Below, in pieces: positions 1-37,208 of a DNA stretch of 37,208 nt; the first letter of the stretch is position 1, and each line of letters opens with the position of its first letter. Below the pieces are notes generated by a model. The model was given only the letters and a program-made list of their open reading frames with translations. It searched no databases and had not been told where the DNA came from. The DNA is taken from positions 1-37,208 of the forward strand of contig CACIKV010000012.1 of NCBI GenBank assembly GCA_902587325.1. Reading direction: 5' to 3'. Both the position numbers and the translations under genes were made by a program. Origin of the DNA: an uncultured Bacteroidota bacterium. GTDB lineage: Bacteria; Bacteroidota; Bacteroidia; Flavobacteriales; Flavobacteriaceae.

Positions 1-597
1 TGCTAAATTCAAGCTATAAACTCCAGTCATTTGATTTTTTGGTTGACAGGGATTAACTAGGGGCCCGAGTATATTAAAAAATGTTTTAAAACCAAGGTTT
101 CTTCTGACTGGTGCTACATTTTTCATAGCAGGATGAAAAAGAGGTGCATGTAAAAATGTAATATTAGCCTCTTCAATACTTTTTCTTAAAATATTAATAT
201 CATTAGAAAATTTGATACCAAGGTGCTCTAAAACATTACTTGAGCCGCATCCAGATGAAACGCCATAATTTCCATGTTTAGTAACTTTATATCCTGCACC
301 TGCGACTACAAATGAAGAAATCGTAGAAATATTAAAAGTGTTTTTTCCATCTCCACCAGTTCCACACAAGTCTATAGTATCTAAATCATTAAAATCAACA
401 GTGATACTGAGATCAATTAAAGCATCTCTAAATCCTTCAATTTCCTCTACAGTTGGCATCCTCATTTTATAAACAGTAAGAAATGAAGAAATTTGTTCAT
501 CATTATACTTTTTTGCTGAAATTTCTTTCAATATTGAATTTGACTCATCGTAATTTAAAGTCTCATGATCAAACAGTTTTTCTAGTATCTTTTTCAT
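1..597 (-). CDS. trpD: Anthranilate phosphoribosyltransferase (C-terminal part cut off by the window edge)
   Basis: TrpD transfers a phosphoribosyl group from PRPP to anthranilate, the second dedicated step of tryptophan synthesis in the cytoplasm. The reading frame is open from the ATG at 597 to base 1 and gives 199 residues; the family is usually about 330-345, so roughly the last 40% is missing. The PRPP-binding GTGGDG motif is visible at about residues 79-84, followed by the N-T-F-N-I-S-T segment, KHGNYGVSS and a GxLxNP-like stretch (GPLVNP) typical of the family. The start ATG shares one base with the trpG stop (TAATG), which suggests translational coupling. It is the third gene of a trpE-trpG-trpD operon controlled by the attenuator near 2554-2667. 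Identification is very secure. Confidence 0.96.
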   Translation of the reverse strand, partial: MKKILEKLFDHETLNYDESNSILKEISAKKYNDEQISSFLTVYKMRMPTVEEIEGFRDALIDLSITVDFNDLDTIDLCGTGGDGKNTFNISTISSFVVAGAGYKVTKHGNYGVSSGCGSSNVLEHLGIKFSNDINILRKSIEEANITFLHAPLFHPAMKNVAPVRRNLGFKTFFNILGPLVNPCQPKNQMTGVYSLNLA

Positions 598-1160
598 TAT
601 GTATTAATCCAATTTTTTAACATTATTTTACCATGATCAGTAAGAATGGATTCTGGATGAAATTGTACTCCCCATAATTTATATTTTTTATGTTTAAAAG
701 CCATTATATTATTGTCAAAATCTTCTGCAAGTAATTCAAAATCATCAGTCAATTTTTTTACGACCCAAGAGTGATAACGTCCTACTTTCACAATTTCTGG
801 GACAGAGCTGAAAAGAATATCTTTAGTGCAAATTTTTATGTCAGTAGAAATTCCGTGAAAAACATCATTAAGGTTTAATAATTCACAGCCTAGTGCTTCA
901 GCAATAGCTTGATGACCTAAGCAAACACCTAAAAAATTTTTTGTTTTGTAATACTTTAAAATAATAGATTTTAAAAGTCCAGCTTCATCAGGAATACCTG
1001 GCCCAGGCGATAGTAATATTTTACTAAAACTATCAACAAATTTTAAATCAATTTTATCATTTCTAAAAACTTCAACTTTACAATTAAGATCCTCCAGATA
1101 GTGGACTAAATTATAAGTGAATGAATCATAATTATCAATAACTAAAATTTTATTTCTCAT
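597..1160 (-). CDS. trpG: Anthranilate synthase component II (glutamine amidotransferase)
   Basis: This 187-residue class I glutamine amidotransferase hydrolyses glutamine and passes ammonia to TrpE for conversion of chorismate to anthranilate. Visible signatures are the N-terminal DNYDSFTYNL, the oxyanion-region SPGPGIPDEAG at 51-61, the nucleophile elbow GVCLGHQ with Cys80, and the catalytic His168/Glu170 in QFHPES. The ATG overlaps the trpE stop by four bases (ATGA), so the two subunits are probably made in coupled fashion. PabA has the same fold and can be hard to separate by sequence, but the position between trpE and trpD makes the tryptophan role clear. Some organisms share one such subunit between the folate and Trp pathways; the window does not tell. 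Confidence 0.96.
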   Translation of the reverse strand: MRNKILVIDNYDSFTYNLVHYLEDLNCKVEVFRNDKIDLKFVDSFSKILLSPGPGIPDEAGLLKSIILKYYKTKNFLGVCLGHQAIAEALGCELLNLNDVFHGISTDIKICTKDILFSSVPEIVKVGRYHSWVVKKLTDDFELLAEDFDNNIMAFKHKKYKLWGVQFHPESILTDHGKIMLKNWINT

Positions 1161-2551
1161 TTTTCTTCTGCTTTTTCAATTGATTTTATCAATGCTCCAA
1201 CTTTATTATAAACCTCATTTAATTCATTTTCAGGTACAGATTTCGAAACAACACCAGCTCCAGCTTGAAAATATAAAGCTTGATTTTTTGACAAAAATGA
1301 CCTTATGATGATCGCGTGGTTAAAATTACCGTATATATCAATCATTCCAATTGCACCACCATAAAATTGTCTTTTTGATGTTTCATATTCATTTATTAAT
1401 TCCATTGCTTTATATTTGGGTGCTCCAGTTAAAGTTCCGGCTGGAAAAGTATTTCCAATAATTTCCTTAGATTTCGATTTTAAATAACCTGTAACTTTTG
1501 AAACTAAGTGGATAACATGTGAATAAAATTGAATTTCTCTGTCTTTTTCAACAACTACATTGTTGCAAGATCTACTCAGATCATTCCTTGCCAAATCTAC
1601 AAGCATCATATGCTCACTATTTTCTTTATCATCACTTAGTAATTCTTTAGCTTTTTCTTTATCGTACAAGTCATCACCAGTACGCTTAAATGTTCCAGCT
1701 ATCGGATGAATTTCAGCCTTTTTGTTATTAATTATAAGTTGAGCTTCAGGTGAGCTGCCAAAAATTTTAAAATTTCCATAATCAAAGTAAAATAGATATG
1801 GCGACGGATTTATAGATCTTAGCTTTCTATATACATTGAAATCATCTCCTTTGTAAGGCTGTGTAAATTTTCTAGATAATACTATTTGAAAGACATCACC
1901 CCTTAAACAATGGGATATTCCTTTTTTAACTAGTTCTAAGTAATCTTTATCAGATATATTTGATTTAATTTCACCTTGCTTTTTAAAACTGAAATTATAC
2001 GTAGATTTACCAGTTATTAATTTCTCGATTTTTAATAATTCATTTTTATCATCAGAAAAATTTATGATAGTTGATTGGTTATTAAAAGTATTTACAACTA
2101 TAATATTTTCATACAAACAGTATAGCATTTCCGGTATATTATCTCCAAAATTTTTATTTTCAAGTGTAATATTTTCAAAATAATTTATTGAATCATAACT
2201 CATGTAACCATATATTCCTTTCGATTGAAATTTATCTTTTTTCCAATTACTTGAAAATTCAAATGAATTCATGAATTCATTTAGTTTATTAAAAACTGAA
2301 TCACTATCCTTAATATTGTATACACTTCTTTCTTTATTTGGGTAATTTATTTCCAAATAATTATTTTCTAATTCAAATTTTGCAATAGGCTTAAAACATA
2401 TGTAAGCATAGCTATTATCTTTCGAGCTATAATCGCTACTTTCTAATAATATAGAATTAGCATAAATATCCCTTATTTTCAAATAAATACTTACTGGTGT
2501 TAAAGTATCTGTAATAATTTCTTTTCTATTTTCTTTTAATTTAAATTTCAT
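1157..2551 (-). CDS. trpE: Anthranilate synthase component I
   Basis: TrpE converts chorismate and ammonia (from TrpG) to anthranilate, the committed step to tryptophan. I start it at the ATG at 2551 (464 residues). An in-frame TTG at 2581 would extend it, but that lies inside the terminator hairpin and would add ten unconserved residues. The N-terminal Trp-binding feedback motif LLESSD is present at about residues 35-40, and the C-terminal chorismate-binding half shows SPEAQL, HPIAGTFKR, DLARNDLSR, FPAGTLTGAPK and FYGGAIGMID. The feedback motif indicates allosteric inhibition by Trp in addition to the transcription attenuator just upstream. The start codon lies two bases after the U-tract of that attenuator and has no Shine-Dalgarno sequence, as is normal in Bacteroidota. 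PabB is the alternative family member; context excludes it. Confidence 0.96.
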   Translation of the reverse strand: MKFKLKENRKEIITDTLTPVSIYLKIRDIYANSILLESSDYSSKDNSYAYICFKPIAKFELENNYLEINYPNKERSVYNIKDSDSVFNKLNEFMNSFEFSSNWKKDKFQSKGIYGYMSYDSINYFENITLENKNFGDNIPEMLYCLYENIIVVNTFNNQSTIINFSDDKNELLKIEKLITGKSTYNFSFKKQGEIKSNISDKDYLELVKKGISHCLRGDVFQIVLSRKFTQPYKGDDFNVYRKLRSINPSPYLFYFDYGNFKIFGSSPEAQLIINNKKAEIHPIAGTFKRTGDDLYDKEKAKELLSDDKENSEHMMLVDLARNDLSRSCNNVVVEKDREIQFYSHVIHLVSKVTGYLKSKSKEIIGNTFPAGTLTGAPKYKAMELINEYETSKRQFYGGAIGMIDIYGNFNHAIIIRSFLSKNQALYFQAGAGVVSKSVPENELNEVYNKVGALIKSIEKAEEK

Positions 2552-2553
2552 AT

Positions 2554-2586
2554 AAAAAAAAAAGGCCTGTCGCAAAGACAAGCCTT
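2554..2586 (-). terminator. trp attenuator: intrinsic terminator directly before trpE
   Basis: Read on the minus strand, AAGGCTTGTC (2586-2577) pairs with GACAGGCCTT (2571-2562) to form a 10-bp stem with one G-U pair and a 5-base loop. It is followed by ten consecutive U (2563-2554, overlapping the foot of the stem). This is a textbook Rho-independent terminator, placed between a Trp-codon leader peptide and the trpE start, two bases before the ATG. Lying upstream of the operon rather than downstream, it should act as an attenuator. It is read directly from the sequence; function is inferred. Confidence 0.9.
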
Positions 2587-2607
2587 AATTATATTCTAAT
2601 TATAAAC

Positions 2608-2667
2608 TTATAACGACAAGAGCCTGTTTATATATCTTTGCCACCAAAATTTATAATAATTTTTCAT
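2608..2667 (-). CDS. trpL: trp operon leader peptide with tandem Trp codons
   Basis: A 19-codon open reading frame, MKNYYKFWWQRYINRLLSL, starts at the ATG at 2667 and stops with TAA at 2608-2610, 21 bases before the attenuator stem. Residues 8 and 9 are consecutive Trp codons (TGG TGG, 2646-2641); six of 19 residues are aromatic. The peptide itself probably has no function after translation. Its role would be to sense charged tRNA-Trp: stalling at the Trp pair frees the antiterminator arm encoded by its last codons (Arg-Leu-Leu-Ser). A candidate promoter -7 box ends four bases upstream, so the transcript may begin almost at this ATG. It is too short for ordinary gene callers. Classical trpL peptides of enterobacteria also carry a Trp-Trp pair; I infer analogy, not proven homology. 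Confidence 0.85.
   Translation of the reverse strand: MKNYYKFWWQRYINRLLSL
2614..2625 (-). promoter_or_regulatory. Candidate antiterminator arm of the trp attenuator
   Basis: The 12-mer AGGCTCTTGTCG (minus strand, 2625-2614) is a near copy of the terminator 5' arm and can pair with the terminator 3' arm (CGACAGGCCT, 2572-2563), leaving a 2-base bulge. It lies in the last codons of the leader peptide. A ribosome stalled on the Trp codons (2646-2641) would leave it free; a ribosome reaching the stop codon (2610-2608) would cover it. That matches the logic expected for high readthrough when charged tRNA-Trp is scarce. Inference from base pairing only. Confidence 0.7.
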
Positions 2668-2671
2668 ATCC

Positions 2672-2679
2672 CAAATATA
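2672..2679 (-). promoter_or_regulatory. Candidate trp promoter -7 box (TATATTTG)
   Basis: TATATTTG on the minus strand matches the Bacteroidota -7 consensus TAnnTTTG exactly. It would place the transcription start at about 2668, one base before the leader-peptide ATG. I see no good TTTG -33 element at the usual spacing (a TTTG lies 25 bases upstream, which is too far), so the call rests on the -7 box and its position in front of the leader. Confidence 0.5.
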
Positions 2680-2748
2680 AAAACTTTTTTTAAAAAATAT
2701 GTATCAAAAAAAGTTTAAATACTTAATTTAACATATTGAAATTTTAAA

Positions 2749-3066
2749 ATGAATTTAAATATTAATGATTGGAAAAAAAGGAAAGAATTAGATTCTAACA
2801 ATATATGTTTAGATGTTAGAACAACTGAAGAATTTAATCAAGGATATATACAAGGCTCTATAAATGTAGATTTTTATAATTCTATTGATTTTATGAAATT
2901 TTTAGAAAAGTCTGAAAAAGACAATAATTACTATGTTTACTGCAGGTCTGGCAAAAGAAGCCATACTGCTTGTGAAATCATGGCAGAAATGGGTTTCAAG
3001 AATGTATATAATTTAAAGGGGGGGTTTATAGATTGGGTTAAAAATGGAAACAAAATAAATGAATAA
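2749..3066 (+). CDS. Single-domain rhodanese-like protein
   Basis: This 105-residue protein is one rhodanese domain with no signal peptide. Visible features are LDVRTTEEFNQGYIQGSINV (residues 21-40, the usual N-terminal half signature), the active-site loop CRSGKR with Cys65 as the persulfide-carrying residue, and the closing L-K-G-G-F-I-D-W motif near residues 89-96. Such stand-alone domains carry sulfane sulfur between donors and acceptors; the actual partner cannot be deduced here. The gene is divergent from the trp operon and overlaps the following PspC-like gene by eight bases (ATGAATAA), so the two are probably co-translated. Its own promoter is not evident. No Shine-Dalgarno sequence precedes the ATG. 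Confidence 0.9.
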   Translation: MNLNINDWKKRKELDSNNICLDVRTTEEFNQGYIQGSINVDFYNSIDFMKFLEKSEKDNNYYVYCRSGKRSHTACEIMAEMGFKNVYNLKGGFIDWVKNGNKINE

Positions 3067-3277
3067 GCTTAGATACAGTTTAGAAAAATATGGATTTAGA
3101 GTTTGTTCAAGGGTTGCAGACTTTTTAGGAATTAAGTCTAAACATGTTAGACTAGCTTTTATCTACAGTAGTTTTTTTGGCTTAGGAATTGGGTTTTTTA
3201 TTTATCTAGTACTAGCTTTTTGGATGAGACTTAAAGATATAGTATATTCGAGGAGATCTTCAGTATTTGACCTGTAA
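3059..3277 (+). CDS. Small PspC-domain membrane protein
   Basis: A 72-residue protein with a basic N-terminal part (YSLEKYGFRVCSRVADFLGIKS) followed by one long hydrophobic stretch at about 33-56 that fits the PspC domain pattern (amphipathic region, V-R-L-x-F-I, then a helix ending in A-F-W). Compact PspC-like proteins of about 70 residues are common in Flavobacteriia. PspC is an inner-membrane partner in envelope stress responses of other bacteria, but a phage-shock role cannot be assumed here because no pspA or pspF is nearby. Overlap with the rhodanese gene suggests one transcription unit, perhaps extending into the symporter 22 bases downstream. Confidence 0.75.
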   Translation: MNKLRYSLEKYGFRVCSRVADFLGIKSKHVRLAFIYSSFFGLGIGFFIYLVLAFWMRLKDIVYSRRSSVFDL

Positions 3278-3299
3278 AAATTTAATTTAATATCAATTT

Positions 3300-4823
3300 A
3301 TGAGAAAACCACTGCTATTAATCTTTTTTAGTCTTTTTACGCTGCCAATATTTGCTCAAGAAAAAGGTATAGATCAAAGGATTGATGAAGCATTTCAGCC
3401 AATTTCAGAATTTTTTAGTAAACGTGTTTTTTTCCAGATTGGCGATTACCCATTTGTTATTTATTTACTAGTAGGTAGTGCTATTTTTTTTACAGTGTAT
3501 TTCGTTTTTCCAAATATTAGGTATTTTCTAACATCTGTTAACGTAGTACGAGGAAAGTATGATGAAATAGAAAAAGATGGAGATGATTCTAAAGACGGTG
3601 AAGTTTCTCATTTCCAAGCTTTAACAACAGCAGTATCAGGGACAGTAGGTAATGGAAATATAGCTGGAGTTGCCCTTGCTATTGCGCTTGGAGGTCCGGG
3701 TGCAACTTTTTGGATGATTATATGTGGATTAATGGGAATGTCTTTAAAATTTGTAGAATGTACATTAGGAGTTTATTATAGAGATGTTGATGAAAATGGA
3801 GTTGTTTATGGAGGTCCAATGTATTATTTAAGTAAAGGTTTAAAAGAAAAAGGTTTTAAAAACTTAGGAAAAATAACGGCCGTTTTATTTGCTATTTTTT
3901 GTATAGGTGGCTCTTTTGGTGGGGGAAATGCAGCTCAAGCAAATCAAGCTTCTATTGTACTTAAAGATTTATTAGGTATGGAATCAACATTTTCTGGAGC
4001 TATAATTGGTTTGCTTTTAGCAGTAATTGTTGGAATTATAATTATCGGTGGAATTAAAAGAATAGCATCTGTAACTGAAAAAATTGTTCCATTTATGGCT
4101 TTATTATACATTATTGCTTGCATTTATATTTTGGCAGTTAATTTCAGTTTTTTAGATGATGCATTTGCACTAATAATTCAAGAAGCATTCAATCCAACAG
4201 CAATCGGAGTTGGTGGATTTATAGGTGTTTTGATGATTGGATTTAAAAGAGCTGCATTTTCAAATGAAGCAGGTGTTGGTTCAGCATCAATTGCCCACTC
4301 TGCAGTAAAAACAAAATATGCAGCATCCGAGGGACTTGTAGCATTACTCGAACCATTTATTGATACAGTTGTAATATGCACATTAACTGCACTTGTTATA
4401 ATCACATTTAATTCAACAGGAATATTCAGCTATGGTGGAGAAGGTGGAATAATGATTGATGGAGTTATTTATGAAGGTGCAGGAATTACCTCAAAAGCAT
4501 TTGCTGAATATATACCATTTTCTGATATTTTTTTAACATTAGCTGTAGTTTTATTTGCAGTCTCAACTATGATATCTTGGTCTTACTATGGACTACAGTC
4601 TTGGAAATACTTATTTGGAAGGAGCTATAAGTCTGATTTGACCTACAAATTATTATTTCTTTCTTTTGTTATAATTGGTTCAGCAGCAAGTATGAATTCA
4701 ATCTGGGCTTTTTCTGATGCAATGATTTTTGCAATGGTATTTCCAAATATGATTGGATTATATATATTATTTCCAGTTGTTAAAAATCAATTAAATAAAT
4801 ATTTAAACGCAATTAAAAAATAA
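3300..4823 (+). CDS. Sodium:alanine symporter of the AGCS family
   Basis: A 507-residue polytopic inner-membrane carrier expected to import alanine or glycine with sodium. The N-terminus carries an apparent signal peptide (MRKPLLLIFFSLFTLPIFAQ, cleavage likely after A-Q or just before Q), which is common in Bacteroidota members but not in E. coli or Bacillus homologues. Family hallmarks include GNGNIAGVALAIALGGPGA near residue 115-135, FGGGNAAQANQ near 203-213, the A-A-F-S-N-E-A-G-V-G-S-A motif near 315, and S-W-S-Y-Y-G-L-Q near 425. About ten to eleven hydrophobic segments are visible. It follows the PspC-like gene with no terminator. Substrate assignment within AGCS (alanine, glycine or possibly glutamine) cannot be made from sequence alone. 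Confidence 0.93.
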   Translation: MRKPLLLIFFSLFTLPIFAQEKGIDQRIDEAFQPISEFFSKRVFFQIGDYPFVIYLLVGSAIFFTVYFVFPNIRYFLTSVNVVRGKYDEIEKDGDDSKDGEVSHFQALTTAVSGTVGNGNIAGVALAIALGGPGATFWMIICGLMGMSLKFVECTLGVYYRDVDENGVVYGGPMYYLSKGLKEKGFKNLGKITAVLFAIFCIGGSFGGGNAAQANQASIVLKDLLGMESTFSGAIIGLLLAVIVGIIIIGGIKRIASVTEKIVPFMALLYIIACIYILAVNFSFLDDAFALIIQEAFNPTAIGVGGFIGVLMIGFKRAAFSNEAGVGSASIAHSAVKTKYAASEGLVALLEPFIDTVVICTLTALVIITFNSTGIFSYGGEGGIMIDGVIYEGAGITSKAFAEYIPFSDIFLTLAVVLFAVSTMISWSYYGLQSWKYLFGRSYKSDLTYKLLFLSFVIIGSAASMNSIWAFSDAMIFAMVFPNMIGLYILFPVVKNQLNKYLNAIKK

Positions 4824-4846
4824 ACATTTGGCATTTTTTTTGTTTT

Positions 4847-6022
4847 ATGAAAAATATGAAAATTAAATCACCTAATGTAAGTCATGCTTACAATAAAGAT
4901 TCGTTAAAATTAATAAAGGATAGTGCAAAAGATTTTGCGCTTCAATATATAAAACCATATGTTATGGATTGGGATGAAAGTCAGCATTTTCCCAAAGAAG
5001 TACTTGTTAAGTCTGGAGAATATGGATTTATGGGTATGCTTGTTCCAGAGTCTTACGGAGGATCTGGACTTGGGTATCATGAATATGTAGCATCAATTGT
5101 TGAAATTTCAAAGATAGATCCCTCAATTGGTCTTTCAATCGCAGCGCACAATTCGTTGTGTACAAATCATATTTTAAAATTTGGTAATGAATCTCAGAAA
5201 AATAAATGGTTAACTGGTCTTGCTACAGGTAAATACATTGGCGCTTGGGGATTAACTGAGCCAAATACCGGATCAGATGCAAGTAAAATGTCTTCAACTG
5301 CAGTTAAAAAAGGGAATAAATGGGTTTTAAATGGAACAAAAAATTTTATAACTCACGGTAAGTCCGGTGATATTTCAGTTGTAGTTTTTCGAACTGGTCT
5401 CGTGGGAGAAAAAAATAACTCAACAGCATTCGTTATCGAAAAAGGTATCAGAGGATTGCAGTCAGGTAAAAAAGAAAATAAGCTTGGTATGAGGGCTTCT
5501 GAAACCGCAGAAATGATTTTTCAGGACTGCATAATTGATGATTCAAACAGACTTGGAGAAGTAGGGGAAGGCTTTAAACAATCTATGGAAATTCTTGATG
5601 GTGGTAGAATTTCTATTGCGGCTTTATCATTAGGTATAGCTAAAGGTGCTTATGAAGCCTCTTTAAAATATTCCAATGAAAGAATTCAATTTGGAAAGCC
5701 AATTAGCTCTTTTCAAGCAATTTCATTTAAACTAGCTGATATGGCAACCGAGATTGAAGCTGCTGAGTTATTAATTAAAAATGCTTCCGATAAAATTAAT
5801 AATTCTGAATCCGTTACTTTAGAAAGTGCAATGTGTAAGCTTTTTGCCTCAGAATTGTGTGTGAAAGTCTCAAATGACGCAGTTCAGATTTTTGGAGGTT
5901 ATGGATATATTAAAGATTTTCCTGTTGAAAAATATTTAAGAGACTCAAAGCTATGTACTATTGGTGAGGGGACTAGTGAAATACAGAAACTTGTTATTTC
6001 GAGAAAAATTTTATCTAAATAA
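4847..6022 (+). CDS. Acyl-CoA dehydrogenase
   Basis: A 391-residue FAD-dependent acyl-CoA dehydrogenase that forms trans-2-enoyl-CoA, passing electrons to an electron-transfer flavoprotein. The order of blocks is the helical N-terminal domain, the FAD/substrate strand region W-G-L-T-E-P-N-T-G-S-D-A near residues 129-140, the FITHG flavin segment, and the C-terminal helical domain with R-I-Q-F-G-K-P, Q-I-F-G-G-Y-G-Y and G-E-G-T-S-E-I-Q. Glu374 in the last motif is the catalytic base position of short/medium-chain and butyryl-type enzymes, so the chemistry should be intact. Chain-length preference is not readable. A second ATG three codons in is equally possible. Flavobacterial genomes often carry this gene just before rpsU, as here. 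Confidence 0.93.
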   Translation: MKNMKIKSPNVSHAYNKDSLKLIKDSAKDFALQYIKPYVMDWDESQHFPKEVLVKSGEYGFMGMLVPESYGGSGLGYHEYVASIVEISKIDPSIGLSIAAHNSLCTNHILKFGNESQKNKWLTGLATGKYIGAWGLTEPNTGSDASKMSSTAVKKGNKWVLNGTKNFITHGKSGDISVVVFRTGLVGEKNNSTAFVIEKGIRGLQSGKKENKLGMRASETAEMIFQDCIIDDSNRLGEVGEGFKQSMEILDGGRISIAALSLGIAKGAYEASLKYSNERIQFGKPISSFQAISFKLADMATEIEAAELLIKNASDKINNSESVTLESAMCKLFASELCVKVSNDAVQIFGGYGYIKDFPVEKYLRDSKLCTIGEGTSEIQKLVISRKILSK

Positions 6023-6043
6023 GTTTTTTTTCAATTTTATTTA

Positions 6044-6051
6044 TAGATTTG
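6044..6051 (+). promoter_or_regulatory. Candidate rpsU promoter -7 box (TAGATTTG)
   Basis: TAGATTTG matches the Bacteroidota TAnnTTTG consensus and is followed by GCC, as at other strong promoters in this window. It predicts a start near 6055 and a 5' leader of about 17 bases (A/C-rich, no GGAGG) before the rpsU ATG. A clear -33 TTTG is not present. Confidence 0.55.
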
Positions 6052-6071
6052 CCACTCAAAAAAACTGTTAT

Positions 6072-6266
6072 ATGCTAATTATCCCTATTAAAGAAGGAGA
6101 AAGTATTGATAAGGCTCTAAAAAGATTTAAAAGAAAGTTTGATAAAACTGGAGCTTTGAAATCATTAAGAGAAAGACAAGCCTTTACAAAACCGTCTGTA
6201 AAAAACAGAAATAAGTTTATTAAAGCTGCCCACATTCAAAAACTCAGAGATAGAGAAAATCAATAA
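6072..6266 (+). CDS. rpsU: 30S ribosomal protein bS21
   Basis: A 64-residue basic protein beginning MLIIPIKEGESIDKALKRFK, the usual start of flavobacterial bS21, and continuing RKFDKTGALKSLRERQAFTKPSV. I place the start at the ATG at 6072; the frame is open further upstream into the end of the acyl-CoA dehydrogenase gene, but those residues do not resemble bS21. bS21 sits on the small-subunit platform and, in Flavobacterium johnsoniae, has been shown with bS18 and bS6 to hide the anti-Shine-Dalgarno tail of 16S rRNA. Many Flavobacteriia have a strong Shine-Dalgarno sequence before this one gene, proposed for self-regulation; the 17 or so bases upstream here contain none. The only AAGGAG-like string is inside the gene at about 6094-6099. 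Confidence 0.95.
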   Translation: MLIIPIKEGESIDKALKRFKRKFDKTGALKSLRERQAFTKPSVKNRNKFIKAAHIQKLRDRENQ

Positions 6267-6296
6267 AAAAATTAATTTTGTTTAGATTATATCTTC

Positions 6297-7163
6297 ATGA
6301 ATCTAAATGATTTTAAAAATTTTATTGAGTTAGAAAAAAAGTATTCTAAACATACAGTTAACTCTTATATTTTAGATCTGAAAGAATTTATTTTTTTTCT
6401 TAAAAAAAATGACTCTAGATTAAAAGAAAATTTAAATTATTCGTTTGTAAGAAAATGGATTGTTGAACTTTCTGAAAAAGGATTATCTAAAAGGACTATT
6501 AATAGAAAAACATCCTCATTAAAGTCATATTTTAATTTTTTAATATCAATTAATAAGATAGATTCCTCACCACTAAAAAACCATAAAAATTTAAAAATTG
6601 AACCCAAAATTGTAGTTCCATTTAATCAAAAAGAATTAAAAAAAGTTTTTGAGATTTTTGAAAATAAAAATCACTACAGTACAAGAGATTCTTTAATTAT
6701 AGATACTTTATATTCAACTGGTATTAGAAGAGATGAGTTAATAAACCTAAAAATTAAAGATATATATTTTGATAGGAGCTTGTTAAAAGTGAAAGGCAAG
6801 AGAAATAAAGAGAGATTAGTTCCTGTATTACCAAGTTTACTTAAAAGAATGAAAATTTTTATAAACGATAATCCAACGAAAACTTATTTTTTTGAATCTA
6901 ATAAAGGAAAAAAGATTAGTCCCTCAACTATTTACAGGGTTGTTACAAAATATTTTAGGTTAGTTTCAACAAAAAATAAAATTAGCCCTCACGTCATTAG
7001 GCACTCATTTGCAACACATATGGTTAATAATGGAGCCGATATCAATTCAGTAAAAGAAATTCTTGGTCATTCATCGCTTTCATCAACCCAGATTTATACT
7101 AAAATTAAAATCCCTAAAATGCTCAATGACTATATGTCTAATCATCCCAGGGAAAAGAGCTAA
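6297..7163 (+). CDS. Tyrosine recombinase, XerC-like
   Basis: A 288-residue site-specific recombinase with an N-terminal SAM-like core-binding domain (residues 1-90) and a C-terminal catalytic domain. The full catalytic set is visible: Arg144 in TGIRRDEL, Lys168 in V-K-G-K, His232 and Arg235 in PHVIRHSFATH, His258 in LGHSSL, and the nucleophile Tyr267 in TQIYTK. Length and motifs match housekeeping XerC/XerD, which resolve chromosome dimers at dif with FtsK, not phage integrases. The position after rpsU is the usual flavobacterial context, which favours a XerC-type chromosomal role. The partner recombinase is not in this window. It is followed by a promoter and tRNA cluster on the same strand. 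Confidence 0.88.
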   Translation: MNLNDFKNFIELEKKYSKHTVNSYILDLKEFIFFLKKNDSRLKENLNYSFVRKWIVELSEKGLSKRTINRKTSSLKSYFNFLISINKIDSSPLKNHKNLKIEPKIVVPFNQKELKKVFEIFENKNHYSTRDSLIIDTLYSTGIRRDELINLKIKDIYFDRSLLKVKGKRNKERLVPVLPSLLKRMKIFINDNPTKTYFFESNKGKKISPSTIYRVVTKYFRLVSTKNKISPHVIRHSFATHMVNNGADINSVKEILGHSSLSSTQIYTKIKIPKMLNDYMSNHPREKS

Positions 7164-7203
7164 AATAAAATCCATAATTTTTTTTTAGAAAAAAATAAAT
7201 AAA

Positions 7204-7211
7204 TACATTTG
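7204..7211 (+). promoter_or_regulatory. Candidate promoter -7 box for the tRNA cluster (TACATTTG)
   Basis: TACATTTG matches TAnnTTTG and is followed by GCGATCGC. It lies 14 bases before the first tRNA, predicting transcription starting near 7215 with a very short leader. The -33 position is T-rich without a clear TTTG. Confidence 0.6.
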
Positions 7212-7225
7212 CGATCGCTGAAATC

Positions 7226-7299
7226 GCCGATGTAGCTCAGCTGGCTAGAGCAGCTGATTTGTAATCAGCAGGTCGTGGGTTCGAGTCCCTCCATCGGCT
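7226..7299 (+). tRNA. tRNA-Thr (anticodon TGT)
   Basis: The acceptor GCCGATG pairs with CATCGGC, the D-arm contains AGCTCAGCTGGCTAGAGC, the anticodon stem GCTGA/TCAGC encloses TTTGTAA (anticodon TGT), and the T-arm has GGTTCGAGTCC. The 3' CCA is not encoded. First of four clustered tRNA genes; its acceptor 5' strand is identical to that of the second tRNA-Thr at 7486. Confidence 0.96.
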
Positions 7300-7307
7300 C
7301 AGATTTT

Positions 7308-7389
7308 GGGGAGATACTCAAGCGGCCAACGAGGACAGACTGTAAATCTGTTGGTTTTACCTTCGCAGGTTCGAATCCTGCTCTCCCCA
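7308..7389 (+). tRNA. tRNA-Tyr (anticodon GTA)
   Basis: The acceptor GGGGAGA pairs with TCTCCCC, and the anticodon stem CAGA/TCTG encloses CTGTAAA (anticodon GTA). A long variable arm typical of class II bacterial tRNA-Tyr follows, then the T-arm GGTTCGAATCC. Length is 82 bases without CCA, nine bases after the preceding tRNA-Thr. Confidence 0.96.
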
Positions 7390-7402
7390 CAAAACTACCA
7401 AC

Positions 7403-7475
7403 GCGGGAGTAGCTCAGCTGGTAGAGCGTCAGCCTTCCAAGCTGAATGTCGCCGGTTCGAACCCGGTCTCCCGCT
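7403..7475 (+). tRNA. tRNA-Gly (anticodon TCC)
   Basis: The acceptor GCGGGAG pairs with CTCCCGC, the D-arm is AGCTCAGCTGGTAGAGC, the anticodon loop CTTCCAA gives TCC, and the T-arm contains GGTTCGAACCC. Discriminator base T, no encoded CCA. Part of the same cluster as the flanking tRNAs. Confidence 0.96.
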
Positions 7476-7485
7476 CAACTTTTAA

Positions 7486-7557
7486 GCCGATGTAGCTCAG
7501 GGGTAGAGCGTTTCCTTGGTAAGGAAAAGGTCCCGAGTTCAACTCTCGGCATTGGCT
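7486..7557 (+). tRNA. tRNA-Thr (anticodon GGT)
   Basis: The acceptor GCCGATG pairs with CATTGGC (one G-U pair), the anticodon loop TTGGTAA gives GGT, and the T-arm is GAGTTCAACTC. It is the last gene of the cluster. Together with the TGT isoacceptor upstream it covers ACC/ACT codons. No duplicate of its 3' end was found downstream, so I see no sign that it serves as an integration site. Confidence 0.95.
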
Positions 7558-7591
7558 CAATATAAAAAGTACGAAATAAATCTACAAAGCA

Positions 7592-7951
7592 TTAAGCTTT
7601 ATACTCAAGAAGTTCTTCAAAACTTAAATAATCAAGTGTTTTTATATGTGTTGATTCAAGTAACACTTTAGGCGCAAAGCCTTCTTTGTACGCTTCAATC
7701 CATCTTGATACACATAAACACCACTTATCGCCATCTTTAAGTCCTTTAAAATTATAATATGGGATATCTTTAGTTAAATCGTTTCCTCTTTTTTTGGAAA
7801 ATTCCAAAAATTTATCAGTTACAATGGCACATACAGTGTGAGTTCCAATGTCATCAGGTCCTGTTTCGCAACAACCAGTTCTATATGCACCTGTCATTGG
7901 ATCAGAGCTACACAATTCCAAATCTTTTCCAAAAACATTAAGTTGTCTCAT
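7592..7951 (-). CDS. DUF2237 family protein
   Basis: A 119-residue soluble protein with the whole DUF2237 pattern: N-V-x-G-K-D-L-E-x-C-S-x-D-P-M-T-G near the start, R-T-G-C-C-E-T-G-P-D-D-I-G-T-H near residues 24-38, the E-F-S-K-x-R-G-N-D-L block, then G-L-K-D-G-D-K-W-C-L-C-V-S-R-W and L-E-S-T-H. Several conserved cysteines (14, 27, 28 and the C-L-C pair) suggest metal binding or redox chemistry, but I know of no established function. It is probably co-transcribed with the DUF4149-like gene, whose stop lies three bases upstream of its ATG. It faces the tRNA cluster with 34 bases between them and no obvious terminator. Confidence 0.85.
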   Translation of the reverse strand: MRQLNVFGKDLELCSSDPMTGAYRTGCCETGPDDIGTHTVCAIVTDKFLEFSKKRGNDLTKDIPYYNFKGLKDGDKWCLCVSRWIEAYKEGFAPKVLLESTHIKTLDYLSFEELLEYKA

Positions 7952-7954
7952 ATA

Positions 7955-8365
7955 CTAAAACTTCCATTTAATAAATAATAATAAATTCAATGTTAATGTG
8001 ATAATTGTTAGTCCAATACTAACAGAATGCAAAATAAAAAATAATGAATCGTTTCCAGAGTCTCTCGCATTATTCATGGAAGGAATTATGAAATAACATA
8101 CTAACATAAAAATCAAAGTTAATATTGATGCAATTTTTGCAAAACTTTGATTTGAGTTTAAGCTATAAATTGCTAATAAAGAAAAAATTGATAAAACCGA
8201 AATTATAATAAAAAATTTTGGCCAAATATATCTTAGATATGTGCTTGCGTCTGCAGGTTGTAATAGATTATTTATTGAAGGGGCAACAATAGCAGATTGA
8301 AATAATATTAACCCACAAATAGCACCTGAAATAAATGGTGGAAGATTTTTTAAAATTGATATCAT
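7955..8365 (-). CDS. Four-helix membrane protein, DUF4149/TMEM205-like
   Basis: A 136-residue integral membrane protein with four hydrophobic segments at roughly 10-30, 47-70, 76-98 and 107-133. The first helix followed by V-A-P-S-I-N-N-L-L and a second helix preceded by Y-L-R-Y-I-W-P-K-F-F resembles DUF4149 (TMEM205-like) proteins. Function is unknown to me. It precedes the DUF2237 gene in what looks like a two-gene operon. Assignment to the family is by eye on a short pattern, so treat it as likely rather than certain. Confidence 0.6.
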   Translation of the reverse strand: MISILKNLPPFISGAICGLILFQSAIVAPSINNLLQPADASTYLRYIWPKFFIIISVLSIFSLLAIYSLNSNQSFAKIASILTLIFMLVCYFIIPSMNNARDSGNDSLFFILHSVSIGLTIITLTLNLLLFIKWKF

Positions 8366-8461
8366 AATATTTATTCATAAAAGAGATAAAAATTTAAAAT
8401 GATCAATATCCCATTGTAAGCTTAAAATAACTCTTTTAAAATAGCAAAAACTGTGCCCTAT

Positions 8462-8725
8462 TTATGTTGAAAATTGCTTAGTAAAATTTCCAAAATTTAT
8501 ATGTATATATACTATATATACTATGTAGAAAAAGATAATTAATGAAATAAAAAATAAAATGTTTCTTAAAAGCTTATATCTGTCTTTCCATATAATTAAT
8601 AAAATTGAATTTATGTACAGAATTAAGAGAAATAAATTAATATTATTAAATATGCCCAATGAATGCAAGACCAGTAATAATACTATTGATAATAAGAAGA
8701 ATGAATAACTCGAGTATTTGATCAA
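8462..8725 (-). CDS. Doubtful small hydrophobic ORF without an ATG start
   Basis: An 87-codon frame encoding almost only hydrophobic residues, with three possible membrane helices (about 7-25, 29-46 and 56-76). It has no ATG: the only usual start codon is a TTG at 8725, and no methionine codon lies inside. I recognise no family. It fills the stretch between the DUF4149-like gene and the divergent membrane protein at 8752, which otherwise (8366-8751) holds only AT-rich spacer with an AAAAGAG/CTCTTTT inverted repeat near 8379-8435. It could be a real TTG-started membrane peptide, a decayed gene, or a chance ORF in AT-rich DNA. Confidence 0.3.
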   Translation of the reverse strand: MIKYSSYSFFLLSIVLLLVLHSLGIFNNINLFLLILYINSILLIIWKDRYKLLRNILFFISLIIFFYIVYIVYIHINFGNFTKQFST

Positions 8726-8751
8726 TTTTATTAATATTTTTGATAAGCTTA

Positions 8752-9171
8752 ATGGATTCAGTTTATATAATTTATTTAAATGTATTATTCAATGTTTACT
8801 TAGTTGCTATATCAATAATTGTACAATTTATAGTTTATCCATCATTTAATAAGATCTTAGAATCATTTACTGAATATCATAGCAGGTATAAAAAAAAAAT
8901 TTTTTGGATTGTAGGACCAGTAATGATATTGGAAATCTTAACTAGTCTATTGATGATATTAAATGAATTTGATATATATCTTATACCTGGATTAATTCTT
9001 TTACTTTTATGGATGCTCACTTTCATCTACATAGTCCCTTTGCACAAAGAATTAAGTAAACAATTTCAAACAAATAAACATATAAAGTTATTAAAATTAA
9101 ATTTTGTTAGAATAATTTTATGGGCATTAAAATTTTTTGTTTTAATTATTATTTTGATATTTTACAATTAA
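8752..9171 (+). CDS. Conserved four-helix membrane protein of unknown function
   Basis: A 139-residue integral membrane protein starting at the ATG at 8752 (a TTG four codons earlier is possible). Four hydrophobic segments lie at about 5-25, 48-68, 75-95 and 115-138. Between them are recognisable polar signatures: V-Y-P-S-F-N, Y-H-S-R-Y-K-K-K, G-P-V-M-I-L-E, I-V-P-L-H-K-E-L and L-N-F-V-R-I-I-L-W. I have an impression of a widespread unnamed membrane family with P-L-H and N-x-x-R-T-x-x-W motifs, but I cannot name it. It belongs to the accessory block between the tRNAs and tuf and lies 31 bases before the CIA30-type gene, so the two may share a transcript. Confidence 0.7.
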   Translation: MDSVYIIYLNVLFNVYLVAISIIVQFIVYPSFNKILESFTEYHSRYKKKIFWIVGPVMILEILTSLLMILNEFDIYLIPGLILLLLWMLTFIYIVPLHKELSKQFQTNKHIKLLKLNFVRIILWALKFFVLIIILIFYN

Positions 9172-9202
9172 TTTAAAACCTTAACTTATTTTGAAAATTT
9201 TA

Positions 9203-9748
9203 ATGAAAAATTCATTTGCAATATTTTTTTTAATTTCCTTTTCAATGAATAGTCAAATTCTAGATGTAATTAATCCTAAAAAAAATATAGGTATAAAAAA
9301 CTGGAATATAGTCAATGATGATGTTATGGGAGGTATTTCAACATCTACGATGTCATTAAATAAAGAAAAAAATCTGCTTTTTAAGGGTAATTTATCTCTT
9401 GAAAATAATGGAGGATTTGCATCATCAAGATTAAGTCTGGAAAAAAATATTTTAAATGGAGTTAAGTTTTTTAAAATAAAATTTAAGGGAGATGGTAATA
9501 CATATAAATTAAGATTTAGACAAAACAATAGAAGAGCTTCATATTCTCATGATTTCAAATCTTCAAAAGATGAGTGGATTGAAGTTGATCTTAGGGTAGA
9601 AGATTTTAAAGCCACCTGGAGAGGGTATTCATATAGCGATTATCCTGCTTTAGAACCTAAAGAAGTAATTTCAATGGGTTTACAAATTTCCGATAAACAA
9701 GAAGGTGATTTTATACTAGAAATTGAATATATCAAAGCTGTATTTTGA
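9203..9748 (+). CDS. Exported CIA30 (NDUFAF1-like) domain protein
   Basis: The protein is 181 residues from the ATG at 9203 (an in-frame TTG lies four codons upstream). A signal peptide (M-K-N-S-F-A-I-F-F-L-I-S-F-S-M-N-S-Q) is followed by the galactose-binding-like CIA30 fold: W-N-I-V-N-D-D-V-M-G-G-I-S-T-S near residues 34-48, G-N-L-S-L-E-N-N-G-G-F-A-S-S-R near 66-80, and a C-terminal strand series ending in a flavobacterial-type L-E-P-K-E-V-I-S-M-G-L-Q-I-S-D-K-Q-E-G-D-F. In eukaryotes CIA30 assists complex I assembly; bacterial exported versions have no settled role, and a complex I function should not be assumed here. Periplasmic location is predicted from the signal peptide. Confidence 0.85.
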   Translation: MKNSFAIFFLISFSMNSQILDVINPKKNIGIKNWNIVNDDVMGGISTSTMSLNKEKNLLFKGNLSLENNGGFASSRLSLEKNILNGVKFFKIKFKGDGNTYKLRFRQNNRRASYSHDFKSSKDEWIEVDLRVEDFKATWRGYSYSDYPALEPKEVISMGLQISDKQEGDFILEIEYIKAVF

Positions 9749-9788
9749 TTAATAAAACATGATAGATTGAAAAAAAATAATTTTAAAA

Positions 9789-10016
9789 GTGATTACAAAA
9801 AATAAAAGTTATTATAAAAAATTTAGTGAATGGTGGATAAATTATTCTAAAGATAAGTCGTATTTAAATAAGAACCCCAATGATATTTTATACATAATAT
9901 TTTTCTGGGTAATATTCATTCTTATTATTTTAACTGCAGAAATTTGGAGACCAATTGGACACTATTATTTTCCAGAATTTATTCCACCACTTGATGGGGA
10001 GCCATATACACCTTAA
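9789..10016 (+). CDS. Small single-helix membrane protein, GTG start
   Basis: A 75-residue protein with a basic, aromatic N-terminus (YYKKFSEWWINYSKD), one strongly hydrophobic segment at about 33-50, and a Pro/Tyr-rich tail (G-H-Y-Y-F-P-E-F-I-P-P-L-D-G-E-P-Y-T-P). The best start is GTG at 9789; an in-frame stop at 9768-9770 limits extension, and no ATG is available. The non-random composition of the tail suggests a real protein, but I do not recognise the family. It follows the CIA30 gene by 40 bases and converges on the reductase gene with seven bases between the stop codons. Confidence 0.55.
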   Translation: MITKNKSYYKKFSEWWINYSKDKSYLNKNPNDILYIIFFWVIFILIILTAEIWRPIGHYYFPEFIPPLDGEPYTP

Positions 10017-10023
10017 TGTTATA

Positions 10024-10605
10024 TTAACCCTCCTTTATATCTCTATCGATGTCTTTATTTACAGTTTCTAAATATTTTTTTCTTTTACTATCAGAAACAA
10101 AGGGAACAGACCAAAATTGTTTTGTCTTTGTAAATAAAGATACTCTCCATCCAAAAACAAAAGTATATACTCCCATTACTAATCTTAGTTTAACTGAATT
10201 AACATAAAGTGTCAGTACTGGAAGTGCTGGAGCTCCATGAGTTATGTACGTTCTTATTTTTTTCTTAGACAAAAATGGAATTGGATACGCATAGGTTTTT
10301 GTTATATTTTGAAATTTGTATGCAAAACCGGGTGTAAAAACTTCATCAAAAAAAACTTCCATTCTTGGAGTGAGTCGAAACCACCAAACTGGTGAAATTA
10401 TATAAATTCTTTCTGACCAAGTAACTAATTTTTGATAGTGTTTGATTAGTTTTGTTCTGGGCCTTAAAAAACTATCTCTGTAAAGATCAATTATTTCTAA
10501 TGATTGATTAGTTGCAGAATTTAATTTATCCGCAATCAATTTGAAAATCCCACTATAGCAGAATGAAGTTTCTTCAGGGTGACCAATAATTACTAAATTG
10601 TTCAT
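10024..10605 (-). CDS. Flavodoxin-fold NAD(P)H dehydrogenase (quinone)-like protein
   Basis: A 193-residue protein from the ATG at 10605 (the frame is open to a TTG at 10632, but MNNLVIIGHP is the natural start of the fold). It shows the Flavodoxin_2 pattern: first strand with the phosphate-binding loop GHPEETSFCYSG, then E-I-I-D-L-Y-R-D, W-S-E-R-I-Y-I-I-S-P-V-W-W-F-R-L-T-P-R-M-E with the F-x-D-E-V-F-T-P-G-F-A-Y block. This resembles MdaB/KefF/NQO-type FMN or FAD reductases that reduce quinones with two electrons. The motif after Y-I-T-H-G-A-P is shorter than in many homologues, so substrate is uncertain. It is divergent from the small membrane gene at 10668. Confidence 0.82.
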   Translation of the reverse strand: MNNLVIIGHPEETSFCYSGIFKLIADKLNSATNQSLEIIDLYRDSFLRPRTKLIKHYQKLVTWSERIYIISPVWWFRLTPRMEVFFDEVFTPGFAYKFQNITKTYAYPIPFLSKKKIRTYITHGAPALPVLTLYVNSVKLRLVMGVYTFVFGWRVSLFTKTKQFWSVPFVSDSKRKKYLETVNKDIDRDIKEG

Positions 10606-10667
10606 ATTTGAATAACTCAAAACTAATGCCAAATAATTTATTGCATGGTTTTTGAAATAAAATAATT

Positions 10668-10850
10668 ATGAAAAATTTCATACTTAACTACTATCCAATA
10701 ATACTAGCGTTTTTTTCATTTTTACTATCTGTAGGTTTATGGTTTAGTGGAAATAAATTAGAAGGAATTTTTGTGGGAATATGGGTTCCTTCAATACTTA
10801 CACTCTCAATAGCAATAAGGCAAAGAAGAAAAGATTTAAACAAAAGATAA
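10668..10850 (+). CDS. Two-helix small membrane protein of unknown function
   Basis: A 60-residue protein with two membrane helices (about 8-26 and 33-49) joined by S-G-N-K-L-E-G and ending in the positively charged R-Q-R-R-K-D-L-N-K-R tail, which by the positive-inside rule places both ends in the cytoplasm. Similar short proteins seem common in marine bacteria, but I know no function. A second, even smaller membrane ORF starts two bases after its stop, so the pair is likely one transcription unit, divergent from the reductase gene. Confidence 0.7.
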   Translation: MKNFILNYYPIILAFFSFLLSVGLWFSGNKLEGIFVGIWVPSILTLSIAIRQRRKDLNKR

Positions 10851-10851
10851 T

Positions 10852-10986
10852 ATGGATCTTCTTTTATTTATCGTGGGTTTTGTAATTTTTGTTTTTTACC
10901 TTGTTTGTTTAGTTTATGTCATCAACACCCAGAATAAAATTCAAGAACAAAATGAATTAGATGATCCAGAACTTAAAAAAAACTAA
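10852..10986 (+). CDS. Very small (44-residue) single-helix membrane protein
   Basis: An ATG one base after the preceding stop opens a 44-codon frame: MDLLLFIVGFVIFVFYLVCL opens it and continues as a hydrophobic helix to about residue 25. A polar, acidic-to-basic tail follows (N-T-Q-N-K-I-Q-E-Q-N-E-L-D-D-P-E-L-K-K-N). The helix-plus-charged-tail layout and tight spacing argue for a real product. Its last 26 bases overlap the start of the downstream lipoprotein gene in another frame, which would give translational coupling. No family is recognised. It is short enough to be missed by standard gene calling. Confidence 0.6.
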   Translation: MDLLLFIVGFVIFVFYLVCLVYVINTQNKIQEQNELDDPELKKN

Positions 10987-12292
10987 GCTTTTATTACTTA
11001 TAATTACATTTTTGCTTTTATCATGCAAAAAAGAAAAGTATGAATTCCAGGTCACTAACGAACCGCTAGCAAATTGCATTGATGGATACGCTACTTTTAT
11101 TAAGGATGATTTAGAATACACTTATGAGTGTGATAATTATGACCTAATTGGATATATCTCCCTGGGGGAAATGGATGCAACATTAGGTAATGACTGTTGG
11201 GGATGGACTGATTTTCAAACTAATAAAGAGTACGTTTTGATGGGGCTAGATAATGGAACAGCAATTATAGACATTTCTCAACCAAATAAGCCAAACTACC
11301 TTGGAAAAATTCCTACAACTACATCAAATAGCATGTGGAGAGATATAAAAGTTTATAACAATCATGCCTTTATTGTGAGTGAAGCTAATGATCATGGTAT
11401 GCAAGTCTTTGACTTAAAGCATTTAAGAGGAATCAATACAAAACAAAAATTTGTCCCAGATCATATTTATAATGGTTTTGGGGATGCACACAATATTGCT
11501 ATCAACACTGAATCTGGTTATGCATACACTTGTGGTGCTGGTAATTCAAGAAACCCTGTTGGTATACATGCATTGAATATTAAAGAACCAACAAATCCAA
11601 AATTAGAACTTCAAATTTCAGATTTTGGATATTCTCATGATGCTCAGATTGTGAATTATAAAGGTCCAGATTTAGATTATTTCGGAAAAGAAATATATGT
11701 TGGAAGTAATGAAACTAAAGTTATATTTGTAGATGTTTCCGATAAAAGTGATCCAAAACTTATAAGTGAATTTTTTTATGATGATGAATACACTCATCAA
11801 TCATGGTTGACAGAAGATCACAGGTATGCATTACTTGGTGATGAATATGATGAGCTCAATTCTAGTTATGAACTAGTCAATAATACAAGAACAATTATTA
11901 TTGATATTTCAGATTTAGACAATCCTGTTTTACATTATGAATATCTGGCTGAAACAGAATCAATTGATCACAACGGATATGTGAAAGGTAATAATTTTTA
12001 TCTTGCCAGTTATACCTCTGGTTTAAGAGTGATAAACATTCAAAATATTAAAAATAAAAGTTTAATTGAAACTGGATTTTTTGATACACATATTGATAAT
12101 GATTACAAACAAAACACTCTTAGATTTGGTCAAATTAAAAATAATGACCCTGGTGATCACACAGGAAATAAAGGCCAGGGTATTGAAGCATTTAATGGAG
12201 CTTGGAGTGTTTATCCTTTTTTTGATAGTGAAAACATCATAATTAGCGATATCAATTCAGGACTCTTTATAGTAAAAAAATCATCTTTGTAA
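10961..12292 (+). CDS. Choice-of-anchor B family lipoprotein with LVIVD-like repeats
   Basis: A 443-residue exported lipoprotein. The N-terminus MIQNLKKTKLLLLIITFLLLSC is a lipoprotein signal with Cys22 as the acylation site. The rest is built of repeated beta blades: T-A-I-I-D-I-S-Q-P-N-K-P near 105, V-F-D-L near 145, D-A-H-N-I near 178, G-Y-S-H-D-A-Q-I-V near 221, I-I-D-I-S-D-L-D-N-P-V near 312, and D-H-N-G-Y-V near 335. These match the LVIVD-repeat, choice-of-anchor B family of predicted propeller proteins, here anchored by lipid instead of a C-terminal sorting domain. Substrate or partner unknown. Its start overlaps the small ORF upstream. It is the last gene of the accessory block before tuf. 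Confidence 0.85.
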   Translation: MIQNLKKTKLLLLIITFLLLSCKKEKYEFQVTNEPLANCIDGYATFIKDDLEYTYECDNYDLIGYISLGEMDATLGNDCWGWTDFQTNKEYVLMGLDNGTAIIDISQPNKPNYLGKIPTTTSNSMWRDIKVYNNHAFIVSEANDHGMQVFDLKHLRGINTKQKFVPDHIYNGFGDAHNIAINTESGYAYTCGAGNSRNPVGIHALNIKEPTNPKLELQISDFGYSHDAQIVNYKGPDLDYFGKEIYVGSNETKVIFVDVSDKSDPKLISEFFYDDEYTHQSWLTEDHRYALLGDEYDELNSSYELVNNTRTIIIDISDLDNPVLHYEYLAETESIDHNGYVKGNNFYLASYTSGLRVINIQNIKNKSLIETGFFDTHIDNDYKQNTLRFGQIKNNDPGDHTGNKGQGIEAFNGAWSVYPFFDSENIIISDINSGLFIVKKSSL

Positions 12293-12363
12293 TTTTTTTT
12301 AAATAAAAAAAAATAATGATGAAAAAAAATAAACAAATTAAGTTTTTTATACCATAAAATTAT

Positions 12364-12371
12364 TATATTTG
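12364..12371 (+). promoter_or_regulatory. Candidate tuf promoter -7 box (TATATTTG)
   Basis: TATATTTG followed by GCGCGC is an exact TAnnTTTG match 32 bases before the EF-Tu ATG, in a 111-base AT-rich spacer. The predicted start near 12375 gives a leader of about 29 bases, all A/T. The -33 region (AGTTTTTTAT) has only a partial TTTG. Confidence 0.65.
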
Positions 12372-12403
12372 CGCGCATTTAAAAAACTAAAAAATTAAAA
12401 ATT

Positions 12404-13591
12404 ATGGCTAAGGAAACTTTTGATCGGTCCAAACCCCATTTAAATATTGGTACAATTGGACACGTAGATCACGGTAAAACTACCCTTACAGCTGCTATTA
12501 CAACGGTACTAGCTAAAGAAGGTCTTTCTGAACTTAAAAGCTTTGATCAAATTGACAACGCACCTGAAGAAAAAGAAAGAGGTATTACAATCAACACATC
12601 CCACGTTGAATATCAAACTGCTAACAGACATTATGCGCATGTAGATTGTCCTGGTCACGCAGATTATGTAAAGAACATGGTAACTGGTGCTGCTCAAATG
12701 GACGGTGCTATTCTTGTTGTTGCAGCAACAGATGGACCAATGCCACAAACAAGAGAACATATACTTTTAGGAAGACAAGTTGGTATTCCAAGAATTGTTG
12801 TTTTCTTAAATAAGGCTGACCAAGTTGATGATGACGAGCTTCTTGAACTTGTGGAAATGGAAGTTAGAGATTTGCTTAATTTTTACGAATATGATGGAGA
12901 TAATGGACCTGTAATTTTAGGATCAGCTCTTGGTGCACTTAATGGAGAACAAAAATGGGTTGATACTGTTATGAAATTAATGGAGTCTGTTGATAATTGG
13001 ATTGAACTTCCGACAAGAGAAGTCGATAAAGATTTTTTGATGCCTATTGAAGATGTTTTTTCAATTACTGGTAGAGGAACTGTTGCAACAGGAAGAATTG
13101 AAACTGGTGTTGCCAACACTGGTGATACTGTAGATATAATTGGAATGGGAGCGGAAAAACTTGCCTCTACAGTAACTGGTGTCGAGATGTTTAGAAAAAT
13201 ATTGGACAGAGGTGAAGCCGGTGATAATGTTGGTATTCTCTTAAGAGGTATTGAAAAAACTGATATTAGCAGAGGAATGGTAATTTGTAAGCCTGGATCT
13301 GTTAAGCCTCATGCAAAGTTCAAAGCAGAAGTTTATATACTAAAAAAAGAAGAGGGAGGAAGACATACGCCTTTCCACAATAATTATAGACCTCAGTTTT
13401 ATGTAAGAACTACTGATGTAACTGGAAATATTGAGCTTCCTAGTGGAGTTGAAATGGTTATGCCAGGAGACAATCTTACTATTACTGTTGAATTAATTCA
13501 GCCTATTGCATGTAGTGTTGGTTTAAGATTTGCTATTCGTGAAGGTGGTAGAACAGTTGGAGCAGGTCAGGTAACTGAAATTTTAGATTAA
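12404..13591 (+). CDS. tuf: Elongation factor Tu
   Basis: The 395-residue GTPase that delivers aminoacyl-tRNA to the ribosome. The G motifs are clear: G1 GHVDHGKT at 19-26, G2 in E-R-G-I-T-I-N, G3 D-C-P-G-H, G4 N-K-A-D and G5 G-S-A-L. Domain 2 ([14 protein letters not shown]) and domain 3 (H-T-P-F, then [18 protein letters not shown]) are complete. G4 has Ala where many homologues have Cys or Val, within normal variation. It has its own promoter and a strong terminator, so it is probably expressed mainly as a single-gene unit, followed by tRNA-Trp and secE-nusG. Confidence 0.98.
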
Positions 13592-13598
13592 CATTACC

Positions 13599-13631
13599 AA
13601 ATGAGTGTGTAAGTTTTATTCACTCATTTTT
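13599..13631 (+). terminator. Rho-independent terminator after tuf
   Basis: AAATGAGTG (13599-13607) pairs perfectly with CACTCATTT (13621-13629) across a 13-base loop, followed by a short T run (13627-13631). It lies seven bases after the tuf stop and 25 before tRNA-Trp. It probably ends most tuf transcripts and may partly separate tuf from the tRNA-secE-nusG unit. Confidence 0.85.
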
Positions 13632-13656
13632 GGTTGACAGGTAAGACTCTTAACAC

Positions 13657-13729
13657 ACGGGTTTAGCTCAGTTGGTAGAGCACTGGTCTCCAAAACCAGG
13701 TGTCGGGAGTTCGAGTCTCTCAACCCGTG
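13657..13729 (+). tRNA. tRNA-Trp (anticodon CCA)
   Basis: The acceptor ACGGGTT pairs with AACCCGT with discriminator G, the D-arm is AGCTCAGTTGGTAGAGC, the anticodon stem CTGGT/ACCAG encloses CTCCAAA (anticodon CCA), and the T-arm contains GAGTTCGAGTC. CCA is not encoded. tRNA-Trp between tuf and secE is the common bacterial arrangement. This is also the tRNA whose charging level would be sensed by the trp leader peptide at 2608-2667. Confidence 0.96.
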
Positions 13730-13742
13730 CAACAGAAATATT

Positions 13743-13934
13743 ATGGGAAGTATTTTAAATTACATAAAAGATTCTTTTAGTGAGCTCAGGGATCACGTTA
13801 CGTGGACCCCCTTAATCGAGCTTCAAAAAATGACATTAGTAGTTTTAGTGTTTTCTGTAATTTTTGCTCTCATAATTTGGGTTGCAGACACTATACTTTC
13901 AGAAATTTTTAAACTTTATTTTCAATTCGTGTGA
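13743..13934 (+). CDS. secE: Preprotein translocase subunit SecE
   Basis: A 63-residue single-helix form of SecE. A cytoplasmic amphipathic segment (F-S-E-L-R-D-H-V-T-W-T-P-L-I-E-L-Q-K) precedes one transmembrane helix at about 31-52. It stabilises SecY in the inner-membrane translocon. It starts 13 bases after tRNA-Trp, which must therefore be processed out of a shared transcript, and ends two bases before the nusG ATG. Confidence 0.95.
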   Translation: MGSILNYIKDSFSELRDHVTWTPLIELQKMTLVVLVFSVIFALIIWVADTILSEIFKLYFQFV

Positions 13935-13936
13935 TA

Positions 13937-14488
13937 ATGACAGAAGTTGTAGAAAAAAAGTGGTACGTGATCAGAGGAATTAGTGGTCAAGAGAATAAAA
14001 TTAAGGACTATATTGATGGTGAGGTTAAAAGACTCAATATATCCACTTTTGTTGAGGATGTAATCGTACCAACTCAAAAAGTAATACAAATTAGAAATGG
14101 AAAAAAAGTTAGTAAAGAAAAAGTTTATTTCCCAGGTTATATCATGATTAAAGCTAATCTAACTGGTGAAATTCCACATATCATTAGGTCATTTCCAAAT
14201 ATTTTAGGTTTTTTGGGTGAAACAAAAGGAGGTGACCCTGTTCCTCTAAGAACAAATGAAGTTAGCAGAATGCTTGGCAAAGTTGATGAGCTTTCATTGG
14301 AGGGCGAAAATATTACTATACCATTCACTGTAGGGGAAAATATAAAGGTCATAGATGGTCCCTTTAATGGTTTTAATGGAAATATTGAAAAAGTTAATGA
14401 AGAAAAAAGAAAATTAGAGGTGATGGTTAAGATTTTTGGCAGAAAGACACCACTAGAATTATCATATATGCAGGTTGAAAAAATATAA
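13937..14488 (+). CDS. nusG: Transcription termination/antitermination factor NusG
   Basis: A 183-residue protein from the ATG at 13937; a GTG two codons upstream overlaps the secE stop and is less likely. The N-terminal NGN domain begins K-K-W-Y-V-I-R-G-I-S-G-Q-E-N-K-I and contains Y-F-P-G-Y-I-M-I. The C-terminal KOW domain is near residues 130-165 (F-T-V-G-E-N-I-K-V-I-D-G-P-F-N-G-F-N-G). NusG binds RNA polymerase and links it to Rho or the leading ribosome. Coupling to a leading ribosome is relevant to attenuators such as that of trp. Standard position between secE and rplK. Confidence 0.97.
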   Translation: MTEVVEKKWYVIRGISGQENKIKDYIDGEVKRLNISTFVEDVIVPTQKVIQIRNGKKVSKEKVYFPGYIMIKANLTGEIPHIIRSFPNILGFLGETKGGDPVPLRTNEVSRMLGKVDELSLEGENITIPFTVGENIKVIDGPFNGFNGNIEKVNEEKRKLEVMVKIFGRKTPLELSYMQVEKI

Positions 14489-14504
14489 ATGTTACGTATA
14501 AATT

Positions 14505-14534
14505 AATTTTGAGTCGCTTCCAACCTCAAAAATT
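14505..14534 (+). promoter_or_regulatory. Hairpin in the nusG-rplK spacer, candidate leader regulatory element
   Basis: In the 58-base spacer, TTTTGAG (14507-14513) pairs with CTCAAAA (14525-14531) around an 11-base loop (TCGCTTCCAAC); two further A-T pairs follow a bulge. There is no T run after it, so it is not a clear terminator. The position before rplK-rplA is where L1 represses its own mRNA in other bacteria. I cannot match the loop to an L1 site, so the role is a guess. Confidence 0.35.
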
Positions 14535-14546
14535 AAATATTTATTA

Positions 14547-14984
14547 ATGGCAAAAGAAGTACAAAAAGTTTTAAAGTTGCAGATTAGAGGCGGAGCCGCT
14601 AATCCTTCACCGCCTGTTGGTCCTGCATTAGGGGCTGCAGGTGTAAATATTATGGAATTCTGCAAACAGTTTAATGCTAGAACTCAAGATAAACCGGGGA
14701 AAGTTGTTCCTGTAGTTGTTTCTGTTTTTGCAGATAAATCTTTTGAGTTTGTTGTCAAAACGCCACCGGCTGCTGCTCAACTTCTCGAAGCTGCCAAAGT
14801 TAAAAAAGGTTCGGGTGAGCCTAATAGAACTAAAGTTGCTTCCGTTACTTGGGATCAAATAAAAAAAATAGCTGAAGATAAGATGGTTGACTTAAATGCT
14901 TTTACTGTTGAATCTGCTATGAAGATGGTTGCTGGTACTGCAAGATCAATGGGTTTAAATGTTAAAGGTCAATCACCTTTTTAA
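14547..14984 (+). CDS. rplK: 50S ribosomal protein uL11
   Basis: A 145-residue protein beginning [29 protein letters not shown], the conserved uL11 N-terminus with the proline-rich linker. It ends with the rRNA-binding domain containing G-T-A-R-S-M-G-L. It forms the base of the GTPase-associated centre with 23S rRNA. First gene of the rplK-rplA-rplJ-rplL group, ten bases before rplA. Confidence 0.98.
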
Positions 14985-14993
14985 AATTTTATT

Positions 14994-15683
14994 ATGGCAA
15001 AATTGACAAAAAACAGAAAAGATTCAATGTCAAAATTTGATAAAGACTTATTATATAGTCTCGAGGATGCATCTAAAATAATTAAGGATTTTCCAAAATT
15101 AAAATTTGATTCATCAATTGATATAGCTGTAAATTTAGGTGTTGATCCAAAAAAAGCAGATCAAAATATTAGAGGTGTTGTAACATTACCTAACGGTACG
15201 GGAAAAGATGTCAAAGTCTTGGCATTAGTTACACCTGATAAAGAAGATGAAGCAAAGAATGCTGGTGCAGATTTAGTAGGTTTAGATGAATATATAAAGA
15301 AAATCAAGGATGGTTGGACTGAAGTTGATGTTATTATTACAATGCCTAGCATTATGGGAAAACTAGGACCTCTAGGTAGGATTTTAGGTCCAAGAGGTTT
15401 AATGCCAAACCCTAAGACTGGTACTGTAACAATGAATATTGGTAAGGCAATTGAAGATGTTAAAGCTGGTAAAATTGATTTTAAGGTTGATAAAAACGGA
15501 GTAATACATGTTTCAATTGGTAAGGTTTCTTTTGATGCAAAGAAAATATTTGAAAATGCTTTGGAAGTTATTAATCATATAATCAAGATTAAACCATCAT
15601 CATCAAAAGGACTTTATCTTAAAAGTATTTCAATGTCTAGTACAATGAGTCCTGGAATTAAGATTGATACTAATACATTTTAA
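14994..15683 (+). CDS. rplA: 50S ribosomal protein uL1
   Basis: A 229-residue protein of normal length. Visible signatures are [21 protein letters not shown], the second domain around [19 protein letters not shown]-x-G-T-V-T, and the returning first domain near the C-terminus. uL1 forms the L1 stalk that helps release deacylated tRNA and acts as a translational repressor in other bacteria. Its stop codon is followed after one base by the rplJ ATG. Confidence 0.98.
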
Positions 15684-15684
15684 A

Positions 15685-16212
15685 ATGACAAGAGAAGAAA
15701 AATCAAATATGATCAAATCTATTAAGTCTAATCTTGATAGTAATTCTACTGTTTACTTAGCTGATTGCTCCGGATTAGATGCTGATTCAACTTCAAAGTT
15801 AAGAAGAGCTTGCTTTAAATCTAACATTAAATTATCTGTTGTCAAAAACACATTATTATTTAGAGCAATGGAAGAAGTTGATAAGGATTTTGGCGAACTG
15901 AAATCGTTATTGAAAGGTAATACAACATTGATGCTTTCCGACATTGGAAATGCTCCTGCTAAGGTCATTAAAAATTTCAGAAAAAAATCTGAAAAACCAA
16001 TTTTAAAAGGCGCATTTGTTGAAGAATCAATTTATCTAGGAGATGATTTATTAGAAACATTAGTAAATATTAAATCTAAGGAAGAGTTGTTAGGGGAAAT
16101 TATAAGCCTCCTTCAATCTCCAACTAAGAATTTAATTTCTGCTCTTAAATCGAGCGGAAGTAAAATCAGTGGTGTTTTAAAAACACTTTCTGAAAAAAAT
16201 GAAAATAATTAA
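15685..16212 (+). CDS. rplJ: 50S ribosomal protein uL10
   Basis: A 175-residue protein starting at the ATG at 15685 (M-T-R-E-E-K); a longer frame overlapping rplA has no resemblance to uL10. The N-terminal domain shows the Y-L-A-D-C-S-G-L-D-A strand, K-V-V-K-N-T-type sequence (S-V-V-K-N-T-L) and L-L-K-G-N-T-T-L. The C-terminal helix binds L7/L12 dimers to form the stalk. Only one base separates it from rplA, so there is no intergenic room for the separate L10 leader seen upstream of rplJ in many bacteria. Confidence 0.97.
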   Translation: MTREEKSNMIKSIKSNLDSNSTVYLADCSGLDADSTSKLRRACFKSNIKLSVVKNTLLFRAMEEVDKDFGELKSLLKGNTTLMLSDIGNAPAKVIKNFRKKSEKPILKGAFVEESIYLGDDLLETLVNIKSKEELLGEIISLLQSPTKNLISALKSSGSKISGVLKTLSEKNENN

Positions 16213-16232
16213 AATAACTTAAATTATAAAAA

Positions 16233-16613
16233 ATGGCAGATTTAAAAGATTTTGCAGAAAAATTAGTAAACTTAACGGTAAAAGAAGTAAATGAACTTGC
16301 TGATATTCTAAAAGACGAATACGGTATAGAACCTGCAGCTGCTGCTGCGGTTGTTTCAGGTCCAGTTTCTGGAGCAACAGGCGAAGAGGCTGCCGAAGAA
16401 AAATCAGAATTTACTGTTGTACTTAAAGCAGCGGGTGGCTCAAAATTAGCCGTTGTTAAATTAGTTAAAGAACTTACAGGCTTAGGTTTAAAAGAAGCTA
16501 AAGAGCTTGTTGATAATGCACCAAGTAATATCAAAGAAGATATCGCTAAGGATGAAGCGGAAGGAATAAAAACTTCGCTTGAAGAGGCAGGTGCAGAAGT
16601 AGAGCTTAAGTAA
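16233..16613 (+). CDS. rplL: 50S ribosomal protein bL12 (L7/L12)
   Basis: A 126-residue acidic stalk protein. It has an N-terminal dimerisation domain (residues 1-35), an Ala/Gly-rich hinge ([15 protein letters not shown]) and the C-terminal factor-binding domain [32 protein letters not shown]. It recruits EF-Tu, EF-G and other GTPases. Followed by a hairpin that may attenuate transcription into rpoB. Confidence 0.98.
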
Positions 16614-16639
16614 ATTTACAGCTTTACAATTAAATTTAT

Positions 16640-16661
16640 AAGCCTACATATTGGGCTTTTT
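16640..16661 (+). terminator. Weak terminator/attenuator between rplL and rpoB
   Basis: AAGCCT (16640-16645) can pair with GGGCTT (16653-16658) across a 7-base loop, followed by T (16657-16661). The six-pair stem is short, so it would be a partial terminator. It lies in the 76-base rplL-rpoB spacer, where E. coli and others have an attenuator that lowers rpoBC relative to ribosomal-protein expression. Sequence-based; strength not computed. Confidence 0.5.
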
Positions 16662-16689
16662 GAATGTTCTTTTAACTAAAAATAAATTA

Positions 16690-19600
16690 ATGATTACATC
16701 AACAAGACAAAATTTTGCAAGCTCATCAGATACCCCAAGTTACCCTGACTTCCTTGATATTCAGGTTAAATCCTTTAGAGATTTTTTTCAACTAGAAACT
16801 AAGTCAGATGAAAGAAGTGATGAAGGTCTGTACAAAACCTTCCTTGAAAACTTTCCAATTTCTGATGCTAGAAATCAATTTGTATTAGAGTTTTTAGATT
16901 ACTTTGTTGATCCTCCAAGATATTCAATGCATGAGTGTATTGAAAGAGGACTAACATACAGTGTGCCTTTAAAAGCTAGATTAAAATTATATTGTACTGA
17001 CCCTGAACATGAAGATTTTGAAACTATCGTACAAGATGTTTATTTGGGAGTAATTCCATATATGACTGGAAGTGGTACTTTCATAATAAATGGTGCTGAA
17101 AGAGTAGTTGTTTCACAGTTACATCGATCACCAGGCGTCTTTTTTGGGCAATCCTTTCATGCTAATGGTACAAAACTTTATTCAGCTAGAGTAATTCCAT
17201 TTAAGGGTTCTTGGATTGAATTTGCCTCTGACATCAATGGCGTAATGTATGCTTATATTGATAGAAAAAAGAAGCTACCAGTCACGACTCTTTTAAGATC
17301 AATTGGTTATGAAAGAGACAAAGATATTTTAGAAATCTTTAATCTTGCTGAAGAGGTTAAAGTTTCTAAATCTGGTTTGAAAAAACTTACTGGAAGAAAG
17401 CTTGCCGCTAGAGTTTTAAACACTTGGTATGAAGATTTTGTAGATGAAGATACTGGCGAGGTTATCTCTATTGAGAGGAATGAAGTGGTTTTAGATAGAG
17501 ACACTTTAATTGATAAAGAAAATATTGAATTAATTATTCAATCAAATACCAAAACAATTCTTCTTAATAAAGAAGATCAAGAGGGGAATGAATATTCTGT
17601 TATATTAAATACATTACAAAAAGATCCAACTAACTCCGAAAAGGAAGCAGTTGAGCATGTGTATCGACAACTTAGGAATGCTGAACCACCTGATGAGGAA
17701 ACTGCAAGAGGAATTATTGATAAATTATTTTTCTCTGATCAAAGATATAACTTAGGTGAGGTTGGTAGATATAGGATGAACAAAAAGTTAGGTTTAGATA
17801 TTGATATGGAAAATCTAGTTTTAACCAAGGATGATATAATCACAATTATTAAATTTTTAATTGAATTAATAAATTCTAAAGCTGAAATTGATGATATCGA
17901 TCACTTATCTAATAGAAGAGTTAGAACAGTGGGGGAACAACTGTCAAGTCAGTTTGGAGTTGGACTTTCACGAATGGCTAGAACAATAAGAGAAAGAATG
18001 AATGTCAGAGATAATGAAGTTTTCACGCCGATTGATTTGATTAATGCAAAAACACTATCATCTGTAATTAATACTTTTTTTGGTACTAACCAATTATCTC
18101 AATTTATGGATCAAACTAATCCTCTTGCTGAGTTAACACATAAACGTCGACTTTCTGCATTAGGCCCTGGTGGACTTTCACGTGAAAGAGCTGGATTTGA
18201 AGTTAGAGATGTTCATTACACACATTATGGAAGATTGTGTCCAATTGAAACTCCGGAAGGGCCAAATATTGGTCTAATTTCATCACTTAGTGTTTTTGCC
18301 AAGGTTAATAATCTTGGTTTTATTGAAACTCCATACCGTGAGGTTAAGAATGGTAAAATTGATGTTAATAATTTTAAATATCTTTCGGCGGAGGAGGAGG
18401 AGGGAAAGCTTATAACTCAAGCAAATATTGAAAGAGATGAAAAAGGTAATATTCTTGCTGACAAAGTTATTGCTAGACTTGAAGCTGATTATCCTGTTGT
18501 TGATCCAAATGATGTTGATTATATTGATGTAGCTCCAAATCAGATTGCATCAATTTCTGCATCTTTAATTCCATTTTTAGAACATGATGATGCAAATAGA
18601 GCACTTATGGGATCAAACATGATGCGTCAATCTGTGCCTTTAATGAAGCCCGAATCTCCTATAGTCGGAACTGGATTAGAAAAACAAGTTGCTTCTGACT
18701 CAAGAGTTTTATTAAATGCTGATATGGATGGAGAAGTGACATATGTTGATTCTCAAAAAATTACGATTAAGTATAAAATGTCAGATGATCTCAAGTCAAT
18801 TTCTTTCGAATCTGAAGAAAAAACATATTCTTTAATCAAATTTAGGAAAACCAACCAAGGCACTTGTATTAATTTAAAACCTATTGTCAAAAAAGGAGAT
18901 AAAGTAAAAAAAGGTGAAGTATTGTGTGAAGGTTATGCTACTCGATCTGGAGAATTAGCTTTGGGTCGAAATTTAAAAGTAGCTTTTATGCCCTGGAAAG
19001 GATATAATTTTGAAGATGCTATTGTTATTTCAGAAAAAGTAGTTAGAGATGATTATTTTACTTCTATTCATATTGATGAATATTCTCTTGAAGTTAGAGA
19101 CACAAAACTTGGAATGGAAGAGTTAACAAGTGATATTCCAAATGTTAGTGAGGAGGCAACAAGTGATCTTGATGAAAATGGTATGATCAGAGTTGGTGCT
19201 GAAGTGAAATCAGGTGATATTTTAATTGGTAAAATTACTCCAAAAGGTGAATCTGACCCAACACCTGAAGAGAAGTTATTGAGAGCAATTTTTGGTGATA
19301 AGGCTGGGGACGTTAAAGATGCATCATTAAAGGCACCACCTTCTTTAAAAGGAATTGTTATTGATAAAAAACTTTTTTCAAGAACAATTAAAGATAAAAG
19401 AAGAAGAGCTGATGATAAAGATCTGTTAAAAAAACTTGAAATTAAATATGATCTTTTATTTAAAGATTTAAAAGATAAGATGATTACTAAACTATATTCA
19501 ATTTTAAGCGGCAAAACTTGTCAAGGAGTTTTTAATGATTTGGGTGAAGAGGTTATCCCTAAGGGTAAGAAGTATTCACAAAAAATTCTCAATGAAGTTG

Positions 19601-20493
19601 ATGATTATATTCATTTAACTGAAACTGCTTGGAGTGTAGATAAAAAAGCTAACCAGCTTGCTTCTTCTTTGCTTCATAATTATAGAATAAAAGAAAATGA
19701 TATTCAGGGAATGCTCAGAAGAGAAAAATTTACAATTTCTGTTGGAGATGAATTACCTTCTGGAATAATGAAGTTAGCAAAAATATATGTTGCCAAGAAA
19801 AGAAAGTTGAAAGTTGGAGATAAAATGGCTGGACGTCATGGTAATAAAGGAATTGTAGCTAGAATTGTTCGACAGGAAGATATGCCTTTCTTGGAAGATG
19901 GAACACCTGTTGATATTGTTTTAAATCCGTTGGGAGTTCCTTCAAGAATGAATATAGGTCAAATTTATGAAACAGTACTTGGGTGGGCAGGTGAAAAGCT
20001 TGGTCAAAAATTTTCAACTCCAATTTTTGATGGAGCAACACTTGATGAAATTAACTCTTTAACTGATAAAGCGGGTGTTCCAAGATATGGTCATACATAT
20101 TTGTATGATGGTGGTTCTGGTGAAAAATTTGATCAGCCAGCAACAGTTGGTGTTATTTATATGCTTAAGTTGGGGCACATGGTTGATGATAAGATGCATT
20201 CAAGATCTATTGGTCCATATTCATTAATTACTCAACAGCCACTTGGTGGTAAAGCCCAATTTGGAGGTCAAAGATTTGGTGAAATGGAAGTTTGGGCATT
20301 AGAAGCTTATGGTGCATCTAGTACACTACAAGAAATTTTAACAATTAAGTCTGATGACGTTATCGGAAGAGCTAAAGCTTATGAGGCAATTGTTAAAGGA
20401 GATAAGATGCCAGATGCTGGTTTACCAGAATCCTTTAATGTTTTAATGCATGAACTTAAAGGATTAGGATTAGATATAAGATTAGAAGAATAA
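16690..20493 (+). CDS. rpoB: RNA polymerase beta subunit
   Basis: A 1267-residue protein from the ATG at 16690 ([11 protein letters not shown]), matching the usual flavobacterial N-terminus; a TTG 39 bases upstream falls in the attenuator hairpin. The rifampicin region reads [20 protein letters not shown], followed by the [14 protein letters not shown] segment. The Asp, His and Ser most often changed in resistant mutants are all wild type. Other blocks include [24 protein letters not shown], the G-Y-N-F-E-D-A-I region, the [10 protein letters not shown] block and the C-terminal [17 protein letters not shown]. It forms half of the catalytic cleft with beta-prime. Cotranscribed with rpoC 15 bases downstream. 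Confidence 0.99.
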
Positions 20494-20508
20494 AATATAA
20501 TTTCATTT

Positions 20509-23500
20509 ATGGAAATAAATAAAACAAAAAAATTTAATAAAATTTCTATAGGATTAGCCTCACCTGAAACAATCCTTGCATCATCAAGAGGTGAAGTTTT
20601 AAAACCCGAAACCATTAATTATCGAACACACAAGCCTGAACGAGATGGATTATTCTGTGAAAGAATCTTCGGACCTGTAAAGGATTATGAATGTGCGTGT
20701 GGAAAATATAAAAGGATTAGATATAAAGGAATTATATGTGACAGATGCGGTGTTGAAGTAACCGAAAAAAAAGTAAGGAGAGACAGGGTTGGACATATCA
20801 ATTTAGTTGTTCCAGTAGCTCATATTTGGTATTTTAAGTCACTTCCGAATAAAATAGGTTATTTATTAGGTCTTCCAACCAAAAAGTTAGACATGATAAT
20901 TTACTATGAAAGATATGTTGTTATTCAAGCTGGTTTAGCTACAGACGCTGAGGGTAATCCATTGAACAAGATGGATTTTTTGACCGAGGAAGAATATTTG
21001 AATATTGCTGAATCGCTCCCGCCTGAGAATCAATTCCTTGAAGATTCTGATCCAAACAAGTTTATTGCTAAAATGGGAGCAGAGTGCTTGATCGAATTGC
21101 TTTCTAGGATTGATCTTGATGAGCTTTCCTATGATCTAAGACATAAAGCTAATAATGAAACATCAAAGCAAAGAAAGATGGAGTCTTTAAAAAGACTTCA
21201 AGTTGTTGAGTCCCTCAGAGAAGCAAATGTAAATAAAGTAAATAGGCCAGAGTGGATGATTTTAAAAGTTATCCCAGTAATTCCGCCTGAGCTGAGACCT
21301 TTAGTACCACTAGATGGTGGTAGATTTGCTACTTCAGATTTAAATGATTTATACAGGAGAGTTATTATTAGAAACAATAGGTTAAAAAGGTTAGTTGAAA
21401 TTAAGGCACCTGAAGTTATTTTGCGAAATGAAAAAAGAATGCTACAAGAATCCGTAGATTCACTTTTTGATAATACTAAAAAGTCTTCTGCTGTAAAAAC
21501 AGAAGCAAACAGACCCTTAAAATCTTTATCTGATTCTCTCAAAGGTAAACAAGGTAGATTCAGACAAAATTTATTAGGAAAAAGAGTTGATTATTCGGCC
21601 CGGTCTGTAATTGTTGGTGGCCCAACATTGAAACTTTATGAGTGTGGTATACCAAAAGATATGGCTGCTGAACTATACAAACCTTTCATTGTTAAAAAAT
21701 TAATTGAAAGAGGTATCGTTAAAACAGTAAAATCAGCTAAAAAAATTATCGATAAAAGAGAACCATTAGTATGGGATATTTTAGAAAATGTTTTGAAGGG
21801 GCACCCAGTTTTATTGAACAGAGCTCCTACTTTGCATAGATTAGGTATTCAAGCCTTTCAGCCAATTCTTATTGAGGGTAAAGCAATCCAGGTACATCCA
21901 TTGGTCTGTACTGCATTTAATGCAGATTTCGATGGTGACCAAATGGCTGTTCATTTACCTTTAGGACCTGAGGCGATCCTTGAATCACAATTATTAATGT
22001 TAGCATCCCACAATATTTTAAATCCAGCTAATGGATCACCGATTACAGTTCCATCACAGGATATGGTTTTAGGTTTATACTATATGACCAAGGAAAAGAA
22101 ATCAACAAAAGATGCCAAAGTTAAAGGTGAGGGACTAATTTTTTATTCAAGTGATGAAGTTAATATAGCTTACAATGAGAATAAAGTTGATTTGAATGCA
22201 TCTATTAAAGTTAAAACTAATGATTTAAATGAGCATGGTGAAATTGAATACAAAATTATTCAAACCACTGTTGGTCGAGTTTTGTTCAACGAAGTTGTCC
22301 CAGAAAAAGCTGGTTTTATCAATCAGGTTCTTAATAAAAAATCTTTAAGGGGAATCATTGGTAAAATTTTAAAATTAACTAGTATTCCGGAAACTGCTGA
22401 ATTTCTAGATAAGATTAAGGATATGGGATTCACTTTTGCATTTAAAGGTGGTTTATCTTTTAGTTTAGGAGATATTATAATCCCCAATGAAAAAGTTGAT
22501 ATGATTGATTCGGCTAACAAAGATGTTGATTCTATTATTTCTAACTATAATATGGGTCTCATAACTAACAATGAGAGATATAATCAAGTTATTGACGTGT
22601 GGACTTCTTCTAATGCTGCACTTACTGAACTTGCCATGAAAAGAATTAGGGAAGATCAACAAGGTTTTAACTCTGTTTACATGATGCTAGATTCTGGAGC
22701 TAGAGGCTCTAAAGAGCAAATAAGACAATTAACGGGTATGAGAGGTTTGATGGCAAAACCTAAAAAAGCTAGTTCAGGAGGTGGAGAGATAATTGAAAAT
22801 CCAATTTTATCCAATTTTAAAGAAGGATTATCAATTCTTGAATATTTCATTTCTACTCACGGTGCAAGAAAAGGGTTAGCTGATACCGCATTGAAAACAG
22901 CAGATGCTGGATATTTAACAAGAAGATTAGTAGATGTAGCTCAAGATGTAATTGTAAATATTGAAGATTGTCACACTCTGAGAGGAATCAAAATTGAAGC
23001 ATTGAAGAAAAATGAAGAAGTTGTTGAAACATTAGCAGAAAGAATATTAGGAAGAGTTTCTCTTCATGACATTTATAATCCACTTAACCAACAAATAATT
23101 GTTAAATCTGGAGATGAAATCAACGAAGAGGCTGTTAAACAAATCAGTTTATTACCAATTGATTCAGTTGAAGTTAGATCACCATTGACTTGTGAAGCTG
23201 ACAGAGGTATTTGTGTAAAATGTTATGGAAGAAATTTAGCTACCGGTAAAATGGTTCAAATAGGTGAAGCTGTTGGCGTTACTGCTGCTCAGTCAATTGG
23301 AGAGCCAGGCACCCAATTAACTTTAAGAACATTCCATGTTGGTGGAATTGCTGGAAATATTTCTGAGGAAAATAAGCTTGTTTCAAAGTTTGACGGAATT
23401 ACTGAGATAGAAGATTTAAAGTCTGTGAAATCAAAAGACGCTGATGGTAATTATACTAATTTAGTTTTATCCCGAACTTGTGAAATTAAAGTTCTTGATT

Positions 23501-24804
23501 CAAAGTCAGGAATAGTTTTAAGCTCAAATGTAATTCCTTATGGTTCATCAATCAAAGTTAAAAGTGGAGTTAAGATAAAAAAAGATGATGTTATTTGTAC
23601 ATGGGACCCCTACAACGGTGTTATTATTTCAGAATTTGGGGGTAAAGTTGAATATGAGAATATTGAGCAAGGTGTTACGTATCAGGTTGAAATTGATGAA
23701 CAAACAGGATTTAAAGAAAAAGTTATTTCCGAATCAAGAAACAAAAAATTAATCCCTACATTATTGATTAATGATATTAAAGGTAAAAATAAAAGAACTT
23801 ATAATTTGCCGGTTGGGGCTCACCTTATTGTTGAAGATGGTGAAAAAGTGGATCAAGGTAAAATTTTGGTAAAAATTCCAAGAAAATCTGCTAAATCTGG
23901 TGATATAACAGGTGGTTTACCCAGAGTTACAGAGCTTTTTGAAGCAAGAAATCCCTCAAATCCAGCAGTCGTAAGTGAAATTGATGGTGTTATTTCTTTT
24001 GGTAAAATTAAGAGAGGGAATAGAGAAATTGTAGTTGAATCTAAAACAGGTGAAATAAAAAAATATTTAGTTAAATTATCCAATCAGATTTTAGTTCAAG
24101 AAAATGATTTTGTAAAAGCTGGAATGTCCCTTTCTGATGGCGCTATAACTCCAAATGATATATTGAATATCAAAGGTCCTTCTGCTGTACAGCAATATCT
24201 TGTTAATGAAGTTCAAGAAGTATATAGGTTACAAGGTGTAAAAATTAATGATAAGCATTTTGAGGTTCTTATAAGACAAATGATGCAAAAAGTTCAAATT
24301 CAAGATTCAGGCGATACTGTGTTTTTAGAAAATCAAATTATTCATAAGAATGAATTTGTAAAAGAGAATGATAATTTGTATAATAAAAAAGTTGTAGAAT
24401 CATCGGGTGATTCTCAAAACATGAAAGTTGGACAAATTGTATCAGCTAGGGAGCTTAGAGATGAGAATTCTTTGCTTAAAAGAGAAGATAAAGATTTAGT
24501 ATCGGCAAGGGATGCTGTAAATGCAACTGGTTTTCCAATCTTGCAAGGTATTACAAGAGCCTCTCTTCAAACAAAATCGTTTATTTCTGCTGCATCATTT
24601 CAGGAAACAACAAAAGTATTAAATGAAGCTGCTGTTAATGGAAAAATAGACAATTTAGATGGTTTAAAGGAAAATGTAATTGTTGGTCATAAAATTCCTG
24701 CTGGAACAGGCAACAGGGAGTTTGATGATGTAATTGTTGGTTATGTTGATGAATATGAAGAATTATTAGAAAGTAAGAGGATTAGATTTGGTGAAGATGA
24801 GTGA
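20509..24804 (+). CDS. rpoC: RNA polymerase beta-prime subunit
   Basis: A 1431-residue protein with the N-terminal zinc site (Cys62, Cys64, Cys77, Cys80), the catalytic N-A-D-F-D-G-D-Q block at about 471-478 that holds the active-site magnesium, the bridge-helix/trigger-loop region near [22 protein letters not shown], and the second zinc site ([13 protein letters not shown]). Length is typical of Bacteroidota. The last eight bases overlap the start of the DUF3467 gene, which suggests that it is translated from the same mRNA. Confidence 0.99.
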
Positions 24805-25105
24805 AAGTAAAAAAAATCAGAATATAAATATTGAACTTGAGGATTCGATAGCTCAAGGTATATATTCAAACCTGGTTGTTGTTAATCATTCTCCAACAGA
24901 ATTTGTTCTTGACTTTATTAATATTATGCCCGGTTCAACAAAAGCTAAAGTAAGATCAAGAATTATACTTACACCTGAGCATACTAAAAAGTTTATTAAG
25001 GCATTAAGTGATAATTTAACAAAGTATGAATCTGTTAATGGTAGTGTTAAAGATTTTAAGAAAGATATAATTCCATTAAGTTTTGGTCCTAAAGGAGAAG
25101 CTTAG
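24797..25105 (+). CDS. DUF3467 family protein
   Basis: A 102-residue soluble protein from the ATG at 24797. It carries the DUF3467 pattern: [21 protein letters not shown], then [23 protein letters not shown] and the A-L-x-D-N-L-x-K-Y-E helix. The gene overlaps the end of rpoC by eight bases, so it is probably made with RNA polymerase at a fixed ratio. This rpoC-DUF3467 link appears common in Bacteroidota, but I know of no demonstrated function; a role in transcription is only guilt by association. Its stop is two bases from the stop of the convergent prfC. Confidence 0.9.
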
Positions 25106-25107
25106 TT

Positions 25108-26673
25108 TTAAAACTCTGATTTTTCATAAAATAAAATTTTATCATATTTCTGTTTAGTATTCATCAGTGTAAAATCACTATCAGCTAAAAAAACAACTTT
25201 TTTGTCTTTATCGAACGCAATAAATTTACTTTTATGTACAAACAATTCTTGTAGTTGTTTTTTGTCAGAATTGATTTCATCAATCCAGCATGCTTTCCTA
25301 ATATTTATGTTTTCATAACTACATTTTGCACCATATTCATGTTGAAGTCTATATTTAATAACATCAAATTGTAAAACTCCTACAGTACCAATAATTTTTC
25401 TACCATTTAGTTTTAGAGTGAAAGATTGAGCAACACCTTCATCCATAAGTTGATTTATACCTTTAGAAAGTTGTTTTGATTTTAGTGGGTCGTTATTTAT
25501 TATATATCTAAAGTGTTCAGGTGAAAAACTTGGGATACCAATAAATTCAATTTGTTCACCCTCAGAAAAAGAATCTCCAATTTTAAAATTTCCAGTATCA
25601 TGTACCCCAATAATATCACCGGGATATGATTTATCGATAATTTCCTTCTTGTCTGCAAAAAAAGAGTTAGGGCTGCTAAATCTTATTTTCTTTTTTCCTC
25701 TCACGTGGTAATACATATTATTTCTTTTAAATTCACCTGAAACAATTTTAATAAATGATAATCGATCTCTATGCTTAGGATCCATATTTGCATGAATTTT
25801 AAAAATGAAGCCACTAAATTTTTCTTCTTCAGGATCAATTATCCTTTCTACAGCCTCTTTTTTTCCCGGGGGAGGTGAATATTTCACAAAATAATCTAAC
25901 ATCAAACTAATACCAGAGTTGTGTAGAGCTGAACCAAAAAAGACTGGTTGAATTTCACAGTTCAAATATTTACTATAGTTAAATTTCGGATAAATCCCAT
26001 CAATTAGCTCAAGATCATCATTCAGTGATTTAATAATTCTTTCATTAATTTTAGATGAATTATTTATAAGCGATCCAAGTTCAATTTTTTTTAACTTATC
26101 ATTATTAAAAATAACTTCAGATTTTAATAAATCAATAATACCATTGAAATCATAGCCAATTCCAAGTGGATAAGTTACTGGAGAAAGATTGAACTCAAGT
26201 TTATTTTCAAGCTCGTCCAATATATCAAATGGATCTTTTCCCTCTCTGTCACATTTATTCACAAAAATCATTATTGGTATTTTTCTCATTTTACAAACTT
26301 TAACTAACTTCTCTGTTTGTTCTTCAACACCTTTTGCAATGTCAATTACTACGATTACGCTATCAACAGCTGTCAATGTTCTGAATGTATCTTCAGCAAA
26401 ATCTTTATGCCCAGGGGTATCTAAAATATTAATTTTTTTATCTAAATAATTAAATGATAGCACAGATGTTGAAACAGATATTCCTCTTTGCTTTTCTATT
26501 TCCATAAAATCACTAGTTGCAGTTTTTTTAATTTTATTAGATTTAACTGCTCCAGCTTCATTTATAGCACCACCAAACAATAATAATTTTTCAGTTAAGG
26601 TAGTTTTTCCGGCATCTGGGTGTGAGATTATACCAAAAGTCCTTCTAAGATTTATTTTTTTTTTTAAATTCAT
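25108..26673 (-). CDS. prfC: Peptide chain release factor 3
   Basis: A 521-residue translational GTPase that removes RF1/RF2 from the ribosome after peptide release. G1 reads SHPDAGKTT (residues 17-25), the switch region S-D-F-M-E-I-E-K-Q-R-G-I-S-V-S-T-S is the RF3 signature, G3 is D-T-P-G-H-K-D-F-A-E-D-T, and G4 is N-K-C-D-R-E-G-K-D-P-F-D. The C-terminal part contains V-G-V-L-Q-F-D-V-I and Y-R-L-Q-H-E-Y. Length agrees with the family (about 525-530). Convergent with DUF3467 with no space for a terminator; divergent from idi across 65 bases. Confidence 0.97.
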   Translation of the reverse strand: MNLKKKINLRRTFGIISHPDAGKTTLTEKLLLFGGAINEAGAVKSNKIKKTATSDFMEIEKQRGISVSTSVLSFNYLDKKINILDTPGHKDFAEDTFRTLTAVDSVIVVIDIAKGVEEQTEKLVKVCKMRKIPIMIFVNKCDREGKDPFDILDELENKLEFNLSPVTYPLGIGYDFNGIIDLLKSEVIFNNDKLKKIELGSLINNSSKINERIIKSLNDDLELIDGIYPKFNYSKYLNCEIQPVFFGSALHNSGISLMLDYFVKYSPPPGKKEAVERIIDPEEEKFSGFIFKIHANMDPKHRDRLSFIKIVSGEFKRNNMYYHVRGKKKIRFSSPNSFFADKKEIIDKSYPGDIIGVHDTGNFKIGDSFSEGEQIEFIGIPSFSPEHFRYIINNDPLKSKQLSKGINQLMDEGVAQSFTLKLNGRKIIGTVGVLQFDVIKYRLQHEYGAKCSYENINIRKACWIDEINSDKKQLQELFVHKSKFIAFDKDKKVVFLADSDFTLMNTKQKYDKILFYEKSEF

Positions 26674-26699
26674 CTATCGAAAACAAAAATAATATCTTA

Positions 26700-26733
26700 T
26701 TTGTAGGTTTCATTATTAATTGAATTAAATTTG
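26700..26733 (+). promoter_or_regulatory. Candidate idi promoter (TTTG - 22 bases - TAAATTTG)
   Basis: TTTG at 26700-26703 and TAAATTTG at 26726-26733 form a full Bacteroidota-type promoter with 22 bases between elements. The predicted start near 26737 leaves only about two bases before the idi ATG at 26739, so the mRNA may be effectively leaderless. Confidence 0.6.
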
Positions 26734-26738
26734 CCGAT

Positions 26739-27272
26739 ATGAATAATAAAGTTATTCTGGTTGATTTAGATAATAACAAAGTTGGTATTGAGGATAAAAT
26801 TGAAGCCCACAAAAAGAGTCTTCTTCACAGAGCTTTTTCAGTTTTTATTTTTAATCAAAATAAAGAAATTTTACTTCAAAAAAGATCCAAAAACAAATAT
26901 CACTCAGCTTTGTTATGGACTAATACTTGTTGTAGTCATCCCCATGATGGACTATCGACAATCAAATGTGCAGAAATTAGATTAAAACAAGAAATGGGTA
27001 TTGAAACAAAAATCAAAGAAATTTTTTCATTTATTTATAAAGAATCTTTTGCAAATGGTCTTACTGAGTATGAATATGATCATGTTTTTTTTGGAGAATA
27101 TTCAAAGGATCCAGTTCTAAACCCAGATGAAGCATGTGATTATAAATGGATTAGTATTTTTGAATTAAAGTCAGATATCGAACAAAATCCATCATCTTAC
27201 ACTGCTTGGTTAAAAATTATTTTTAATAAACATTTTAAATATTTTGAGTCTTATGAAAATAACAATTTGTAG
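26739..27272 (+). CDS. idi: Isopentenyl-diphosphate delta-isomerase, type I
   Basis: A 177-residue Nudix-fold enzyme that interconverts isopentenyl and dimethylallyl diphosphate in isoprenoid synthesis. Visible features are L-L-H-R-A-F-S-V-F-I-F near 29-39, L-L-Q-K-R-S, the active-site W-T-N-T-C-C-S-H-P with Cys65 as the probable catalytic residue, and the metal-binding T-E-Y-E-Y-D-H-V with Glu110/Glu112. Its 3' end overlaps queD by 20 bases. The two pathways are unrelated, but this pair is often adjacent in flavobacteria. Confidence 0.96.
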   Translation: MNNKVILVDLDNNKVGIEDKIEAHKKSLLHRAFSVFIFNQNKEILLQKRSKNKYHSALLWTNTCCSHPHDGLSTIKCAEIRLKQEMGIETKIKEIFSFIYKESFANGLTEYEYDHVFFGEYSKDPVLNPDEACDYKWISIFELKSDIEQNPSSYTAWLKIIFNKHFKYFESYENNNL

Positions 27273-27660
27273 AAAAAGTCACTTTAATTCAGCTCATAAG
27301 CTGTATAATAAAACATGGTCCAAAGAAAAAAATTTAAAAGTTTTTGGAAAATGTAGTTATGAAAATTTTCATGGTCATAATTATGAGTTAATTGTAAAAT
27401 TATATGGTGAAATAAATAAGGATACTGGAATGCTAATGGATTTAAGTGACTTAAAGAAAATAATTAAAAATGAGGTTGAAGAAAAGTTAGATCATAAAAA
27501 TCTTAATCTTGATATTGATTATTTTAAGGATAAAATTACATCAACAGAAAACCTGGCAATTTACATTTGGAACAGACTGAATGATGCAATAAATATTGAA
27601 TGTAAATTGACAGTTGTTCTTTATGAAACTCCAAGGAATTTTGTAGAATTTGCTGGATAA
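27253..27660 (+). CDS. queD: 6-carboxytetrahydropterin synthase (QueD family)
   Basis: A 135-residue enzyme from the ATG at 27253. The family converts dihydroneopterin triphosphate to 6-carboxytetrahydropterin for queuosine, or to pyruvoyl-tetrahydropterin in PTPS relatives. The zinc ligands are visible as His15 in F-N-S-A-H and His40/His42 in N-F-H-G-H-N-Y-E; Cys34 in G-K-C precedes them, and L-D-H-K-N-L-N carries the conserved Asp-His pair. The frame is open to a TTG three codons upstream. It overlaps idi by 20 bases and converges with the DUF4369 lipoprotein gene with two bases between. queC/queE are not in the window, so the exact pathway is inferred. Confidence 0.9.
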   Translation: MKITICRKSHFNSAHKLYNKTWSKEKNLKVFGKCSYENFHGHNYELIVKLYGEINKDTGMLMDLSDLKKIIKNEVEEKLDHKNLNLDIDYFKDKITSTENLAIYIWNRLNDAINIECKLTVVLYETPRNFVEFAG

Positions 27661-27662
27661 TT

Positions 27663-28331
27663 TTATAATATAGATTTTAGAATTTTTGAATACTTAGATT
27701 TTAAAACCTCTTCTGACAAAGAGTTATAAATTGTGTCTAAAATTTTTTTTGATTCTGTTAGGTCAGTTATTGCAATGTAGGGTGAGACTTCATAATTACT
27801 ATGTCGTATGGCAAAATTTGCATTGTGTAAAAATTGTCTTTTGTTAAGCTGATTCAATAAATTATCTATAATCAAAACGCTATCATTTTTGTTATCTTTT
27901 CTATTTTCTAAAGATCTTCTTATTAACTCAATTTTTTGATCATTAAATTTTTTATTAAAACTAAGATAGCTTCTTAAGATAGAATCATTTTTTGACCCAA
28001 TAATTTGAAGATCATAACCATATTTTTGAAGTTTAGAAATCAATTTCATTTCATTATTTTCGGCAAAAAAAGATAATGATAAGGGTTCCGTAGATTCATT
28101 AGTATATAAATCAAGAAAAAGCAATTGAGGTTCTTTTATATCACCTTGCAATAGTAAACTTTTTTGCCCATTTACATAAACTGAATCAATTGGGTAAAGT
28201 AAGCTGTCTCCAGCAGATAAAAGAACAAGCTTACCCTTTTTAAGATCCTTAATCTCAATATCAAGTTTAAATTTTCCTGTTTCACTACAAGAAAATAAAA
28301 CAAATAAAAGTAATAAATACTTAATTTTCAT
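27663..28331 (-). CDS. DUF4369-type lipoprotein
   Basis: A 222-residue predicted lipoprotein. The N-terminus MKIKYLLLLFVLFSC has a lipobox with Cys15. The first mature 100 residues resemble DUF4369, a beta-rich domain often fused to thioredoxin-like domains in Bacteroidota (I-K-D-L-K-K-G-K-L-V-L-L, then D-S-L-L-Y-P-I-D-S-V, then a K-L-x-L-x-G turn). Here there is no thioredoxin domain or CxxC motif; the second half is a charged helical stretch. Function unknown. It lies 24 bases downstream of htpG and may be expressed as its second gene. Confidence 0.75.
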   Translation of the reverse strand: MKIKYLLLLFVLFSCSETGKFKLDIEIKDLKKGKLVLLSAGDSLLYPIDSVYVNGQKSLLLQGDIKEPQLLFLDLYTNESTEPLSLSFFAENNEMKLISKLQKYGYDLQIIGSKNDSILRSYLSFNKKFNDQKIELIRRSLENRKDNKNDSVLIIDNLLNQLNKRQFLHNANFAIRHSNYEVSPYIAITDLTESKKILDTIYNSLSEEVLKSKYSKILKSIL

Positions 28332-28355
28332 TATTCAAAACCATAATAAACGAAA

Positions 28356-30227
28356 CTACTTTATTAAATCAAAACTTCTTTTAATAAAGTTTGTTAAGTC
28401 TTCACCTTTCAGTAAATTTTGAGAAAGCTTTGCTAAGTCTAAGGATTGTTTAATTAATCTTTCTCTTTTGTTCTTTGTTTTTACACTTAAGATATTTGAA
28501 ATCAAATTACTATTTGTATTAACTATAACGTTGTACATCTCAGGCATACTACCAAACATTCCACCACCAGTTGATTGCATATCTTTCATTCTTCTCATAA
28601 ACTCTGGCTGAGTAATCATAAATGGTACAGTTTTGCTATCTAAAGCTTCCAATTGAAGAGTAAACTTATCTTTTGGAATAATTTCCTCTAAATATCCTTT
28701 GAGTTTATCTTGTTGTTTGTCATCGAGTTTTGAAATACTCTTCTCGTCTTTTTTTATTAAATTATCTAAAGTGTCTGAGTCAACTCTAGAAAATGATATG
28801 TTTTGTTCACTAGATTCAAGCTTTTGAATGAAATGACTTATTATCGGAGAATCTAAAACTAAAACTTTGTAACCCTTCTCTTTTGCTAATCTTACATATG
28901 AATCTTGTTCTTTTACATCAGTGGCATACAAAATAATTGTTTTGTTATCTTTATCAGTTTGCTTGTCTTTAATCTCATTAATCAGTTCTTCATAAGTATA
29001 ATATTCATTATCAGTGGTTGGGTATAAAGCAAAGTTTTTAGCTTTATCATAAAACTTTTCCTCGCTTAACATTCCATACTCAATTATAACTTTAATATCA
29101 TTCCATTTTTCTTGGTATTTATTTCTATCTTTTTTAAAAATAGAATTAAGCTTATCTGCTACTTTTCTTGTTATATAATTTGTTATTTTTTTTACTGCTG
29201 AATCTACCTGTAGATAACTTCTGGATACATTCAGAGGTATGTCTGGAGAATCTATGACACCCCTTAACAGAGTCAAAAATTCTGGCACAATACCTTCAAC
29301 ATTATCCGTGACAAAAACTTGGTTTTGATAAAGTTGAATTTTATCTTTTTGCAAATTTAAATCATTAGAAATTTTTGGAAAATAAAGAATACCAGTTAAA
29401 TTAAAAGGGTAGTCAACATTTAAATGAATATTAAATAAAGGTTCCTCAAAATTCATTGGATATAGATCTCTGTAGAAATCTTTGTAATTTTGATCATCAA
29501 GGTCTTTAGGTTGTTTTGTCCAAGCTGGATCAGTTATATTAATTATATCATCAACTATTTCTTTTATTTCTTTCTTATTTTTTTCATCTCCAGTATTTTT
29601 TACTAATTCTTTAGTTCCAAATTTTATAGGAACGGGCATAAATCTGTTATATTTTTTTAGAAGATCTCTTATTTTATTCTCATCTAAATAGTCCTTTGAG
29701 TCATTTGAAATACTTAAAATAACTTCTGTGCCTATTTGTTTTTTATTGTGTTTTTTTAAAATAAATTCGGGTGATCCATCGCATGACCAGTGAACTGCAG
29801 AATCATTTTTGTATGATTTTGTAATAATCTCTACTTTTTCAGAAACCATAAATGCAGAATAGAAGCCTAGACCAAAATGACCAATTATTCCACTTTCCTT
29901 AGCAGAATCTTTATATTTTTCTAAAAACTCTTCAGCGCCAGAGAAAGCTACCTCGTTTATATATTTTTTTACCTCATTTTCAGTCATACCAACACCCTGG
30001 TCTATAATATGAATTTTTTTATTTTTTTTATCAACTTTGACTTCAATAATTGGATTATCAATTTTCAATTTTGTTTCACCAATGTTTGATAAATGTTTAA
30101 GCTTTGTTGTAGCATCAGTTGCGTTAGATATTAATTCTCTCAAAAAAATTTCTTGATCACTGTACAAAAACTTCTTTATAAGTGGAAATATATTTTCAAC
30201 CGAAACGTTAATTTTTCCTTTGCTCAT
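28356..30227 (-). CDS. htpG: Molecular chaperone HtpG (Hsp90)
   Basis: A 623-residue Hsp90. I start at the ATG at 30227 (MSKGKINVSVENIFPLIKKF), which matches the family; the frame is open for 19 further codons without homology. The GHKL ATPase domain shows E-I-F-L-R-E-L-I-S-N-A-T-D-A, D-Q-G-V-G-M-T and I-G-H-F-G-L-G-F-Y-S-A-F-M-V. The middle domain carries L-N-V-S-R-S-Y-L-Q (catalytic Arg loop), and a C-terminal dimerisation part follows. It folds client proteins in the cytoplasm. The 93-base divergent spacer to fabH contains a direct repeat AATGACA (30277-30283 and 30285-30291), whose relevance is unknown. Confidence 0.97.
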   Translation of the reverse strand: MSKGKINVSVENIFPLIKKFLYSDQEIFLRELISNATDATTKLKHLSNIGETKLKIDNPIIEVKVDKKNKKIHIIDQGVGMTENEVKKYINEVAFSGAEEFLEKYKDSAKESGIIGHFGLGFYSAFMVSEKVEIITKSYKNDSAVHWSCDGSPEFILKKHNKKQIGTEVILSISNDSKDYLDENKIRDLLKKYNRFMPVPIKFGTKELVKNTGDEKNKKEIKEIVDDIINITDPAWTKQPKDLDDQNYKDFYRDLYPMNFEEPLFNIHLNVDYPFNLTGILYFPKISNDLNLQKDKIQLYQNQVFVTDNVEGIVPEFLTLLRGVIDSPDIPLNVSRSYLQVDSAVKKITNYITRKVADKLNSIFKKDRNKYQEKWNDIKVIIEYGMLSEEKFYDKAKNFALYPTTDNEYYTYEELINEIKDKQTDKDNKTIILYATDVKEQDSYVRLAKEKGYKVLVLDSPIISHFIQKLESSEQNISFSRVDSDTLDNLIKKDEKSISKLDDKQQDKLKGYLEEIIPKDKFTLQLEALDSKTVPFMITQPEFMRRMKDMQSTGGGMFGSMPEMYNVIVNTNSNLISNILSVKTKNKRERLIKQSLDLAKLSQNLLKGEDLTNFIKRSFDLIK

Positions 30228-30320
30228 TTTTTCTTTTTTTATATAAATGTTCAAATCATATACCAAAAAAATAATTAATGACAAAATGACATTTTTGCTA
30301 TATTGCGCTAAATCATTTAT

Positions 30321-31331
30321 ATGTATAATTCAAAAATATCCGGTTTGGGTTTCTATTTACCTGATAATATAGTTACCAACAATGACTTAGAAAAAATAAT
30401 GGACACAACTGATAACTGGATAAAAGAAAGAACTGGTATCGAAGAGAGAAGATGGGTTAAAAGTGATTCTGAAGACACAACATCAGTAATGGGATTCAAG
30501 GCTGCAAAATTAGCTATCAGTGATGCTAATTTAAAAAATAAAGATATTGATTTTATAATTTTTGCTACTCTAAGTCCTGATTACTTTTTTCCAGGTTCTG
30601 GAGTAATGGTTCAGGACATGATGGATATGAGTACAATTGGATCACTAGATGTGAGAAATCAGTGTTCGGGATTTATTTATGCACTTTCAATTGCTGATCA
30701 ATATATTAAAACTGGAATGTATAAAAATATTTTAGTGATTGGCTCTGAAACCCATAGTCCAGGTCTAGATAAAACAACTAGAGGGAGAGGTGTTTCCGTA
30801 ATTTTTGGTGATGGTGCTGGAGCAGCAGTTGTATCAAGGGAATTAGATAAATCAAAAGGAATATTATCTACTCATTTACACTCACAAGGTAAATACGCTA
30901 AAGAGTTATCTGTTATTTCGCCAGGGATGGGTACAAGATGGGTCTCAGATATTTTAAAAGATAATGATCCAGATGATGAAAGTTATTTACCATACATGAA
31001 TGGACAGTTTGTTTTCAAAAATGCAATTGTCAGGTTTTCTGAAGTTATAAATGAGGCTCTACAAAAAAACAATTTAACAAAAAATGATATTAAACTTCTG
31101 ATTCCTCATCAGGCAAATTTAAGAATTTCTCAATTTGTCCAAAGGAGTTTTAAGCTCCATAATAATCAGATTTTTAATAATATTTCAAAGTATGGTAATA
31201 CCACAGCAGCCTCAATACCTATTGCATTAGCGGAGGCATATCAAGCAAATTTGATAAATAATGGTGATATTATAATTTTAGCAGCTTTTGGAAGTGGATT
31301 TACTTGGGGAAGCGCTTTGATTAAGTGGTGA
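30321..31331 (+). CDS. 3-oxoacyl-ACP synthase III family protein (FabH-like)
   Basis: A 336-residue thiolase-fold condensing enzyme. The Cys-His-Asn triad is visible: Cys115 in R-N-Q-C-S-G-F, His263 in I-P-H-Q-A-N and Asn293 in Y-G-N-T-T-A-A-S-I-P. FabH primes fatty acid synthesis by joining an acyl-CoA starter to malonyl-ACP. This version is longer in the middle than E. coli FabH and resembles the second ketoacyl synthase III paralogue found in many flavobacteria, so the starter and final product are uncertain, and I give no gene symbol. The conserved C-terminus (A-A-F-G-S-G-F-T-W-G-S-A-L-I-K-W) is encoded opposite the tail of the convergent symporter gene, a 54-base overlap. Confidence 0.92.
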   Translation: MYNSKISGLGFYLPDNIVTNNDLEKIMDTTDNWIKERTGIEERRWVKSDSEDTTSVMGFKAAKLAISDANLKNKDIDFIIFATLSPDYFFPGSGVMVQDMMDMSTIGSLDVRNQCSGFIYALSIADQYIKTGMYKNILVIGSETHSPGLDKTTRGRGVSVIFGDGAGAAVVSRELDKSKGILSTHLHSQGKYAKELSVISPGMGTRWVSDILKDNDPDDESYLPYMNGQFVFKNAIVRFSEVINEALQKNNLTKNDIKLLIPHQANLRISQFVQRSFKLHNNQIFNNISKYGNTTAASIPIALAEAYQANLINNGDIIILAAFGSGFTWGSALIKW

Positions 31332-32783
31332 TTTTCTAATCAAAAACAATCCCATAAATGTAATTAAACCATTGATAGGTAATAATTCATAACCAATAAC
31401 GTATCCTCCTAAATATTCAGGTGGAATTTTTCCGATAAAAATCACTATAATTACCGAAGCAATACAAACTAATATGCTCATTTTGTCATTAATTTTATAA
31501 TTAGTCAAAATTCCAAATGAAAATAAACCAAGTAATGGTCCATAAGTATATCCAGCTACTGTTAATAATCCATCAATTACATTAGTGTCGAGTAAATTTT
31601 TATAAGAAATAATAACTAAAGCTAAAATTAAGCTCATTAAAATATGAATTTGAACTCTAATAGTTTTTTTTGATTTTTCATCTTTTTTTGAAATATCAAG
31701 AAAATCGATACAAAAGGATGTTGTAAGTGATGTTAAAGCACTATCTGCACTGCTGTATGCAGCTGCAATTAAACCCAAAAGGAATACTATTCCCATTAAT
31801 ATTCCAAGGCCTGAATTAAGAGCAATTTCAGGAAATAAAAGATCTGTATTTTCACTACCATTTAAAGTAGGAATAGAAACACCAATTTCTCTTGAGTATA
31901 TGAAAAGTAAACATCCTAATACTAAAAAAATAAAAGTTATAAATACTAAAATCAAGCTAAAAACTATCATATTTTTTTTGGCTTCGGAGAGTGTTTTACA
32001 AGTTAAGTTTTTTTGCATCATATCTTGATCAAGCCCTGTCATACATATAGTTATAAAGATTCCGCCTACAAACGATTTAATAAAATGATTTCTTTCCAAA
32101 ATGTTATCAAAAACAAAAATTTTCGAATAATCTGAAAATTCATCAGAGCTAATAAAATCTCCAAAAGACCAGTCTAGATTTTTGTTAATTAGATATATTG
32201 AGAGAAAAACTGAAAAAATCATCAAGAAGGTCTGTAGAGTATCAGTCCACACTACAGTCTTAATTCCTCCTCTGAAAGTATATATCCAAATTAAAAATAT
32301 GGAAATACAAACAGTAATTTCAAATGGTATATTCCAAGAGTCGAATACAAAAGCTTGTAAAACAATTGCTACTAAATATAAACGAAATGCAGCACCTAAA
32401 ATCCTTGAAATAAAGAAAAATAATGCACCAGATATGTGTGATACAAATCCAAACCTGGCCCCAAGATATTCATAAATAGATGTAACATTATTTTTGTAAT
32501 AAATAGGTAGTAAAATCAATGCAACAATTAAATAGCCAAACAAATAACCAATTACAACTTGAAAATAGGTAAAGTTTGAAACTCCAACATCGCCAGGTAC
32601 TGAAATAAAAGTGATTCCTGATAGTGATGCTCCTATCATTCCAAAAGCAACAACAAACCATGGTGATTCTTTATCTCCAGTGAAGAAAGTAGTATTATTT
32701 TCTTTACCCTTAGTTAAACTTGATATTATAAAAAGTACTATAAAGTAACTCGTAATAACAAAAAAAATTAATGACTCTGACAT
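31278..32783 (-). CDS. Sodium:solute symporter (SSS family)
   Basis: A 501-residue inner-membrane carrier with about 13 hydrophobic segments. Family marks include the N-terminal F-I-S-V-P-G-D-V-G and the L-D-Q-D-M-M-Q-K-N-L-T-C block, W-T-D-T-L-Q-T-F-L-M, and the Na+-site helix A-A-A-Y-S-S-A-D-S-A-L-T-S-L-T-T-S. Substrate cannot be read; relatives carry proline, sugars, pantothenate or sialic acid. The last about 17 residues (P-L-N-Q-S-A-S-P-S-K-S-T-S-K-S-C) are polar and are simply the antisense reading of the conserved FabH-like C-terminus, so this tail is probably dispensable. Divergent from recR across 66 bases. Confidence 0.93.
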   Translation of the reverse strand: MSESLIFFVITSYFIVLFIISSLTKGKENNTTFFTGDKESPWFVVAFGMIGASLSGITFISVPGDVGVSNFTYFQVVIGYLFGYLIVALILLPIYYKNNVTSIYEYLGARFGFVSHISGALFFFISRILGAAFRLYLVAIVLQAFVFDSWNIPFEITVCISIFLIWIYTFRGGIKTVVWTDTLQTFLMIFSVFLSIYLINKNLDWSFGDFISSDEFSDYSKIFVFDNILERNHFIKSFVGGIFITICMTGLDQDMMQKNLTCKTLSEAKKNMIVFSLILVFITFIFLVLGCLLFIYSREIGVSIPTLNGSENTDLLFPEIALNSGLGILMGIVFLLGLIAAAYSSADSALTSLTTSFCIDFLDISKKDEKSKKTIRVQIHILMSLILALVIISYKNLLDTNVIDGLLTVAGYTYGPLLGLFSFGILTNYKINDKMSILVCIASVIIVIFIGKIPPEYLGGYVIGYELLPINGLITFMGLFLIRKSPLNQSASPSKSTSKSC

Positions 32784-32849
32784 CTTTGTAGCAAAGAAAT
32801 CAAATATAATAATTTATGATGCTATCTTAGCATATGTTTAAAATGTAAA

Positions 32850-33467
32850 ATGAATATTCCATCAAAAATTTTAGAGAATGCAGTTAGTGAAATTTCAAGA
32901 TTACCTGGCATAGGAAAAAGTACAGCATTGAGATTAGCTCTTCACTTAGTAAAATCAAATTCCTCTGATATTAAAGATTTAGTTAAATCTATTGAATCCT
33001 TGCACAATAATTTAAAATCATGCAACATTTGTTATAATCTTTCAGATTCAGATATATGTGATATTTGTAAAAGTAATTTAAGGGATGACTCTTTAATTTG
33101 CGTGGTTGAGGATATTAGAGATATAATGGCGATTGAAAATACTAGCCAATTTAACGGATTATATCATGTTTTAAATGGAAAAATTTCACCAATTGAAGGT
33201 ATTGGTCCTAGTGAGCTTACAATTCAAGAGTTAATTGATAGGATTAAAAATAAAAAAATTAAAGAAATAATTTTTGCTTTGAGTGCCACCATGGAGGGTG
33301 ATACTACAAGCTATTATATTTATAAAAAAATTAGTAATCTAAATATTAAATTTTCAACAATAGCTAGAGGTGTTTCAATTGGAGATAATCTTGAATATAC
33401 TGATGAAATCACTTTAGCACGAAGTATATTAAAAAGAGTTCCATACGAACAATTCTCTAAAGATTAA
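32850..33467 (+). CDS. recR: Recombination protein RecR
   Basis: A 205-residue protein that, with RecO and RecF, loads RecA at gaps. It has the N-terminal helix-hairpin-helix (S-R-L-P-G-I-G-K-S-T-A-L-R), a four-cysteine zinc finger (Cys58, Cys61, Cys70, Cys73), the Toprim domain starting V-V-E-D-I-R-D-I-M-A-I-E, and H-V-L-N-G-K-I-S-P-I-E-G-I-G-P. Length matches the family (about 200). It is followed by an E2 acyltransferase with its own promoter. Confidence 0.97.
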   Translation: MNIPSKILENAVSEISRLPGIGKSTALRLALHLVKSNSSDIKDLVKSIESLHNNLKSCNICYNLSDSDICDICKSNLRDDSLICVVEDIRDIMAIENTSQFNGLYHVLNGKISPIEGIGPSELTIQELIDRIKNKKIKEIIFALSATMEGDTTSYYIYKKISNLNIKFSTIARGVSIGDNLEYTDEITLARSILKRVPYEQFSKD

Positions 33468-33483
33468 ATAATCATTAATAGTA

Positions 33484-33500
33484 TATATTTGATATTTTTG
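33484..33500 (+). promoter_or_regulatory. Two overlapping candidate -7 boxes before the E2 gene
   Basis: TATATTTG (33484-33491) and TATTTTTG (33493-33500) both match TAnnTTTG. They predict starts near 33495 and 33504, the latter one base before the ATG at 33505. Neither has a clear -33 TTTG, and in AT-rich DNA such matches also arise by chance. Confidence 0.4.
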
Positions 33501-33504
33501 TAAT

Positions 33505-34779
33505 ATGGCCGATCAAAAAATATATGATTTAATATTACCTAAAATGGGTGAGAGTGTAGATGAAGCTACAATTGTAAATTGGTTAAAAAATGTTGGTGAC
33601 TTGATTAAGGTTGATGATTTTGTTGTTGAAATAGCAACAGATAAAGTTGATTCTGAAGTACCAAGTGATGTTAATGGTAAAATAATTGAATTATGCCACA
33701 AAGTTAACGATGTCGTGAAAGTAGGTGAAACAATTTGTAGAATTGAATTAAATGAATCATTTGACAACAATCAACAGCCAGATTTAATTGATGAAATTCC
33801 AAATATTGAGTTACTAAGTGAAGAAAATAAAAATGAAGAACCATCATCGAATGAAATTTCTAAACCACTGAAAGTTGAAAATCAAAAATATATTTCTCCT
33901 CTTGTAAGAAGTATTGCTTTAAAAGAAAACATAAGCAAAGATGAATTGTTAAAAATAAGTGGTTCTGGTAAAGAGGGAAGAATAACTAAAAATGATATAT
34001 TAAAGCATATTAAATTGTCTAACAATTTTGAATTTAATAAAAACTCTAATCTAAAATCCTCTTTTGAAGATAAATCTACAATAAGAGATTTGACAAGAAT
34101 GGAAAAGATTCTTGCTGAACATATGGTTAATAGCAGAAAAATTTCTCCTCATGTTCAATCTTTTATTGAATTGGATGTCACTAGTCTTTGGGATTGGAGG
34201 AATAGTATTAAAGATGAGTTTTTAAAAAAAGAAAACAATAAATTAACCATTACCCATGTTTTTATCAAAGTTGTAGCTGAAGTTTTAAGAGAATTTCCAA
34301 TTCTTAATTCAAGTTTGAAGGATGATAAAATATATACTAAGAATGAAATCAATATTGGGGTTGCAACAGCTCTTTCAAATGGTAATTTGATTGTACCTGT
34401 TTTAAAGAATTCTGATCAATTAAGTCTAGTTGGAGTAGTTAAAAAAACAAATGAATTAATTAAAAAAGCTCGCAATAACAACTTAAATCCCGACGATGTT
34501 GTTGATGGAACATACACGATAACAAATGTTGGAGTTTTTGATACTCTTACTGGTATACCAATTATTAATCAACCTCAGGCAGGTATTCTTGCAATTGGTT
34601 CAATATCAAAAAAACCTGCAGTCATTGAAACAGAAAAAGGAGATTTTATTGGTATAAGAAGAAAAATGATTTTATGTCATAGTTATGATCACAGAATAAT
34701 TAACGGTGCAACTGGAGGACTTTTCTTGAAAAGAATCAAGGAAAATATTGAGAATTGGAATCCAAAAACACAAATTTAG
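33505..34779 (+). CDS. Dihydrolipoamide acyltransferase (E2) of a 2-oxo acid dehydrogenase complex
   Basis: A 424-residue E2 core protein. An N-terminal lipoyl domain (residues 1-82) carries the lipoylated Lys47 in I-A-T-D-K-V-D-S-E-V. A flexible acidic linker follows, then a peripheral subunit-binding domain (Y-I-S-P-L-V-R-S-I-A through G-K-E-G-R-I-T-K-N-D-I-L at about 129-168) and the acyltransferase domain from about 190. The active-site motif reads D-H-R-I-I-N-G: His396 is present but the Asp usual two positions before the following Gly-Ala region (HxxxD) is Asn400. The type (branched-chain, 2-oxoglutarate or pyruvate) is not certain; overall it looks most like the flavobacterial branched-chain or generic E2. 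No E1 or E3 gene is nearby. Confidence 0.9.
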   Translation: MADQKIYDLILPKMGESVDEATIVNWLKNVGDLIKVDDFVVEIATDKVDSEVPSDVNGKIIELCHKVNDVVKVGETICRIELNESFDNNQQPDLIDEIPNIELLSEENKNEEPSSNEISKPLKVENQKYISPLVRSIALKENISKDELLKISGSGKEGRITKNDILKHIKLSNNFEFNKNSNLKSSFEDKSTIRDLTRMEKILAEHMVNSRKISPHVQSFIELDVTSLWDWRNSIKDEFLKKENNKLTITHVFIKVVAEVLREFPILNSSLKDDKIYTKNEINIGVATALSNGNLIVPVLKNSDQLSLVGVVKKTNELIKKARNNNLNPDDVVDGTYTITNVGVFDTLTGIPIINQPQAGILAIGSISKKPAVIETEKGDFIGIRRKMILCHSYDHRIINGATGGLFLKRIKENIENWNPKTQI

Positions 34780-34790
34780 AAGAATTGCTA

Positions 34791-35573
34791 ATGTCTTTTT
34801 TAAAAAATTTAACAAAGTCTATTTGTTTCTTTGATCTTGAAACAACAGGTATAAGTATTGTAAATGATAGAATTGTAGAAATTTCTGTCTTAAAAATTCA
34901 AAAAAATAGTCAAGAAATTTCAAAAACTTGGTTAGTCAATCCAACAATTCCAATACCTAAAGTAGTCTCTTCTATACATGGAATTACCGATGAAATGGTC
35001 AAAGATCAACCAACATTTAAAGATGTAGCCGATGAAATATTTTCTTTTATGAAAGGTTGTGATTTAGCAGGTTTTAACTCAAATAAATTTGACGTACCCA
35101 TGTTGGCTGAAGAATTTATAAGAGTTGAAAAGGATTTAGAAATATCAAAAGTAAAATTAATTGACGTACAAAATATTTTTCATAAAAAGGAGAAAAGGAC
35201 TTTATCTGCCGCATACAAATTTTATTGTAATAAAAATCATGATAATGCTCATTCATCAATGTCAGATACCAGAGCAACCTACGAAGTTTTGTTAGCTCAA
35301 TTAGATAAGTATGAAGATCTTGAGCAGAACGTTGATTTTTTATCTAAATTTTCAACTCAAAAAAAATTTGTTGATTTGGCAGGATTTATTTATTTAAGTT
35401 CTGATTTAAAACCAACTTTTTCGTTCGGTAAGTACAAGGGAAAAAAAGTTGAAGAAATTATTCAAACTGATCCAGGATATTTTAGTTGGATACTAAATGC
35501 AGATTTTCCAAGATACACTAAGAATATTTTAAATAAAATTAGATTAAGTAAGATAAATAATAAATTGTCATGA
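34791..35573 (+). CDS. DEDDh 3'-5' exonuclease with ExoX-like C-terminal domain
   Basis: A 260-residue protein from the ATG at 34791. The nuclease domain has Exo I F-D-L-E-T-T-G (Asp15, Glu17), Exo II G-F-N-S-N-K-F-D (Asp101) and Exo III H-S-S-M-S-D (His154, Asp159), the complete DEDDh set of the DnaQ family. After about residue 195 comes a short second domain, P-T-F-S-F-G-K-Y-K-G-K-K-V then D-P-G-Y-F-S-W-I-L, resembling the C-terminal domain of exodeoxyribonuclease X. This suggests a repair or processing exonuclease, not the polymerase III proofreading subunit alone. It lies 11 bases after the E2 gene and overlaps the FAH gene by four bases (ATGA). Confidence 0.9.
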   Translation: MSFLKNLTKSICFFDLETTGISIVNDRIVEISVLKIQKNSQEISKTWLVNPTIPIPKVVSSIHGITDEMVKDQPTFKDVADEIFSFMKGCDLAGFNSNKFDVPMLAEEFIRVEKDLEISKVKLIDVQNIFHKKEKRTLSAAYKFYCNKNHDNAHSSMSDTRATYEVLLAQLDKYEDLEQNVDFLSKFSTQKKFVDLAGFIYLSSDLKPTFSFGKYKGKKVEEIIQTDPGYFSWILNADFPRYTKNILNKIRLSKINNKLS

Positions 35574-36181
35574 AAATTATTTGCGTTGGTCAAAACTATT
35601 TGAATCATATTAAAGAACTTAATTCAAAAAGAAATAAATCACCTATCCTTTTTTTAAAGCCTGATTCAAGTATTATTCAAAAAAACCAACCCTTTTTTAT
35701 TCCTGAATTTTCAAAAGAAATTCACTATGAAGCTGAAATAATTTTAAAGTTTGATAAACTTGGTAAACATATCGACAAAAAGTTTTCCAATAAGTATTAT
35801 AATCAAATATCTCTGGGAATAGATTTTACAGCCAGAGACTTACAAGAAAAACTTAAAAAATCAGGTCAGCCCTGGGAGAAAGCAAAGTCTTTTGACAACT
35901 CTGCTTTAGTTGGAGATTGGATAGATGTAAATAATTTTCAAGATATAAATGATATTAACTTTTGTCTAAAGTTAAATAATGAAATAGTGCAGTCAAGTAA
36001 CAGTTCTAATATGATTTGGAAAATAGATGATTTAGTCACTGAAGTGTCTAATTACTTCACATTGAAAATCGGTGATATTTTATTTACTGGGACACCTGAA
36101 GGTGTTGGAAAAGTTAGCATTGGAGATGTTCTGGACGGTTTTCTTGAAGAAAAGAAAGTTTTTTCAATTAAAATAAAATGA
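35570..36181 (+). CDS. Fumarylacetoacetate hydrolase (FAH) family protein
   Basis: A 203-residue protein with the compact YcgM-type FAH fold. It starts K-I-I-C-V-G-Q-N-Y and has the metal-binding Y-E-A-E-I (Glu54, Glu56), G-I-D-F-T-A-R-D-L-Q (Asp85) and the C-terminal T-G-T-P-E-G-V-G-K-V. Relatives hydrolyse or decarboxylate acylpyruvates or oxaloacetate-like 2-oxo acids with a divalent metal. The substrate is not readable. It is coupled by ATGA overlaps at both ends, to the exonuclease and to the CinA-domain gene. Confidence 0.9.
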   Translation: MKIICVGQNYLNHIKELNSKRNKSPILFLKPDSSIIQKNQPFFIPEFSKEIHYEAEIILKFDKLGKHIDKKFSNKYYNQISLGIDFTARDLQEKLKKSGQPWEKAKSFDNSALVGDWIDVNNFQDINDINFCLKLNNEIVQSSNSSNMIWKIDDLVTEVSNYFTLKIGDILFTGTPEGVGKVSIGDVLDGFLEEKKVFSIKIK

Positions 36182-36645
36182 TTTTAGATAAGATTTTTGA
36201 TTTTTTTTTAATCAATAACTTTTCACTATCAGCTGTAGAGAGTGTGACTGGTGGAAAATTATCTAGTACAATAATTAAAAAATCAGGAGCATCAAATTTT
36301 TTTAAAGGTTCTTTAGTTACTTACTCAACAGAATCCAAAAAAAATATTCTTCAAATTAATAAAGATTTGTTATATAATTTTTCACCCGTTAGCGAGGAAA
36401 TATCACGTGAGATGGTAAAATCGGGAAAAAAAATATTAAATACTGATTATTGTATTTCCACTACTGGAAACGCAGGTCCTTCAGCCAATGATAACTATTC
36501 AAAAGTTGGTCAAATATTTATTTCAATCGCAACTCCAAAAAAAATAACTACTGAGGAATTATATTTAACTGGACCAAGAGAAGAAATAATTGAAATTATT
36601 GTAGAAAAATCACTTAAACTGCTATTAGAAAATCTAGTAGAATAA
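36178..36645 (+). CDS. CinA C-terminal domain protein (nicotinamide-nucleotide amidase)
   Basis: A 155-residue stand-alone version of the CinA C-terminal domain, also called PncC/YgaD. It shows L-S-A-V-E-S-V-T-G-G-K-L-S-S at about 17-30, F-F-K-G-S-L-V-T-Y-S, P-V-S-E-E-I-S-R-E-M, the S-T-T-G-N-A-G-P-S catalytic-region block, and V-G-Q-I-F-I-S-I-A. The family deamidates NMN to nicotinate mononucleotide, recycling NAD. No N-terminal MoCF-like CinA domain is present here. The start overlaps the FAH stop by four bases. A promoter for rpmB begins right after the stop. Confidence 0.88.
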   Translation: MILDKIFDFFLINNFSLSAVESVTGGKLSSTIIKKSGASNFFKGSLVTYSTESKKNILQINKDLLYNFSPVSEEISREMVKSGKKILNTDYCISTTGNAGPSANDNYSKVGQIFISIATPKKITTEELYLTGPREEIIEIIVEKSLKLLLENLVE

Positions 36646-36646
36646 A

Positions 36647-36678
36647 TTTGTCAATACTGTAAAAAAGTTGTTTATTTG
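36647..36678 (+). promoter_or_regulatory. Candidate rpmB-rpmG promoter (TTTG - 20 bases - TTTATTTG)
   Basis: TTTG at 36647-36650 and TTTATTTG at 36671-36678 are spaced 20 bases apart; the -7 box differs from TAnnTTTG at one base. The predicted start near 36682 gives an 18-base leader before the rpmB ATG at 36700. Confidence 0.55.
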
Positions 36679-36699
36679 CATCCCTAAAGACAATATAAC

Positions 36700-36936
36700 A
36701 TGTCAAAAATTTGTCAGATATCAGGTAAGAAAGTTCAGTTTGGAAATAACGTTTCTAAATCTATTAATAAAACAAAAAGAAGGTTTAACGCCAATATTGT
36801 TTCAAAAAAATTTTATATTCCTGAAGAGAATAAATGGATTAAACTGAAGGTTTCTACATCTGTTCTGAAGACAATTAATAAAAAAGGTATAAGTGCTGTT
36901 TTGAAAGAAGCTAAAGAAAAAGGTATTAAATTGTAA
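36700..36936 (+). CDS. rpmB: 50S ribosomal protein bL28
   Basis: A 78-residue basic protein with the bL28 layout: [19 protein letters not shown] at the start, then T-K-R-R-F-N-A-N-I and [16 protein letters not shown]. It binds 23S rRNA near the E site. First of a bL28-bL33-DUF4295 group; rpmG follows after four bases. Confidence 0.97.
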
Positions 36937-36940
36937 AATA

Positions 36941-37123
36941 ATGGCCAAAAAAGGAAATAGAGTTCAAGTTATTTTGGAATGCACAGAACATAAAGATTCT
37001 GTTAAACCAGGAACATCTAGATATATTTCAACTAAGAATAAGAAGAATTCACCTGAAAGATTAGAATTAAAAAAATTCAATCCGATATTAAAAAAATATA
37101 CAATCCATAAAGAAATTAAATAA
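36941..37123 (+). CDS. rpmG: 50S ribosomal protein bL33
   Basis: A 60-residue basic protein: [17 protein letters not shown], then the [13 protein letters not shown] motif and [20 protein letters not shown]. Only one Cys is visible, so this is a zinc-free (C-minus) type. Its stop shares one base with the next ATG (TAATG). Confidence 0.97.
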
Positions 37124-37208
37124 TGGCTAAAAAAACTGTTGCTACATTACAAACATCGTCAAAAAAGCTTACTAAAGCCATCAAAATGGTAAAAAGTCCA
37201 AAGTCAGG
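37123..37208 (+). CDS. DUF4295 family protein, cut by the window edge
   Basis: The first 28 codons ([25 protein letters not shown]) of a short basic protein are inside the window. The sequence matches DUF4295, a protein of about 50 residues found in Bacteroidota after rpmB-rpmG. The strong positive charge, the one-base coupling to rpmG and the ribosomal-protein operon suggest a ribosome component. It is a candidate for the Bacteroidota-specific protein bL38 reported from the Flavobacterium johnsoniae ribosome, but I am not certain that DUF4295 is that protein. Confidence 0.85.
   Translation, partial: MAKKTVATLQTSSKKLTKAIKMVKSPKS

Follow-up and report, generated by a model that had tools for sequence, protein, structure and literature searches.

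A candidate trp attenuator of Flavobacteriaceae, with antitermination predicted to act on the terminator's loop and 3′ arm

The window analyzed here is a stretch of 37,208 nt (contig CACIKV010000012.1, assembly GCA_902587325.1) from an uncultured Flavobacteriaceae bacterium. All features of the candidate attenuator lie on its minus strand, in the order −7 box, leader ORF, terminator hairpin and trpE (Table 1). A first-pass annotation of this DNA had placed the whole element at 2554–2667 and described a 19-codon leader ORF with a Trp-Trp pair before trpE; the coordinates are correct, and the ORF can be read exactly on the minus strand. The 10-bp terminator stem with ten U that it reported is also present, ten T following GGCC (2563–2554), of which two lie inside the stem and eight are free. 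As it had stated, trpE follows within two bases, its ATG occupying 2551–2549 two bases past the U-tract. The leader stop codon is 56 nt from trpE. The locus has, in short, a small ORF with consecutive Trp codons upstream of an operon and, between this ORF and the first gene, an intrinsic terminator with a 10-bp stem and eight free U. A gene for a rhodanese-like protein (Pfam) on the plus strand, at 2749–3066, diverges from the trp side. The same window carries a tRNA-Trp gene (anticodon CCA, 13657–13730), with the EF-Tu gene (12404–13591) on one side and ORFs leading to the RNA polymerase beta gene on the other.

Table 1. Features of the trp leader region and the downstream genes in the window.
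Feature	Positions	Strand	Basis or remark
−7 promoter box TATATTTG (consensus TANNTTTG)	2672..2679	-	4 bp upstream of leader ATG
Leader peptide ORF MKNYYKFWWQRYINRLLSL + stop, 19 codons	2608..2667	-	ATG 2667–2665, stop 2610–2608
Two consecutive Trp codons TGGTGG (control codons)	2641..2646	-	read directly
Putative antiterminator segment 2 (AGGCUCUUGUCG)	2614..2625	-	complementary to loop end and arm 4
Linker strand AUAAGUUU	2604..2611	-	pairs with terminator arm 3 in predicted stalled-state fold
Terminator 5′ arm (arm 3) AAGGCTTGTC	2577..2586	-	terminator scan, stem covariation
Terminator loop TTTGC	2572..2576	-	terminator scan
Terminator 3′ arm (arm 4) GACAGGCCTT	2562..2571	-	terminator scan, stem covariation
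Free U-tract	2554..2561	-	read directly
trpE, anthranilate synthase component I	1157..2551	-	Pfam PF00425 E 5e-76, PF04715 E 1.1e-26
trpG, glutamine amidotransferase	597..1160	-	PF00117 E 9.1e-48; gene name from position
trpD start, cut by window edge	1..597	-	PF00591 E 4.9e-50, PF02885; gene name from position

None of 200 dinucleotide shuffles of the 151-nt leader folds as well as the native sequence (z −3.2). A terminator scan found one site per strand in 4 kb with 1.1 expected; since this count is about the chance expectation, the hairpin by itself is weak evidence, and we regard the comparison across relatives as decisive. The comparison set of regions upstream of trpE comprised 111 rows: the window, 80 TrpE relatives from public contigs (titles mostly naming Flavobacteriaceae genera, some only 'Bacteroidetes' or 'Cryomorphaceae') and 30 family loci from whole genomes, one of which is the window itself. 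A Trp-Trp leader followed by a U-tailed hairpin occurs in 102 of the 111 rows. When identical regions are merged, with the window's second copy included, a WW or WWW leader with such a hairpin is present in 93 of 102 different regions, and a chance ORF is ruled out by this conservation. WWW is commoner than WW (100 of 124 family rows, later sets added). The nine rows without a called element include four truncated by contig ends (L003, L036, L044, L090), two whose leader is visible by eye and failed the script rules (L034, L088) and one with a single Trp only (L087). The other two, L054 and L071, both from Salegentibacter, have no attenuator before trpE, through loss or a move of the operon; a third Salegentibacter locus, L046, has one.

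The first-pass annotation had named loss of the Trp codons or of stem pairing in close relatives as an observation that would count against it, and stem covariation as a check. Neither loss is seen: the nearest relatives, L001 and L002 (82 and 84% TrpE identity), and likewise the same-genus L082, retain frame, Trp pair and stem, and the Trp codons are kept family-wide. In the terminator stem 99.8% of cells pair and five of nine pairs have changed on both sides, values that none of 500 shuffles reaches for either measure. The attenuation reading of the first-pass annotation is thereby supported as far as sequence can tell.

A covariance model of the element found it in 134 of 149 family genomes, some of them used for building the model, and gave matches in 44 of the 295 genomes sampled across the class, nine of the 44 being Flavobacteriaceae. 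Among the 14 loci inspected outside the family, L216, L217, L219, L221 and L222 may be chance terminators, with no Trp-pair leader at the match, and L223 is ambiguous. L212 (genome G500) has a WWW leader and terminator before an ORF resembling trpB by eye rather than before trpE, so that the element seems to go with the first gene of the operon.

In Flavobacterium johnsoniae and F. psychrophilum the −7 box spans −12 to −5 from the transcription start, according to passages of PMC6847099 and PMC9723704. With four bases between box and ATG in the window, transcription would be expected to start at the A of the leader ATG (about 2667), and, judging from the position of the box, the leader transcript should be leaderless. 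Among 155 distinct regions from Flavobacteriaceae and other Bacteroidia, a TANNTTYG box precedes a start codon in 132; in 45 of these 132 the gap to the first in-frame ATG, GTG or TTG is 4 or 5 nt, with about one expected from a box density of 0.0042 per nt. A gap of 14–19 nt, which would give a leader, is found in 40 of 104 box-bearing Flavobacteriaceae regions, so that leaderlessness appears common, not universal. For comparison, a part of PMC9723704 puts leaderless mRNAs in F. psychrophilum at only 5.5% of those examined.

As a score for possible antiterminators we took the best-scoring ungapped duplex that the terminator can form with leader sequence downstream of the last Trp codon. Over 101 Flavobacteriaceae rows, some of them identical, segment 2 scores on average 16.3 with the loop and arm 4, shuffled leaders giving 10.0 (sd 0.19), and 11.4 with arm 3 and the loop, where shuffled leaders give 11.1 (sd 0.21). 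In the 87 nonidentical rows the two means are 16.9 and 10.7. The typical pair of segment 2 and terminator is GUCGUGA with UCACGAC, and others are GUCGAUA/UAUCGAC, GUCGAAA/UUUCGAC, UCGCGA/UCGCGA and CCUGUCGC/GCGACAGG. For 11 of 12 terminator variants, the leader is a closer match to the terminator it belongs to than to those of the remaining variants (one variant, L084, had no anchor and was omitted from this cross test). Segment 2 starts 14–22 nt past the last Trp codon in 86 of the 87 nonidentical rows, and 17–19 nt past it in 64, whereas the leader stop codon begins anywhere from 6 to 30 nt past it. A near-constant spacing between Trp codons and segment 2 together with a variable stop is what stalling-controlled pairing requires. 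Pairing between segments 1 and 2 is above shuffles yet weak (11.6 vs 9.9). Neither this antiterminator nor the likely leaderless start formed part of the first-pass description.

Covariation of segment 2 was assessed in an unedited MAFFT alignment of 58 of the 113 distinct Flavobacteriaceae regions, thinned by similarity. Pairing with the terminator is possible in 83.9% of cells, which none of 500 shuffles reached; slid controls gave 11–53%. Eleven cells changed on both sides, again reached by 0/500 shuffles. Of the five measures, two are unremarkable: the number of pairs with two-sided change (three of seven) was matched by 40/500 shuffles and that of further pair types by 164/500. Only 19 of 53 sequences form the outermost pair. 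The segment 2 count is conservative, because the rows of the window, L001, L032, L043 and L050 are shifted in segment 2.

To represent the states of the ribosome, we folded whatever part of the RNA stays uncovered when the ribosome sits at the Trp codons, when it sits at the stop codon, or when there is none, the front edge of the stalled ribosome being set by assumption 10 nt beyond the last Trp codon. With 6 nt of arm 4 exposed, the mean predicted terminator probability over 113 Flavobacteriaceae rows is 0.05 in the stalled state, 0.97 at the stop codon and 0.79 without a ribosome; with segment 2 shuffled, the stalled state reaches 0.78. When all of the 3′ arm is exposed, the terminator prevails at equilibrium in 107 of the 113 even with a stalled ribosome, so that antitermination in these 107 would have to be kinetic; 41 of 42 rows from other Bacteroidia as well as E. 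coli trpL behave like them. The six exceptions include the window, L001 and L002, whose full-arm stalled probabilities are 0.02, 0.01 and 0.00 and which reach 1.0 at the stop codon. The folds of the window and L002 additionally show the linker beyond segment 2 paired to the 5′ arm. Without a ribosome, the terminator of the window is not favoured (0.20, compared to a family mean of 0.99). When the ribosome edge was moved along the window leader, the terminator switched on between +15 and +24. Complementarity, near-constant spacing and folding thus point, in silico, to an antiterminator that excludes the terminator and is excluded by it.

The geometry differs elsewhere in the class: among other Bacteroidia families (42 rows), the 5′ arm and loop score 15.9 (11.85 shuffled) and the loop and 3′ arm 13.4 (11.8 shuffled), with the 5′ side preferred in 31 rows and the 3′ side in nine. 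In 23 further Flavobacteriaceae rows the 3′ side is preferred in 22 and the 5′ side in one, and the 5′-arm score stays at 11.65 against 11.75 for shuffled leaders. After thinning at 75% identity, 20 Flavobacteriaceae clusters give z 8.5 (3′ side) and 2.7 (5′ side), and 28 other clusters 3.9 and 10.1, respectively. The split is imperfect, as five of the 20 Flavobacteriaceae clusters favour the 5′ side and seven of the 28 others the 3′ side. By eye, L208, L210 and L212 look 3′-sided. In the positive control, trpL of E. coli K-12, the score recovers the established 5′-side pairing, with 15 on the 5′ side (z 2.0) and 12 for the loop and arm 4 (z −0.7).

This class comparison scored 65 of 84 regions. 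The 19 dropped comprise five leaders that are WWW by eye and failed the hairpin rule (L119, L130, L159, L161, L167), two with too little upstream sequence (L117, L129), three with single-Trp or Trp-Cys leaders (L121, L128, L180) and nine in which no leader was seen (L133, L136, L137, L170, L173, L176–L178, L193). Three of the last group, L176, L177 and L193, come from genomes of about 600 kb in one family of the order and have a hairpin upstream of trpE like the terminator of the Flavobacteriaceae (GGCTTGTC...GACGGCC), with no Trp leader ORF seen; in L176 the sequence ATG-ATG-TAA comes after a −7 box. The pattern suggests that the sensor has decayed while the hairpin was retained. In four loci from other Bacteroidia families (L120, L124, L127, L114), the leaders are of the Trp-X-Trp type (WRW, WCW), their Trp codons not being adjacent.

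The genome of the window likely holds a second attenuator, L230 on its contig C6, where the His-rich leader peptide MRKLIHNHHSLFLILKRDM is followed by a terminator before hisG. Like the trp element, it has a leader peptide with control codons, a terminator and a segment 2 about 15 nt past the last His codon; unlike in the trp element, its segment 2 is the better match to the 5′ arm and loop (18.5 vs 11). No Thr attenuator was seen by eye before the aspartokinase-homoserine dehydrogenase gene of this genome, and no ILVD_EDD_N match was found in it (84.8% complete).

Of the readings considered, a trp attenuator based on ribosome stalling explains the locus best by a wide margin. More specifically, the trp operon (at least trpE, trpG and trpD) is probably controlled by ribosome-mediated transcription attenuation, with segment 2 capturing the loop and 3′ arm. 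Transcription would begin at the leader AUG or right beside it, and a ribosome would load on the leaderless 5′ end. When Trp-tRNA is scarce, the ribosome would stall on the Trp pair with its front edge some 9–15 nt downstream, as assumed from ribosome size. Segment 2 (2625–2614) would then be free to pair with the emerging loop and 3′ arm, and in this genome the linker after it would additionally pair with the 5′ arm. Nucleation of the terminator would be blocked and trpE transcribed. When Trp is plentiful, the ribosome would reach the stop codon (2610–2608) and cover segment 2, the hairpin would form, and transcription would end just before trpE. The analysis shows the ORF with its Trp codons, the terminator and its stem covariation, the complementarity of segment 2 to the loop and arm 4, its near-constant distance from the Trp codons and the in-silico switch; stalling, termination, antitermination, the leaderless start and the response to Trp are what we infer from the sequences.

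The closest competitor keeps the attenuator and assigns the antiterminator the classical II:III role, segment 2 pairing with the 5′ arm and the 3′-side match being a by-product of the near-palindromic stem. The window alone is ambiguous on this point, its best scores being 17.0 for the loop and arm 4 and 16.5 for arm 3 and the loop, and by eye its ACAGGC (2627–2622) can pair with GCUUGU in arm 3. The 5′-side preference in most rows from other Bacteroidia families and in the his attenuator of the same genome would also suit such an arrangement. However, the 16.5-point match in the window directly follows the Trp codons, where the stalled ribosome would sit, and ACAGGC is retained in neither L001 nor L002. 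Across the Flavobacteriaceae, the 5′-arm score is at shuffle level, so that sequestration of the 5′ arm is not what the family as a whole displays, and after thinning the 3′ side stands out far more than the 5′ side. We consider the classical arrangement improbable for this family.

Could the hairpin instead be a constitutive terminator, or a translational hairpin hiding the start of trpE, with the leader ORF only recruiting or re-initiating ribosomes? U-tract and trpE ATG nearly touch in the window, and a part of PMC4833913 proposes a re-initiation role of short leader ORFs for several phyla including Bacteroidetes. However, the same source gives a peak at 11–14 bp for Bacteroidetes, compared to the 56 nt between leader stop and trpE here, and we rejected a re-initiation antenna as the main role on this distance. 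Moreover, the Trp codons are conserved, and it is their spacing to segment 2, not to the stop, that is near-constant. The hairpin lies further upstream of trpE in many other genera, and since its distance varies in this way, start occlusion cannot be the function they share. Taken together, this renders such a role very unlikely. T-box elements, TRAP-like proteins and riboswitches control trp operons in Firmicutes, and a device of this kind could in principle sense Trp and act on the same terminator. The conserved part, however, is a Trp-rich ORF. In an Rfam search of the window only tRNAs reach a cut-off, the best weak match over the leader being Phe_leader at 23.2 bits with a cut-off of 55; with no Rfam family at cut-off in the leader we rejected the T-box, TRAP-type and riboswitch readings, which we regard as hardly credible.

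The II:III antitermination model is standard for E. coli trp, as a passage of PMC1183508 sets out. Like E. coli trpL, the stalling attenuator proposed here has a short Trp-Trp leader peptide, a terminator with U-tract and an alternative pairing controlled by stalling; in E. coli the best 5′-arm match starts 14 nt past the Trp codons, a distance similar to that of segment 2 here. In contrast to trpL, where segment II pairs with region III, the 5′ arm, segment 2 is predicted to pair with the loop and 3′ arm, and the leader ORF is predicted to be leaderless. The first-pass annotation had held that this lineage uses the same logic as enterobacteria, which is correct for the logic and not for the anatomy, the putative antiterminator pairing on the other side of the hairpin.

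Within the family, a section of PMC9723704 describes strong clues that amino-acid operons of F. psychrophilum are preceded by leader-peptide attenuators, and names pheA and hisG elements as family-conserved, without Rfam matches. The trp element shares family and proposed mechanism with these attenuators; section 19 of that paper contains neither trpE nor the antiterminator geometry. For Bacteroides thetaiotaomicron, a passage of PMC7366714 notes short ORFs reminiscent of attenuating leader peptides. The main text of PMC2965389, on premature terminators, has no occurrence of Bacteroid-, Flavobacter-, trpE or tryptophan. Thus the principle is known and the group was already suspected, whereas we met no description of the trp element, of a 3′-arm antiterminator or of their combination with a leaderless ORF in the literature searched, which took in few subscription papers and no supplements.

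We lean towards the view that the trp attenuator of Flavobacteriaceae has been re-geared, with an often leaderless control peptide and a kinetic capture of loop and 3′ arm, that the geometry was switched within Bacteroidia, and that both forms coexist in one genome (trp and his). By comparison, ribosome-stalling trp control would appear widespread in Bacteroidia and not an enterobacterial speciality, and the covariance model of the element is a product of this analysis. Bacteroidia mRNAs lack Shine-Dalgarno sequences, and a leaderless control ORF bears on early ribosome-polymerase coupling in Bacteroidota. The loop and 3′-arm geometry departs from the textbook II:III pairing and implies that antitermination may act by blocking hairpin nucleation.
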